From contig NC_014010.1 of assembly GCF_000024465.1 (NCBI RefSeq), positions 2,046,001-2,110,000 on the forward strand: a DNA stretch of 64,000 nt. The letters run 5' to 3'. The translations under genes and the position numbers were made by a program. Below the pieces are notes generated by a model. It was not told the DNA's origin, ran no database searches, and saw nothing but the letters and a program-made list of their open reading frames with translations. Below, piece after piece: positions 1-64,000 of this stretch (positions are counted from its first letter, which is position 1; the number at the start of each line of letters is the position of its first letter). The stretch is from Candidatus Puniceispirillum marinum IMCC1322 (GTDB lineage: Bacteria > Pseudomonadota > Alphaproteobacteria > Puniceispirillales > Puniceispirillaceae).

Positions 1-52
1 AGCGTCGAACCTGAGACCCGAACGTAATACCCGTTGAGGGGGAGTTTAGCCG

Positions 53-928
53 ATGGCATCATTACAGGATCTGAAGACGCGAATCAAAAGTGTCAAGTCC
101 ACGCAAAAAATCACTGCCGCCATGAAAATGGTGGCGGCGGCGAAATTACGTCGGGCACAGGAATCTGCCGAAGCTGGACGTCCCTATGCGACACGTATGG
201 GGCAGGTGATATCAAGTCTGGCGGCAAAAGCGAATAAGGAATCTGCGCCCGAATTGCTGGTTGGCAATGGAAAAGATCAGGTTCATCTGTTGGTTGTGAT
301 GTCTGCTGACCGTGGTCTTTGTGGCGGTTTTAATGGTTCGATCACACGGGCAACGCGTAATGAAGTCGCCCGACTTCGCAGTGAAAACAAGACCGTCAAA
401 TTATTTATGGTCGGCCGTAAATCTGCCGATGCTTTGCGTCGTGAACTTGGTGACATCTATATGGCGTCACTTGAAGGCATTCAGGGCACATCAGTGTCCT
501 ATGGTGACGCTGATTCAATCGGCCAGACCATCCGTGACGGATTTGAAGCTGGTGAATTTGACGTTTGTTCGATCATCTATAACAAGTTCAAAAGCGTGAT
601 CGCCCAAGAAGTTACGCATACACAGCTTATTCCAGCGCAGATCGACATGACCGAAGAAAGTGACACGCTGAGTGTCAGCTATGAATATGAGCCGGAAGAA
701 GAAGAGCTTCTGAATGCGTTGCTTCCGCGTGGTATCTCTACGCAAATCTACAGCTCGTTGCTTGAATCATCAGCGTCCGAACTGGCCGCACGTATGACGG
801 CAATGGATAACGCAACACGTAATGCTGGCGATCTGATTGACCGGCTTACATTGATTTATAACCGCACACGACAGGCGACGATCACCAAAGAACTGATCGA
901 GATCATCTCGGGTGCTGAAGCTGTTTAA
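53..928 (+). CDS. atpG: F1F0 ATP synthase gamma subunit
   Basis: Central rotor stalk of the F1 sector, coupling proton flow through F0 to catalysis in the alpha3beta3 ring on the cytoplasmic face of the inner membrane. The 291-residue length is normal for bacterial gamma. The first 50 residues ([14 protein letters not shown], then [12 protein letters not shown]) and the last 70 ([26 protein letters not shown]) are the two conserved coiled-coil helices; the loop [11 protein letters not shown] is a gamma signature. The ATG follows a GAGGGGGAG ribosome site. It is followed by atpD and atpC. The upstream atpA is not in the window. Confidence 0.98.
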
Positions 929-997
929 GCAGCTTTGTGAATATAGTGTGAAGACGCGTAACATATTTTGATTAGGAACAACCCGGTCGGGTAATGA

Positions 998-2458
<1,461 letters not shown>

Positions 2459-2499
2459 ATCAGGCATCATTTTGACCCTGTCATAAAGGAAACAGCGTT

Positions 2500-2853
2500 A
2501 TGGCTGAGACAACACATCTAGAGCTGGTCACACCGGCGAAAATCATGGTGCAGATGGCAGCCGAAATGGTTGTTGCACCTGGATCAGAAGGCCTGTTTGG
2601 TGCCATGCCACGGCATGCACCAATGCTGGCCAATCTTGATCGAGGTGTTGTTGAAGTGCATGAAGGTGGCAAAATCATCAATCGCTATATGATTGATGGC
2701 GGCCTTGCTGATGTGTCTGGCGAAAGCGTGACGATTCTGGCCGAACGTGCCGAGGATCTTGATACTGCTGATGCAGCAAGGCTCAAGGAACGCGCCGCAA
2801 GCGCGCCTGAAGCAGAAGCTGATTTCCTGAATGCGGTGATTGCCGCGCTGTAA
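2500..2853 (+). CDS. atpC: F1F0 ATP synthase epsilon subunit
   Basis: Small rotor subunit that links gamma to the c-ring and can restrain ATP hydrolysis. The N-terminal beta sandwich is clear (LELVTPAKIMV, GSEGLFGAMPRHAPML, IDGGLADVSGESVTILAE). At 117 residues it is shorter than the usual 130-140: the C-terminal helical hairpin is reduced to one helix plus a short tail (DAARLKERAA, then EADFLNAVIAAL). That shortening suggests weak epsilon inhibition, which is an inference. It is the last gene of the operon and is followed by a hairpin terminator. Confidence 0.95.
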   Translation: MAETTHLELVTPAKIMVQMAAEMVVAPGSEGLFGAMPRHAPMLANLDRGVVEVHEGGKIINRYMIDGGLADVSGESVTILAERAEDLDTADAARLKERAASAPEAEADFLNAVIAAL

Positions 2854-2874
2854 AGCTGTGGATACTGACGATTC

Positions 2875-2901
2875 AAAAAGGGCGCTATTGAGCGCCCTTT
2901 T
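2875..2901. terminator. Rho-independent terminator after atpC, probably bidirectional
   Basis: A perfect 7-bp stem, GGGCGCT (2880-2886) and AGCGCCC (2891-2897) with a 4-base ATTG loop, is flanked by AAAAA on the left and TTTT on the right. It lies between the convergent atpC and rppH genes, and the flanks suit termination from both strands. Confidence 0.9.
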
Positions 2902-2923
2902 GTGCATATAGTGCCAAACCAGA

Positions 2924-3406
2924 TTAGGTCAGATCACCAAATTCAACCAAGATGCGTTCATATACCCCGCGTTTGAAGGGGACAGCCAGATCGATCAGTT
3001 CGGCCGCAGGCAGCCACCGCCATTCGCAGAATTCGGGTTCGGCTGTGGCAATATTGATATCAGCGTCACTGCCAGTAAAGCGCATCGCCATCCATTTCTG
3101 TTTCTGCCCTTTATATTTGCCTTGCCATAGGCGGTTCGCCAGTGGCAACGGAATATCATAATTCAGCCATTCGCTATGTTCTTTGATAAGTTCAGCGTCA
3201 TTGGTACCGATCTCTTCACACATTTCACGCATGCAGGCGGCAATCGGTGTTTCGCCCGGGTCAATGCCGCCTTGGGGCATTTGCCAGGCTTCAGCACGGC
3301 TGTCAATGCGGCGTCCAGCAAAAACCTGACCATGTGGGTTAAGCAGGAAGATACCCACGCAGGGGCGATAAGGACGGTCATCATAGGCAGTTGTGATCTG
3401 GCTCAT
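2924..3406 (-). CDS. rppH: RNA pyrophosphohydrolase (Nudix)
   Basis: Removes pyrophosphate from the 5' end of primary transcripts, which opens them to RNase E-type decay; it may also act on dinucleoside polyphosphates. The 160-residue protein has a complete Nudix box near residues 46-68 (GGIDPGETPIAA, REMCEEIG), with RPYRPCVGIFLLN before it, typical of RppH/IalA. Its start overlaps the ctpA stop by 4 bases, so the two are translationally linked, as is common in alphaproteobacteria. It is convergent to atpC. Confidence 0.96.
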   Translation of the reverse strand: MSQITTAYDDRPYRPCVGIFLLNPHGQVFAGRRIDSRAEAWQMPQGGIDPGETPIAACMREMCEEIGTNDAELIKEHSEWLNYDIPLPLANRLWQGKYKGQKQKWMAMRFTGSDADINIATAEPEFCEWRWLPAAELIDLAVPFKRGVYERILVEFGDLT

Positions 3407-4773
3407 GAATTTGGCCTTAATACCGAGAAGGCGGATACACCCCGAATCAGATCAAGTGCACGGGCAAGCTGATAGTCGATTTCGTCCTGTTTGAACTTTT
3501 GCTCTGGCTGTGAGTCGGATGCGTCGGCTTCGTCATCTTCCTTACTATCTAACGCGCCTTTGAGATTTTCCTCGCGGGTGATGCCGCCTTCAAGCGTTTC
3601 AATCCGTGCCATGAGCACCTCGATATCAGGTTCGATGCCCTTGGCCTGAATCGAAATACCCGACGGTGTGTAATAGCGTGCTGTGGTCAGGCGCATGGCA
3701 GCGGTATTCGATACCGGAATTACCGATTGCACCGAGCCTTTACCAAATGAACGGGTGCCAAGAAGCAAGGCACGTTTGTGATCCTTTAGCGCGCCAGCAA
3801 CAATCTCGGATGCCGAAGCCGATCCCGAATTAATGAGCACAACCATTGGCAGACCACGGGCGATATCACCTGAGGTGGCATAAACGCGGTTGCCCTTTTC
3901 GGGATCGCGGCCCCGTGTTGACACGATTTCCCCTTTTTCCAGAAAGGCATCGCTGACTGAAATAGCCTGATCCAGCAAACCACCAGGATTATTCCGAAGA
4001 TCCAGAATCACACCTTTGAGGTTCCCGTCTTGCTGTTTGAACATATCATCAATGGCATCAATCAGGCCGGGGGTTGTCTGTTCGGAAAATGTGGTCAGGC
4101 GTACATAACCTATGCCATCAAAGATTTCATAACGCACCGATTTGATTTTGATTGAATCACGGATTAGCGACACATCGAACGGCTCGTCCTGAGCGCGTTG
4201 AACCTTGACTGTTACTTTAGACCCGATTTTGCCACGTAGCCGATCCACCGCATCGGATAGCGACATGCCAATAATCGATTCATCATCAACAGCAATGATA
4301 TAATCTTCTGGCTGGATGCCCGCTTTGGCCGCAGGGGTGTCATCAATTGGTGACACGACTTTAACCATGCCGTTTTCCATAGTGATTTCGATGCCAAGGC
4401 CACCAAAACGGCCTTGCGTCTGCACCTTCATGGCGTTGAAATTATCAGCGTTCAGATAGGAAGAATGTGGGTCTAATGAGGTCAGCATGCCTTTGATAGC
4501 CGCTTCGATTAGATCGGTATCGTCCACCTCATCAACATAGCTCTCGCGCACGCGCTGGAAAATATCACCAAAAAGGCCAAGTTGTTGATAAACAGAATCA
4601 TTCTTGTCAGCCCGCGCGGCGCTGAGCAGAGATACACCAAGGCCACCCGCGGCCATGACACCACAGATAAGCAGAATATACAGAAATCGGTGCTTTTTCT
4701 GGGTGCCAAAATTAGCGCGGCCAAAACTTGATCGTCCAGATCCTGCAGAATCAGAAAATAAAGGTCTTTGCAT
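3403..4773 (-). CDS. ctpA: C-terminal processing periplasmic protease (S41)
   Basis: A carboxy-terminal processing peptidase that trims periplasmic and envelope proteins. In order: a cytoplasmic head, one membrane segment (about 29-51), an N-terminal helical part, a PDZ domain (about 105-195) and the S41 catalytic core. The Ser-Lys-Gln triad is visible as S320 in GSASASEI and K345 plus Q349 in SFGKGSVQ. The acidic C-terminal tail (about 405-435) is low complexity. It overlaps rppH by 4 bases. In many alphaproteobacteria an M23 peptidase (envC-like) lies between gpmI and ctpA; here only 144 bp separate them. Confidence 0.95.
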   Translation of the reverse strand: MQRPLFSDSAGSGRSSFGRANFGTQKKHRFLYILLICGVMAAGGLGVSLLSAARADKNDSVYQQLGLFGDIFQRVRESYVDEVDDTDLIEAAIKGMLTSLDPHSSYLNADNFNAMKVQTQGRFGGLGIEITMENGMVKVVSPIDDTPAAKAGIQPEDYIIAVDDESIIGMSLSDAVDRLRGKIGSKVTVKVQRAQDEPFDVSLIRDSIKIKSVRYEIFDGIGYVRLTTFSEQTTPGLIDAIDDMFKQQDGNLKGVILDLRNNPGGLLDQAISVSDAFLEKGEIVSTRGRDPEKGNRVYATSGDIARGLPMVVLINSGSASASEIVAGALKDHKRALLLGTRSFGKGSVQSVIPVSNTAAMRLTTARYYTPSGISIQAKGIEPDIEVLMARIETLEGGITREENLKGALDSKEDDEADASDSQPEQKFKQDEIDYQLARALDLIRGVSAFSVLRPNS

Positions 4774-4917
4774 TATGCAAGCACTCCTAACCTATCGGTA
4801 AACAGCTCATTGGCCATAATGGCTGTATTTGTTATGCGTATATCGTGCCAGTCTGGCTCAGGCTATGCAAGCACAGCCACCTTTTAACGCATGCAATTAT
4901 TTAGTAACAGAATAATA

Positions 4918-6456
4918 TTAAGGTCGAAGCAAGGAATTCCCCGTCATCGCAGACGGCTGGGTAATACCCAGCATGGCCAGCAGACTAGGTGCCAGGTCTG
5001 CCAGCCGCCCATCTACCAGATTGGTGTCACTATCGCCATTTACAAGGATCAGCGGCACAAGATTCGTTGTGTGTGCTGTATGTGGTGAATTGGCTTCATC
5101 ATCCCACATGATTTCACAATTGCCATGATCGGCGGTGACCAGCATTTGACCATGTTGTGCCCTAACCGCCTCGGCAAGTTTGCCTACACATTCATCGACG
5201 GTTTCAACCGCCTGAATGGCAGCGGCAAGATCACCTGTATGGCCAACCATATCCGGATTGGCAAAGTTGATGATAAGCAGATCATGCGCCTGTGTGCTCA
5301 AACTGTTCAAAGCTGTTTGCAGAACGCCTTCGGCGCTCATCTCAGGCTGCATATCATAGGTTGGAACGCTGGGTGATTGCACCATCTGGCGGTCTTCTTG
5401 CGGCAGGATGGTTTCTTTACCGCCATTAAAGAAAAAGGTCACATGCGGATATTTTTCAGTTTCGGCAAGGCGAAGCTGGCGCAAGCCAGCGGCGGCTACA
5501 ACGGTGCCAAGCGTATCGTTAAGTTCGGTTGCCGGAAATAATGTGTCTACAAATTCATCAAGAGGTTCGGAATAGGATGACATGCCAATGGCCGATGCGA
5601 TCATCGGAGGTCTGGCCGGAAAGTTGACAGTATCCGGTCTGAAAAAGGCATCAAGGATTTGGCGCGCACGATCAGTACGAAAATTCATCATGACAATGCC
5701 GTCACCATCATTCATGCCCGCATAGTCATCAATAACCGTCGCCGCAATAAATTCATCACTTTCGCCGCGATCATAGGCCTGTCTGATGGCGGCCATACTA
5801 TCTGACGCCGGCGCATCGGCGCTCTGGCCATGGATTATGGCATTGAAAGCGGCCTCGGTGCGAGACCAGCGGTGATCGCGATCCATCGCATAATACCGGC
5901 CTATGACACTGGCCATGGTGACAGTGTCGGGCAGTTGTTCAAGAAAGGCCGGCATCGTATTGATCGCGGCCTTTGGTAGCACATCACGTCCATCGGTAAA
6001 GGCATGAACCGCGACTTTGACGCCGCGTGCGGCTAAGGCGTGGATAACGCACAGCGTATGGTCTTCATGCGCATGCACCCCGCCATCCGAAAGTAGCCCC
6101 ATGATATGCGCGGTGCCGTCGGTTGCAATCAGCTGGTCGGCCAGTGCCATTAATTTGGGGTGGACGGCGAGTGATCCATCGGCTACGGCCGCACTGATAC
6201 GGGGTAGGGTTTGCATGACAACACGCCCCGCACCAATATTCATATGCCCAACTTCCGAATTGCCAACCTGCCCATCGGGTAAGCCAACATCTATGCCCGA
6301 AGCTGCCACAAAGCTGTGTGGGCATGTGGACATAAGCTGATCAAAGACAGGAGTTTCGGCAAGCGCGACCGCATTATGCGATGGCTCAGGCCGATGCCCC
6401 CATCCATCCATGATGCATAGAACAACAGGGCTGTTATTTCCGTGATTTTCAGTCAT
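4918..6456 (-). CDS. gpmI: 2,3-bisphosphoglycerate-independent phosphoglycerate mutase
   Basis: Interconverts 3- and 2-phosphoglycerate in glycolysis and gluconeogenesis using two metal ions and a phosphoserine intermediate. The 512-residue length is standard. The first metal motif CIMDGWG (D17) and the catalytic serine in GQVGNSEVGH (S67) are intact, and the C-terminal alkaline-phosphatase-like metal motif VTADHGNCE is present. It is read between rlmH and ctpA on the same strand. No cofactor-dependent mutase is seen in the window. Confidence 0.97.
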   Translation of the reverse strand: MTENHGNNSPVVLCIMDGWGHRPEPSHNAVALAETPVFDQLMSTCPHSFVAASGIDVGLPDGQVGNSEVGHMNIGAGRVVMQTLPRISAAVADGSLAVHPKLMALADQLIATDGTAHIMGLLSDGGVHAHEDHTLCVIHALAARGVKVAVHAFTDGRDVLPKAAINTMPAFLEQLPDTVTMASVIGRYYAMDRDHRWSRTEAAFNAIIHGQSADAPASDSMAAIRQAYDRGESDEFIAATVIDDYAGMNDGDGIVMMNFRTDRARQILDAFFRPDTVNFPARPPMIASAIGMSSYSEPLDEFVDTLFPATELNDTLGTVVAAAGLRQLRLAETEKYPHVTFFFNGGKETILPQEDRQMVQSPSVPTYDMQPEMSAEGVLQTALNSLSTQAHDLLIINFANPDMVGHTGDLAAAIQAVETVDECVGKLAEAVRAQHGQMLVTADHGNCEIMWDDEANSPHTAHTTNLVPLILVNGDSDTNLVDGRLADLAPSLLAMLGITQPSAMTGNSLLRP

Positions 6457-6520
6457 AGAATTTTATAATCCTCTGATTGACTAAAGTATAGGCAGAAGCC
6501 ATCAAATCTATGTGATCACC

Positions 6521-6979
6521 TCAACTTGGACGGTGATAAGGATGTCCACTCAAAATAGCTGTGGCGCGGTATAATTGTTCAGCAACCATCGCCCGAAACA
6601 GCATATGTGGCCAGATCGCTCGCCCAAAAGACAATGTTTTGTCAGCACGGGCCAATACAGCCGCACCATGGCCATCGGCACCACCAATGGCAAAACAGGC
6701 GCGTGAACGCCCTTCATCCTGCCAAAGTGATAAAAGATTCGCCAGTTCTTCGGATGAACAGTCGCGTCCCTTCGGATCAAAGGCCACAAGCGCCGCATCG
6801 GATGGTACATGTTTTAAAATACGGGCAGCTTCATCATCGCAACGCGCGGTGCCAGCTGGTAATTTTGAGTCGATCTCGCTGAGCTCGCCGCCAGCTGGTA
6901 GTCGGGCTAGCCATGCGCTGGTCAATGTGGCTTCTGGTGAAGTCCGGCCTTTGCCAACGGCAATAATATGCAACCGCAT
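6521..6979 (-). CDS. rlmH: 23S rRNA (pseudouridine1915-N3)-methyltransferase
   Basis: SPOUT methyltransferase that modifies helix 69 of 23S rRNA on the assembled 70S ribosome. The 152-residue protein starts MRLHIIAVGKG. It carries the knot motif FAIGGADGHG and the C-terminal signature (SFGRAIWPHMLFR, AEQLYRA, GHPYHR). It follows rsfS by 31 bp, the usual RsfS-RlmH pairing of two ribosome-linked genes. Confidence 0.96.
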   Translation of the reverse strand: MRLHIIAVGKGRTSPEATLTSAWLARLPAGGELSEIDSKLPAGTARCDDEAARILKHVPSDAALVAFDPKGRDCSSEELANLLSLWQDEGRSRACFAIGGADGHGAAVLARADKTLSFGRAIWPHMLFRAMVAEQLYRATAILSGHPYHRPS

Positions 6980-7010
6980 GATATATCCTGATCCTGATCA
7001 AGCAGGTGGG

Positions 7011-7355
7011 TTAGGCGTCGGCAGTTATGCGGACAATTTCTTCAACCCCGCCATCAGCCCACATACGCTCGATACCATAGAATTCGCGCACTTCGGGTCG
7101 GAACAGATGCACGATGACGTCATTGGCATCAAGCAAAACCCAGTCCGCCTGACGCATACCTTCAAGGCCGATGATATCAACATAGTTCTGTTTCAGTTTA
7201 AACTGCAGATGCTCAGCCATTGCCGCAACCTGTCGCGATGATGATCCGCTGGCCACGACCATGAAATCTGCCATGGCAGATTTACCTGCCAACGGGATGG
7301 TCTGAATATCAATAGCTTTGTCGTCGTTGAGGGAATCGGTAATGAGATTTAACAC
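7011..7355 (-). CDS. rsfS: Ribosomal silencing factor RsfS
   Basis: Binds ribosomal protein uL14 and blocks joining of the subunits, lowering translation when nutrients are scarce. The 114 residues given here cover the Iojap/RsfS fold (DDDKAID-like start, AGKSAMADFMVVASG, QADWVLLDANDVIVHLF, REFYGIERMW). The GTG start at 7355 has no ribosome site. A better start may be an ATT at 7391, in frame, 12 codons upstream and 7 bases after GGAG; the extra residues (SKAQHSLDADQ) resemble the N-terminus of relatives. A TAA lies just before it, so no further extension is possible. Confidence 0.93.
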   Translation of the reverse strand: MLNLITDSLNDDKAIDIQTIPLAGKSAMADFMVVASGSSSRQVAAMAEHLQFKLKQNYVDIIGLEGMRQADWVLLDANDVIVHLFRPEVREFYGIERMWADGGVEEIVRITADA

Positions 7356-7490
7356 CTGATCGGCGTCTAATGAATGTTGCGCTTTAGAAATAGTATCTCT
7401 CCGTTATGACGTGCAAATTATATTATCTGGAATCCAGAGATTCATTATCCTCAGATATCATTGTACTACGTGGTTGATATTTGATCTAGT

Positions 7491-8156
7491 TTAATTAATG
7501 GCTAGCCGCCCAATGGGTATAGGCGCGATGACGGCACGCAGAGCCGTTGCCGAAGCCTTGTGCCGCTTACCTGCAATAAAGCACCAGCTAGCCCTGGCAA
7601 GGCGGCGTTGCGCCAATAGACCTGCCATGCGCGCTGGTTGTAGCCGTTGGGCTGGCAATTTGCGTCCAGCACTGATCGCCTGATAGGAAAAGCCCGGGCG
7701 GTCAATCACGGCCATGGGCATGAGTCTGCTGATCTCGCGGTAACGATACCAGGCGCTGAATTGTACCATATTATCGGCACCCATGATCCAAATAAACTGC
7801 GCATGTGGACAGGTTTGTTTTAACCATTTCAATGTATTATACGTAAGATGATCTGGCCGTTGTTCTTCTGGACTCAACACTTTGATCTGTGGATGATGTG
7901 CGGTGACTGTGCGGGCAAAATCACGCCTATGCGCCAGTGTCATCATCACATGACGATCTTTAAGTGGGTTTTGCGGTGTCACCAGCCACCATATCTGATC
8001 AAGACCAAGCGTGCGCAAGGCCAGCATGCTCATATGCAGATGGCCAGCATGCGCCGGATTGAATGAGCCGCCTAAAAGCCCTATTTTCAACCGTGTTTTG
8101 CTGTGAAAAATGGCCGGTAAGGGTGCTTTTGGAACTTCACGGACGTGTGTTGCCAT
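7491..8156 (-). CDS. nadD: Nicotinate-nucleotide adenylyltransferase
   Basis: Transfers AMP from ATP to nicotinate mononucleotide in NAD synthesis. Nucleotidyltransferase motifs are clear: GLLGGSFNPAHAGH near the start, WWLVTPQNPLK, and IMGADNMVQFSAW. The open frame runs up to 8291, but that would bury 155 bp in proA. The ATG at 8156 (MATHVREVPKAP) gives 221 residues and a 20-bp overlap with the proA 3' end, so it is preferred. The proB-proA-nadD-rsfS-rlmH order is common in the class. Confidence 0.94.
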   Translation of the reverse strand: MATHVREVPKAPLPAIFHSKTRLKIGLLGGSFNPAHAGHLHMSMLALRTLGLDQIWWLVTPQNPLKDRHVMMTLAHRRDFARTVTAHHPQIKVLSPEEQRPDHLTYNTLKWLKQTCPHAQFIWIMGADNMVQFSAWYRYREISRLMPMAVIDRPGFSYQAISAGRKLPAQRLQPARMAGLLAQRRLARASWCFIAGKRHKASATALRAVIAPIPIGRLAIN

Positions 8157-9417
8157 GACCACGTACAATATATTTAAAGCTGGTAAGTTGCGCCGCGCCA
8201 ACTGGGCCTCGTGCATGAAGACGCCCCGTGGCAATGCCAATTTCGGCACCCATGCCGAACTCACCACCATCGGCAAATTGGGTTGACGCATTCACCATCA
8301 CGATCGCGCTATCGACACGCGCAAGAAAATGCTCGGCAGTGTCTGCATTTCCGGTGACAATGCTTTCGGTATGACCAGACCCATAGGTGCCAATATGAGC
8401 AATCGCGTCATCAACCGAATCGACAATTTTGACCGACAGGATGCTGTCCAGATATTCGGTGCGCCAGTCGGCTTCGGTGGCTTTGGTCATAGTGTCAACC
8501 AGATCACAAGATAATGCGTCACCGCGTAAGGCGCATCCGGCGTCGGTTAAGGCCGTGGCTATGCTGGGTAACATGCGGGTCGCAACATCACGGTGGATGA
8601 GCAGGGTTTCTGCCGCCCCGCATATGCCTGTTCGCCGCATTTTGGCATTGACGATGATCTGCTGTGCCATATCAAAATCAGCGTCAGCATCGACATAGAC
8701 ATGGCATATGCCTTCAAGATGCGCAAAGACGGGAACGCGCGCTTCGGATTGCACGCGCTCGACAAGCGAACGTCCCCCGCGTGGAATAATGACATCTATT
8801 TCACCTGCCGCGGCCAGCATCGCACCCACAATCGCACGATCAGCAGACGGTATCATCTGTACATTTGCGGCTGGCAGACCGGCACTTTCCAGCCCTTGAA
8901 CCATCAGGCCAGCCAGCATGCTAGAGGTGAAATAGCTATCCGAACCACCCCGCAAAATGGCTGCATTGCCTGAAATCAGGCATAAAGCAGCAGCATCGAC
9001 GGTTACATTAGGCCGTGATTCATAGATGATGCCGATAATGCCAAGTGGTGTAGCGACGCGTGCAATATCAAGCCCGTTTGGCTGTTGCCAGCGCGCCAGT
9101 TCACGCCCGATTGGATCATCAAGCGCGGCAATGGATTCGAGCCCGGCGGCCATCGCCTCGACGCGTTCGGCATTCATCGTCAACCGGTCGATAAAGGCAG
9201 CACTTATACTGTTTTCAGATGCCTTTTCAACATCTTTGCTGTTGGTTGTGATGATCGCGTCAGCATGTGCGCGGATCAATTCGGCGCTTTTCAGCAAGGC
9301 CGAACGGCGCGCATCATACGGGCTTTGGCCAAGCGTTTTTTGGGCGCGCCGAGCCGCTGTTACCAAGTCAGAGACAAGGGCTTTCGGGCTATCAAAATTA
9401 TGCGACTGTTCGGTCAT
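8137..9417 (-). CDS. proA: Gamma-glutamyl phosphate reductase
   Basis: NADPH-dependent reduction of gamma-glutamyl phosphate to glutamate semialdehyde, the second step of proline synthesis. The 426-residue protein has the aldehyde-dehydrogenase fold, with GIIYESRPNVTVDA, RGGSDSY and the catalytic cysteine in RRTGICGAAETLL (C266). Its ATG overlaps the proB stop (TAATG arrangement), implying coupled translation of the two proline enzymes. Confidence 0.97.
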   Translation of the reverse strand: MTEQSHNFDSPKALVSDLVTAARRAQKTLGQSPYDARRSALLKSAELIRAHADAIITTNSKDVEKASENSISAAFIDRLTMNAERVEAMAAGLESIAALDDPIGRELARWQQPNGLDIARVATPLGIIGIIYESRPNVTVDAAALCLISGNAAILRGGSDSYFTSSMLAGLMVQGLESAGLPAANVQMIPSADRAIVGAMLAAAGEIDVIIPRGGRSLVERVQSEARVPVFAHLEGICHVYVDADADFDMAQQIIVNAKMRRTGICGAAETLLIHRDVATRMLPSIATALTDAGCALRGDALSCDLVDTMTKATEADWRTEYLDSILSVKIVDSVDDAIAHIGTYGSGHTESIVTGNADTAEHFLARVDSAIVMVNASTQFADGGEFGMGAEIGIATGRLHARGPVGAAQLTSFKYIVRGHGNTRP

Positions 9418-10613
9418 TATCGCATCTCCTCATCAGATGCTACGCCATTGTCGTTCATCACGATATTGTCAGCATGAATCAATTCATCACGACCACGATA
9501 GCCGAGAAGGGCTTCGATTTCACTGCTTTTATGCCCCTTGATACGGTCGGCATCATTGGCCGAATATGCCGAAAGCCCATGTCCGATGACAATACCATCA
9601 CGGCTTTCAACAGCGATCAGATCACCGCGTTCAAAATTACCACCAATCGTGGTAACACCAGCAGGCAATAGTGAACGTCCCTGCCGCAAAGCTGTTATCG
9701 CGCCATCATCAATGACGAGCTTGCCTTTTGGTGACAAGGCACCCGCTATCCATTTTTTGCGTGCGGTTGGTGGTGATGCTTCGGCGGTAAAGATCGTATT
9801 GCGGGCGCCCGCGTCGATCGCGGTCAATGGGCGTGGATCGCGGCCATTACAAATAATCATGCTGCATCCGGCAGATGTGGCGATTCGCGCCGCTTCAAGC
9901 TTTGTGACCATGCCGCCAGACGCATAGCTGGCATTTGCGGTGCCAGCCATGTTCATGATATCAGGCGTGATGCTAGAGACCATGGCAATATGTTCTGCAT
10001 TTTTGTCGTCATGTGGATTGACTGTATAAAGTCCATCAACATCGGACAACAGAACCAGCATATCGGCACCAAGCATCGCCGCGACGCGCGCGGCAAGACG
10101 GTCATTATCACCAAAGCGAATTTCAGCTGTGGCAACCGTATCATTTTCATTTACTACAGGTACAGCACCTAGCGACAGAAGCGCGGTTATCGTTGCACGG
10201 GCATTCAGATGTCGGCGACGAGTTTCGGTATCATCGGGGGACAGCAGAATTTGTGCTGTTTGGATATTATGGGTAGCAAGCGCCGTCATCCACGCATGTG
10301 CCAGCGTCACCTGACCAGCGGCGGCGGCGGCCTGTTTTTCCTCTAGCTGAAGCGTTTTCTGGCTAATGCCCAGATTTAGGCTACCAAGCGCAATAGCGCC
10401 GCTTGAGACAACGATAACTGAGGCGCCAGATGATTTTAGCGCGGCAATATCTTCGGAAATACCAGCCAGCCATGTCTGATTGATGGCGTTATTCTTATCA
10501 TCGACAAGCAAGGCAGACCCCACCTTGATGACAACAATTCTGGCAGCTTTTAAGGCATCGATCGCCGTTTGCATATCATCAGATGCCATCGTGCCATTTT
10601 CTAGGGCGACCAT
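9417..10613 (-). CDS. proB: Glutamate 5-kinase
   Basis: First step of proline synthesis, phosphorylating glutamate; normally feedback-inhibited by proline. The 398-residue protein has an amino-acid kinase domain ([62 protein letters not shown]) and a C-terminal PUA domain from about residue 295. The ATG at 10613 has GAGG about 8 bases upstream and overlaps the obgE end by 13 bp; a second ATG eight codons later is possible. Confidence 0.96.
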
Positions 10614-11635
10614 GGCTCTACCTCTTGAGGTTTATTTTCTTCAAATGTGGCCTCTTCGATAATGCCAATAAGCGCGCGTAACACAGAGGTAACGCCTTCG
10701 CCGCTCACCGATGATAAAGGCAGGACGGTGCCAGCACCTTCGGCGCGCAAGGCGTCAGCTAGGTCTTCGGCATAATCTGGTGGTGTCGCATCAAGTTTGG
10801 TCAGTCCGACAATCTCGGGCTTATCATTCAGGCCGCCACCATATTCTTTGAGTTCGCGGCGAAGAATTTTCCAAGCTTCGATAGGGTCATCAGCTGTGGC
10901 ATCAACCAGATGCAACAGAACGCGACATCTTTCAACATGCCCTAAAAAGCGGTGACCAAGGCCAGCACCTTCATGCGCGCCTTCGATAAGACCGGGAATA
11001 TCAGCCATGACAAATTCTTTGGCATCGACAGCCACAACACCCAGATTAGGATGTAATGTGGTGAAAGGATAATCAGCGATTTTGGGCTTGGCGGCAGATA
11101 CAGCTGCCAGAAATGTCGATTTACCAGCATTCGGCAAGCCAAGCAAACCAGCATCAGCAATAAGTTTCAGGCGAAGCCAGACCCACATTTCCTGACCAGG
11201 TTCGCCAGGCTGGGATTTCCGCGGTGCCCGATTGGTCGAGGATTTGAAAAAGGCGTTGCCTTTGCCGCCTGACCCACCTGTGGCAAGCACGATTTCCTGA
11301 CCTTCTTCGGTCAGATCGGCAAGCACCGTCTGTTGATCGTCAGACAGAATCTGGGTGCCAACAGGCAAACGCATGATCACCGAATCACCGGAGGCACCGC
11401 TGCGATCACGGCCAGCACCCGGACGACCGGATTCAGCTTTGAAATGCTGTTGATAGCGATAATCGATAAGCGTATTCAGCCCGTTTACGGCGCGCGCAAT
11501 AATATCGCCGCCCCGGCCACCATTGCCGCCATCGGGCCCGCCAAAAGGCACATGCGCCTCACGCCGGAAACTGACTGACCCGGGGCCGCCATGACCGGAA
11601 CGCGCATAGATTTTTGCTTGATCCAGAAACTTCAT
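10601..11635 (-). CDS. obgE: GTPase Obg, ribosome assembly
   Basis: Essential GTPase acting on 50S subunit maturation and in cell-cycle and stress control. It has a glycine-rich Obg fold ([34 protein letters not shown]), then a G domain with G1 GLPNAGKST (about 166-174), G3 [12 protein letters not shown] and G4 TKLD. The C-terminal extension ends just after the G domain. The frame opens at 11662, but the conserved start [10 protein letters not shown] is at 11635, giving 344 residues. It follows rpmA and rplU, the usual rplU-rpmA-obgE order. Confidence 0.97.
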
Positions 11636-11748
11636 CTGTCTAACCCGGGTTTCATCATTCACCTATCACCACAATTTATGACATTATCACCATATCTGTG
11701 GACTGTTTTGCGCTTTCATCCTGAAATGTATCAAAAGACAACAGGCTT

Positions 11749-11789
11749 AAAAAGCAACAGGGGAATAACTGATCCGTCATCCCCCTGCT
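11749..11789 (-). terminator. Probable terminator after rpmA
   Basis: Read on the minus strand, an AGCAGGGGGA arm and a TCCCCTGTTGCT arm pair around a loop of about 15 bases, followed by TTTTT (11753-11749). It lies between rpmA and obgE and would separate ribosomal-protein transcription from obgE. The stem has a bulge, so strength is uncertain. Confidence 0.6.
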
Positions 11790-11834
11790 AAATTTTGTGG
11801 CTGCCCATAGGCCAGCCTGTATCTGCTGGCTAGG

Positions 11835-12104
11835 CTATTCGGCAGCCTCAGCCATCGGCATGATATTCACAAACATCTTGCCACCAGATTTTTCCTTGAA
11901 AGCAACTTTACCGTCAGTCAGGGCGAACAAAGTATGGTCTTTACCCATACCAACATTTTCCCCAGCATTCACCTTGGTGCCACGCTGGCGTACGATGATG
12001 TTACCAGCCAGAACTGACTCGCCACCAAATTTCTTTACACCCAATCTGCGGCCAGCGGAGTCACGACCGTTTCTGGAACTACCACCTGCTTTTTTATGTG
12101 CCAT
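11835..12104 (-). CDS. rpmA: 50S ribosomal protein bL27
   Basis: Large-subunit protein whose N-terminus reaches the peptidyl-transferase centre. The 89-residue sequence is canonical: [48 protein letters not shown]. It begins directly MAHKKAGG with no Firmicutes-type leader needing cleavage. It follows rplU by 61 bp and shares its promoter. Confidence 0.99.
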
Positions 12105-12165
12105 CTTATTAACCCTTATCTGCCATGCGATGAAAACCGCATCTATATATTGGTTGGTTTAAACG

Positions 12166-12678
12166 TTATTTCTTTTTAGCCGCTGCCTTTTTCGGTGCTG
12201 CTTTCTTTGGTGCGGCGGCCGATGCCTTTTTTGCGGCTGCCTTTTTCGGGGCCGCCTTCTTTGGTGCGGCTTCAGCCTTTGGTGCAGCCTCAGCTTTAGG
12301 CGCGGCAGCTTTCTTTGGCGCAGCAGCCTTTTTCGCCGCCACTTTTGGTGCGGCCAGCTTTTTCGCATCTTCGGCAATATCGTTGATTTTTAGCAAGGTC
12401 AGATCTTGACGGTGACCTTGGGTGCGACGATGATTCTTACGACGCTTGCGGCGGAAAATAATGATCTTAGGGCCACGGGTCTGGCGCATCACTGTTGCGC
12501 TTACACCGGCACCTTCAACGTTTGGCGTACCAACTGTCACTTTATCACCATCACCAAGCATGATGATGTTGTCCAGAACGACCTGATCACCTTCTTCGGC
12601 GGCAATGCGCTCAACAAGAATGGTGTCATCTTTTGCAACGCGGTACTGCTTGCCGCCTGTCTTCACCAATGCATACAT
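12166..12678 (-). CDS. rplU: 50S ribosomal protein bL21 with Ala/Lys/Pro-rich tail
   Basis: The first 105 residues are a normal bL21 ([55 protein letters not shown]), which binds 23S rRNA next to bL20. After that comes about 60 residues made of short repeats of [16 protein letters not shown] and KKAAAKK type, ending in KKK. Similar basic tails occur on histone-H1-like and other alphaproteobacterial ribosomal proteins; this one is long and probably disordered, contacting rRNA or staying solvent-exposed (inference). Standard bL21 is about 103 residues. Confidence 0.97.
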
Positions 12679-12864
12679 GGCGATAATCCTTATCTATCTT
12701 CATCTATCTTCATTATCGGTCACAGCTTACAATGCCGAAGGTACCAAATCGAAGAAACCTAAAAAGTGTCATTGTTTTGCCGGATGTTTCACCCAGCACA
12801 ATCAGACACGCTAGCGTACAATGCTGTTGGCTGTGATTTACGACCCGATCCCATTGCGTCGCGG

Positions 12865-12892
12865 AATATAGCCCGTCCCCCCCGAATGTCAA
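12865..12892 (-). promoter_or_regulatory. Sigma-70-type promoter for rplU-rpmA
   Basis: On the minus strand, TTGACA (12892-12887) and TATATT (12870-12865) are separated by 16 bases, a near-consensus pair. Transcription would start near 12858, leaving a leader of about 180 bases before the rplU ATG, long enough for autoregulatory structure. The rest of the 342-bp gap between rplU and the next gene (12679-13020) holds no gene I can support. Confidence 0.75.
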
Positions 12893-13020
12893 GCCTGCAT
12901 TGGCATTCGGCGTGATAGAATATGGCAAAGTCAGCCGCGGCAGAGAATTAAACCGATCTTAATCGCATCGATTTACGTACCGAATCGCCATTTGCACTAT
13001 TTTACCCCTGTTTTGGTGCC

Positions 13021-14247
13021 TTATCCACCCGGAAATAGCCGGTCACGCGCCGGATCATAGGGATTGGCACCCATTTCGAGATGCAGAGCATCACCTTCAT
13101 AGGGGTGGGCGCGCACCACATCCTCATTCAGTTCAACACCAAGGCCGGGGGTTTTGGGCGGAATCACATAGCCATCGTCCCATTGAAGGGGGGTTTTTAG
13201 CAGATCAGCATGAAAGCCATCCATTTTCTTGATTGATTCCAGAATCAGGAAATTTGGTGAGCAGGTGGCCAGCTGGATATTGGCGGCCGCAACAACAGGC
13301 CCGCAATATAGATGGGGCGCAATCTGGACGTAATGTGTTTCGGCCATGGCGGCTATTTTCTTGGCTTCAAGAATACCGCCAACGCGTCCTAGATTAGGTT
13401 GCAGAATGGCCGCCGCGCCGCTTTGCAGAACCCGGGCAAATTCAAATTTACTGCATAGGCGTTCCCCCGTAGCAATGGGTACCGAGGTGCCAGTGGCTAC
13501 CTTTGCCATTTCTTCTGGCATATCCGGCGGGGTTGGTTCTTCGAACCATAAAGGGTCATAGGGCTCAAGTTTTTTGGCAAGACGGATGGCGCCAGCGGCG
13601 GTAAATTGGCCATGCGTGCCAAACAGCATATCGGCTTTATTGCCAATCGCATCACGAATCAGACGGCAGAAAGTTGCACTACGTTCCAGCGCATCCAGAT
13701 CAGGCATGCGCCCGTCAAACGCCGTATATTGACCTGCCGGATCAAATTTCACCGCGGTGAAACCGTCTTTAACGGCTAGTGCCGCCGATTCGGCGCTGGC
13801 GATTGGATCTTGATAAAAATGCGCCGGATCCTGTCCTGTGGCCGGGTAAAGATAGGTGTAGCTGCGCAATCGTTCATTAACCATGCCGCCAAGCAGGTCA
13901 TAAACCGGTTTATCGACCGCTTTGCCGATGATATCCCAACAGGCCATTTCCAGCCCGCTGACCACGCCTTGCATCGAAATATCCGGACGATGGGTAAAGC
14001 CCGACCCATGCGCCCGGCGCCAGAAACGTTCTATCTGAAACGGATCATTGCCATCCAGATAACGGGCGAAGACATCTTTGGCCATCGTACAGATAATCTC
14101 GGGGGCAAAACTGGCGGCATAAATCTCACCAACACCTTTGATCCCGCATGACGTTTCAAGCGATACAAAAATAAAATAACGCCCGCCAATAGATGGCGGC
14201 GGTGTGCCCACTATAAAGGTTTCGAGGGATGCAAGTTTCAACATCAT
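13021..14247 (-). CDS. Enolase-superfamily (mandelate racemase/galactonate dehydratase-like) enzyme
   Basis: Resembles DgoD-type sugar-acid dehydratases: an N-terminal capping domain, then a TIM barrel with VKFDPAG, FEEPTPP, ATGERL and a catalytic-type His in IAPHLYCGP. Alignment from memory to E. coli DgoD places GTHG where the enzyme has DFHG, so the first metal-ligand Asp appears to be Gly while the His is kept. The frame opens at 14295; ATGATG at 14247 follows AAGGGAG and starts MMLKLASLETF, giving 408 residues. It stands alone with no transporter or aldolase beside it. Substrate unknown; an anhydro-sugar or aldonate acid is possible. Confidence 0.8.
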   Translation of the reverse strand: MMLKLASLETFIVGTPPPSIGGRYFIFVSLETSCGIKGVGEIYAASFAPEIICTMAKDVFARYLDGNDPFQIERFWRRAHGSGFTHRPDISMQGVVSGLEMACWDIIGKAVDKPVYDLLGGMVNERLRSYTYLYPATGQDPAHFYQDPIASAESAALAVKDGFTAVKFDPAGQYTAFDGRMPDLDALERSATFCRLIRDAIGNKADMLFGTHGQFTAAGAIRLAKKLEPYDPLWFEEPTPPDMPEEMAKVATGTSVPIATGERLCSKFEFARVLQSGAAAILQPNLGRVGGILEAKKIAAMAETHYVQIAPHLYCGPVVAAANIQLATCSPNFLILESIKKMDGFHADLLKTPLQWDDGYVIPPKTPGLGVELNEDVVRAHPYEGDALHLEMGANPYDPARDRLFPGG

Positions 14248-14382
14248 CTCCCTTGGAATTGGGCGGGGTAACCTATGCCCAAATACTACTGTCAAACATC
14301 TTTAAAGCATGTGACGCCAGCTATGCTGACGCAAGTATGAATTTGGGTATGATAGAAGAAATAGCCATAAAGGAGCAAAATC

Positions 14383-14883
14383 ATGTTTACGACGTTATTG
14401 AATATAGCACGGCGGCATATCATCTGGTTTGGCGCTTTTAAATTCGTGGCAGGTCTTGCGGTCGGATTTATGCTGGGGATTTATTTTCTGCCAATTCTGA
14501 CCGCCGAGCAGGGGCTTGATGAACAAAGTCTGGCGGCGCGCCAGAACAGCGCCGAGCGCGTGGGTGTTTTCAGACGTGATCTGGCTGGGTCGGATGGGTT
14601 TCATTGGGGCGAAGGCCAGATCATGGTCAATGATACACATATCTGGCTTGATGGTGAGATCGCGCCCGGGCCCGATTACCGTTTGTATCTGACTCCGTCC
14701 TTTGTCGAAACCAAAGCGGATTTTCTGGCCATTAAAGATCAATCGGTGATGGTTAGCCCGATCAAGGCATATAAGAATTTCAGCGTTGATATTCCGGCTG
14801 GAATTACAGCTAGGTCTTATCCGGCAGTGCTGATATGGTGCGAGGCATTCGGCGCGTTTATCACCGCCGCCCAACTAGAATAG
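14383..14883 (+). CDS. Membrane-anchored DM13-domain protein
   Basis: A 166-residue protein with one N-terminal membrane helix (about 14-40, FGAFKFVAGLAVGFMLGIYF) followed by an extracytoplasmic DM13 domain: GSDGFHWGEGQIMV, HIWLDGEIAPGPDYRLYLTP, KNFSVDIPAG, and VLIWCEAFGAFITAAQL with the conserved cysteine (C153). DM13 domains have been proposed to act in electron transfer through this cysteine; substrate and partner are unknown. It is divergent from the dehydratase-like gene and about 80 bp before the HAD gene. An AAAGGAG site precedes the ATG. Confidence 0.85.
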   Translation: MFTTLLNIARRHIIWFGAFKFVAGLAVGFMLGIYFLPILTAEQGLDEQSLAARQNSAERVGVFRRDLAGSDGFHWGEGQIMVNDTHIWLDGEIAPGPDYRLYLTPSFVETKADFLAIKDQSVMVSPIKAYKNFSVDIPAGITARSYPAVLIWCEAFGAFITAAQLE

Positions 14884-14963
14884 ATGCGCCTTGCATGGAT
14901 AGGATAGGTCCGGACAGCGGGGCATATGGTGGTGGTGGCTTTATGCAATAGGAAGTTAGATCC

Positions 14964-15920
14964 GTGTTACCATCACTTGCATCGCTTACATTACCGGCGT
15001 CAAACGCTATATCGCTGGATGCGGCTTTGGCTATTTACGAAGCGTTACGACCCATCATGCCCAAGGCGGCACCCGGAGCCCGGCGTATGGCGGATCGGCT
15101 GAGCGATATTCTGCCGCAATTCGACGCCTTGATTCTTGATGGTTTTGGGGTGATCAATGTGGGTGCTGATCCGGTCGATGGAATTCATGAATTTCTGGAT
15201 CTGGCGGCTTCACATAATGTCACAATCATGGTGTTGACGAATGGCGCGACCTTGGAAACCGAGATGACAGCGCAGAAATATGCCAATTGGAATTTGCCGA
15301 TTCGCCCGCATCATGTTGTGTCCAGTCGTAATGCCTTTATCCGTGATTTTCTGGAACCCGGCGGGTTTGGTCAGGTTGGCATCCTAAGCAAGCAGGCCAG
15401 TGCGCCGCCGCTTGCGGGGATGCTGTCACTTGCCGATTATGATGTGGGGGATGATGATTTCTGGGTGCAGGCCGATCATTTTGCCTTTCTTAGCGCCATG
15501 GACTGGCAAGAGGATGATCAGGCGCGGCTTGAAGCGGCTTTGCAAAAACGGCCCCGGCCTGTGCATATCGCCAATCCCGATGTGACATCGCCGCAATCGA
15601 CATTTTATGCGCCGGAACCTGGCTATTGGGCAGCGCGGCTGATGCAGACATGCGATGTGCCTGTGCATTGGTATGGCAAGCCGCATCAGCCTGCTTATAA
15701 TCTGGCCTTTGATGCGTTACGTATAGTCGCTGGTGGTGACATCCCACGGCATAAGGTTGGCATGGTTGGCGACAGTCTGCATACGGATATTCTGGGTGCC
15801 AGTGCGGCAGGTATGCAATCGATTTTGCTAACCAGCTATGGGCTATTCCGCGAAGGCGGGGCTTTGCAGGCGATTGAGAGAACCGGTATTTGCCCAGACT
15901 GGATAGTTGATAAGTTATGA
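14964..15920 (+). CDS. HAD-superfamily IIA hydrolase-like protein
   Basis: A 318-residue NagD-like protein. Motif I is LILDGFGVIN, with the nucleophile Asp but an aromatic residue where the general-acid Asp usually stands; motif II is TNGAT; motif IV is MVGDSLHTDILGASAAGM. A C2 cap lies between. This pattern matches the alphaproteobacterial HAD-IIA subfamily TIGR01459. Phosphatase activity on a sugar or nucleotide phosphate is plausible but the missing second Asp leaves it open. Start is GTG at 14964 after AGGAAG. It is followed 42 bp later by folB. Confidence 0.83.
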   Translation: MLPSLASLTLPASNAISLDAALAIYEALRPIMPKAAPGARRMADRLSDILPQFDALILDGFGVINVGADPVDGIHEFLDLAASHNVTIMVLTNGATLETEMTAQKYANWNLPIRPHHVVSSRNAFIRDFLEPGGFGQVGILSKQASAPPLAGMLSLADYDVGDDDFWVQADHFAFLSAMDWQEDDQARLEAALQKRPRPVHIANPDVTSPQSTFYAPEPGYWAARLMQTCDVPVHWYGKPHQPAYNLAFDALRIVAGGDIPRHKVGMVGDSLHTDILGASAAGMQSILLTSYGLFREGGALQAIERTGICPDWIVDKL

Positions 15921-15962
15921 TCCACCATGATAGTCGAACAGACATGACAGCCACATAGACAG

Positions 15963-16352
15963 GTGATGACCATGAGCACAGTTAATACGTTACCGATTAC
16001 GGATCGCCGGTTTCTTCTGCAAGGCCTCGACGTGATGGTGCGAATCGGGATTTATGATGCCGAAAGGCTGGCTCCGCAGCGTGTCATAATCGATGTTGAG
16101 CTGGTTCTTGATGCTGATTCTGCACCACAGGCCGATGATGTTAATGAAACGCTGAATTATGACCTGATCCGTAATACGGTGATGGACATTGTGAGCCGAC
16201 AGCATTTTGATTTGCAGGAAACATTGGCGCGGGCGCTGTTTGATGATCTGGCATTGCTACCTGATGTGACTGGATTACGCGTGCGCACTGCCAAGCCCGA
16301 TGCCTATGATGATTGCGAGACCATCGCCTATCAATTGTCCAGCTTTGACTGA
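15963..16352 (+). CDS. folB: Dihydroneopterin aldolase
   Basis: Cleaves 7,8-dihydroneopterin to 6-hydroxymethyl-dihydropterin and glycolaldehyde in folate synthesis. The 129-residue size fits. Visible signatures are LQGLDVMVRIGIYDAER, APQRVIIDVEL, LNYDLIRNTVMD, DLQETLARAL and VRTAKPDAY. The reading frame begins GTG-ATG at 15963-15966; an ATG at 15972 is a third option. folK and folP are not nearby. A terminator-like hairpin follows. Confidence 0.9.
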   Translation: MMTMSTVNTLPITDRRFLLQGLDVMVRIGIYDAERLAPQRVIIDVELVLDADSAPQADDVNETLNYDLIRNTVMDIVSRQHFDLQETLARALFDDLALLPDVTGLRVRTAKPDAYDDCETIAYQLSSFD

Positions 16353-16353
16353 T

Positions 16354-16380
16354 CTGGTCTAGCCCAGACCAGCCATTTTT
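16354..16380 (+). terminator. Probable terminator after folB
   Basis: A perfect 7-bp inverted repeat, CTGGTCT (16354-16360) and AGACCAG (16366-16372) with a 5-base loop, is followed by CCATTTTT. The T-run starts three bases late, so termination efficiency may be moderate. The remaining gap to 16510 shows nothing else. Confidence 0.6.
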
Positions 16381-16510
16381 GGTTATTCTCTATCCATGCT
16401 TTGAGATGGCTTTGCTATCTATGTGGCTGGGATATGTCTTTGGGGCACTTTGCGTGGGCTGAAACATATAGAGATGAAACCGAATAGACCAATGTGAATC
16501 GGGAACAATC

Positions 16511-17233
16511 ATGTATCGCGATACTGTCCAGATACAGTCATTTTATGACACCCCGCTAGGTGTCACCGTTACCCGTTTGCTTGATCCCTATATACGGCCA
16601 TTCTGGGATAATCGTGCCGATGCCTATAACGCGGTTTTTGGCTATGGGCCGCCATTTCTGAACATGATTGACGACGCGGCAAAAGCCAAGGCGATTGCCC
16701 TGATGCCGGCTCGACATGGCGCGGTGATCTGGCCACAGACAGGCCAGGTGCGAACAATCCTTGGCAACGGGCATAATCTGCCCTTGCCGGATGTGCAGCT
16801 TGACCGGTTGATGCTGACACATGCTCTGGAATTCGATGATGATCCCGCGTGGCTTCTTGATGAATGCTGGCGGGTTCTCGATGGCGCTGGCAAGCTTCTG
16901 GTTATGGTGCCGAACCGGCGCGGTATCTGGACGCATCGTGAAACAACACCGCTAGGTCATGGTCGCCCCTTTTCACGTCGGCAGTTGGAAACAGCGCTGA
17001 CGCAACATGGTTTTGAAGTGAATCATGTGCATCGTGTGGTTTTCATTCCGCCCATGCAACGCGGTCCACTTTTGCGCTTTGCCAGCACATGCGAACAATT
17101 TGGTCAGCGCTGCTGGCCAGCATTAGGAGCGATATTGCTTATCGAGGCCACGAAAATGCTCTATGCACCTGCTGGAAATACACGTAAAGTCGCTTCCGGA
17201 AAATCATCTGTCTTGCAGGTTCTGTCACCCTAG
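16511..17233 (+). CDS. Class I SAM methyltransferase-like protein lacking motif I
   Basis: A 240-residue protein with late class-I methyltransferase motifs: LPLPDVQLDRLMLTHALEF, LLDECWRVLDGAGKLLVMVPNRRGIW, and GRPFSRRQLETALTQHGFEV. The usual glycine-rich SAM-binding motif I is not recognisable; the corresponding region reads AVIWPQTGQVRTI. This form is familiar in alphaproteobacteria near gloB, which is absent here. It may bind SAM in a modified way or be a non-catalytic relative. Substrate unknown. Confidence 0.75.
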   Translation: MYRDTVQIQSFYDTPLGVTVTRLLDPYIRPFWDNRADAYNAVFGYGPPFLNMIDDAAKAKAIALMPARHGAVIWPQTGQVRTILGNGHNLPLPDVQLDRLMLTHALEFDDDPAWLLDECWRVLDGAGKLLVMVPNRRGIWTHRETTPLGHGRPFSRRQLETALTQHGFEVNHVHRVVFIPPMQRGPLLRFASTCEQFGQRCWPALGAILLIEATKMLYAPAGNTRKVASGKSSVLQVLSP

Positions 17234-17326
17234 CCATACAGTGATGGTTGATGATCTAAATCCGGGGGTTAGCCCCTTTGTCGCATATGTATGGACAGTC
17301 AAATCTGGCCATTGGGAATGATGTTT

Positions 17327-18004
17327 ATGACTGATAATCTTGACGATCTGCGCCATGAGATTGATACAGTGGACAACCGTATTCTTGAACTTATTGCGGC
17401 ACGGATGGATTTATCCGACCGGGTGACTGCCGCAAAAGCAGGCAAAGCCGCTTTTCGTCCCGGACGTGAGGCGGCATTGATGCGGCGTCTTGCCAGCCAG
17501 CAGCCTGATATGTCTGGCGTGATTCTGCTTGGCATCTGGCGACAAATTCTGACCGCCAGCCTTAGCCGGCAAGATACAGACCTGCATTTTATAGTGCATA
17601 CCGATGTCGCGCCAACAGCCGCCTGGCATATGGGCAGTGCCTTACAGGCAAGCTATGCGGATTCGATTGCTGATATTGCCGCACAATTTGCCGTTAAAAA
17701 GGCTCGTGGTGATATTCCCTATGCGCTGGTGCCAGCCGATAATACGCCTGCATTGGCAGCCTGGCTTTATAAAGATGACGCGGCCTATGTTATTGCCCGT
17801 ACTCCGCTATTCGATATGGGAGCTGTGCCGCCAGCCTATATTATTGGCCCTGCTTTGCCCGATGCGTCAGGTGATGACATAACCCTGATAGGCGTGCTAA
17901 ACCCCGACACTGGACATATGATCAAAAGCGAAGCTGGATATCATCCAGATGGCGTTGCAGATCATGCTGACGATGCGCGCATTCTGGGTATCTATGCACG
18001 ATGA
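17327..18004 (+). CDS. Chorismate mutase (AroQ) with C-terminal domain of unknown role
   Basis: The N-terminal 80 residues form an AroQ helix bundle (LDDLRHEIDTVDNRILELIAAR, MDLSDRVTAAKAGKAA, RPGREAALMRRL), converting chorismate to prephenate. The remaining 140 residues (from about LHFIVHTDVAPTAAW) look like a diverged periplasmic-binding/prephenate-dehydratase-type fold without the dehydratase Thr-Arg-Phe motif, so a regulatory role is possible (inference). The frame opens at 17291; ATGs at 17318-17327 are closer to the domain. tyrA follows after 25 bp, while the hisC often found between them is missing. Confidence 0.8.
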   Translation: MTDNLDDLRHEIDTVDNRILELIAARMDLSDRVTAAKAGKAAFRPGREAALMRRLASQQPDMSGVILLGIWRQILTASLSRQDTDLHFIVHTDVAPTAAWHMGSALQASYADSIADIAAQFAVKKARGDIPYALVPADNTPALAAWLYKDDAAYVIARTPLFDMGAVPPAYIIGPALPDASGDDITLIGVLNPDTGHMIKSEAGYHPDGVADHADDARILGIYAR

Positions 18005-18029
18005 AAACAGACATTTTTAAAGATGAATC

Positions 18030-18908
18030 ATGACAATTCTATATAATAAAGTGACGATTATCGGCCTTGGTCTGATTGGTGCTTCTATCGCCTTGGCCAC
18101 CCGCCGTGCGGGTGTTGCCGGTCATATCACCGGATGTGATTCAGGTGACAATATTGCCGATGAGATTGCGTCGCTTGACCTTGTTGACAGTTTTGTGGCT
18201 GATGCAGGTGACGCTGTAAATGATGCCGATCTGGTGATTATGGCGGTGCCAGTTGGCGCGCTTGGCGCTCTGAGTGCCGCGATTATTCCGAAGATGAAGC
18301 CGGGCGCTGTACTGACTGACACAGGATCAACCAAACGTTCGGTCATGCGTGATGTTGCGCCCAATATTGCACCGCATATTCACTGGCTACCATCACATCC
18401 GATTGCGGGTACCGAACGGTCAGGCCCGTCGGCTGGTCATGCCACATTATTCGACGAACGCTATTGGATCATTCTGCCGCTTGATGTGCCTACGGATGTG
18501 GTTGACCATTTTGCCAGCTATATAGAGGCATTGGGGTCGATCAGCGAGCGTATGGAGCCGGATTATCATGACAAGGTGCTGGCCTTGACGTCGCATCTGC
18601 CGCATTTGATTGCCTATACGATTGTTGGTACGGCGGTTGATCTTGAAGGGCAGCTCAAAAATGACGTGATTCGCTTTTCAGCCTCGGGTTTTCGCGATTT
18701 CACCCGCATTGCGGCTTCGGATCCGGTGATGTGGCGTGATGTATTTCTGAATAACGACGAAGCCGTGCTTGAGATGCTTCAGCGGTTTTCCGAAGATCTG
18801 TCATTTCTGCAACGCGCGATTCGCTGGCAGGAAGGCGACAAGCTGGAAGAATTATTTACCCGGACACGTGAAATCAGACGCTCAATCATCGATGCCGGGC
18901 AAAGCTAG
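18030..18908 (+). CDS. tyrA: Prephenate/arogenate dehydrogenase
   Basis: Oxidative decarboxylation of prephenate or arogenate on the way to tyrosine. A Rossmann NAD(P) motif is at the start (IIGLGLIGASIALATRRAG), with MAVPVGAL, TDTGSTK and the active-site region LPSHPIAGTERSG, followed by a helical dimerisation domain. The 292-residue size suits the single-function enzyme. It pairs with the chorismate mutase upstream. Its TAG stop interlocks with the stop of the convergent ydcF-like gene (CTAG at 18905-18908). Confidence 0.94.
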   Translation: MTILYNKVTIIGLGLIGASIALATRRAGVAGHITGCDSGDNIADEIASLDLVDSFVADAGDAVNDADLVIMAVPVGALGALSAAIIPKMKPGAVLTDTGSTKRSVMRDVAPNIAPHIHWLPSHPIAGTERSGPSAGHATLFDERYWIILPLDVPTDVVDHFASYIEALGSISERMEPDYHDKVLALTSHLPHLIAYTIVGTAVDLEGQLKNDVIRFSASGFRDFTRIAASDPVMWRDVFLNNDEAVLEMLQRFSEDLSFLQRAIRWQEGDKLEELFTRTREIRRSIIDAGQS

Positions 18909-19528
18909 AGACGGATAATCTCGGCAACATATTTGGCATATTCACGGGTCAATAGACGGATAATCATCGGATCCTGCCACCAGCGTTCAACATCAAGCGC
19001 GTTCGGGCTAACTGCCCATTGGTGAATATCAACATTCGGTATCGCCCGGCTAAAGACAATTTCAGCACGTGGCATATGATAATTCGCCGTTACCAGGCGG
19101 ATCGATTTCAGGCCGTTAAGATCAATCCATGCCCGCGCGGCCAAAGCATTGCCACGGGTGTCCAGCGCACCATATTCCAGCTCTACACAACAGAATAAAG
19201 CGCTAACCTGTTGATCATCGAGATTTAATTCCTGAACCAGAACGGCTTTATTGACGCCTTTGCCAACGCCCGAAATCAACACTTTATCGGTGGTACCGCT
19301 GACCAGCAGGTTCAAGCCTTCGACAAGACGTTGCTGTCCCCCTGTCGTCACCACAATGCCATCTGTGTGGTCAAGCTTGGTGAAATCGGTTTCGCCACGC
19401 GGTAATGTCAGAACGAAATGCTGAAATGACGCCAGCATAAAGGCCACAAGAATACAGATAACGGTTAGGGCGGTTTCGCGGTTGCGAAGCCTGCTAGCTA
19501 GCGACATGGATGTCTTTTTGTCTGACAT
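18905..19528 (-). CDS. YdcF/SanA-family membrane-anchored protein (DUF218)
   Basis: One N-terminal membrane segment (ALTVICILVAFMLASFQHFVL) precedes a DUF218 domain: DGIVVTTGGQQRLVEGLNLL, KVLISGVGKGVN, ALDTRGNALAARAWI, SIRLVTANYHMPRAEIVF. Relatives include SanA and ElyC, linked to envelope integrity and peptidoglycan or lipid-carrier metabolism; exact activity is unknown. The frame opens at 19570, but MSDKKTSMSL at 19528 starts just before the membrane segment and gives 207 residues. It is convergent with tyrA, with shared stop-codon bases. Confidence 0.82.
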   Translation of the reverse strand: MSDKKTSMSLASRLRNRETALTVICILVAFMLASFQHFVLTLPRGETDFTKLDHTDGIVVTTGGQQRLVEGLNLLVSGTTDKVLISGVGKGVNKAVLVQELNLDDQQVSALFCCVELEYGALDTRGNALAARAWIDLNGLKSIRLVTANYHMPRAEIVFSRAIPNVDIHQWAVSPNALDVERWWQDPMIIRLLTREYAKYVAEIIRL

Positions 19529-19679
19529 ATACCCATTACCCTTGGCTTTGAAACATATGATTACACCCAAGCCCTGATATCAATCATAGGACACCATCAT
19601 AGCACTGGCGGCAGGTAATTACAAAATATGGCTTTGCTATGCGGCGATTTTTCGCCCCATTGGGTATCATGGGTGATGA

Positions 19680-20939
19680 TCAGAATTCAGGAATTGATTC
19701 CTCGGCAAGATAGCTTTCAACCGTGCGTTTGGCACGCAGTTCATGTATCGCACCATCAAGAACCAGCACCTCGCCAGCTGGCGGGCGTGTATTATAGGCC
19801 GAGGCCATAACCGCGCCATAGGCGCCAGCAGACAAGACCGCCAGCAGATCATCGCTTGCCAGCGCGGGCATCATGCGGCCACGACCAATATAATCACCTG
19901 TTTCGCAAACTGGCCCAACAATGTCGGCTAGACCTATATCTGATCCAGCTGGTAAAACCGGCACGATTGAATGATGGGCTTCATAAAGCGTTGGGCGCAG
20001 CAGATCATTCATCGCCGCATCGACAATGACAAAGCGCTTATTATCCCCGTCCTTGATAAAGATAACTTTGGTCAGCAAAACGCCATTATTGGCAACGATC
20101 GCCCGCCCAGGCTCAAAGCCGAACTTGAAATCAGATTTGTTGAAAATGCGCGTTACCATCTCTCCATAGGCGGTGAAATCTGTCGGGGTGGCATGATCAT
20201 AGTCAACACCAACCCCGCCGCCAAGATCAAGCACCGGCACTTCCAGCCCATCGGCGCGCAATGCCATACCCAGATCAAGCAAGGCTGTATAGGCCGTTTC
20301 GAAAGGGGCCATATCGCGTAATTGCGAGCCGATATGAACCGCCAGCCCCGATGGGGTAATATGCGGGTCTGCTGCCATCACACGATATAGGTCGGCGGCT
20401 TCGTTCTGGTCGGTTGAAATGCCAAATTTGGTATCACGTTGCCCAGTCGAAATTTTGGCGTGGGTTTTGGCGTTAACATCAACATTGACGCGCAAGGCAA
20501 CAGGTGCCACAACGCCCATGGATTTGGCAACAGCGCTGATCATGGCAACTTCAGCTGGCGACTCGGCATTGATCTGGCCAATATTGGCGGCCAGAGCCTG
20601 TTCGATTTCAGCTTTGCTTTTGCCAACCCCCGAAAAGACGATATCCGATGCCGATATGCCTGCCGCCAGGGCGCGGCTGAGTTCGCCGCCTGAAACGATA
20701 TCTGCGCCTGCTCCTTCATGTGCCAGCAAAGCCAGCACGCCAAGCGCCGAATTTGCTTTCATGGCAAAATGTACCTTGCCGTTTACCGGCGCGATGGCGG
20801 CGGCAAAATCACGATAGGCATCACGTATTCCAGCACCCGAATAGACATAAAGCGGGCTATCATAAGCGGCGGCAATCTGTGAAAGTGGCAGACCGTCAAC
20901 AGCTAGCTCACCACTATCTAATCGGTTAAAGGCACACAT
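19680..20939 (-). CDS. lysA: Diaminopimelate decarboxylase
   Basis: PLP enzyme making L-lysine from meso-diaminopimelate. The 419-residue fold-type III protein shows the PLP lysine in HFAMKANSALGVL, GADIVSGGEL, HIGSQL, LDLGGGVGVDYDH, FEPGRAIVANNG and the active-site cysteine in VGPVCETGDYIG. Gene order argH-lptM-lysA on one strand is typical of alphaproteobacteria, tying arginine and lysine synthesis. A small GC-rich hairpin without a T-run lies downstream at about 19646-19660. Confidence 0.97.
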   Translation of the reverse strand: MCAFNRLDSGELAVDGLPLSQIAAAYDSPLYVYSGAGIRDAYRDFAAAIAPVNGKVHFAMKANSALGVLALLAHEGAGADIVSGGELSRALAAGISASDIVFSGVGKSKAEIEQALAANIGQINAESPAEVAMISAVAKSMGVVAPVALRVNVDVNAKTHAKISTGQRDTKFGISTDQNEAADLYRVMAADPHITPSGLAVHIGSQLRDMAPFETAYTALLDLGMALRADGLEVPVLDLGGGVGVDYDHATPTDFTAYGEMVTRIFNKSDFKFGFEPGRAIVANNGVLLTKVIFIKDGDNKRFVIVDAAMNDLLRPTLYEAHHSIVPVLPAGSDIGLADIVGPVCETGDYIGRGRMMPALASDDLLAVLSAGAYGAVMASAYNTRPPAGEVLVLDGAIHELRAKRTVESYLAEESIPEF

Positions 20940-21003
20940 ATCTAATCCTCGCGCTTTTCAGTTTCGTGAGCGCAACACGCTTAGATGTTACAAAGATATT
21001 TAT

Positions 21004-21135
21004 CTATTCGGTCGCAGTTTCGGTTTTTGCCGGCACATCCGAAGGACGATAGGGATCACCCCGCTTGCCACAAGCTGTCAGACCGGCAACAGCAAGAAAT
21101 GTTACAAGACAGGTTATCATGAGTTTGTTCAACAT
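21004..21135 (-). CDS. lptM: Small lipoprotein, LptM (YifL)-like
   Basis: A 43-residue lipoprotein: MLNKLMITCLVTFLAVAG, lipobox LTAC, then GKRGDPYRPSDVP and a short charged tail. The CGKRGDPYRP segment matches the LptM motif (Cys-Gly-x-Lys/Arg-Gly-Pro/Asp-x-Tyr). In E. coli LptM helps mature the LPS-transport barrel LptD. Its position between argH and lysA is the usual alphaproteobacterial site. The ATG is 11 bases before the argH stop region, consistent with one operon. Confidence 0.85.
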   Translation of the reverse strand: MLNKLMITCLVTFLAVAGLTACGKRGDPYRPSDVPAKTETATE

Positions 21136-21146
21136 GATGCGCTCCT

Positions 21147-22571
21147 TTATCTTTCAATAGCAAATCGTGACCGGGCATCGGCTATACGTGCTTTTACCTC
21201 AACCGGGGCCGTGCCACCAAAGCTGGTACGGGCGGCCACCGCGCTTTCGACGGTCAGAATACCCATGATATCAGCTTTGATCCGAGGTTCGACAGCTTGC
21301 ATGTCTTCGAGGCTAAGTGCATCAAGATCGCATCCTTTTGCCGCCGCCAGCGCGACAATCGAACCGCTGGCATGATGCGCCTCGCGAAAGGGAAGCCCAA
21401 GTTCGCGCACCATATAATCGGCCAGATCGGTTGCGGTCGGAAAGCCCGTTGTCAGAGCATCGCGCATCGCATTCTTATTCGCGGTCATGTCACGCACCAT
21501 GCCACTGGTGGCGGCAATGGCAATTGCCAGTGATTCGACAGCGTCAAAAACGCCTTCTTTATCTTCCTGCATATCCTTGCCATAGGCAAGGGGCAGACCT
21601 TTGAGAACGATCAGCAAGCCATTTAGCGACCCGATAATCCGTCCAGGCTTGGCGCGCACCAGTTCGGCGGCGTCGGGATTGCGCTTTTGCGGCATGATCG
21701 ACGAGCCGGTGGTAAAGGCGTCGGACAGGCTGATGAAAGCGAAACGGTCAGATGACCAAATCACCATTTCTTCGGCTAGCCGTGACAGATGCACCGCGCA
21801 AATCGAAGCCGCGGCCAATAATTCCAGCGCAAAATCACGATCTGAAACCGCATCCATGGCGTTTGCCGCGGGCCGGTCAAAGCCAAGCAGTTCGGCAGTC
21901 TGGGCCCGGTCAATTGGAAATGACGTGCCAGCTAGTGCCGCCGCGCCTAATGGCGATTCATTGAGCCGCACCCGTGCATCGGCAAAGCGCCCACGATCAC
22001 GACCTAGCATCTCAACATAAGCCATCAGGTGAAAACCAAATGTTACTGGCTGGGCGGTCTGTAAATGCGTAAAGCCGGGCATGATCGTGTTACAATGCTC
22101 ATCGGCCTTATCGAGAAGTGACGCTTGCAAGGCTGCCAGCGCATCATCGAGCGCATCGATGCTGGCACGTACCCATAATTTAAAATCGGTGGCCACCTGA
22201 TCATTACGCGAGCGTGCGGTATGCAACCGTCTTGCCGGTTCACCAATCAGGTCGGCAAGCCGGGATTCGATATTCATGTGAATATCTTCCAATGCCGCGG
22301 AAAATTCAAAGTCACCAGCTTCAATTTCGGTGATGATCTGGCTGAGCCCGTCATGAATGGCGGCACAATCAGCATCACTGATGATGCCGCATGCGGCCAG
22401 CATGGTTGCATGGGCTTTCGACCCATCAATATCCTGACGGTATAATTGCTTGTCATAGGCAATCGACGCATTGATATCCTGCATTAATTGCGATGGCCCT
22501 CTTGAGAAACGCCCACCCCAGATGCTAGACTTTGCCGCATCACCGACTGCTGTTGTGTCTTTTTTGCTCAT
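21147..22571 (-). CDS. argH: Argininosuccinate lyase
   Basis: Last step of arginine synthesis, splitting argininosuccinate into arginine and fumarate. The 474-residue fumarase/aspartase-superfamily protein has [16 protein letters not shown] at the start, [22 protein letters not shown]-like [14 protein letters not shown], and the signature [12 protein letters not shown] with the catalytic serine loop. It heads the argH-lptM-lysA operon and is divergent from the tlpA-like gene. Confidence 0.97.
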
Positions 22572-22648
22572 TTCACTAACCAGATAGCTGTATCACCATG
22601 CTTTATACGCGGCTTTTGCCGAATTATCAGCCAAAAACATGCGCTAAA

Positions 22649-23194
22649 ATGACAGCGTTGTCGCGCCGTCAGTTTGCCAGTGTCATTGGTGTCACATTGT
22701 TGGTGCCTTTTTTACCTGTTTCGGCTGGTGCAACGCCGATGCCGGATGTGCACCCCACCCCATCGATGCAGGCCAAGATTCTGGATGTTGAAGGACAAGC
22801 GTTCCAGATTAGCGACTTCAAGGGGATACCGGTTCTGGTGAATTTCTGGGCAACATGGTGCGCGCCCTGTATCGCCGAATTGCCAGCCTTGAATCAGGCG
22901 GCCATCAGCCTTGCCGACATCAATCTTGTCATTTTGCTGGTTTCGATTGATCGCGGCGGGCCAGACAAGGCGCTACCATTTTTGCAGGATCGTGGGATTG
23001 TCGAAACAGATGGCAAAGCCGGTATGCGTTTCGGGTTTGACCGTAAAGCAAATCTGCCGCGCGAAATGGGTGTTAGCGGGGTGCCAACCAGTTTTCTGTT
23101 ATCTTCGGATCAGGCAAAAAGCTGGTTATTCAAAGGTCCATACGAATGGGATCAGCCAGAAATGCTGACCCACATTCGTTCATTGGTTGGTTAG
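22649..23194 (+). CDS. TlpA-like periplasmic thiol-disulfide oxidoreductase
   Basis: Thioredoxin-fold protein for disulfide reduction outside the cytoplasm, often in cytochrome c or oxidase assembly. It carries an N-terminal signal with a twin-arginine-like start (SRRQFAS) and hydrophobic core VIGVTLLVPFLPVSA, then NFWATWCAPCIAELP with the WCxxC active site and the cis-proline region VSGVPTSFLL. The frame opens at 22598, but ATG 22649 places SRRQF near the N-terminus, giving 181 residues. Its stop interlocks with the etfA stop. Confidence 0.88.
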   Translation: MTALSRRQFASVIGVTLLVPFLPVSAGATPMPDVHPTPSMQAKILDVEGQAFQISDFKGIPVLVNFWATWCAPCIAELPALNQAAISLADINLVILLVSIDRGGPDKALPFLQDRGIVETDGKAGMRFGFDRKANLPREMGVSGVPTSFLLSSDQAKSWLFKGPYEWDQPEMLTHIRSLVG

Positions 23195-24123
23195 CCCAGC
23201 TCTTTTTCGAGTTCAGGCACGGCATCGAACAGATCGGCTACCAAACCGAAGTCAGCAACCTGGAAAATAGGTGCTTCATCATCCTTGTTGATGGCGACAA
23301 TCACCTTGCTGTCTTTCATGCCAGCCAGATGCTGTATCGCGCCGGAAATGCCAACAGCGACATATAGATCGGGTGCTACAACCTTGCCAGTCTGGCCAAC
23401 CTGATAGTCATTTGGCACAAAGCCCGCATCAACAGCCGCACGCGAGGCACCAACAGCGGCCCCCAGCTTGTCGGCAACTTTTTCCAGCATGGCAAAATTA
23501 GACCCGTCCTGCATGCCGCGCCCACCCGAAATGACAATTGGTGCTGATGTCAGTTCCGGACGCTCGGAGCTGGAAAGCTCGGATTTGACATAGCTAGACA
23601 AGCCTGCATCTGCACCAGCGTCGATGGTTTCAATGGCCGCGCTACCGCCTGTGGCCGCGACCGCTTCAAAAGCAGTACTACGAACCGTGATAACCTTGGT
23701 AGCTTCGCTTGATGACACGGTTGCCAGCGCATTACCAGCATAGATCGGGCGCTGGAAAGTACTGTCATTTTCAACTTTGATAATATCGGAAATCTGCATC
23801 ACATCCAGCATGGCAGCAACACGTGGCATGATGTTCTTGCCAGTTGTTGTGGCGGGTGACATCACATGTGAATAATCACCTGCAAGCTTGACGATAAGGG
23901 GTGCCAGATTTTCAGCTAGACCATGTGCATAGATAGCCTCATCAGAGACTAGAACCTTGTCAATGCCAGCAATCGTGGCGGCAGCCTTGGCAGCATCACC
24001 GCTGGCATCACCTGCCACCAGCATATGAATATCGCCACCAATTTGCTGCGCTGCCGCAACAGTGTTCAAAGTTGCGCCAGCTATCTGTCCGTCTTCATGT
24101 TCGCATAGAATAAGAATAGCCAT
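23191..24123 (-). CDS. etfA: Electron transfer flavoprotein alpha subunit
   Basis: FAD-binding subunit of ETF, which passes electrons from acyl-CoA and other dehydrogenases to ETF-quinone oxidoreductase. The 310-residue protein has the C-terminal FAD domain: [58 protein letters not shown]. It begins 2 bp after the etfB stop, an operon pair. Its stop (TTAG at 23191-23194) is interlocked with that of the convergent tlpA-like gene. Confidence 0.97.
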
Positions 24124-24125
24124 GA

Positions 24126-24875
24126 TTATATAACCTTTGCTTCATTTTTAAGTTTATCGACAAGTTCACCTACATCCGACACTTTGATACCCGCCGAACG
24201 GGTTTCAGGCTCTTCGACTTTGACGGTGGTTAGACGTGGGCTAACGTCAACACCAAGCTCTTCGACGCTGATGCTATCAAGCGGCTTTTTCTTGGCTTTC
24301 ATAATATTAGGTAATGACGCGTAGCGCGGCTCATTCAGGCGCAGATCGACCGTCACAATCGCGGGCATGGCAATTTCCAGATGCTCAAGACCACCATCGA
24401 CTTCGCGGATGATCTTGGCCTTGTCCCCACCAAGCTCAATGCCGGAAACGAATGTTCCTTGCGCCCAGCCAAGCAATGCGGCCAGCATCTGACCAGTCTG
24501 GTTGCAATCATCATCAATCGCTTGTTTGCCAACCAGCACCAATTCAGGGGCTTCTTTATCGACAATGGCTTTCAGAAGTTTGGCAACCGCCAGCGGTTCA
24601 ACATCATGCGAGGCTTCGATATGGATGCCACGGTCAGCCCCCATGGCCAAAGCCGTACGGATGGTTTCCTGATTCTGGCTTGGGCCAATTGACACGGCAA
24701 CAACTTCGGTGGCTGTGCCTGCTTCACGAAGACGCAATGCCTGTTCAACAGCAATTTCATCAAATGGATTCATTGCCATTTTGACATTAGCCAGCTCGAC
24801 ACCAGACTGGTCTGCTTTGACTCGCACCTTCACGTTATAGTCGATCACCCGTTTTACCGGTACCAATATTTTCAT
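24126..24875 (-). CDS. etfB: Electron transfer flavoprotein beta subunit
   Basis: AMP-binding partner of EtfA. The sequence [53 protein letters not shown] and the signature [23 protein letters not shown] identify it. ATG at 24875 follows GGAG in CTGGAGAAATAGA and gives 249 residues; the frame runs eight codons further up. A cobalamin adenosyltransferase gene lies upstream, an arrangement shared with many alphaproteobacteria. Confidence 0.97.
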
Positions 24876-24953
24876 TCTATTTCTCCAGTTCGAAAACAAA
24901 CCTAGCTAAGATTAGATGAGCCAAAACTAGACTGACTACCATAAAGAATCTGT

Positions 24954-25538
24954 CTAATTCTGCCCAGAATTTTGTCCGGGACGCCATAAAACGTCAGTCT
25001 TGCCATTTTCATTCAGCCGTCGCGCCAGAACAAACAGATGATCTGACAGACGATTGACATATTGCATGGCTGGCACATTGACAACTTCTTCGGCGGATAA
25101 TTCGGTCATATGGCGTTCCGCACGGCGTACAACGGTACGTGCCAGATGCAACCATGCTGACGCGTTGCTACCCCCCGGCAGAATAAAGGAATTGAGCGGT
25201 TGCAGATCTGCATTCATCATATCAATCTCATCCTCCAGCCGCTGCACCTGTATTTCGGTGATCCGCAAGGCAGGCTGGTCGGTTTCTGGTGTGGCGATAT
25301 CAGCACCCAGATCAAACAGATCATTTTGAATCCGTCCCAGCATGGCATCGGCCTCTTGCATGGCAGCATCTGCGGATGCGCCACAATGCAGACGCGCCAG
25401 ACCAATAACCGAATTGGCTTCATCTACTTCGCCAAATGCCGAAGGTCTTCGGGCATGTTTGGATACGCGCATGCCATTGACCAGACTGGTGTCGCCGCCA
25501 TCGCCTGTGCGTGTATAGATTTTGTTCAGTTTAACCAT
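24954..25538 (-). CDS. Cob(I)alamin adenosyltransferase, PduO/MMAB type
   Basis: Transfers the adenosyl group of ATP to cob(I)alamin to make coenzyme B12. The 194-residue protein has the PduO-type ATP-binding start KIYTRTGDGGDTSLVNG, then GEVDEANSVIGLA, LFDLGADIATP, FILPGGSNASAWLHLARTVVRRAER and NRLSDHLFVLARRLN. The C-terminus is standard. It fits with the CobS/CobT genes at 60-63 kb in showing B12 use or synthesis. Confidence 0.94.
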   Translation of the reverse strand: MVKLNKIYTRTGDGGDTSLVNGMRVSKHARRPSAFGEVDEANSVIGLARLHCGASADAAMQEADAMLGRIQNDLFDLGADIATPETDQPALRITEIQVQRLEDEIDMMNADLQPLNSFILPGGSNASAWLHLARTVVRRAERHMTELSAEEVVNVPAMQYVNRLSDHLFVLARRLNENGKTDVLWRPGQNSGQN

Positions 25539-25571
25539 GGGAACCCCATATAATCTCTGGAAGATATATTA

Positions 25572-25772
25572 TCAGCCGTTTGTTTTACGATACCACATGA
25601 GGCCAAGAATAATGATGAGCGCGAGGGCCTGAAAAATAATCCTGTAGCGCATGATGCGGTTTGAATTTTTAACATTATAATCACCACCGCGTGCCATTGT
25701 CATCACGCCCCATCCAAGAATAGCCGCAACAATCAGTAAAGCTGCGATTAAGATAATCTGATCAATCGACAT
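25572..25772 (-). CDS. Two-helix membrane protein, HIG1-like
   Basis: A 66-residue protein with two membrane helices (about 5-25, IILIAALLIVAAILGWGVMTM, and 46-61) linked by a short loop with GGDYN and NRIMRYRIIFQ. That loop matches the HIG1 hypoxia-induced domain pattern (basic residues before a conserved Gln), as in the small 'twin transmembrane' proteins beside cobalamin adenosyltransferase genes in alphaproteobacteria. Mitochondrial HIG1 proteins associate with respiratory supercomplexes; a similar role here is an inference. Confidence 0.75.
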   Translation of the reverse strand: MSIDQIILIAALLIVAAILGWGVMTMARGGDYNVKNSNRIMRYRIIFQALALIIILGLMWYRKTNG

Positions 25773-25812
25773 GCTATTCCTGGCTCCTTAAAGAATAATG
25801 GGTCGCTAGTTG

Positions 25813-26706
25813 CTATATGTCAGCAATATCGACATTGAAACGCCGCGCCGCCGCAACAGCTGTATTACGCAAAAGACAGGCGATGGTCATCGGCCCAACA
25901 CCGCCTGGTACAGGCGTGATCGCACCAGCCTTAGCGGCAGCCGAATCATAGTCAACATCACCAGTCAGGCGGAATTTACCTTCGCCGCGCTCGGGTGCTG
26001 CAACACGGTTAATGCCCACATCAATGACCGTCGCGCCTGGTTTGACATAATCACCATCAATCATTTCAGCACGGCCAACTGCCGCTACCAGAATGTCGGC
26101 ACGCGCACAAACCTCTTTGAGATCCTTGGTACGCGAATGCGCGATCGTCACAGTGCAGCTTTCCTTTAGCAGTAACTGCGCCATTGGCTTGCCGACAATA
26201 TTCGACCGGCCAACAACAACGGCATTCAGGCCTGACAGGCTGCCAAGCTGATCACGTAATAACAACAGACATCCATAAGGCGTGCAGGGCACCAGTGAAT
26301 CCTGTCCAGTGGCCAGCAAACCGGCATTCACCACATGGAAACCGTCAACGTCTTTTTCCGGTGCCACGGCATTGATCACCGCATCTTCGTCAATCTGGTC
26401 AGGAAGCGGAAGCTGGACAAGGATGCCATCGACAGCGTCGTCGTTATTCATCTCTTCGATAAGTGCCAACAAAGTGGCCTGATCTGTATCAGCGTCAAGC
26501 CTATGTTCGATCGAGCGCATGCCTGCCGCCTCGGTGCGTTCGATTTTATTACGCACATAGACTTTGCTTGCTGAATTTTCACCAACAAGCACAACAGCAA
26601 GCGCCGGGGGACGGCCAATCGCATTCTTGATTTTGCTGGCTTCTACAGCAACGGTTTCAACCAGTTTTTCCGAAAATGCTTTTCCGTCGATGATCTTTGT
26701 TTCCAT
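25813..26706 (-). CDS. folD: Methylene-THF dehydrogenase/cyclohydrolase
   Basis: Bifunctional one-carbon enzyme that interconverts 5,10-methylene-, methenyl- and 10-formyl-tetrahydrofolate with NADP. The 297-residue protein has the active-site Lys/Tyr region [14 protein letters not shown], the signature [13 protein letters not shown], the Rossmann motif [16 protein letters not shown] and the C-terminal [16 protein letters not shown]. It is followed on the same strand by the HIG1-like gene. Confidence 0.97.
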
Positions 26707-26821
26707 GGCTATTTATAACTCCCCTGTAAAATATATCTTATAATTATTGGTTATATATGGATATGCAGACGCAATTAAATAGATAGTGGTGCTAGGTCTA
26801 AGTGACGCAGGTGATTATGGC

Positions 26822-27100
26822 TTAGGCAAGGCTGTTGATAAGCAAATTTCGAATGAACTGCGCGGCTAAAAACAGCACAATCGGACTTAGGTCAATGCCC
26901 CCTATATCAGGTAAATAGCGGCGCACCTGACGCAAAATTGGTTCATGCAAACGCGCCAAGACATTGATGATCATGCGCACGGCAGGTTGCCATGGATTGA
27001 TGATTTTAAACGCAATAAGCCAGCTCGACATAATGTAGGCCAGAAGCGTCCAAATATAGATATTTATGATCTGGTCGATAAGTATAATGACCGCATACAT
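26822..27100 (-). CDS. YggT-family integral membrane protein
   Basis: A 92-residue protein with one YGGT repeat: two hydrophobic segments (INIYIWTLLAYIMSSWLIAF and DLSPIVLFLAAQFIRNLL) flanking ARLHEPILRQVRRYLPDIGG, the diagnostic PxxPxRR-type loop. YggT proteins are linked with osmotic tolerance and, in some lineages, cell division; function is not settled. It lies upstream of folD. The DUF167 gene that often accompanies it is not present. Confidence 0.88.
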   Translation of the reverse strand: MYAVIILIDQIINIYIWTLLAYIMSSWLIAFKIINPWQPAVRMIINVLARLHEPILRQVRRYLPDIGGIDLSPIVLFLAAQFIRNLLINSLA

Positions 27101-27290
27101 GCTGTTATCTCGCTTTATTCATTTATGTTCGCACTCTAAACCCAAGCGGTACGCGATTTCAATCCCAACATAGTATCAATAATCATACTTTAAATGAGCT
27201 TGCCCTTTTGATTATCAGTTGGTTTGACAAACACTGGCCGAGGGTTGAATTATTCTATTATACCCATAGATACAAAGATGATCTGTATTC

Positions 27291-27989
27291 GTGACAGATA
27301 GGAAACACCGCAAGGATTTGCAATTGTCTGAAAAACACCAAAATAACCCGCCTGAAAATGAACAGCATGCCGGTGCAGGCCGTGGACATAGCCAAAGACC
27401 TTTTCTTTTGATTGTTGGCATATTGTTATTTGCCGGATTGGCAGGCGGTATTTTCATGCTCGCCAATCGACAGGCAGAAACAAGCGGACTGGGATTTCCA
27501 GATTTTGAAGACTCGTCTTTCACACTGCTTGACCAGAACGCGCAGAAGGTTGCCAATGCCGATTTTGCAGGGCGTCCGATCGCATTGTTTTTTGGCTATA
27601 GTTATTGTCCGGATGTCTGTCCGATGACGCTAACCGTACTTGGCAGTGCGCTTGATGAGGTCAAAGCCGCCGGAATGTCTGGTGATGATTTACAAATACT
27701 GTTTATGACTGTTGATCCGGAACGTGACACGCCCGAACAGCTTGCCGCTTATCTCAGCCTGTTCGATATGAAGGTGACCGGACTAACAGGTGATAAAACG
27801 TCTGTTGCCAAAGCGCTTGGTAATTTTGGGGCCTATGCCCAGCAGGTCGAGACCAGTTCGGGTGATATTCTGTTTGATCATAGTTCGGCGGTATATCTGT
27901 ATCGCGCGAATGGAAAATTCAAAGGTACGATCGTTTATAATGAGCCACACCGTTTTGTTGTCGAAAAGATAAAATCGATTCTAGAGTGA
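27291..27989 (+). CDS. SCO1/SenC-type copper chaperone
   Basis: Delivers copper to the CuA site of cytochrome c oxidase or acts as a thiol oxidoreductase on it. One membrane anchor (about 38-58, LLIVGILLFAGLAGGIFML) precedes a thioredoxin-fold domain with FGYSYCPDVCPMT (C106, C110) and the copper-ligand His in FDHSSAVYLYR (H197). The GTG start at 27291 lacks a good ribosome site; an in-frame TTG at 27324, 7 bases after AAGGA, is a fair alternative. No oxidase genes are adjacent; ctaA is at 45 kb. Confidence 0.92.
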   Translation: MTDRKHRKDLQLSEKHQNNPPENEQHAGAGRGHSQRPFLLIVGILLFAGLAGGIFMLANRQAETSGLGFPDFEDSSFTLLDQNAQKVANADFAGRPIALFFGYSYCPDVCPMTLTVLGSALDEVKAAGMSGDDLQILFMTVDPERDTPEQLAAYLSLFDMKVTGLTGDKTSVAKALGNFGAYAQQVETSSGDILFDHSSAVYLYRANGKFKGTIVYNEPHRFVVEKIKSILE

Positions 27990-28069
27990 ATCAACACTCA
28001 AAAAACATAATAAAATTAAATAGTTGACTAACTTTTCGTTCTGCCTTTCAATTTCCTGCGGAAGATAGG

Positions 28070-29464
28070 TTGAAAGATGGTGAATTATATTTCGTGCGCG
28101 CGATCATCTCATCACTATTTATATCAGCTTGTTATTATCTCGCCATTGGCATGATGGCTTTGACATCATATGCCGCCTGCGCTGCACCTGACTCGCAGTC
28201 ATTAGAAGAACATAAAAACACGCATAGCCATGCTATCACGCATGTTCCTGCGCTATCGGATGAAGATATTTTATCTTACGCCGCTATGATCAGGCGCGTT
28301 TCTGACAAAGGTGCGGATGATGCCGCACTGTCATTGGCAAAAAGAGGCACGGAGCTGGTGCCTGAATCGGTGCTTTTGCGCATCATTCTGGCAAAACTTT
28401 ACATTGACGCCAGACAATGCCGACGCGCTGTTCCGCATCTGACCTATGCGCATGATATAATGAATCGGCAATCAGAACGATTTGCCAACAGCCGTCACCG
28501 TCAGGTAATTGATCGCCTGCGGAAACTGTGCGCATCAACTATCCAGAATGTTGCTTTCATGTCGATGAAAGGGCAACGTTCGTCGTCTTTGCTTGACCGG
28601 CTTGGTGGTGACATTGTGCCAATTGACAAAGGGTCACTGTTTGATCGCTATTGTCAGGCGCTGGGATCTCTATGTGCGCATCATGGCCATGCTGACCTGA
28701 AGCAAGGTGATCGTGGCGGTACGTCAATCTGGCTTCATGTTGGCACGATGAGCCGAATTCGGAGCTATGACGTATGGACGCCTACACTCAGGACACATAT
28801 TTTTCACAAGCTGAATAGCAAGCCGCATTACGGATTACGGGGTGCAAAAATACAGTTGGATATGAAGCGGCGTGTTGGTGATAAAAAACGATTTGATGCC
28901 AGCCTGTCAGCGCAATCAGCGATTGCCCAACAAGGTGCCGAAAGACCAAAGCAAGCCCATGAGGCATGGCGTATGGGCTTGACTCTGCGTCATTTCATGA
29001 CCCAAAAAACAAATATAGGTACAGGCATAGCCCACATGCGAATCCAGCAGAATATGCGCCATAGCAAACGATTTGAGACGCGTCTGGAAATCGCCACCAA
29101 GGTCACAAACTATCTGCAAGCCGAAGCCAGCGTGATATGGACAAGAACATTGAGAAAAAGCGGGGCTTTATCATCGCTTGGCCGGGATGTGCATTGTGGC
29201 GTATCTCTGGATCTGACCCCATGGATATTTACTGGGTCAAGCATACGTCAGACAAAGACAGAGTTTGCCAGACCGCTGGCCTATTTACGTGAAGCCCATC
29301 AGGTCAGCCGTCGGGAGTTTGCTACGAATATTGGTGTTCATCTGACAAAGGATAAAACCTCACTGATTGACCTGCATTTCGTTCGTACCAAATCCGTATC
29401 ACATTACAGTCCGGATCATTTCACCAACGATGCGGTAATTATCTATTTCCAGCATATTTTCTGA
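28070..29464 (+). CDS. Secreted TPR plus beta-barrel protein, Slam-like
   Basis: A 464-residue protein with a signal peptide (hydrophobic run ending near ACAAPDSQ), a helical TPR-like region (about 65-150: DDAALSLAKRGTELVPESVLLRIILAKLY, in parts) and a C-terminal half of alternating polar/hydrophobic strands ending in Phe (IIYFQHIF), as in outer-membrane barrels. This order matches surface lipoprotein assembly modifiers (Slam, DUF560), which move lipoproteins to the cell surface. No lipoprotein client or TonB receptor is adjacent, so the call is tentative. The start is TTG at 28070 with GGAAG upstream. Confidence 0.6.
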   Translation: MKDGELYFVRAIISSLFISACYYLAIGMMALTSYAACAAPDSQSLEEHKNTHSHAITHVPALSDEDILSYAAMIRRVSDKGADDAALSLAKRGTELVPESVLLRIILAKLYIDARQCRRAVPHLTYAHDIMNRQSERFANSRHRQVIDRLRKLCASTIQNVAFMSMKGQRSSSLLDRLGGDIVPIDKGSLFDRYCQALGSLCAHHGHADLKQGDRGGTSIWLHVGTMSRIRSYDVWTPTLRTHIFHKLNSKPHYGLRGAKIQLDMKRRVGDKKRFDASLSAQSAIAQQGAERPKQAHEAWRMGLTLRHFMTQKTNIGTGIAHMRIQQNMRHSKRFETRLEIATKVTNYLQAEASVIWTRTLRKSGALSSLGRDVHCGVSLDLTPWIFTGSSIRQTKTEFARPLAYLREAHQVSRREFATNIGVHLTKDKTSLIDLHFVRTKSVSHYSPDHFTNDAVIIYFQHIF

Positions 29465-29581
29465 AAGATACCAGCAAATATATAAGTAAATTTATATTTA
29501 TTTTATGGTTGAAAAACACTTGATTAGATAAAGCGCGGATCGCTTCCATAAAGATTATTCATGAGTACTATATACCTCGAA

Positions 29582-29597
29582 CCAGACATTTATCTGG
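29582..29597. promoter_or_regulatory. Small inverted repeat upstream of the NarL-type regulator
   Basis: CCAGA-CATTTA-TCTGG is a perfect 5-bp dyad about 70 bp before the regulator ATG at 29668, followed by an AT-rich stretch. It could be an operator, perhaps autoregulatory, but is short enough to be chance. The rest of the 203-bp gap is AT-rich with no gene. Confidence 0.3.
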
Positions 29598-29667
29598 ACG
29601 AAAATTTTGTAATATGCCGACGTGAGATCTGATGATGGGTTGATACTCGGCTGGAAGGAAATCCATC

Positions 29668-30291
29668 ATGAGAATTCTATTTGGCTATGCGAATGGCGTA
29701 TGTCGTGACTTTGTGCAGAATCACTTACTTGACGATCTTTCAAAAATTCAGGTCATGACCGCAAGCACACTTGGTCAATGTATCGAACTGACTGGTGACG
29801 CCAAAGACATAGATGTAGTGGCGCTGGATCTTAATATGCCGGATATGAAAGGCGTGCAGGGGCTGTCGCGGATGCGGGGGGCGTTACCGAATGAAGTGCC
29901 TGTCGCGCTGATGGGTCACACGCTTGACCCTCAACAGATGCGCGACGCTTTACGCCTGGGTGCCGCTGGGTTTTTACCTTATTCAATGACATCGGATGCT
30001 TTGCTTAGCGCGTTACGCCTGATGGCCAGTGGCGAAATTTTTATTCCGGTGAGTGTCGCCGAACATGTTCAGATCGCCAAGCCATCCACTGCTAAAGACA
30101 CATTCCTTAGCAAGCGCGAACGTGAAGTGCTGGATGGTTTGCTGTCTGGACATTCAAACAAGCAAATTGCCGAACGGATTGGTCTCAGCGAAGTGACCAT
30201 CAAATATCATCTTAAAAGCCTGCGCTCAAAACTGGGTGCCCGCAACCGAACGCATGCGGCTTTGCGCGCCATCGAACTGGGTATCGGATAG
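29668..30291 (+). CDS. NarL/LuxR-type response regulator with degenerate receiver
   Basis: A 207-residue regulator: receiver domain (1-120) and LuxR helix-turn-helix (about 139-203: LSKREREVLDGLLSG, NKQIAERIGLSEVTIKYHLKSLRSKLGARNR). The phosphoacceptor D54 is present (ALDLNMPDM), but the N-terminal acidic pair is missing (ILFGYAN instead of IVDDH-like), the switch Ser/Thr position reads M82-G83, and the conserved Lys is Tyr (GFLPYS, Y105). Phosphorylation control is therefore doubtful. No histidine kinase is nearby. An AAGGAAATCC site precedes the ATG; the TAG stop abuts a tandem repeat array. Confidence 0.9.
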   Translation: MRILFGYANGVCRDFVQNHLLDDLSKIQVMTASTLGQCIELTGDAKDIDVVALDLNMPDMKGVQGLSRMRGALPNEVPVALMGHTLDPQQMRDALRLGAAGFLPYSMTSDALLSALRLMASGEIFIPVSVAEHVQIAKPSTAKDTFLSKREREVLDGLLSGHSNKQIAERIGLSEVTIKYHLKSLRSKLGARNRTHAALRAIELGIG

Positions 30292-30446
30292 CCGCGATCA
30301 TCTATCGATCTTCGTTTCACTTCGACCGGATGATGCTTGATATAAGCCGCGATCATCTATCGATCTTCGTTTCACTTCGACCGGATGATGCTTGATATAA
30401 GCCGCGATCATCTATCGATCTTCGTTTCACTTCGACCGGATGATGC

Positions 30447-30448
<2 letters not shown>
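30291..30448. repeat. Tandem hairpin repeat array 1 (3 copies, 55-bp period)
   Basis: Copies begin at 30291, 30346 and 30401; the first two are identical over 55 bp and the third is identical until it ends at 30448. In each unit ATCATC and TCGA on the left can pair with TCGA and GATGAT on the right (copy 1: 30297-30302 and 30305-30308 with 30322-30325 and 30329-30334), forming a stem-loop. The junction GCTT-GATAT-AAGC can form a second one. The array fills the whole gap between the regulator stop and the acs stop codon (TTA at 30447-30449). A sister array is at 39422-39646. Confidence 0.95.
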
Positions 30449-32387
<1,939 letters not shown>

Positions 32388-32477
32388 TGACCTCTCCATC
32401 GTCGGCGTTAGCCTGTTTAGTTCAGCCTATTAACTGGAAGGCGTGATGGCAAGGCTGAGATGCACAGAATTTGTGGC

Positions 32478-33053
32478 TTAAAGGTCAGGAAGCGTTTCAC
32501 CACGGGCAAGAGCATCAATAAGGGCTTCGGCATCGTCGCGGTTGGTAACGCTCAGAACCTGGTGACAAATGCGCATTGCAAAGCCAGCACGTGCGAGTGA
32601 GCCAAGATGCCGGTTGCGTAAAACCTGAGGATCGGTTGTGCTGGATGTTGTTGTAAAAACCCCAAGCCGCCGCCGCTGTGCAAACCGGAAAGCGGCCAGC
32701 AATTCGCCATCTTCGACATGTTCGTCGGCTTCATCAATGGCGGCATCAATATCGTCATTAGTGATGTCATGCTGGCGCAAACGTTGCCGAATGACGCGAG
32801 CCGAACGACCCTGATTACGCTGGCTGCGCGCTTGACTACGGGCATAGACATCATCCTGCACATATCCAAATTCGGCGCATTGGGCGATGGTTTCGGCAAT
32901 CGCGGCGTCGATATCGGCAGCATCGGCATCGGCAAGTTTGCGCGTCGCAAAACGTGCCAGCACCTGACCCAGCCGGTGCTGGGATGTGGCATAGCGGCCA
33001 AGATAATGCACAGCTTTATTCATAAGCCGTTTTTTAATCCTGGTTTGATCCAT
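32478..33053 (-). CDS. recX: Regulatory protein RecX
   Basis: Binds RecA filaments and limits recombinase activity. The 191-residue protein has the three-helix RecX repeats: AVHYLGRYATSQHRLGQVLARFA, DVYARSQARSQRNQGRSARVIRQRLRQHDI and RRRLGVF with a final conserved region LARAGFAMRICHQVL. recA is not adjacent in this window. It is divergent, almost head to head, with the ABC permease reading frame. Confidence 0.88.
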   Translation of the reverse strand: MDQTRIKKRLMNKAVHYLGRYATSQHRLGQVLARFATRKLADADAADIDAAIAETIAQCAEFGYVQDDVYARSQARSQRNQGRSARVIRQRLRQHDITNDDIDAAIDEADEHVEDGELLAAFRFAQRRRLGVFTTTSSTTDPQVLRNRHLGSLARAGFAMRICHQVLSVTNRDDAEALIDALARGETLPDL

Positions 33054-33210
33054 ATTGCCATATCGCTATCTGCTGGTTGTATCGAGCACGGTTGCTATCG
33101 AGACCGGCACTAGTCTATGCCGAAACCATGCCGATGCCAAACTAGATGTCAATTGCCATAGTGGGTTTCTAGGCATTGCGCTTTTGCATCGCTGTGCTTA
33201 TTTTGGCGGC

Positions 33211-34098
33211 ATGAACAAAATGGCCAAAAACAAGCGGACGCTGGATCAAGCGGCACTTTCATCATCGGATACGGATAAGCTATCGGACGAAATGACGGAT
33301 AGCTATATCATACGACCGGTCAAAATCGGCAAACTCAACGCTATTGGCATGTATACTTTGTATATGCGCGAAGTGCGGCGCTTCATGAAAATTCTGATGC
33401 AAACGCTGATTGCGCCGGTCATGACATCGGTTTTGTTTCTGATGGTGTTTGCCGTGGCGGTGGGTGATCGTGCCAATCTGACTGTTGGTGTTGATTTTGT
33501 AACCTTTCTTACCCCCGGGCTGGTGATGATGAATTTGTTGCAGAATGCCTTTGCCAACACCTCTTCATCACTTGTCGTTGGCAAGGTGCAAGGCACGATC
33601 GTTGATGTGCTGATGCCGCCGCTTGGCGCTGGTGAAGTGCTGGCTGCCATGTCATTAGCTGGGGTGACGCGGGGTGTCATGGTTGGCGCGGTGACAGCAT
33701 GCGCGTTGGTCATATTGGGCGGGGGCAGCTTGCCAAATGCGCCATTTACAGCTTTGTTATTCATGTTTCTGGGGGCTTTGGTGATGGCCTTTGCCGGAAT
33801 TCTGGCAGGAATATGGGCCAATAAATTTGACGAGATGGCGGCGATCACTAATTTTGTTATTCAGCCATTGGCCTTTCTGTCAGGAACATTTTATTCGATC
33901 AACCGTTTGCCAGCCCCCTTTGATACGATCGCGGCGCTGAATCCGGTATTTTACGCGATTGACGGGTTTCGCTTTGGCATGATCGGGGTGGCTGACCGGC
34001 CGTTGCTAACAGGCATTATATGTCTTGTTAGCCTCAATCTGGTGCTGGGTATTTTATGTTACCGGGCACTGAAATCAGGCTATCGTTTGAAAAGCTAG
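33211..34098 (+). CDS. ABC-2 type transporter permease
   Basis: A membrane permease with about six helices and the ABC-2 signature (MKILMQTLIAPVMTSVLFLMVF, FLTPGLVMMNLLQNAFANTSSS, LMPPLGAGEVLAA, QPLAFLSGTFYSINRLP, NPVFYAIDGFRFG). It belongs to the NodJ/YadH group of polysaccharide, lipid or drug exporters. The frame opens at 33055, but residues before MNKMAKNKR at 33211 are unlike the family. No ATPase gene is beside it, so its partner must lie elsewhere. Substrate unknown. Confidence 0.85.
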   Translation: MNKMAKNKRTLDQAALSSSDTDKLSDEMTDSYIIRPVKIGKLNAIGMYTLYMREVRRFMKILMQTLIAPVMTSVLFLMVFAVAVGDRANLTVGVDFVTFLTPGLVMMNLLQNAFANTSSSLVVGKVQGTIVDVLMPPLGAGEVLAAMSLAGVTRGVMVGAVTACALVILGGGSLPNAPFTALLFMFLGALVMAFAGILAGIWANKFDEMAAITNFVIQPLAFLSGTFYSINRLPAPFDTIAALNPVFYAIDGFRFGMIGVADRPLLTGIICLVSLNLVLGILCYRALKSGYRLKS

Positions 34099-34178
34099 TC
34101 ACACATCGTATCGAAAATGTTATAAGAGCGCTGATTGATGCTCTGCCTGGGTACCAAAATAGATAAGGATAAAATCTA

Positions 34179-35300
34179 ATGGCCGAAACACGTAATCAGA
34201 ATGACGGCATTTTGCCTGTACAAGCGCTTCGCGCCGCGGCAGATGCGGGGATTATTCTTTCGGGTGACAATGATTTTATCGATGGCCAGCTGCAACCGGC
34301 CAGCCTTGATTTGCGGCTTGGTGCCGAGGCCTGGCGTGTACAGGCGTCGTTCTTGCCGGGCGCCGATAGTACGGTAGCACAGAAGCTGGACAAATTCGCC
34401 ATGCATAAGATCGATCTGAGCGCTGGTGCGGTGCTGGAACGTGGCTGCGTTTATATCGTCAAATTACAGGAGTCACTGGCGCTTAGTGCGGATCTGTCTG
34501 CCATGGCGAATCCGAAAAGCTCGACTGGTCGACTGGATATTTTCACCCGTCTGATTACCGATAATGCGCTGGAATTCGAAACGGTCAGCAAAGGGTATCA
34601 TGGCCCGCTTTATGCTGAAATCTCGCCGCGCACTTTTTCGGTTTTGGTACGGGCTGGATCGCGGTTGTCGCAATTGCGTCTGCGCCGTGGTGAACCCCAT
34701 ATTTCGGATGATATGATGCAGGATCTGCAACGCAAGGTTGGGCTTGTGCATGGCACCGATGCGCCGGATATCCGTGATGGTATTGCTTTGTCGGTCAATC
34801 TGGCACCAGACACACAAAGCGGCATGATCGGCTGGCGTGCGCGTAAACATGCAGGGCTGATCGATATTGATGCGCCTGCCAGTGTTTCGGTTAATGAATT
34901 CTGGGAACAGCTGACACCTGACGATCTGACAGCTGGTGGGCTGGTGCTGAATCCGGATGAATTCTACATTCTGGCAAGTCGTGAATTTGTAACTGTGCCC
35001 AAAGATCATGCTGCTGAAATGCGGGCTTATGATACACGAGTTGGTGAATTCCGTGCCCATTATGCTGGCTTTTTTGACCCCGGATTTGGCGTTGCCGAGA
35101 TTGGCGCGACACCTACGCGGGCGGTGCTGGAAGTACGCTCGCATGATGTGCCTTTTCTGATCGAGCAAGATCAGACAGTCTGCCGTCTTGTTTATGAACC
35201 CATGAGCGCGATACCTGAAACCCTTTATGGCAGTGGTGGAAGTGGATCAAACTATCAGTCACAGGGTTTGCGCTTGGCAAAACATTTCATTCAGGACTGA
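34179..35300 (+). CDS. dcd: 2'-deoxycytidine 5'-triphosphate deaminase, long alphaproteobacterial type
   Basis: Makes dUTP from dCTP for thymidylate synthesis. At 373 residues it is about twice the usual Dcd, matching the long PF06559 form known mainly from alphaproteobacteria, with two trimeric dUTPase-like beta domains. Visible are IDGQLQPASLDLRLG, the active-site-like ANPKSSTGRLDIFTRL, GPLYAEISPRTFSVLVRAG, LSQLRLRRG and, in the second half, AEIGATPTRAVLEVRSHDVP. It lies between the ABC permease and the arginine genes. Confidence 0.92.
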   Translation: MAETRNQNDGILPVQALRAAADAGIILSGDNDFIDGQLQPASLDLRLGAEAWRVQASFLPGADSTVAQKLDKFAMHKIDLSAGAVLERGCVYIVKLQESLALSADLSAMANPKSSTGRLDIFTRLITDNALEFETVSKGYHGPLYAEISPRTFSVLVRAGSRLSQLRLRRGEPHISDDMMQDLQRKVGLVHGTDAPDIRDGIALSVNLAPDTQSGMIGWRARKHAGLIDIDAPASVSVNEFWEQLTPDDLTAGGLVLNPDEFYILASREFVTVPKDHAAEMRAYDTRVGEFRAHYAGFFDPGFGVAEIGATPTRAVLEVRSHDVPFLIEQDQTVCRLVYEPMSAIPETLYGSGGSGSNYQSQGLRLAKHFIQD

Positions 35301-35324
35301 TCGCCTCGCTAAACGCTTAGTTTC

Positions 35325-35330
35325 TTGACA
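35325..35330 (+). promoter_or_regulatory. Possible -35 box upstream of argD
   Basis: A consensus TTGACA lies in the 212-bp gap between dcd and argD, but at 17-bp spacing the -10 position reads GATTGT, which is weak. A promoter here is likely on positional grounds, not proved. Nothing else is seen in the gap. Confidence 0.3.
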
Positions 35331-35512
35331 TTTCGGGGGAAAATGCGGATTGTCAGCGTAATTTAGAGTGTTACCGCTTTATATATTTATCCACCTTCGA
35401 CAGCGTTTCGGGGGTGGTTTGCTTTTGGGGTGTGTTTACAAGAACAGGGATGTATTTGCATAGCCTAGCTGAGATTGATGCCCACTAGAATTTTGACCAT
35501 AATGATGAATGA

Positions 35513-36709
35513 ATGATGACAAATTACGCCGAAAGCAGTGCTGTTATGAACACCTACGGACGCACCGAAATAGCGTTCGTGCGCGGTGATGGCTGCTGGC
35601 TGGAAAGTGATGACGGTACGCGTTATCTTGATTGTGCAAGTGGCATAGCGGTCAATACGCTTGGCCATGCACATCCCGGGCTGGTGGCGGCATTACAGGC
35701 ACAAGCTGGCAAATTATGGCATACATCCAATCTGTACCGGATTCCGGGTCAGGAAGCGGTGGCAAAAAAACTGGCATCACTGTCAGGGCTGGATCAGGTT
35801 TTTTTCTGTAATTCAGGTGCCGAGGCGACCGAAGCATCGGTGAAGATCGCACGCCGCGCCGCGCATGAGGCAGGCATGCCCGAACGAATGACCATTCTGT
35901 GTTCGTCAGGTGCGTTTCATGGCCGGACATTGGGTATGCTGGCGGCAACTGACCGTCCAGCCTTTCGGACTGGATTTGGCCCTATGCCGGCTGGGTTCGA
36001 GCATGTTTCATTTGGTAATCTGAATAGTCTGCGCGCGGCAATGGGCCCGCATGTAGCGGCAATCATGATCGAAGCCGTACAGGGTGAAGGCGGTGCTAAA
36101 CAAGTGCCAAGCGACTATATGGCCGAAGCCAGAGCCGCGGCGGATGAATTCGGCGCGTTGATTATTGCCGATGAAGTGCAGGCAGGTATTGGCCGGACAG
36201 GTCATATGTTCTCGTTTCAAGAATCGGGCATCAAGCCGGATATTGTTGCGCTTGCCAAAGGGCTTGCAGGTGGTTTTCCCGTTGGTGCCGTGATCGCCAG
36301 TGAAAAAGTGGGTAATGCGATGACGCCGGGAACGCATGGATCAACCTTTGGCGGTAATCCACTGGCAATGGCAGCCGCAGAGGTAGTGCTGGACGAATTG
36401 TCAAAGCCGGGTTTTCTTGCTGATGTGCAACGGCGGGCGGCGCTGTTGGATAAGGGGCTGCGCGATCTGCAGAATAGCTATCCGCATATGATTAAGGAAT
36501 TACGTGGACGTGGTTTTCTGCGCGGTATCAATTTTGCCGATGATTATAATGTTGCGACGATCATGGTGGGCTTGCGTGCACAGCATGTTCTGGCGGTACC
36601 TGCGGCGGAAAACACCTTGCGGCTATTACCGCCGTTGATTATCAGCGAAAATGAAATCGATATTGCGCTAGGCGCGCTGGCCCATATTTTTGAAACTCAT
36701 AAGGCGTGA
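35513..36709 (+). CDS. argD: Acetylornithine aminotransferase
   Basis: PLP aminotransferase of arginine synthesis, making N-acetylornithine; often also acts as succinyldiaminopimelate transaminase in lysine synthesis. The 398-residue protein shows FCNSGAEATEASVKIAR, GAFHGRTLGMLAAT, EAVQGEGGAKQ, IIADEVQAGIGRTG and the PLP lysine in VALAKGLAGGFPVGA. It heads argD-argF-hslO, the usual order in the class. Two consecutive ATGs start the frame. Confidence 0.96.
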   Translation: MMTNYAESSAVMNTYGRTEIAFVRGDGCWLESDDGTRYLDCASGIAVNTLGHAHPGLVAALQAQAGKLWHTSNLYRIPGQEAVAKKLASLSGLDQVFFCNSGAEATEASVKIARRAAHEAGMPERMTILCSSGAFHGRTLGMLAATDRPAFRTGFGPMPAGFEHVSFGNLNSLRAAMGPHVAAIMIEAVQGEGGAKQVPSDYMAEARAAADEFGALIIADEVQAGIGRTGHMFSFQESGIKPDIVALAKGLAGGFPVGAVIASEKVGNAMTPGTHGSTFGGNPLAMAAAEVVLDELSKPGFLADVQRRAALLDKGLRDLQNSYPHMIKELRGRGFLRGINFADDYNVATIMVGLRAQHVLAVPAAENTLRLLPPLIISENEIDIALGALAHIFETHKA

Positions 36710-36766
36710 AACCAAGGCCAGAAGACCTAACAGCATCTGGGCGGTTGGTTGAACAGGATTTAGATA

Positions 36767-37675
36767 ATGCGACATTTTCTGGATATACGTGATTTTAATG
36801 CCGATACACTGTCAGCTATTCTTGAACAGGCTGCCAGTTTAAAGGCTGACCGCAAAGCAGGTTCGGCATCTGCCAAGCCGCTTGCGGGTAAATCGGTGGC
36901 GATGATTTTTGAAAAGCCGTCAACACGCACACGCGTATCTTTTGAGGTGGGCATCACCGAGCTTGGCGGTACGCCATTGATTCTATCGGCCAGTGATTTG
37001 CAGGTTGGTCGCGGCGAAAGCGTTGCTGACACAGCCAAGGTATTGTCACGTTATGTTGATGCAATCATGATCCGCTGTTTCAAGCATGACATGCTGATGA
37101 CCTTGGCTGAACATGCCACTGTGCCAGTTATCAATGCGTTGACCGAATGGTCGCACCCATGCCAGATCATGGCTGATTTGCAAACCATGATTGAACGGCA
37201 TGGACCACTTGCTGGCCAGTCTGTGGCCTGGCTTGGTGATGGTAATAATGTGGCTACCAGCTGGATCGAGGCGGCGGCGGTGTTCGGCTTTAAATTGAAT
37301 ATCGCCTGCCCCGATGGGTACGCGCCTTCAAGCAAGTTACTGGCATGGGCCCGCGCACAAGGTGCTGATATCACGCTGACGGATGATGCCATGGAAGCGG
37401 CCAAGGATGTGCAAACAATTGTTACCGATGTCTGGATTTCAATGGGGGATGATGAAGGCACGCGTGCCGAAGATTTTGCCCCCTATCAGGTCAATGCCAC
37501 GATTATGGCGGCGGCGGCGGGTGATGCAATTTTCATGCATTGTCTGCCTGCTATTCGCGGTATGGAAGTCACTGCCGATGTTATTGATGGGCATCAGTCT
37601 GTTGTCTTTGACGAAGCCGAAAACCGTCTGCATGCGCAAAAGGCGATCCTGGCATGGTGCGTGGGTGGTAACTGA
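36767..37675 (+). CDS. argF: Ornithine carbamoyltransferase
   Basis: Joins carbamoyl phosphate and ornithine to citrulline. The 302-residue protein has the carbamoyl-phosphate site FEKPSTRTRVSFEVG, the HPCQ motif in EWSHPCQIMADLQT, the ornithine-binding DVWISMGDD region and the FMHCLPAIRGMEVT loop with the catalytic cysteine. It lies 57 bp after argD and before hslO. Confidence 0.97.
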   Translation: MRHFLDIRDFNADTLSAILEQAASLKADRKAGSASAKPLAGKSVAMIFEKPSTRTRVSFEVGITELGGTPLILSASDLQVGRGESVADTAKVLSRYVDAIMIRCFKHDMLMTLAEHATVPVINALTEWSHPCQIMADLQTMIERHGPLAGQSVAWLGDGNNVATSWIEAAAVFGFKLNIACPDGYAPSSKLLAWARAQGADITLTDDAMEAAKDVQTIVTDVWISMGDDEGTRAEDFAPYQVNATIMAAAAGDAIFMHCLPAIRGMEVTADVIDGHQSVVFDEAENRLHAQKAILAWCVGGN

Positions 37676-37724
37676 TTTAATTGCTTAAATGGTTGGATTA
37701 TATCGAGCCGGAAGAGACAGTGTA

Positions 37725-38660
37725 ATGGATGTTGTTGTGAATGATAATCTTCGGCCAGATGCGCAGGTTCTGCCGTTTTATCTTGCTGAAGAAGAAACCG
37801 GAACGCCGCTTGTTCGTGGCCGTATCGCGTCGGTAGGCCATGTGGCCAGCACAATTCTGGCGCGGCATGATTATCCGCAGGATATTGCTTTGCTGCAGGC
37901 CGAAGCGCTGGCGATGACCGCCTGTTTGTCGAGTACGTTAAAATTTGCCGGTATCTTTACGTTGCAAGCCAAAGGTGATGGCCGCGTGCGCACCCTATTT
38001 GCCGATATCACCGAAACAGGTGCCATGCGTGGCTATACCGCTTTTGACGAAGATTCTGCGTTGGTTATGCCCGCGCAGGGCATATCAAATCTGCCGCAGA
38101 TTATGGGTGGGGGCTATATGGCATTCACTGTTGATGAGGGGGCTACTGGCGGCCGTTATCAGGGCATTGTTGAACTTGATGGGCCTGAATTGCGCGATGC
38201 GGCAATGGCATGGTTTGCCAATTCCGAACAATTGGAAACAGCTGTGACAAGTACATCTGGACAGGGTGATGATGGCTGGCAGGCAACCGCCATGATGATA
38301 CAACGCGTCGCTAGCGAAGGTGGTAAAAAGCCAAGCAAGGCTGATATTGAGCTGCATGATGATGTCTGGCACACGGCAAAAACATTGATGGCATCGGTCA
38401 AGCAAACCGAATTGCTGGATGCTGAAATCACACCAGAGCAACTTGTGTTTCGTCTGTTCAATACATTGTCGCCACATGTCGCACCAGCGCGCCGCGTGGT
38501 CGATGAATGCCGCTGTAACATTGAAAAGGTCGAGGCAATCCTCAAACAGCTTAAGCCCGAAGAGGCCGATGACCTGCTTGATGATGACGGCAAAATCCGG
38601 GTGACATGCGAGTTCTGTAAAACCGAACGACGTTTTGGCACGGACGTGCTGGCTGGTTAA
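37725..38660 (+). CDS. hslO: Hsp33 redox-regulated chaperone
   Basis: Holdase activated by oxidation of a zinc-bound cysteine cluster, protecting proteins under oxidative stress. The zinc site is complete near the C-terminus: CRC in VDECRCNIEKVE and CxxC in VTCEFCKTERRFG. The N-terminal substrate domain shows TLQAKGDGRVRTLFADIT and QGIVELDGPELRDAAMAWF. The ATG at 37725 with GGAAGAGA upstream is preferred to that at 37689, giving 311 residues. It sits at the end of the arginine operon, as in many relatives. Confidence 0.93.
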   Translation: MDVVVNDNLRPDAQVLPFYLAEEETGTPLVRGRIASVGHVASTILARHDYPQDIALLQAEALAMTACLSSTLKFAGIFTLQAKGDGRVRTLFADITETGAMRGYTAFDEDSALVMPAQGISNLPQIMGGGYMAFTVDEGATGGRYQGIVELDGPELRDAAMAWFANSEQLETAVTSTSGQGDDGWQATAMMIQRVASEGGKKPSKADIELHDDVWHTAKTLMASVKQTELLDAEITPEQLVFRLFNTLSPHVAPARRVVDECRCNIEKVEAILKQLKPEEADDLLDDDGKIRVTCEFCKTERRFGTDVLAG

Positions 38661-38678
38661 TGTGCTGATGTCAGGTCT

Positions 38679-38758
38679 AAATCCGCCTGTGATCACCTGC
38701 TACGATCACCTGCTGCGACCACCTAAAAGTACATTTAATCTTTAACTTAATCTTTAAC
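38679..38758. repeat. Two short AT- and GC-type direct repeats
   Basis: Between hslO and the lipoprotein gene, GATCACCTGCTAC is followed by GATCACCTGCTGC and then GACCACCT (13-bp period, 2.5 copies), and just after that CTTTAACTTAAT is followed by CTTTAACT (12-bp period). No gene is present. They may be replication-slippage products in a leader or promoter region. Confidence 0.7.
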
Positions 38759-38801
38759 TGGCGCATTCTTTAAGTGCTTGTTCGTAATCGGAGTGATGAT
38801 G

Positions 38802-39389
38802 ATGCAAAAATTGTCCCTGCTTTTCAGCCTTGTTGCGCTGATCTTTCTTGGCGCATGCGGGGCAACGACGACTATGGTGTCGGCACCGCCGCAATTTGAA
38901 GCCGATAGTTATCAGCCCCTGCGTATGAATGCGCGGCGCATGGAAATTATTGAAAACTGGCAGATGCCTATCGAAGCACCCTATATTGGTTATCTTGCCA
39001 ATCCAGCCCCATCAAATGTGGTAATTGACTGGGCGTCACATGTATTGATGCCTGCTGGGGGTAGCGGTGAATTGGTGCTTGATATTTCGCGGGCGTCCTT
39101 AACCCGCACCAAGCTGGCACGTTCGGCTGGGTTGAACAGCCTGATTACAGATGAACAGGAAAGTAAAATCGAAGCACATATCGAAGCCCGCCTGATCTGG
39201 TTACAGCCAGTTGGCGGGTTCCAGGGTATGATTGAATTGTCGGCGCGTCATTCGGTAACGATTCCTGAATCATCCACCGCCAACGAGCTTGATATTGCGG
39301 TGCAAGAGGCTCTGCTTGCCGCGGTGAATTTGCTCGACACACAAGCGCGTGAAGAAGTCGCCAAAATCCCGAATATCACGGTACCCTAA
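38802..39389 (+). CDS. Putative lipoprotein of unknown function
   Basis: A 195-residue protein with a signal peptide and lipobox (LFSLVALIFLGAC, then GATTT). The rest is a mixed alpha/beta domain: MPIEAPYIGYLANPAPSN, VVIDWASHVLMPAGGSGELVLDIS, RTKLARSA, DEQESKIEAHIEARLIW, MIELSARHSVTIPE, ELDIAVQEALLAAVNLLDTQAREEV. Similar predicted lipoproteins follow hslO in some alphaproteobacteria. No function can be assigned. Of three consecutive ATGs, that at 38802 is 8 bases after GGAG. The gene ends just before repeat array 2. Confidence 0.8.
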   Translation: MQKLSLLFSLVALIFLGACGATTTMVSAPPQFEADSYQPLRMNARRMEIIENWQMPIEAPYIGYLANPAPSNVVIDWASHVLMPAGGSGELVLDISRASLTRTKLARSAGLNSLITDEQESKIEAHIEARLIWLQPVGGFQGMIELSARHSVTIPESSTANELDIAVQEALLAAVNLLDTQAREEVAKIPNITVP

Positions 39390-39421
39390 ACCAGTAACAT
39401 ATGGTCTTGCAGGCGTTCTGG

Positions 39422-39646
39422 CTGGATGATGCTTGATAGTGCGCGATCATCTATCGATCTTCGTTACACTTCGACCGGATGATGCTTGATAGTGCGCGAT
39501 CATCTATCGATCTTCGTTACACTTCGACCGGATGATGCTTGATAGTGCGCGATCATCTATCGATCTTCGTTACACTTCGACCGGATGATGCTTGATAGTG
39601 CGCGATCATCTATCGATCTTCGTTACACTTCGACCGGATGATGCTT
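39422..39646. repeat. Tandem hairpin repeat array 2 (4 copies, 53-bp period)
   Basis: Units begin at 39439, 39492, 39545 and 39598, identical to each other, preceded by a 17-bp partial unit from 39422. They share with array 1 the core GATCATCTATCGATCTTCGT and TTCGACCGGATGATGCTTGATA, differing at TTACA versus TTTCA and at the junction (GATAGTGCGCG versus GATATAAGCCGCG). The same stem arms are kept (ATCATC, TCGA / TCGA, GATGAT). The last unit ends in GCTT, whose final T begins the trkH stop codon (TTA, 39646-39648). Confidence 0.95.
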
Positions 39647-41091
39647 TACCGCCGCCAGAATCCAGGGTTGAGCATGACAAGAACGGTAAATAATTCCAGT
39701 CGGCCAAGCAGCATGCCAAACGACATGACCCATTTTGCGGGATCAGGCAACAGGGCAAAATTACCTTCGGCACCAATCAGATTGCCAAGCCCGGGCCCGA
39801 CATTGCTGATTGATGTTGCCGCGCCAGATAAGGCGGTGATGAAATCCAGCCCCATCATGCCCAGCAAAATAGCCAGAATGACAAAACATAAAATATAGAC
39901 ATAGAAAAACGCCATCACCGAATCCATGACCTCGCTGGAAACCGGTTTGCGGTTATAATAGGCAAGCACAACACCATGCGGACGTAACAGGCGGCTGATC
40001 TGGACGCGCGCAGTTGTCGCGAGCACCTGTAGCCTGAATACCTTGATGCCGCAGGTTGTCGATCCGCCACATCCGCCGATGAACATGGCGATCAGTAACA
40101 TTGTTGATGCAAACCCACCCCAAGCTGAAAAATTGGCACTGCCAAAGCCGGTGCCAGTCAGGATTGAAATTGTGTTGAAACTGGATTCACGGATCGCATG
40201 GGCGATCTTGTATCCACCAGCTGACAGGTGCCAGGCCAATAAGGCCACAAGTCCAATCAGCAGAATAAAGAACCATCTGACTTGTGGGTCATTTACCAGA
40301 TTGCGCCAGCCACCACGAACTATTGCCAGATAATGCGCAAAGGGCAGACTGCCAACAATCATGCCGGCAATGACAATCCATTCGATGGTAACCGAATCAA
40401 ACGCCCCAATTGAGGCTGTCCGCGTTGAATAGCCCCCGGTTGCCAAGGTTGTCATGGCATGGGTAAGCGCGTCAAATATGCCCATACCCGCCGCCGCTAG
40501 CATGATTGTCCATGCCGCTGTCAGGCCGGCATAAACCAGCCCGATGCCACCTGCCAACTGGGCAGCGCGGGGCACAACCTTGTCAGCGCGCTCATAGGAT
40601 TCGGTGCGGAATAACTGCATGCCGCCAACTGACAGCATCGGCAATACCGCCATCGCCATCACAATGATGCCAACGCCGCCCAGCCATTGCAAAAGCGCCC
40701 GCCACATCAGAATGCCTGGTGGTGCCATCTCAATATATTGTAATACGGTCGAACCCGTTGTGGTGATCCCCGATACCGACTCAAATAGCGCATCTGTAGG
40801 GCTAAGTTGTAATTCGCTAAACATGAAGGGAAGTGACCCGAAAACACCAATCAGCATCCAAGAGCCATTGGTCAGCAAAAACGCCTGGCGCAACCCAAGA
40901 TCAAGCGGTTCACGCTGTGACGTTGCCAGCCAAGTGGTGACACCGAAGAAAGCGGTGAATAAGGATGAAACGGCAAAAACCTGCCAGTCGCCAGACCCAA
41001 AATACAGATCGACACACATCGGGATTAGCATGGTCGCTGCCAGAATGGTGGTCAAAAGGCCCAGAATGTTCAAAACAGGTGAAAATTGCAT
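39646..41091 (-). CDS. trkH: TrkH-family potassium uptake channel
   Basis: Integral membrane subunit of the Trk/Ktr K+ uptake system, normally gated by a TrkA/KtrA RCK protein. The 481-residue protein has four pore-repeat selectivity regions, including SGITTTGSTVL, ALTHAMTTLATGGYST, SILTGTGFGSANF and ATSISNVGPGLGN, with an FRTESYERADKVVPRA cytoplasmic loop. No trkA is in the window. It is convergent with the lipoprotein gene across the hairpin array. Confidence 0.95.
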   Translation of the reverse strand: MQFSPVLNILGLLTTILAATMLIPMCVDLYFGSGDWQVFAVSSLFTAFFGVTTWLATSQREPLDLGLRQAFLLTNGSWMLIGVFGSLPFMFSELQLSPTDALFESVSGITTTGSTVLQYIEMAPPGILMWRALLQWLGGVGIIVMAMAVLPMLSVGGMQLFRTESYERADKVVPRAAQLAGGIGLVYAGLTAAWTIMLAAAGMGIFDALTHAMTTLATGGYSTRTASIGAFDSVTIEWIVIAGMIVGSLPFAHYLAIVRGGWRNLVNDPQVRWFFILLIGLVALLAWHLSAGGYKIAHAIRESSFNTISILTGTGFGSANFSAWGGFASTMLLIAMFIGGCGGSTTCGIKVFRLQVLATTARVQISRLLRPHGVVLAYYNRKPVSSEVMDSVMAFFYVYILCFVILAILLGMMGLDFITALSGAATSISNVGPGLGNLIGAEGNFALLPDPAKWVMSFGMLLGRLELFTVLVMLNPGFWRR

Positions 41092-41520
41092 AATGGTTGC
41101 GGGTTAAATCCCGACCCTTTGTCGCTAGCATGGCGCGCCTAACGCCTGTTGATCCTGAAACTGTAAATCAAAGCTGCTTTCTAATGCGCTTATATATGCC
41201 GAAATCAATACTAGAAAGCAATATTTTTCCCTGTAGGCTTGCCGCCTGGCTTTATGGCGATAGGGTTTCTGGCCATCAACGCGTCGGTATATCAGATCTG
41301 CTCATGCTTGGGAAAGCAGGGCTTGAATAATGCGTAAAGACAAGGTATGTATCGGCTGTTCTTTGGGCATTATCCGTGCAATCAAGCACGTTGACCAAGA
41401 GCTTCAAACATGAACTTCACAATGCGGTGCGGACATTCGTCTGCACGCTTTGTAACTAACAAATTGTTTATATTCATAAACCATAACGGTTTTGATTCAG
41501 TTTTCACAAAGGAGATCTCA
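41092..41520. other. Intergenic region of 429 bp between trkH and the DJ-1-like gene
   Basis: No convincing gene: the short frames here lack family resemblance and ribosome sites. Near its right end GTTTAT-ATTC-ATAAAC (41466-41481) is a perfect 6-bp inverted repeat, about 40 bp before the next ATG; it overlaps TATATT and so could be an operator at a -10 box. AAAGGAG lies just before the ATG. Confidence 0.4.
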
Positions 41521-42048
41521 ATGCAGGCGAATAATTTTGCAGGTAAGACTATTGGTTTAATGGTGGCTAGCGGTTTTGATGAGGATCAGTTTATCGCCAT
41601 CCAACGCGCAATGCTTGCAAAGACTGCCAAATTGAAGATCATTTCACGTGATGCCGGTCTGACTAATTCTTGGAACGGAACCGGGTGGGGCATGTCCTAT
41701 CCTGTGGACAGCACACTCTCGACAACGCTCGCCATTGATTATGATGCGCTGATCATCCCAACAGGCGCCCGCCATGTTGATACGCTGATGAATGAAGTGC
41801 ATGCGAAGCGCGTCCTACGCGCCTTTTTACGTGAAGGTATGCCGGTCATGATGCAGGGTGAAGCGATAAGACTGCTTGATCTTGTCGAAGACCACGCCGC
41901 ACGTTCAATCGATGCGAAAGACGAAAATGCCGAGGTCGCGGTAGATAAAAATCTGGTTCAGATTCCGCTTGCCGTAAAACTTGAATCAGGCCTAGAAAAG
42001 TTGAATGTGGTCATGGTAGCATCTGCGGACGAAAGTCAGGCAGCCTAG
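41521..42048 (+). CDS. DJ-1/PfpI-like protein lacking the nucleophilic cysteine
   Basis: A 175-residue class I glutamine-amidotransferase-like fold: GKTIGLMVASGFDEDQF, AKLKIISRDAG, DYDALIIPTGARHVDTL, AKRVLRAFLREGMPVMMQGEAIRLLDL. At the nucleophile elbow, where PfpI/DJ-1 proteins have a Cys after the beta strand (AICHG), this reads MMQGE, so classical protease or glyoxalase chemistry is unlikely. It resembles the C-terminal domain of large catalases more than DJ-1, here as a stand-alone protein. The ATG at 41521 has a strong AAAGGAG site. Role unknown. Confidence 0.75.
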   Translation: MQANNFAGKTIGLMVASGFDEDQFIAIQRAMLAKTAKLKIISRDAGLTNSWNGTGWGMSYPVDSTLSTTLAIDYDALIIPTGARHVDTLMNEVHAKRVLRAFLREGMPVMMQGEAIRLLDLVEDHAARSIDAKDENAEVAVDKNLVQIPLAVKLESGLEKLNVVMVASADESQAA

Positions 42049-42109
42049 TTTTCAGTCTGTCGTTTATATTAGGTCACAGATAACGAGCCATAGACTTGGG
42101 GCAGACGCA

Positions 42110-42355
42110 GTGAAGTCAAAGCTATCAAATGCCTCGGTTGCTATGCCCTCGCCATGTATCTCTATTTGCCAGATGGATCCGCAGGCCGATATCTGTCTTG
42201 GTTGTTACCGTACAAGGCAAGAAATCGCCAGCTGGAGCCGTATGGATGCAGAGGCGCAACGTGACTTGCTTGACACTCTGAATGAGCGTCGTGCAGCAAA
42301 AACCGGTATCCGCCGACGCCCTACACGGCGTCGAACGATTGCTGGTGAAAGATAA
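42110..42355 (+). CDS. DUF1289 cysteine-rich small protein
   Basis: An 81-residue protein with the DUF1289 pattern: PSPCISICQMDPQADICLGCYRT then EIASWSRMDAEAQRDLL. Four cysteines (CxxxC and CxxC) suggest metal or Fe-S binding, not shown. The tail is very basic (RRRPTRRRTIAGER). Start is GTG at 42110 with weak context; an ATG at MPSPC (42143) is possible. It ends 13 bp before the homocysteine methyltransferase start, so the two are probably cotranscribed. Confidence 0.85.
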   Translation: MKSKLSNASVAMPSPCISICQMDPQADICLGCYRTRQEIASWSRMDAEAQRDLLDTLNERRAAKTGIRRRPTRRRTIAGER

Positions 42356-42368
42356 ACCGAGACAGAAT

Positions 42369-43403
42369 ATGTCATCAAAATTTCATGATATGCTCGCTGA
42401 ACGTTCGTATCTAATTGCAGATGGTGCGACAGGTACAAATCTGTTTGGACGTGGCCTTGAAACAGGCTATCCGCCTGAATTATGGAATGTTGAACGTCCC
42501 GATGACATTCTCTGGTTGCATGATAGTTTTCTGCAAGCCGGTTCGAATCTTATCCTGACCAATTCCTTTGGCGGCACATCCTTCCGTTTGAAATTACATG
42601 ATGCACAAGACCGGGTTGAAGAGCTCAATCACGCGGCGGCGGTTAATGCTGTGACAGCAGTGACGAATCATCGGGATAAAACGGGCATTGATGCGATTGT
42701 GGCGGGGTCAATTGGCCCCACGGGTGAATTATTCGAACCGCTTGGCGCGTTGACCCCGGATTCCGCATGTGAGGCATTCACAAAACAGGCATCTGCGCTT
42801 TCCGAAGGCGGGGTTGATATGTTGTGGGTGGAGACCATGTCGTCCACCGAAGAAGTCGATGCTGCGGTCACGGCTGCCAAAACAACGGGCTTGCCAGTTG
42901 CGGTTACCATGACCTTTGACACGGCCAGCCGTACCATGATGGGCATCACGCCCCAGCAATTTGCCGAACAGGCGGTTGCGCTTGGCGTCGATGTGCTGGG
43001 CGCAAATTGTGGCATAGGGCCAGCCGAATTGATGCATTCGATGACCGGTATGACGGCGACCGCCTTAGCGGCCAATATCCCGATGGTGGCCAAAGGCAAT
43101 TGCGGGATTCCTGCCTATGTGGAAGGGGCGATCCATTATCATGGCACCCCCGAATTAATGGCCAGCTATGCCCTGTTTGCCCGCGATGCCGGCATCAGCA
43201 TTATTGGGGGCTGTTGTGGTACGACGCCAGCGCATGTGGCCGCCATGAGCGCGGCTTTGGCGTCGCGTCCCGCGGGTGTGCTTGATGAGGATGATATGCA
43301 GGCGGTGCTTGGCACGCCATGGGCAGATGTGCAGACCTCATCCGATGCCACTGACGATGGTGCTGGCGGGCGTCGTGGCCGCCGTGGCCGGCGCCGCAGT
43401 TAG
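42369..43403 (+). CDS. Betaine-homocysteine or homocysteine S-methyltransferase
   Basis: Zinc-dependent Hcy-domain TIM barrel making methionine from homocysteine with a methyl donor, probably betaine by resemblance to alphaproteobacterial Bmt. Signatures: IADGATGTNLFGRGL, LTNSFGGTSFRL, AGSIGPTGELF, zinc Cys in GANCGIGP and the GGCCGTTPAH pair. No cobalamin-binding domains are present, unlike MetH. The C-terminal tail is Gly/Arg rich (GGRRGRRGRRRS). The frame opens at 42282 inside DUF1289; ATG 42369 gives 344 residues. Confidence 0.87.
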   Translation: MSSKFHDMLAERSYLIADGATGTNLFGRGLETGYPPELWNVERPDDILWLHDSFLQAGSNLILTNSFGGTSFRLKLHDAQDRVEELNHAAAVNAVTAVTNHRDKTGIDAIVAGSIGPTGELFEPLGALTPDSACEAFTKQASALSEGGVDMLWVETMSSTEEVDAAVTAAKTTGLPVAVTMTFDTASRTMMGITPQQFAEQAVALGVDVLGANCGIGPAELMHSMTGMTATALAANIPMVAKGNCGIPAYVEGAIHYHGTPELMASYALFARDAGISIIGGCCGTTPAHVAAMSAALASRPAGVLDEDDMQAVLGTPWADVQTSSDATDDGAGGRRGRRGRRRS

Positions 43404-43571
43404 CAATTTTTTTCAATTTTTCTATATTTTCCCTCTATTTTGCCTGATATGGACGTGATTATCGCATATCACAGCGAAATTGCGTGAAAGCTGGTTGCGT
43501 CAGGCAGTCATAATTTGCATACTCGCCCCGATTTTAGCCGGGGATGACCGGTCGTTTTTGGAGCTTCACTT

Positions 43572-45344
43572 ATGCATATTTACCGCACCCATACCTGCGC
43601 TGCCTTAACCGAGGCCGCGGTCGGCGAAAAAGTTCGTATTTCCGGCTGGATCAATCGCAAGCGCGATCATGGCCAACTTGTATTTATCGATGTGCGCGAT
43701 CATTATGGTTTGACGCAATGTGTTGCCGATTCTTCGGATGCCAGTTTTGCCATTGTCGAGGCGACACGTCTTGAGTCGGTTGTGACTATCACAGGCGAGG
43801 TTGTGCGGCGTAGCGACGACACCATCAACACCGCATTGCCAACAGGTCATATCGAAGTGCGCATCGAAAGCTTTGAGGTGCAGTCAGCGGCAGATACATT
43901 GCCTTTACAAGTCAATTCGGATGAAGATTCAGGCGAGGAAACACGGCTACGCTATCGGTACCTTGATTTGCGCCGTAGCCGCCCGCATGCCAATATCATG
44001 TTGCGCGCGCAGATTATCCAATCGATCCGCGCCCGTATGGTTGATCAGGGCTTTACCGAATTTCAAACCCCCATTTTGACCGCATCGTCACCCGAAGGGG
44101 CGCGTGATTTTCTGGTGCCTGCACGTTTGCATCCGGGCAAGTTCTATGCGCTACCGCAAGCCCCGCAGCAGTTCAAGCAGCTGATTATGGTGTCGGGTTT
44201 TGATCGCTATTTCCAGATTGCGCCTTGTTTCCGCGATGAAGATAGCCGCGCCGATCGAAGCCCGGGCGAATTCTATCAGCTCGATCTGGAGATGAGCTTT
44301 GTCGAACAGCAGGACGTTTTTAATGCTGTCGAGCCTGTCATTCGTGGTGTTTTTGAAGAATTTTCAGACAAAGATTGCGGCGAAGACTGGGTGCATATCC
44401 CGTTTGCCGAGTCGATGCTGAAATATGGTAATGACAAGCCCGATTTGCGGATTCCGTTCGAAATCAGCGATGTGACCGAAATTTTCCGTGACTCTGGATT
44501 CTCGATTTTTGCCAAGAATATTGAAAAAGGTGCGGTTGTGCGCGCTGTGCCGGGGCCAAAATGTGGTAGCCGTGCTATCGCTGACCGGATGAATAGCTGG
44601 GCACAAGGCGAAGGCGCACCAGGTATGGGGTATATTATCTATGGTGAAGGCGAAGCGCGCGGTCCGGTGGCCAAGGCATTAGGTGCCGAGAAAGCCGAAG
44701 AAATACGTGTGCAGGTGGGCGCCGAAGATGGCGATGCGGTGTTCTTTGCCTGTGCCGAGCCGGATGCGGCTGCAAGCCTAGCTGGTCGCGCACGGGTGAA
44801 AATTGGTCAGGATCAGAAGCTGATCGATGAAAGCGTGTTCCGTTTCGCCTGGATTGTTGATTTCCCGATGTTTGAAAAAGATGAAGTGACTGGCAAGATC
44901 GACTTTTCGCATAATCCGTTTTCAATGCCACAAGGCGGTATGCAGGCGTTGTTGGAGATGAACCCGCTGGATATCAAGGCATGGCAATATGACCTTGTTT
45001 GTAATGGCGTTGAATTATCATCTGGGGCAATCCGGAATCATCTGCCCGAGGTCATGTATAAAGCTTTTGAAATCGCTGGTTATGACAACAGCGTTGTCGA
45101 TGACAAGTTTCCCGCCATGATCAATGCGTTTCGGTTTGGCGCGCCACCGCATGGTGGTATCGCCCCAGGTATCGACCGGATGGTGATGCTCATTGCCGAC
45201 GAGCCGAATATCCGCGAGGTTATTCTGTTCCCGATGAATGGTAAGGCTGAAGATCTGATGATGGCGGCACCGTCCGAGGTTGACGATGCAGCGTTAAATG
45301 AGCTGCATATCCGGCGTGCGCCAGTGCCCAAAAAATCTGGCTAA
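43572..45344 (+). CDS. aspS: Aspartyl-tRNA synthetase
   Basis: Class II synthetase charging tRNA-Asp; in alphaproteobacteria often non-discriminating (also Asp-tRNA-Asn). The 590-residue bacterial type has the OB anticodon domain ([21 protein letters not shown]), motif 1, motif 2 [24 protein letters not shown], the GAD insertion domain, and motif 3 [12 protein letters not shown]. Its TAA interlocks with the TAG of convergent ctaA (CTAA, 45341-45344). Confidence 0.98.
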
Positions 45345-46381
45345 TTATGCGCTGTCTGGTTCTTGCCGGTTCCGTGCAATAGCCACAGAACGCTGGCAAG
45401 CAAGACCACGGCGCCTGCTTGATGAAGTCCGCCTAGCCATACTGGCACGCCATTGAGCAAGGTGAAAATACCAAGGATGAATTGGGCACTGATGCTAGCT
45501 AGCACCATATAAGCCCGAACTCGAAATGCGGGTATGACTTGTGCGCGTAGGGCCAATGCTATTACGGCAACAAGAGTCAGTGCCGCAAGCCAGCGATGAT
45601 GGAACTGCGCCGATGCCGGATTTTCAAAAGCATCACGCCAGCCTTCGTCACCATATTCGACCGGCACCAGCCCGTCGCCCATAAGCGGATATTCGTTATA
45701 AAGCAGGCCAGCATCCATGCCAGCGACCAACGCGCCGGCAAGGATAGTAATGGCAACCATGATCAAACTGCCCAGCCCATGCCCCGATGGTCGCTGCGAC
45801 TGGCCATCGCGCAGATCAAGCGCGACCCAGATCAGCAAACTGAAAATAAGCAAAGCCATACCAAGATGCGTGGCGAGCCGATATTGCGATACAGTGGCAT
45901 CCTGTGACAGGCCGGATTTGACCATCCACCAGCCAATCACGCCCTGCGATCCACCAAGCACTAATAATATAAGCAGGCGGCGACCATAGCCAGCAGGTAT
46001 CATCTGTTTTGCCGCAAACCATAGCAGTGGCACAGCAAAGGCGACGCCCAGTAAACGTCCCCATAAACGGTGAAAATATTCCCAGAAGAAAATGAGTTTG
46101 AAGCCTGCCATATCAAGGCCGAAATTAATCTTGTCATATTCAGGCGATTGCTTGTAAAGCGCATAAACACGATTCCATTCAGCCTCGCTGAGCGGCGGCA
46201 ATGTACCCATCAGTGGCCGCCATTCAACCATCGACAGGCCGCTACCGGTCAAACGCGTAATGCCGCCAATCACCACCATAATTGCGACCAGCGCAGCCAT
46301 AAGCAAAAGCCATAATGCAACTATATTCTGGGACTTTTGGGTGGCATGCGCCGACCAGAATGAGGACAGATTTGTAGTCAC
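45341..46381 (-). CDS. ctaA: Heme A synthase
   Basis: Oxidises heme O to heme A for aa3-type cytochrome oxidase. An integral membrane protein with about eight helices and the haem-ligand histidines in [24 protein letters not shown] and [29 protein letters not shown] is a family signature (type 2, proteobacterial). The frame opens at 46438, but GTG at 46381 follows GGAG by 8 bases and begins TTNLSSFW, giving 346 residues. It is divergent from the sulfite cluster. Confidence 0.94.
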
Positions 46382-46453
46382 TACTTTACTCCAGACATAG
46401 CAGCCGCCTAAAGCCGCATTGTAATTACCCCTAAGCACGGCTTATAGCATCCC

Positions 46454-46478
46454 ATGCGACCAGATTAAATGGTCGCAT
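46454..46478. promoter_or_regulatory. 9-bp perfect inverted repeat between ctaA and the cysG-like gene
   Basis: ATGCGACCA and TGGTCGCAT are exact inverted arms around a 7-base AT-rich spacer (GATTAAA). It lies between divergent genes with no T-run beside it, so an operator is more likely than a terminator. A TATAAT at 46556-46561 further right may be a -10 box for the sulfite cluster, though no good -35 was found. The gap 46382-46670 holds no gene. Confidence 0.5.
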
Positions 46479-46670
46479 TGCCGCAGGGGTATTTAGGGTG
46501 ATGACTATGTTTCAATCACAATCAAATTTTCAGAAATATTTACTGCTAAACTGAGTATAATGAAATTATATTTTTTTGAACGTGTTATTTCATTTAAATA
46601 TCACAAAAATTTACTAATTATGGTGATAGGAAACTGTCTGGTTGGGCAGTAAAGCTATGGAAGCTGAACA

Positions 46671-47831
46671 ATGGCATCATATTTTCCGATCTTTGTTGAT
46701 GTACAGAGCGTTTCACCTTTGGTGATTGGCGATAGTGATGTGCTGACATCCAAAATACGGTTACTGTCAAAAATGGCACCTATTATTGATGTTGTTTCCA
46801 GCTCGTCATCTGTGGTGGAAACATTGGCCAGCGCTGATCAGATAAATGTGCTTGCTGGCGTGACCGCGCATGATGATGCGGTGCTTTCGATGATGGCTGG
46901 TCGGCCTTTGGTGATTATCGAGACCGGTGATCCGGCGCGTAATAAGGTGCTTGCCCAGCATGCACGATCGCTTGGGGTGCCGGTGAATGTGCCGGACACC
47001 ATTTCCCTATGCAGTTTTTTTCTGGGTTCGATTGTCGATCGTTCACCTGTCATTGTGGCGATTTCCACTTCGGGGTTGGCACCGGTTCTGGCACAGCATA
47101 TCCGCGCACGGATCGAAGATATGCTGGCACCAGCAACAGGCAGGTTGGCGCATTATCTGTTCCGGCTTCGTGACCGGATGAAACATTTTCCACATGCCAT
47201 GCGTCGCGGCTTGCAACATCAGATTTTAAAAGGGCAAATTGCCCAATATGTCATGGCGGGTAAAGCGACGGTGGCTGATAATGCCATCATGCATATGCTT
47301 GGCAATGTTTCGTCATCACAAGACCGGTCACATGCCGAAAAGGTGCGGATACAAATTGTTGATGCGGGTGCAGGCGCCAAGGGACTGTTATCCCTGGATG
47401 CGGCAGAGGCTATCCGTCATGCCGATAGTATTTTTTACGATCATCTGGTGTTGGACGAGGTGCTTGATCTGGCACGGCGCGAGGCCAAACTGACACTCTG
47501 CCAGATTGTTCACTATGCCAACGGTCAGCTAAAAGGCGGCCAACATAAAGACGATATGTCAATGGCATCATTGCTTGGCAAGCTGAAGGCGGCATCTAAA
47601 ACCAATGACCGTATTGTCTATCTGGCAGGGGGTGATCCGCGCCATACGCGCACGGCTGATTTCATGCTCAAAGCGCTTGGTGATCATGGCCTTGCTGGCC
47701 AGCATATCACCTCGGCGGCAACGCCGCGTGCGCCGTCCTATACGGCACCAAGACCCGCCATTAATGCCAGTGACATTGTACAGCTGGGCGTGATTAACAA
47801 CCCCAATAACGATCTGCGAGAAGGTGCCTGA
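46671..47831 (+). CDS. CysG-like protein: siroheme dehydrogenase/ferrochelatase plus shortened SUMT domain
   Basis: The N-terminal 200 residues resemble precorrin-2 dehydrogenase/sirohydrochlorin ferrochelatase (FPIFVDVQSVSPLVIGDSDV, NVPDTISLCSFFLGSIVDRSPVIVAIST in parts, SGLAPVLAQHIRARIE). The last 165 residues match uroporphyrinogen methyltransferase but are diverged: VDAGAGAKGLLSLDAAEAIRHAD instead of VGAGPGDPELLT, although LAGGDPRHTRTADF keeps the GGDP motif. At about 165 residues this half is shorter than a normal 240-residue SUMT. Its siroheme would serve the reductase downstream. The next gene starts 2 bp after its stop. Confidence 0.82.
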   Translation: MASYFPIFVDVQSVSPLVIGDSDVLTSKIRLLSKMAPIIDVVSSSSSVVETLASADQINVLAGVTAHDDAVLSMMAGRPLVIIETGDPARNKVLAQHARSLGVPVNVPDTISLCSFFLGSIVDRSPVIVAISTSGLAPVLAQHIRARIEDMLAPATGRLAHYLFRLRDRMKHFPHAMRRGLQHQILKGQIAQYVMAGKATVADNAIMHMLGNVSSSQDRSHAEKVRIQIVDAGAGAKGLLSLDAAEAIRHADSIFYDHLVLDEVLDLARREAKLTLCQIVHYANGQLKGGQHKDDMSMASLLGKLKAASKTNDRIVYLAGGDPRHTRTADFMLKALGDHGLAGQHITSAATPRAPSYTAPRPAINASDIVQLGVINNPNNDLREGA

Positions 47832-47832
47832 A

Positions 47833-48213
47833 ATGTCAAAAACCCCTGATATGTCAAAAACTGATGATATTATTCTAACCGCAAACCGGCTTGATGATGG
47901 TGTTGTGCTATGGATGACAAACAAGCTGGACTGGACAGTTAACCGCAGCAAAGCCGCGATGTTTGATGCAAAGAGCGCCCCCCTTGCCACAGCCCGCGCC
48001 GAACAGGATGTGGCCGCAAACCGGATAGTTTCGCTCTATACTATTGCGGTGAATGGCAAGGCAGACCAGTCAGCGCGTGAGACAATTCGCGCTGCTAGAG
48101 GTCCGTCCATCATCCCCCCTGCGGATAGGCCAGCCTGTGCCCCTGTTCCGTTAGGCAGATTCTTTCATCCATCTATAAAAGGAGCGCCGCATGTATCGCT
48201 ACGATCAGCTTGA
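47833..48213 (+). CDS. DUF2849 protein of the sulfite reductase cluster
   Basis: A 126-residue protein. Residues 9-90 match DUF2849 (DIILTANRLDDGVVLWMT, ADQSARETIRAARGPSI); this domain is found beside cysI and cysG in alphaproteobacteria with no known activity. The Pro-rich tail overlaps the cysI-like start by 23 bp. ATG at 47833 follows the cysG-like stop immediately. Function is inferred only from company: sulfite reduction. Confidence 0.85.
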   Translation: MSKTPDMSKTDDIILTANRLDDGVVLWMTNKLDWTVNRSKAAMFDAKSAPLATARAEQDVAANRIVSLYTIAVNGKADQSARETIRAARGPSIIPPADRPACAPVPLGRFFHPSIKGAPHVSLRSA

Positions 48214-49846
48214 CCGAAATTTTGTCAAAGCGCGGGCGCTACAATTCCGTAATCAGGTCGAACGCCGACTGGCGGGAGCGTTAAGCGAGGATGAATTCAA
48301 ACCTTTGCGGTTACAGAATGGTCTGTATTTGCAACTTCATGCCTATATGTTGCGGGTCGCAATTCCCTATGGGGTTATGAGCGCACAACAGCTTCGTGGT
48401 CTAGCTGGAATCGCTCGTGATTTTGATCGCGGCTTTGGCCATTTTACCACCCGGCAGAATATCCAGTTTAACTGGATCAAGCTTGTGGAAACGCCTGATA
48501 TTCTGGATCGGCTAGCCAGCTTTGATATGCATGCGATTCAAACCTCGGGCAATTGCATCCGCAATGTCACTTCGGATCCATTTGCCGGTGCGGCGGCTGA
48601 CGAGTTGGAAGATCCGCGTGGCTGGTGTGAAATCATCCGGCAATGGTCAACCTTGCATCCCGAATTTGCCTTTTTGCCGCGTAAATTCAAGATCGCCGTA
48701 TCAGCAGGCGCGACAGATCGCGCCGCCACCGGCTTTCATGATATCGGCTTGCGGATGGTCAAAAATACCGATGGCCAGATTGGCTTTCGGGTGCTGGTTG
48801 GCGGCGGACAGGGGCGCACCCCACGTGTGGCCCAGCAGATCGCCGCCTTTCTGCCAAAGCATCATTTACTATCCTATCTCGAGGCAATTCTGCGTGTCTA
48901 TAATCAGGCCGGGCGCCGCGACAATATCTATAAGGCGCGAATCAAGATACTGGTCGAAGCTATGGGAATCGATGCTTTTCGCGATGCAGTTGCGGCTGAG
49001 TGGGACAAAATCCGCAATAGTGCTATCGAACTGCCCGACGCCGAGCGTGATCGGATTCTTGCCCATTTTGCACCTGTCGATCTACCGCCATTCCCTGCGC
49101 GTGATTATATGGACGATATCACGCGTCGCCGGCAAACTGACCGTGCTTTTGACCAGTGGATGACGCGTAATATTACGGCCCATTGGCATCCTGATTATTG
49201 TGCGGTCATGATCAGCCTGAAAGCGATTGACCGTCCGCCTGGTGATGCCTCGGCGCATGAGATGGAAGCCATAGCCGATATTGCCGAAACCTATGGTCAG
49301 GACGAAATTCGCGCAACTTATGAACAGAATCTGATTATCCCGCATATGGCTAAACAGCATCTACCAGCAATATATGACCGGCTTGCCGCGCTTGACCTTG
49401 CTGGCGCTGAGGCTGGATTGATTGGCGATATGATCGCCTGTCCGGGACTGGATTACTGTAATCTTGCCAATGCGCGGTCTTTGCCATTGGCTGATAAGAT
49501 TTTCCGGCGTTTTGATGATGCTGACCGGCGCGCTGATATTGGGGCGTTACGCCTAAATATATCCGGATGTATTAATGCCTGCGGGCATCATCATGCGGCG
49601 GATATCGGCATATTGGGTGTCAATAAAAAGGGTGTTGAACATTATCAGATCACGCTTGGCGGACGGGCTGGTGAGGCGGCCGCAATCGGCAGCATTATGG
49701 GGCCGTCTTTTGAAGAGGCTGATGTGCCTGCCGCGATCGAACGTATCGTCGATACCTATATGGATTTACGGCATGACAGTGAAACATTTGCCGATAGTCT
49801 GATCCGACTTGGAACCGCACCGTTCAAGGAATCGCTTTATGCGTGA
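48191..49846 (+). CDS. Sulfite/nitrite reductase hemoprotein (CysI-like)
   Basis: Six-electron reduction of sulfite to sulfide using siroheme coupled to a [4Fe-4S] cluster. The 551-residue protein has two ferredoxin-like half domains (GHFTTRQNIQFNWIKL, QTSGNCIRNVTSDPFAGAA) and the cluster ligands IACPGLDYCNLA (Cys-x5-Cys) and ISGCINACGHHH (Cys-x3-Cys). The neighbours (siroheme synthesis, DUF2849, DUF934) favour sulfite over nitrite. The usual cysH partner for sulfate assimilation is missing. Confidence 0.92.
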   Translation: MYRYDQLDRNFVKARALQFRNQVERRLAGALSEDEFKPLRLQNGLYLQLHAYMLRVAIPYGVMSAQQLRGLAGIARDFDRGFGHFTTRQNIQFNWIKLVETPDILDRLASFDMHAIQTSGNCIRNVTSDPFAGAAADELEDPRGWCEIIRQWSTLHPEFAFLPRKFKIAVSAGATDRAATGFHDIGLRMVKNTDGQIGFRVLVGGGQGRTPRVAQQIAAFLPKHHLLSYLEAILRVYNQAGRRDNIYKARIKILVEAMGIDAFRDAVAAEWDKIRNSAIELPDAERDRILAHFAPVDLPPFPARDYMDDITRRRQTDRAFDQWMTRNITAHWHPDYCAVMISLKAIDRPPGDASAHEMEAIADIAETYGQDEIRATYEQNLIIPHMAKQHLPAIYDRLAALDLAGAEAGLIGDMIACPGLDYCNLANARSLPLADKIFRRFDDADRRADIGALRLNISGCINACGHHHAADIGILGVNKKGVEHYQITLGGRAGEAAAIGSIMGPSFEEADVPAAIERIVDTYMDLRHDSETFADSLIRLGTAPFKESLYA

Positions 49847-50273
49847 CGATGCTATCCAGACCCAGACCCAGCTATTTGATCTTGCCCATGGTACAGTGAT
49901 TGACGCGGCAGATCGGCGTGTTGCCGATTATAGAATCGCTACTGGTGACAGCTTGGCAGATGAGTCCATATATGCGGCGCTTAGCATAGATAGTGTGGTC
50001 GAAATCAGGTTTGACAAATTTTCAGATGGGCGTGGATTTACCTATGCCCGGCGCATATCTGAGGCTGGGCTTGCTGGCGTACTTGTGGCCAGCGGTCATG
50101 TGATTGCCGATCAGGCCGATTATTTGCGCCGCTGTGGCTTCACCCATGCTGACATCCCCATATCAAAAATAGATGACTGGCAGGCCGCCTTATCAGCCAT
50201 TCCAGCCCATTTTCAGCATATGACAAATTCTCCACGTAGCCGTATGGCTGCCTCAACTATGCGCCGCAAATAG
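49839..50273 (+). CDS. DUF934 protein of the sulfite reductase cluster
   Basis: A 144-residue DUF934 protein: IAALSIDSVVEIRFDKFSDGRGFTYARR-type core (here AALSIDSVVEIRF and KFSDGRGFTYARR), then AGVLVASGHVIADQADYLRRCGF. DUF934 genes follow cysI in many proteobacteria and normally precede cysH; the biochemical role is unknown. ATG at 49839 overlaps the reductase by 8 bp, indicating coupled translation. In this window groES follows instead of cysH. Confidence 0.88.
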   Translation: MRDDAIQTQTQLFDLAHGTVIDAADRRVADYRIATGDSLADESIYAALSIDSVVEIRFDKFSDGRGFTYARRISEAGLAGVLVASGHVIADQADYLRRCGFTHADIPISKIDDWQAALSAIPAHFQHMTNSPRSRMAASTMRRK

Positions 50274-50309
50274 GGCAATCATTTTTTTAGTCATTTTTTC
50301 CCCACATTG

Positions 50310-50338
50310 CTTGACAAGTTGTTGCAGGGAGCCCACAT
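50310..50338 (+). promoter_or_regulatory. groESL promoter, sigma-70 / RpoH-like
   Basis: CTTGACA (50310-50316) contains a perfect -35 box TTGACA. The -10 at normal spacing (CACATA) is poor, but CCCACAT at 50332-50338, 15 bp after CTTGACA, resembles the CTTGAA...CCCCAT heat-shock sigma-32 pattern. Both could contribute. The CIRCE operator is just downstream. Confidence 0.6.
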
Positions 50339-50353
50339 AGCATTGATTAAGGG

Positions 50354-50380
50354 CTAGCACTCGCGATGGGTGAGTGCTAG
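50354..50380. promoter_or_regulatory. CIRCE operator (HrcA-binding)
   Basis: CTAGCACTC-N9-GAGTGCTAG, an exact inverted repeat matching the CIRCE consensus TTAGCACTC-N9-GAGTGCTAA except at the outer base pair. It sits 37 bp before the groES ATG. HrcA repression is expected; hrcA is not in the window. Confidence 0.95.
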
Positions 50381-50416
50381 TGACACTTTTATTTGCATAA
50401 CGGAGGAGAGAAAGGC

Positions 50417-50704
50417 ATGAAATTCAGGCCCCTTCACGACCGCGTCGTTGTACAGCGGATTGAATCGGAAGAAAAGACTGCAGGCGGAATCATTATTCCA
50501 GATACAGCCAAAGAAAAGCCAATGGAAGGCAAGGTTATTGCCGCCGGAGCTGGCGCGCGAGACGAGACTGGCAAAGTTCAGCCGCTTGACGTTAAAGCTG
50601 GCGACTCTGTGCTGTTTGGCAAATGGTCAGGCACCGAAGTCAAAATCGACGGTCAGGATTATCTGATCATGAAAGAATCCGACATCATGGGTGTTATCGA
50701 ATAG
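50417..50704 (+). CDS. groES: Co-chaperonin GroES
   Basis: Heptameric lid of the GroEL folding chamber. The 95-residue sequence is canonical: [16 protein letters not shown], mobile-loop [43 protein letters not shown]. The ATG at 50417 follows GGAGGAGAG. It is controlled by the CIRCE element upstream and cotranscribed with groEL. Confidence 0.99.
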
Positions 50705-50724
50705 ATCGTCCCCTTAAAGTCTAA

Positions 50725-52392
<1,668 letters not shown>

Positions 52393-52420
52393 AGTCAGTC
52401 ATCTATGTTACGAATATCAG

Positions 52421-52450
52421 ACCGGAGGGTGGTAACGCCCTCCGGTTTTT
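52421..52450 (+). terminator. Rho-independent terminator after groEL
   Basis: ACCGGAGGG (52421-52429) and CCCTCCGGT (52438-52446) form a perfect 9-bp GC-rich stem with an 8-base loop, followed by TTTT. It separates groESL from the convergent antitoxin-like gene. Confidence 0.92.
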
Positions 52451-52462
52451 GTTTGGGGTAAC

Positions 52463-52924
52463 CTAGGCCGCAGATTGATAGGGGTTATTGGCGTCAGCGA
52501 CCCGCCTGATTTTGATCTGGTTTTGCGATGCCTGTGGTGTGACCAACGCACTTAGTTCTGTAATACCATATGATAACGTGATGCTAAGTTGATCGCGCGC
52601 TATTTGGCGCAATGTCATGTCCTGTGTTGGTTCAATTGGGCATTCATCACGCTCCCACCGTCCCACTGACTGTGTATCGCGATGAAGCAGTTTAGCCAAT
52701 TGCGCCTGTGTCATACCTATTTCTGTGCGCAGAAAGCGAATTTCAGCGCCGCTTAGTGCGCCACTTTGGTTTATCAGCCCTTCGGCAATCGCTCTATGAA
52801 GCATGCCAACAGCGGGTATCTGGATGATCTTTTCACCGTCATCATCGACTATATCAAAGTCGGCATCGGCAACGATGACATTATCCAGCCCGCATTCGGT
52901 ATAGTGATAATCTTGTGTATTCAT
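52463..52924 (-). CDS. HTH antitoxin-like protein (MqsA/XRE type)
   Basis: A 153-residue protein with an N-terminal segment YHYTECGLDNVIVADADF, as found in regulators paired with DUF4258 proteins, and a Cro/C1-type helix-turn-helix at about 58-113 (LSGAEIRFLRTEIGMTQAQLAKLL, then QSVGRWERDECPIEP, in parts). The YTECGLDN motif has one cysteine only, so no MqsA zinc site is likely. It lies 3 bp after the DUF4258 gene. It is expected to neutralise the partner and repress their promoter. Confidence 0.82.
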   Translation of the reverse strand: MNTQDYHYTECGLDNVIVADADFDIVDDDGEKIIQIPAVGMLHRAIAEGLINQSGALSGAEIRFLRTEIGMTQAQLAKLLHRDTQSVGRWERDECPIEPTQDMTLRQIARDQLSITLSYGITELSALVTPQASQNQIKIRRVADANNPYQSAA

Positions 52925-52927
52925 TTT

Positions 52928-53287
52928 TTACTCCAACATCCCTGATGGATTTCGCATGGGGTACTCATCTTTCCAAAATATCGTGATAAATTTTATCATC
53001 TTTGTGTCAAAATCTGGAACGATCACAACGACTAAACTCCGGTTATGTGAATTAGGGGTTTTGCCTTCGACCTTATATTTCCAGAATCCATCTTGCGATG
53101 ATTTTTCAGCATCATCATAAACATATCCAAATTTCAAAAGATATCTGACATCAGCAACAATCAAATTTCGTTTCGCAAGTTGTTCCTTAAAATGAACTCG
53201 CTGTATCCAAGTCGTAAGATCATTTGCTGCCAACTTCCAAACCATCTTGGTTGCGCGCGCTGGGGTAAGTGCCGTGGGTTTCGTCAT
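52928..53287 (-). CDS. DUF4258 toxin-like protein
   Basis: A 119-residue protein with the DUF4258 pattern: RVHFKEQLAKRNLIVADVRYLLKFG, then YDDAEKSSQDGFWKYKVEGKTP, RSLVVVIVPD and IKFITIFWKDE. The fold resembles RelE/HigB-type RNA-cleaving toxins. It is first in the pair, before the HTH gene, the order typical of HigBA and MqsRA. The frame opens at a TTG (53290) just before the ATG at 53287. Toxicity is an inference. Confidence 0.78.
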   Translation of the reverse strand: MTKPTALTPARATKMVWKLAANDLTTWIQRVHFKEQLAKRNLIVADVRYLLKFGYVYDDAEKSSQDGFWKYKVEGKTPNSHNRSLVVVIVPDFDTKMIKFITIFWKDEYPMRNPSGMLE

Positions 53288-53327
53288 CAATAGCTTCTGC
53301 GTATGATTTCATGGGCTAAACACCAGC

Positions 53328-53375
53328 ATTATAATCAAATAAAAGTATCATGGTGATATATATCATGATGATATA
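53328..53375 (-). promoter_or_regulatory. Promoter and operator repeats of the toxin-antitoxin-like pair
   Basis: On the minus strand TATAAT (53333-53328) is an ideal -10 box about 40 bp before the gene start. Upstream, two contiguous 15-bp repeats, TATCATGGTGATATA (53346-53360) and TATCATGATGATATA (53361-53375), differ at one base and each contains a TATC-N5-GATA dyad. They cover the -35 position, as expected for an autorepressing HTH antitoxin. Confidence 0.7.
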
Positions 53376-53460
53376 TAGAAGCAATTAGAATGCTGTGTCA
53401 AGCCTATTTAAAACGATGGCGAGCGCAACGTAGTTTACCGCTTGGCTAAATTATTAATTG

Positions 53461-56274
53461 TCACTCTCCCAAAAAATCCCTGGTGCGGGCGATCGCTTCG
53501 GCAAGGCCGACACGCTGCACCTCGACATCGGGTGGAAAGGCTGTCGTCAGGCGGGTTGGCAGGCGGCTATCGAGCATCACGAAAACACCGCGATCAGTAT
53601 CTCGGCGAATCAGGCGGCCAAAGGCCTGACGCAACTTCAATCGTGCCAGTCGTTCAGTCCAGGCATCGCGGCCTTGCCATTTGGCACGCGCCTGAAATAA
53701 CAGGTCACTGCGTGGCCACGGCATGCGGTCAAACACGATCATCCGCAATGCCGCCCCGGGGACATCAATGCCATCGCGCACGGCATCAGTACCTAGCAGA
53801 CATGATTCGGCCTCTTCGCGGAACATCTGCAACAGGGTTTGCAAATTCATCTTGTCTATATGCTGGGCATAGAGGGGCAGACCTGCCGCTTCCAGCCGTG
53901 CCAATAGGTCTGGATGCACGGCTTTTAGGCGCCGCACTGCTGTAAACAGCCCCAAGGCACCGCCGCCTGATGCCTGCATCAAGCCCGCCATTGCCGCCGC
54001 CGTTGCCGAGGGGCGGTCACGCACCACATCATTGACGACAAAAATACGTGTCTGATTGGCATAATCAAAGGGCGAGCTGAAAGCTGCCCGCAATGTCGGA
54101 TGTGCCAGATGTGCCGCCCCCGTCAGCGCCAAGGCCGAAGCCCAGCCGTCGGCGGCAACCGTATTGTCACGCGCACTGTCTTTTGTCGCGGCTTCCTTTT
54201 CGGCTTGGCTGCGTTTGGGCTGGGCGTAATCCTGCAAGGTTGCCGACGTGATCGCCACCCCATGTGCCCCATCCAGCACCTCAGCGGTAAAGGGAATGGT
54301 AGGATCAAGCCAATGGCGGGCATAGCCAACATCACGATCCTGACCTTCGATCCGGTCAATCTGCAACCAGTCAACAAAGCCATCACGTTGGCCATCGCGC
54401 ACATCACCCAGCATCAGCTGCCAGGCATTAACCGGCCCTGCCGCGCGTAGCTCTAAACCGCGAATGGCGCCCTCGATCCGCGCGCGTGCAGCGCTGTCCA
54501 GCTCATCGACTTTATCATCAAGCAAGGCTTTGAGTCGTTTTGCCAGATTGTTAAGCGGCACCAGCAGATGGTGCAGTCGATCGGCAAATTCATTGGCCGA
54601 TGTTAATAAATCATCCGACGCTGGATGTAGTTCACTTTGCAGATCATATTGGCTTTCGGGGTCAGCCGCGCGCGCATATAGGCTGTTGCGCACATGCATG
54701 AAAAAGGCCTCGGCTGGTCCCATTGGTTGAAAAGCGGATAAACGCTTCTGCCAGCCCTGACCAGGCAGGTCACGGGCAAATTCAAGGGCGGCTTCGAGAT
54801 CGGCTTTTGCCGCATCGTCGCCCGCAATCAGATCTTCAAGCCGACGTTTCAATCCACGTGCACGCCCCCGTCGTCCATCTTCAGCACCACGAATCCAATG
54901 TCGTAATTCGGCTGTTTCACCAGCGCTTAGATAGGCCGAAAAGGCACTATCAGCCGCGTCAAATACGTGATGCCCCTCATCAAATACATAGCGTGTAGGC
55001 CGCCGCCGGTCATCATTGCTGGCATAGGCGGCATGGATCATAACCAGCGCATGATTGGTGACAACAATATCGGCACGTTTGGCGCTGCGGGTCGATTTTT
55101 CAACAAAGCATTTGTTATAATGCGCACAGGCGGCATGCACGCATTCACCGCGCCGGTCAGCCAGACCAACCGTCTGTGCGCGTCCTAGCAGATCCATTAG
55201 CCATGCGGGAAAGCTGGCACCTGTCAGATCGCCGTCACTTGTTGCCCCTGCCCAACGCGCCATCAAGCCCAAAGCGGTGGCGTTACGTGGTTGCCCCGGC
55301 ATTGTCCCTAGGGCTTCTTCCAGATTAAGTAGGCATAGATAATTTTCCCGGCCTTTGCGCAAGACAACCTTTTGTGCATGCGTTTCGGCATTCGGATATA
55401 GTCGCGTCAGCTCTGCCGCTATCTGATGTTGAAGCGTACGTGTATAGGTCGAAATCCATACGGCGGCGCCATTTTTTTCTGCCCATAGGGATGCAGGTGC
55501 CAGATAGCCTAATGTCTTGCCTGTACCAGTGCCCGCTTCGGCAAGCACCAATGTTGGTGCTGGTCCGGCATCTGGCCGGTCAAAGCTGGCGGCGATGGCG
55601 GCGGCATAATCGGACTGGCTTTCACGCATTTCTGCGCTATGTCCGAGCATATCCTGAAGCCGTTCGCGGGCGGCATCTGGCAAAACAGGTTGCGTGCCGG
55701 GATCGATCTGTGGCGTGTAATCGGTATATTCGGGTAGACGGTTCCAGATCGCTGCATTGCGTCCGTCGGGTGGCTCTGGCTTCTGGGGTGCTAGGCCTAG
55801 ATGCGATAGCACAATAGGCCCCCATGTCCAGCCGCCAGCTGTCATCATGGCAGCAATTTCACCCGCTTCCTTTCGCGCTGGTGGCGGCGCGCCGGCCAGT
55901 TCATCAAGCAGCATAAAGGCAATCTGCGGCAAAAGCGCCGCCATGGCGTCACCGCTTTGTGGCCGTGCTAGCCCCAATTGCGAGGCCAGCCCGACAGGTG
56001 TTGGCAGACAGAAACGCGCAGGCCGCACAAAGGCGAATAATTCCATGATATCAAGCGCACGGGCGATGTCTGTGCCTGCCCGGGCGCTACTCCACCGACG
56101 ATGGCATAATAGCACTGTTTTTTGGCCAAGCTTATGGCTTAACGCGGTGCGATCCAACTCGGCAATCTCGCCATTCTCCGAAATCCAGATCAGATGTGAT
56201 CCATGCGGATAGAACACAGGCGCACTGTGTAATTCGGGAATTTCATTGGGATTTGACGAGAAGATATCCTGCAT
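53461..56274 (-). CDS. DinG-family ATP-dependent DNA helicase
   Basis: A superfamily-2, XPD/DinG-like helicase of about 937 residues, for DNA repair or R-loop/G4 processing. It has Walker A LAEAGTGTGKTLGYL, four cysteines consistent with an Fe-S cluster (ECVHAACAHYNKCFVEK), the DEAH-like box VFDEGHHVFDAAD, and the C-terminal motifs LLGTDAVRDGIDVPG and QAFGRLIRRDTDRG. The N-terminal 200 residues lack the motif-free nuclease of Gram-positive DinG. The frame opens at 56346; ATG 56274 (MQDIFSSNP) is preferred. Confidence 0.88.
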   Translation of the reverse strand: MQDIFSSNPNEIPELHSAPVFYPHGSHLIWISENGEIAELDRTALSHKLGQKTVLLCHRRWSSARAGTDIARALDIMELFAFVRPARFCLPTPVGLASQLGLARPQSGDAMAALLPQIAFMLLDELAGAPPPARKEAGEIAAMMTAGGWTWGPIVLSHLGLAPQKPEPPDGRNAAIWNRLPEYTDYTPQIDPGTQPVLPDAARERLQDMLGHSAEMRESQSDYAAAIAASFDRPDAGPAPTLVLAEAGTGTGKTLGYLAPASLWAEKNGAAVWISTYTRTLQHQIAAELTRLYPNAETHAQKVVLRKGRENYLCLLNLEEALGTMPGQPRNATALGLMARWAGATSDGDLTGASFPAWLMDLLGRAQTVGLADRRGECVHAACAHYNKCFVEKSTRSAKRADIVVTNHALVMIHAAYASNDDRRRPTRYVFDEGHHVFDAADSAFSAYLSAGETAELRHWIRGAEDGRRGRARGLKRRLEDLIAGDDAAKADLEAALEFARDLPGQGWQKRLSAFQPMGPAEAFFMHVRNSLYARAADPESQYDLQSELHPASDDLLTSANEFADRLHHLLVPLNNLAKRLKALLDDKVDELDSAARARIEGAIRGLELRAAGPVNAWQLMLGDVRDGQRDGFVDWLQIDRIEGQDRDVGYARHWLDPTIPFTAEVLDGAHGVAITSATLQDYAQPKRSQAEKEAATKDSARDNTVAADGWASALALTGAAHLAHPTLRAAFSSPFDYANQTRIFVVNDVVRDRPSATAAAMAGLMQASGGGALGLFTAVRRLKAVHPDLLARLEAAGLPLYAQHIDKMNLQTLLQMFREEAESCLLGTDAVRDGIDVPGAALRMIVFDRMPWPRSDLLFQARAKWQGRDAWTERLARLKLRQAFGRLIRRDTDRGVFVMLDSRLPTRLTTAFPPDVEVQRVGLAEAIARTRDFLGE

Positions 56275-56465
56275 GACTCTATTGATATAGACCGCCACGC
56301 CAGTACAATCTAGCCTCGTGGGGGTAGATAGGCGTGAAAACCGCATTTTATCCCATTGTCAGGCATTGTGATCGCGCTTGACCTTACCCAAGGCTTTGCC
56401 TAGCTTGGCGACAGTTTGATTGCGTCCTCACATTGCTGGCGACGCTATGTTAAAAAGAGCATCTG

Positions 56466-58097
56466 ATGACGAATGTGAATGAAATGATGGATATTGCCCG
56501 CAATGCCAAAGCCTGGCCGTTTGCCGAAGCCGTGATGCTGGCGAAGCGGTTGGATAAAATGGGCGGCCCCAAAAAGGACAGCGTCATTTTTGAAACTGGT
56601 TATGGCCCATCTGGCCTGCCGCATATAGGCACTTTTGGCGAGGTGGTTCGTACCAGCATGGTGCGACATGCTTTTGAAACACTTACAGGAGCCACAACCC
56701 GCCTGATTTGCTTTTCCGATGACCTTGATGGGTTTCGCAAGATTCCCGATAATATTCCGAATCCCGAACAGCTGACGCCATATCTGCACATGCCGCTGAC
56801 CAAGGTGAAAGACCCATTTGGCACAGCGTCATCCTTTGGGGCGCATAATAATGAGGCCTTACAGGCGTTTCTTGATTCATTCGGGTTTGACTATGAATTT
56901 GTCAGTTCGACCGACTGTTATACATCCGGCATGTTTGACGATGCGCTACGTGATATGCTGGCGCATTATGATGATATCATGAAGATCATGTTGCCAACAT
57001 TGGGGGCAGAACGTCAAGCCACCTACAGCCCGTTCTTTCCGATCTGCCCGGACACTGGCCGCGTGCTACAAGCCAAGGTGATTGCCCAGGATGTGGCCAA
57101 TGACAGCATTACCTATCTGCATCCAGAAACAGGCGAAGAGAAAACAAGTCTGGTGACAGGTGGCCATTGTAAATTGCAGTGGAAATGTGACTGGGCGATG
57201 CGCTGGTATGCGTTGGGTGTCGATTATGAAATGAATGGCAAGGATCTGACTGATTCGGTCACGCAATCATCCAAGATTGTGCGTGCCCTTGGTGCCATAC
57301 CGCCTGCCGGTCTGACCTATGAACTGTTTCTGGATGCGAATGGTGAAAAGATTTCAAAGTCGAAAGGCAATGGTCTGTCGATTGACGAGTGGCTTCGTTA
57401 CGGCAGTCCAGAAGCATTGTCATTATTCATGTATGCCCAGCCAAAACGCGCGAAACGCCTGCATTTTGATGTGATCCCAAAGACCGTTGATGAATATTAC
57501 CAGCATCTTGGCAAGATCACCGAACAGGATGTCGCGGCGCAGATTGAAAATCCAGTCTGGCATATTCATAGTGGTGTGCCAGAAGCCGCCACCCTGCCGC
57601 TGACCTTTACCTTGCTGTTGAATCTGGCGGCGGTGTGCCACGCCGAGGATTCATCAGTGGTGTGGGCTTATGTAAGCGACTATGCCGAAGGGGTCAGTGC
57701 TGATACACATCCGGCTCTTGACCGGATGATCGACTATGCGGTGAATTATTATCAGGATCTGGTTAGGCCAACAAAAACCTATCGTCTGCCTAGCGCGGCC
57801 GAAAGCGTACATCTTCAAACACTGGCCGATGCCATTCGGGATTTGCCAGATGATGCGCCTGCCGAAGATATCCAGTCGGCGGTCTATGCAACGGGTAAAC
57901 AGGCTGAATATGAAAATCTGCGTAGCTGGTTTGTTTGTCTTTACGAAGTTTTGCTTGGCCAATCAGAAGGGCCACGCATGGGTTCATTTTTTGCGCTTTA
58001 TGGACGTGATAAATCGTTACAGCTTATCAATGATGCGCTGGCTGGCACATTGGCTGGCACACCAGCGGATCAGACATCAGCAGGGGACGCCCATTGA
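56466..58097 (+). CDS. lysK: Lysyl-tRNA synthetase, class I (archaeal type)
   Basis: Charges tRNA-Lys using a class I catalytic domain, unlike the class II LysS of most bacteria; class I is usual in alphaproteobacteria. The 543-residue protein has the HIGH-like motif GYGPSGLPHIGTFGE, the KMSKS-like motif GEKISKSKGNGLS and a helical anticodon-binding C-terminus. It ends TGA overlapping the pyrD TTG start (TTGA). Confidence 0.96.
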   Translation: MTNVNEMMDIARNAKAWPFAEAVMLAKRLDKMGGPKKDSVIFETGYGPSGLPHIGTFGEVVRTSMVRHAFETLTGATTRLICFSDDLDGFRKIPDNIPNPEQLTPYLHMPLTKVKDPFGTASSFGAHNNEALQAFLDSFGFDYEFVSSTDCYTSGMFDDALRDMLAHYDDIMKIMLPTLGAERQATYSPFFPICPDTGRVLQAKVIAQDVANDSITYLHPETGEEKTSLVTGGHCKLQWKCDWAMRWYALGVDYEMNGKDLTDSVTQSSKIVRALGAIPPAGLTYELFLDANGEKISKSKGNGLSIDEWLRYGSPEALSLFMYAQPKRAKRLHFDVIPKTVDEYYQHLGKITEQDVAAQIENPVWHIHSGVPEAATLPLTFTLLLNLAAVCHAEDSSVVWAYVSDYAEGVSADTHPALDRMIDYAVNYYQDLVRPTKTYRLPSAAESVHLQTLADAIRDLPDDAPAEDIQSAVYATGKQAEYENLRSWFVCLYEVLLGQSEGPRMGSFFALYGRDKSLQLINDALAGTLAGTPADQTSAGDAH

Positions 58098-59179
58098 TCT
58101 GGCGTCTTGCCGCATCTGCCGCCCGTCTATTGCCACCTGAAGCGGCGCATGTAGCGGCGGTCAAAACATTACAAGCCAATATTGGCCCACGCCCGCATGT
58201 GCCGTCTTTGCCCGTGTCGCTTGCAGGTCTAGATTTTGCCAACCCATTAGGTGTTGCGGCAGGCTTTGATAAAAATGCGGCCTGTTACAAGGGCGCGATG
58301 GGACTGGGTTTTGGTCATGTCGAGGTCGGGACTATCACCCCGCTTGCCCAGCCCGGAAATCCAAAGCCACGTGTGTTTCGGTTATCCAAGGATGCGGCGG
58401 TTATTAACCGCTATGGGTTTAACAGTCAGGGTATGGAGGTTGCGGCGGCGAATCTGGCGCGCGTGCGTGACTATACGGGCATTTTGGGCGTAAATGTCGG
58501 TGCAAATAAGACCAGTCCAAACCCCACCGATGATTATCGGGTTGCGGTTGCCTGTCTTGCGCGCTTTGCCGATTATGTGACCTTGAATATTTCCTCGCCC
58601 AATACGCCGGGCTTGCGTGATTTGCAAACCCAGCAACATCTGGCCGCCTTGCTTGATGCGGCGCGGACAGGCATGCAGGAAGCCGGTGTAACACGCCCGC
58701 TTTTTTTGAAAATCGCCCCTGATCTTGAACAGGCTGATCTAGAGTTGATTGTCGATCACTGCGTATCGGCCGGGGTACATGGTATTATTGCGACCAATAC
58801 CACAATAAGCCGCCCTGATAGTTTGCGAGACCGACAGGCATCACAGACTGGCGGCCTTTCCGGACAGCCATTATTCACCATGGCGACGGATATCTTGTCG
58901 CGAATCGTTCAGCTTGGTAAGGGCCGCATAGGCGTTATTGGTGTTGGCGGCGTCGCGCATGGATGGCAGGCCTATGCCAAAATTCTGGTTGGTGCCGATC
59001 TTGTCCAGCTTTATTCAGGGCTGGCACTGGACGGGCCCTTGATTGCAAGCCGTATTTTGCATGAACTTGCCATCTTGCTAGACAAGGATGGCGTCAGCAC
59101 CGTTGGCGCAATATGTGGGACAATACCTGATCCACAAGCTGCTATCAGACACGCTTTTCGTTGCGCGCAAACCGGTTGA
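58094..59179 (+). CDS. pyrD: Dihydroorotate dehydrogenase (quinone), class 2
   Basis: Membrane-associated, ubiquinone-dependent oxidation of dihydroorotate to orotate in pyrimidine synthesis. The 361-residue class 2 enzyme has the N-terminal membrane-binding helices (LPPEAAHVAAVKTLQ), NPLGVAAGFDKNA, LNISSPNTPGLRDLQ, LKIAPDLEQ, TNTTISRP and the FMN-phosphate region IGVGGVAHGWQAYAKILVGADLVQLYSGL (in parts). It starts at TTG 58094, coupled to lysK. Its 3' end overlaps the convergent RHH gene by 35 bp. Confidence 0.95.
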   Translation: MIWRLAASAARLLPPEAAHVAAVKTLQANIGPRPHVPSLPVSLAGLDFANPLGVAAGFDKNAACYKGAMGLGFGHVEVGTITPLAQPGNPKPRVFRLSKDAAVINRYGFNSQGMEVAAANLARVRDYTGILGVNVGANKTSPNPTDDYRVAVACLARFADYVTLNISSPNTPGLRDLQTQQHLAALLDAARTGMQEAGVTRPLFLKIAPDLEQADLELIVDHCVSAGVHGIIATNTTISRPDSLRDRQASQTGGLSGQPLFTMATDILSRIVQLGKGRIGVIGVGGVAHGWQAYAKILVGADLVQLYSGLALDGPLIASRILHELAILLDKDGVSTVGAICGTIPDPQAAIRHAFRCAQTG

Positions 59180-59510
59180 AGGCTGACCTTAGATTATCAC
59201 TTATCACATGATTGATAGGGCTTTTTGCAGTCTTTGGTGCTGATAGAATGGCAGGCTCAGACTGTTGTTTTTTCGATCTATTTTCATATGAGGTCGCCAA
59301 AAGCCTGAAATAGAATAACGTGACAATCCGCATTGACGAGGCAAGGCTGGAAAATTGCCGGCGTTTATCAATTTCCTGGCAAAAAGAGTCCAGATCAATT
59401 GATTCGCGCCGCAGAATATCTGAAATACAATCCCAGATATAGGGTTCCAGAACAATTGTGGTGCGTAGATGTGCTAGTCGTATATTTCGTTTTTGTCGCT
59501 TTTGTATCAT
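59145..59510 (-). CDS. Ribbon-helix-helix domain protein (RHH_4-like)
   Basis: A 121-residue protein. Residues 10-75 match the alphaproteobacterial ribbon-helix-helix family PF13467: LRTTIVLEPYIWDCI, DILRRESIDLDSFCQEIDKRR, SLASSMRIVTLFYFRLLA. Such proteins are presumed DNA-binding regulators, targets unknown. The tail (about 76-121) is polar and unlike known domains. The 35-bp overlap with the pyrD 3' end is convergent, so the tail is coded antisense to pyrD. Confidence 0.75.
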   Translation of the reverse strand: MIQKRQKRNIRLAHLRTTIVLEPYIWDCISDILRRESIDLDSFCQEIDKRRQFSSLASSMRIVTLFYFRLLATSYENRSKKQQSEPAILSAPKTAKSPINHVISDNLRSAFNRFARNEKRV

Positions 59511-59636
59511 GTGATCTCACCATTTTTGCCCATTTGGATTATTTCTTTGAATAATTTTAGACTAAAAGGATTAATAAAAAGCTAAGCGCGGCAATCAAAA
59601 TATCCTTTAGCGAATGGGACTGATTTGTTTTGACAC

Positions 59637-59665
59637 TTGACGTTAGAGCATAGCTAGCCTATACC
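59637..59665 (+). promoter_or_regulatory. Probable rpmB promoter with leader hairpin
   Basis: TTGACG (59637-59642) and TATACC (59660-59665) at 17-bp spacing form a plausible sigma-70 promoter; a TTGACA seven bases earlier is an alternative -35. Just after it, ATCAC-TTCGGC-GTGAT (59671-59686) forms a small hairpin with a UUCG-like loop at the expected transcript start. The rest of the 220-bp gap has no gene. Confidence 0.5.
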
Positions 59666-59730
59666 CACGCATCACTTCGGCGTGATCATGCACGTCGGTT
59701 TGACCTTTTTGAAAAATACCGAGGCTTATC

Positions 59731-60018
59731 ATGGCTAAACGCTGTCAAATCACTGGTAAAACCGTTATGGCTGGCAACAATGTCAGTCACGCTAACAACC
59801 GCACGCGCCGCCGGTTCCTTCCGAACCTTCAGCAGGCCAGCATGCAAAGCGAAATCCTTGATCGCAAAATCAGTCTGCGTATTTCAACCAGTGCCATCCG
59901 TACGGTTGAAAAGCATGGCGGTATTGATGCGTTTTTGATGCAGGCACGTAATTCTGAACTGGCTGATGAGGCGCGTTCGCTAAAACGCGAAATGATGGCC
60001 GTTCAAGCCAAGTCATAG
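59731..60018 (+). CDS. rpmB: 50S ribosomal protein bL28
   Basis: Large-subunit protein. The 95-residue sequence is canonical: MAKRCQITGKTVMAGNNVSHANNRTRRRFLPN (in parts), RISTSAIRTVEKHGGID. No CxxC zinc motif is present, so this is the zinc-independent form. It is monocistronic and closed by a strong terminator before the convergent cobT. Confidence 0.98.
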   Translation: MAKRCQITGKTVMAGNNVSHANNRTRRRFLPNLQQASMQSEILDRKISLRISTSAIRTVEKHGGIDAFLMQARNSELADEARSLKREMMAVQAKS

Positions 60019-60036
60019 TTTCGATCTTCATATCAA

Positions 60037-60067
60037 ATAAAACCCCGCTTCTGGCGGGGTTTTTTTT
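60037..60067. terminator. Rho-independent terminator between rpmB and cobT
   Basis: AACCCCGC and GCGGGGTT form an 8-bp stem with a 5-base loop (60049-60053), followed by a run of eight or nine T and preceded by AATAA. The T-run serves rpmB; the A-rich left side may also help the minus-strand cobT transcript. Confidence 0.92.
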
Positions 60068-60090
60068 GGGTCTATATTTATATAAACTGG

Positions 60091-61953
60091 TTAAGCAACT
60101 TTTTTACCGCGCCGTATTGTGTCTTCGTCAAATAGGTCGGTAAGCTGTCCAACAACGGCACCACCAAGCTGATCAACATCAGTAATTGTGACCGCACGCC
60201 GATAATAGCGGGTAACGTCATGTCCGATGCCGATAGCCAGCAATTCAATAGGCGACCGCCCTTCAATATAGGCAATGACCTCGCGCAGGTGCCGTTCCAG
60301 ATAACTGCCGCTATTAACCGACAAGGTGGAATCATCAACCGGGGCGCCATCGGAAATGACCAGCATGATTCGGCGGTCTTCGTTGCGGCCAAGCAAACGC
60401 TCATGCGCCCATAACAGGGCTTCGCCATCGATATTTTCTTTCAGAATGCCTTCACGCAACATCAGCCCCAGTGATTTACGCGCGCGCCGCCATGGCACAT
60501 CGGCTGGCTTATAAATAATATGGCGCAGATCATTCAGGCGGCCTGGTGCGGCTGGTTTGCCAGCCTGTTGCCATAATTCGCGTGACTGGCCCCCTTTCCA
60601 TGCGCGTGTGGTAAAGCCAAGAATTTCGACCTTTACACCACAGCGTTCGAGGGTGCGTGCCAGAATATCGGCGGTGACGGCGGCAATCGTGATGGGACGC
60701 CCGCGCATTGATCCGGAATTATCCAGCAACAAGGTCACAACCGTATCGCGGAATTTGGTATCTTGTTCCTGCTTATAGGATAGGGCGCTCAAAGGCTGGG
60801 TTACAACCCGATGTAATTTCGCCGCATCCAGAATGCCTTCTTCAAGATCAAAATCCCAAGACCGGTTCTGATGTGCCATCAATTTACGCTGTAGCCGGTT
60901 GGCCAGTTTGCCAACCACCGATGTCACATTTTCCATATGGCGGTCTAGCATTGTACGAAGACGATCAAGTTCTTCCGGATCGCACAGGTCGGCAGCTGAA
61001 ACAATTTCGTCAAACTTGGTTTCAAATGTACGGTAGCTATCATCGGCAGTGCCGCGATTGGCATTATGACCAGTCATATCTGAATTTGGTGAATCGCCAT
61101 CGGACATGCCTTCTTCGGCGCCGTCGGCTTCGCCCATTTCGCCTTCTTGCGACGAACCGGAATCGCCCGCATCATCCATGGACTGGCTATCGTCACCTTC
61201 GGATTGGTCTTCGCCAACAGCCGACTGCTCGCCATCCTGATCGCTCTGGCTGTCCCCACTATCATCCTCATCACTACCTTCGTCGGCGTCATCATCCGGA
61301 TTTGAAGACGCATCACCAAGATCGGTTTCTAAAGCCCCGATCAGGCGCCGTGAGATTTCGGCAAACTGGCTTTGATCATCAATATTGGCTTCTAGTTGAT
61401 CCAGCAGATCACCAGCCCGTGATTTTACCCATGGGCGCCATAAATCCATCACCATAGATAGAGTCTGTGGCGGCGGCGCGCCGGTCAACTCTTCGCGCAG
61501 TAACAGGCGTACAACTTCGGCGATACCCGCTTCATCAGCGCTGCCTGGCGCTTCGATCTGGCGGGTTTCATATCGTTGGTTCAAGGCGGCGGTTAGATTG
61601 GCACCAACGCCAGCAAGATCGTTCGCACCAATGGCTTCGACGCGGGCGCGCTCGGCTGATTCGAAAATAGCGCGTGCGCCATCAGGATTCGGACAATGTT
61701 TCTTATGTGTCTTTGGATCATGATGGGCAATCCACAAAGCCGCACCATCGGCAGCCCCCCGCAAGCTTGCTTTCTGGGCGGCGGTGGCTGTTGGGGGCAA
61801 GGCGGGCAGGCGCACATCATCCGTGCCGACATGCGTATCAGTGCCTGCATAGGTAACCTGACATTCCTTGACACCTGCCACCGCCCGCAAGGCTGCTGCA
61901 TTGGATTTCAGGAATTGGGCTTCCTTGTCAAATTTGGGATCGTGATCTGGCAT
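60091..61953 (-). CDS. cobT: Cobaltochelatase subunit CobT
   Basis: Part of the aerobic CobNST chelatase that inserts cobalt into hydrogenobyrinic acid diamide during B12 synthesis. The 620-residue protein has an N-terminal domain, a long acidic Ser/Asp/Glu/Gly-rich linker (about 215-300) and a C-terminal von Willebrand A domain with the MIDAS motif [11 protein letters not shown]. It lies 43 bp after cobS. cobN is not in the window. Some lineages use CobST-like genes without B12 synthesis. Confidence 0.95.
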
Positions 61954-61996
61954 GATGCGTCCTGACTATTGGATCCATGAGCGATAGGAAAAAGAA

Positions 61997-63004
61997 CTAG
62001 CTTGCATTGGCCTGACGGACAGGCGCTTCAGGCAAATCAATGCCAAAGCAACGCTGATAATATTCGGCCACGGTAGGACGCTCAATTTCATCACATTTAT
62101 TCAAAAAGCTCAGCCGGAACGCCAGTGTCATATCGCCAAAAATGCTTGTATTCTCGGCCCAGGTGATCACCGTACGTGGCGACATAACTGTCGATAGATC
62201 GCCTGACATAAAGCCCTTGCGGGTCAGGTCGGCCATGCGCACCATCTTGTTCAGTGTTTCACTGCCTTTGGCATCAGCATATTCGGGTAATTTGGCTTTG
62301 ACGATGCCGACTTCATCATCATGTGGCAGATAGTTCAATGTCGAGACAATCGACCAGCGATCCATCTGCCCCTGATTGATCTGCTGGGTGCCATGATAAA
62401 GACCAGTTGTATCACCTAGGCCAACGGTATTGGCGGTAGCGAAAAGGCGAAAATTAGGATGTGGATGAATCACCTTGTTACTGTCCAGCAAGGTCAGCTT
62501 GCCATCAACTTCCAGCACCCGCTGAATCACGAACATCACATCGGCACGGCCAGCATCATATTCGTCAAATACAAGCGCCACTGGATTCTGTAATGCCCAA
62601 GGCAGAATACCCTCGCGGAATTCGGTGACCTGTTTGCCATCGCGAAGCACAATCGCGTCTTTACCAATGAGATCAATCCGGCTTATATGGCTGTCCAGAT
62701 TGATGCGGATACATGGCCAGTTCAGCCGTGCGGCAACCTGTTCGATATGGGTTGATTTACCCGTACCATGATAGCCCTGAATCATGACCCGACGGTTAAA
62801 ACCAAAACCAGCCAGAATGGCTAGCGTCGTATCTGTATCAAATTGATAGGTTTCATCCTTGACCGGCACATAGTCCGATCCTTGGCTAAATGCCGGAACC
62901 TGCATGTCAACATCGATACCGAACACATCACGCGCATTCACAGTGATATCTGGCGCAGCTAGGGGATGTGCAGATGCAGACACGATTTTTGACTCATTTG
63001 ACAT
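61997..63004 (-). CDS. cobS: Cobaltochelatase subunit CobS (AAA+)
   Basis: AAA+ ATPase partner of CobT. The 335-residue protein shows Walker [16 protein letters not shown], Walker B-type [16 protein letters not shown], the sensor [17 protein letters not shown] and a C-terminal [10 protein letters not shown] at 63004 (MSNESKIVS) is preferred to the GTG at 63016, since AGGAG lies 11 bases ahead of it. The dnaJ-like gene is upstream on the same strand. Confidence 0.96.
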
Positions 63005-63039
63005 GGCGGGATTCACTCCTGGGCAAAATAATGGGGTCT

Positions 63040-63615
63040 TTATTGTGCGGCGGGTTTGCCGCTACTTTCAATAGATTTACAAATAAGCGCATAGGCCAGA
63101 TTAATATCTTTTAGCCGTTCTTCGGCACCCGCGTCACCCCTATTTTTATCAGGGTGATTTTGTTTGGCTAATTGCTTGTATTGACGCTTTACGATTTCAA
63201 TATCATCAATGGGCTCTAATTGCATCACTCGCCATGCCTGTCTTTCTTCCTTGCTGAGCTGGCGCGTGGTTTTGGTGCCATCACGATTTTCAAAATCGAA
63301 CAACCCCATAACATCATCAAACACCTGATCCGAAGGCTGGCCAGTGGCAAATTTCCAGCTTGGGCGCTCCCATGTTGTGGCGTGGCGGATTTCGGCTTCG
63401 AGCGCTGCCCCTTGCAAACCTTCATAATAATTCCAGGCCCGGTTATAGGCGCGCACATGATCCAGACAGAACCAGATATAATCACGCAAGGCGTTGCGTG
63501 ATTTCGGGGCCCGGTGAATGCCTTCTTGCATACAGCTGTCTGCCGCACATTGCCGTGTATGTGCAGACTCATCATCGTCAGGCAGATTGATATCTGGTAT
63601 AGAGGATCGTGTCAT
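63040..63615 (-). CDS. DnaJ-domain protein of the cobS neighbourhood
   Basis: A 191-residue protein with a C-terminal J domain (about 135-185: [26 protein letters not shown], in parts) carrying the HPD motif, and an N-terminal region with two cysteines (QCAADSC), followed by [18 protein letters not shown]. This family regularly precedes cobS in alphaproteobacteria. Stimulation of a DnaK-type ATPase is expected; a direct link to cobalt chelation is unproved. Confidence 0.9.
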
Positions 63616-63679
63616 AATAGTATCCAGTATAAACCAACAAAACCGCCAATCAAGGCATCCCCCTCATTGGAGATAACAC

Positions 63680-63940
63680 ATGACCAAAGCCGAGGCTATA
63701 GCTGCTAAATTGAAAACTGCTTTGCAGACTGATTTTATCGAAGTTTTAGACGTCAGTCATGAACATGCGGGACATGGCGGCTGGCGCGAAGGTGGTGAAA
63801 CACATTTCAAACTAACCATCACGTCGCCGCAATTTAACGGAAAAAGCCGTGTGCAACAGCATCGAATGGTTAACAATCTGCTTGCCGATGAGCTGGCAAA
63901 CGGAATTCACGCGCTGGAAATGCATCTGTCAGCTAGCTAG
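63680..63940 (+). CDS. bolA: BolA-family protein
   Basis: An 86-residue BolA protein (KAEAIAAKLKTALQTDFIEVLDVSHEHAGHGG, in parts; FNGKSRVQQHRMVNNLL; GIHALEMHL) with the HxxHxGH-type histidines and invariant FxGxxxxxxHR core. BolA proteins pair with monothiol glutaredoxins in iron-sulfur handling; no glutaredoxin gene is seen before the window ends. It is divergent from the dnaJ-like gene. Confidence 0.95.
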   Translation: MTKAEAIAAKLKTALQTDFIEVLDVSHEHAGHGGWREGGETHFKLTITSPQFNGKSRVQQHRMVNNLLADELANGIHALEMHLSAS

Positions 63941-64000
63941 CCGTTCTCCACCTTATGGCGCCGTATCATCGGCATAGCCAACACAACTGTTGCGCAAGGC

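Follow-up and report, generated by a model that had tools for sequence, protein, structure and literature searches.

The closest described systems to the repeats analysed here are the RIMEs, or Rhizobium-specific intergenic mosaic elements (Osteras et al., 1995, as cited in PMC2573895), which in later papers appear as annotated repeats of intergenic regions, with no known function (PMC2573895). A second alphaproteobacterial system is formed by Br-REP1 and Br-REP2 of Bradyrhizobium, 3′-UTR palindromes that lie at convergent genes and are transcribed (PMC5082802). A third is the REP/BIME system, a set of tetranucleotide-tagged palindromes that are spread by the RAYT (Y1 HUH) transposase; these short imperfect palindromes are located downstream of genes and at convergent gene ends, with several regularly spaced units per site (PMC3733652, PMC2817692). 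REPs that carry the GTAG tag often supply a TAG stop codon (PMC3733652), and REPs of E. coli are reported to slow the terminating ribosome when they lie no more than 15 nt from a stop codon (PMC12306157, PMC5082802).

Here we describe a repeat family of Candidatus Puniceispirillum marinum IMCC1322 (P. marinum), a member of the SAR116 clade, the genome of which is a single contig of 2,753,527 bp. The window, that is, the whole stretch of DNA that was analysed, comprises the 64,000 bp from 2,046,001 to 2,110,000 of this contig. The family is a new form, amplified in tandem, of a type of palindromic repeat already known from Alphaproteobacteria. In common with the RIME-type repeats of rhizobia, it is intergenic and located 3′ of genes (nine of ten P. 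marinum arrays), starts at the stop codon, and is frequently placed between convergent genes. It resembles the Br-REPs in being an alphaproteobacterial palindrome behind genes, but the consensus sequences are unrelated (PMC5082802). With REP/BIME it shares imperfect palindromes behind genes and at convergent ends, the occasional provision of a stop codon, and the clustering of units.

Results

The array between trkH and a lipoprotein gene (array 2) occupies positions 39424–39646 of the window, where TRF reports a period of 53 bp, 4.2 copies, and a 100% match, in agreement with the period given in an earlier note on this DNA. Unit dissection resolves it into four identical 53-bp units and a partial unit at the far end, which reads AAGCATCATCC in the sense direction and measures ~11 bp, rather than the 17 bp that had been claimed. 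The sense strand is the minus strand, and matches of a covariance model place the four hairpins at 39600–39646 (unit 1; 68.1 bits), 39547–39593 (unit 2), 39494–39540 (unit 3), and 39441–39487 (unit 4). Unit 1 lies directly 3′ of the TAA stop codon (39648–39646) of a minus-strand gene at 39646–41091, in the arrangement TAA-A-GCATCATC. From its recognizable sequence, we take this gene to encode a trkH-like potassium transporter; it has orthologues in 32 relatives, with 54–83% identity. Approaching from the other side is a plus-strand, lipoprotein-like gene at 38778–39389, which encodes a signal sequence with an LGAC lipobox, ends in TAA at 39387–39389, and is syntenic with trkH in relatives. The array is therefore situated, as previously noted, at a convergent gene end, with 34 bp of unique sequence (39390–39423) between its far end and the convergent stop. 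No Rfam 15 model matched up to an E-value of 5, and a blastn search with array 2 against phages and plasmids gave no match.

Array 1 (30290–30448, minus strand) belongs to the same hairpin family and consists of 2.9 identical 55-bp units (TRF: period 55, 2.9 copies, 100% match). It occupies the entire gap between two convergent stop codons, such that the TAA of an acetyl-CoA synthetase-like gene (acs; 30447–32399, minus strand) forms its 5′ edge and the TAG of a LuxR-type response-regulator-like gene (luxR; 29668–30291, plus strand) abuts its 3′ edge. Units of the two arrays differ by one substitution and in the spacer. Both differences described earlier, TTACA in array 2 for TTTCA in array 1 and a junction of its own, are correct by sequence. 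The arrays had also been said to share a 20-bp core; they do share sequence, but its extent was underestimated, as the hairpins are 98% identical.

To survey the genome, we used a covariance model built from ten units, which gave 48 matches, the last one or two of them at chance level. The family comprises ten arrays and one decayed solo copy at 1730323, and dissection yielded 45 scored units, 25 of which are distinct. Their sense consensus is (T)AA-GCATCATC-CN4-loop-N4G-NNA(A)-GATGAT-CGCG-spacer. In kind A units the loop measures 10–13 nt; in kind B units it is 4 nt long (GCAA, GCAC, or GTTA), and the outer arms are perfect. Despite the unequal hairpin lengths, almost every unit of either kind keeps to a period of 52–56 bp. 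The palindrome is usually repeated three to seven times per site, strictly head-to-tail, and all of the arrays are shorter than 350 bp. A coding function of the units was considered and rejected, given that three does not divide evenly into periods of 52, 53, or 55.

Seven of the 11 family sites are found within 100 kb (1.73–1.83 Mb) around a local GC-skew minimum at ~1.81 Mb, and kind B units occur only between 1.759 and 1.827 Mb. The simplest guess is that this clustering reflects local spread from a founder. The parAB genes and a parS-like site (TGTTTCACGTGAAACA, near 1812124) lie beside this minimum; the loop itself can resemble half of a parS site (GTTTCAC), an idea that was dropped because the loop varies. 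The decayed single unit (1730323–1730364) overlaps the end of a ThiF/MoeB-like gene, and the remnant provides the TGA stop of that gene. An unrelated, perfect tandem repeat of 19 bp × 6.2 is also present near the origin (1812792–1812908), and other perfect arrays with 15–16-bp units lie at 1836152 and 1724048. We rejected a general proneness to tandem repetition as the explanation for the family: many other short tandem repeats exist in the genome, but they do not follow the stop-codon rule.

Each unit corresponds to a hairpin that runs from GCATCATC to GATGAT and encloses an inner 5-bp stem (CN4/N4G). This inner stem shows compensatory changes (GGCC/GGCC, GGCT/AGCC, AATC/GATT, and GGTC/GATC); 98.5% of its cells pair in the P. 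marinum units, and none of 500 shuffles reached either the observed paired-cell score or the observed covariation score. One pair of the outer stem also covaries once the rhizobial copies described below are added (C-G, A-U, G-C). On the sense strand, the inner stem contains five G-U pairs and zero A-C pairs. The sense strand folded better than shuffled sequences, with z of −1.4 to −2.8 for kind A and −4.6 to −5.8 for kind B, and the plus strand of one unit folded no better than its shuffles. The presence of G-U without A-C pairs, the folding of the sense strand, and the orientation of the units modestly favor a transcribed, gene-sense RNA hairpin.

In nine of the ten arrays, a gene on the same strand ends where the first hairpin begins: the hairpin follows the stop codon at a distance of 0–1 nt or has a base in common with it, the joints being TAA-GCATC, TA-GCATC (TAG), or TAA-A-GCATC. 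All of these stops are TAA or TAG, and none is TGA, although TGA accounts for 30% of stops. The probability that at least nine of ten arrays would be docked by chance is roughly 5e-18, a figure that is based on simple ORF calls and indicates an order of magnitude only. Most sites lie between convergent genes. The tenth array, the only one that does not follow a stop codon, is located upstream of a thymidine kinase-like gene. The insertion and structure of the arrays are well supported. It could be argued that docking reflects selection alone, with insertion occurring anywhere and convergent stops being almost the only harmless targets in a compact genome, for example at the TA within overlapping TTAA or CTAG stops. 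Such a scenario fits the coding fraction of ~0.9, the many 4-bp overlapping stops at orthologous junctions, and the use of TAA and TAG, without TGA, expected of a TA-containing target. Yet at trkH the array begins exactly at the stop, even though 34 bp of unique sequence is left on the far side; at the docked arrays generally the near end is 0–1 nt from the stop, whereas the far end is variable, with 0 to over 100 nt to the next stop; and rhizobial copies in longer gaps likewise begin at the stop. We therefore consider it rather unlikely that selection is the whole explanation.

About two dozen relatives have trkH and the lipoprotein gene in synteny; in these, the stop-to-stop gap is −4 to 89 bp and holds no array, compared to 256 bp in P. 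marinum. Similarly, no array was found in relatives at the orthologous acs/luxR junctions (the site of array 1) or at the orthologous parB/holA junctions, several of which have 4-bp overlapping stops. Searches for the family in 60 and 120 related genomes gave isolated weak matches only, and two weak matches among the 60 (G002 and G024) were rejected upon inspection. Matches to the outer-arm pattern (at least 120 in genome contigs and 58 in viral contigs) were also discarded as chance-like, since all are single and only a handful have even a 4-bp inner stem. In one relative, the 3′ end of trkH has undergone a small tandem duplication that takes in the stop codon (CTTCTGGCGGCGATAACGCC repeated).

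Because the orthologous convergent pairs of relatives are without arrays, and often have overlapping stops, the arrays are most simply read, from the sequence comparison, as lineage-specific insertions that later grew in tandem. On average, hairpins of one array are 93% identical to each other, and those of different arrays 80%. The ten arrays with their ~45 units, the higher identity within arrays, and the array-free junctions of relatives support the earlier proposal that a dispersed element was subsequently expanded locally. Gene conversion among units is plausible; the array at 1782880, in which two inner-stem types stand behind one spacer type, suggests either conversion or mixed recruitment. 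That single copies are ancestral agrees in part with what was found, as intact solo copies exist outside the P. marinum genome but inside it there is just one, and it is decayed.

Among 384 other alphaproteobacterial genomes, for each of which the best 16 candidates were scored so that weaker copies may be missed, there was one convincing solo homologue (E-value 7e-9; 44.9 bits); a second match (6.5e-5) was not convincing on inspection. The solo copy of this distant, bridging alphaproteobacterium is located upstream of a gene, and not behind a stop. When used as a query, it matched Rhizobiaceae plasmids with 88–96% identity over 44–50 nt. The P. marinum model in turn recovers the rhizobial copies, nearly all with E-values of 1e-5 to 1e-10, values that have to be read in light of the fact that the copies were reached through a model match. 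At all six distinct annotated loci checked at which a gene on the same strand precedes it, the rhizobial hairpin begins 0–4 nt from the stop of that gene, and at one Agrobacterium locus the element takes up the whole gap that separates two convergent stops. The rhizobial element also has a second palindrome (AGAGCG...CGCTCT) ~20 nt after the hairpin, and it is from this two-palindrome layout that we presume the copies to be RIMEs.

The first palindrome of the rhizobial repeat has the outer arms GCATNATC/GATNATGC and the 3′-side bulge in common with P. marinum, and its loop, AGTGAAACGA, is similar to that of the P. marinum units and identical in array 1. Judged by these sequence comparisons, the P. 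marinum and rhizobial hairpins are shown to be homologous. They differ in that the rhizobial copies examined here are solo and have the second palindrome, whereas P. marinum has the first palindrome in tandem and no second; a margin of 150 bp around each of the ten arrays contained no palindrome of the second rhizobial type. Consequently, as it does not have the two-palindrome layout, we refer to the P. marinum family as RIME-like, and not as RIME. On Bartonella plasmids, for instance at 1501–1558 of locus L375 (a plasmid of Bartonella sp. HY328), the second palindrome seems to stand alone and to be present several times.

Discussion

We consider it probable that the arrays represent a RIME-like palindromic element at stop codons that was amplified in tandem in P. 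marinum and that serves as a hairpin at the 3′ end of the mRNA, its function being deduced from fold and position. The element would be small, with a hairpin of ~34–46 bp plus a spacer (52–56 bp in all), and would belong to a RIME-like alphaproteobacterial family. It may enter, or be retained, directly behind TAA or TAG stops in the sense of the ending gene, mostly between convergent genes. After its arrival, slippage or unequal recombination would multiply it in tandem, as a result of which units would be alike within an array while arrays diverge. Given that the start of the array is nearly always exactly at the stop codon, the element is probably a ready-made mRNA end piece: the transcribed hairpin, with its base at the stop codon, could protect the message from 3′ exonucleases or act as a barrier to read-through between convergent genes. 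By analogy with the E. coli REPs, it might possibly also slow the terminating ribosome.

Another proposal is that the units are ordinary transcription terminators, duplicated in situ. The position between convergent genes is as expected for terminators, and one relative has, at the acs/luxR junction where P. marinum carries array 1, a terminator-like hairpin with runs of A and T on its flanks. However, no T-run follows the P. marinum hairpins, so they are not canonical intrinsic terminators, and a terminator scan detected none at array 2. In addition, homologous sequence at ten unrelated genes requires dispersal rather than duplication in place. We regard this proposal as improbable.

The likeness to REP/BIME set out above could mean that the family belongs to that system, a reading that we find more doubtful still and that has been largely refuted. 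A profile search of the P. marinum genome for the RAYT transposase (Y1_Tnp, PF01797) gave no match, whereas the control search was positive in ten of 14 genomes. The family also differs from REP/BIME in having no GTAG or CGTC tag (its units are preceded by TAA, CAA, AAA, or TA), in a copy number of ~45, not hundreds, in its larger hairpin, and in an orientation that is head-to-tail only. There are 15 matches to tyrosine recombinase domains in the genome, none of them linked to the arrays. We tentatively raise the possibility that two or more alphaproteobacterial lineages harbor RIME-like hairpins as miniature mobile elements that truly prefer TAA/TAG stops for insertion and are moved by a non-RAYT enzyme, with tandem arrays in SAR116 that are concentrated around the replication origin.

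That the arrays are artefacts of assembly or read duplication, as the perfect identity of copies might suggest, is extremely improbable, considering that ten short arrays have different fixed sequences, different periods, in-unit mutations, and a common rule of location.

The RIME-like reading connects an unexplained tandem repeat, from a bacterium that is abundant in the ocean, with a long-known rhizobial repeat of unknown function. The hairpin-at-stop rule, which is common to both groups, makes their function (in mRNA 3′ ends, termination, or ribosome stalling) and a stop-codon-targeted mobility testable. The family would add to the GTAG REPs a second case of palindromes that are docked at stop codons, and one that is apparently independent of RAYT.
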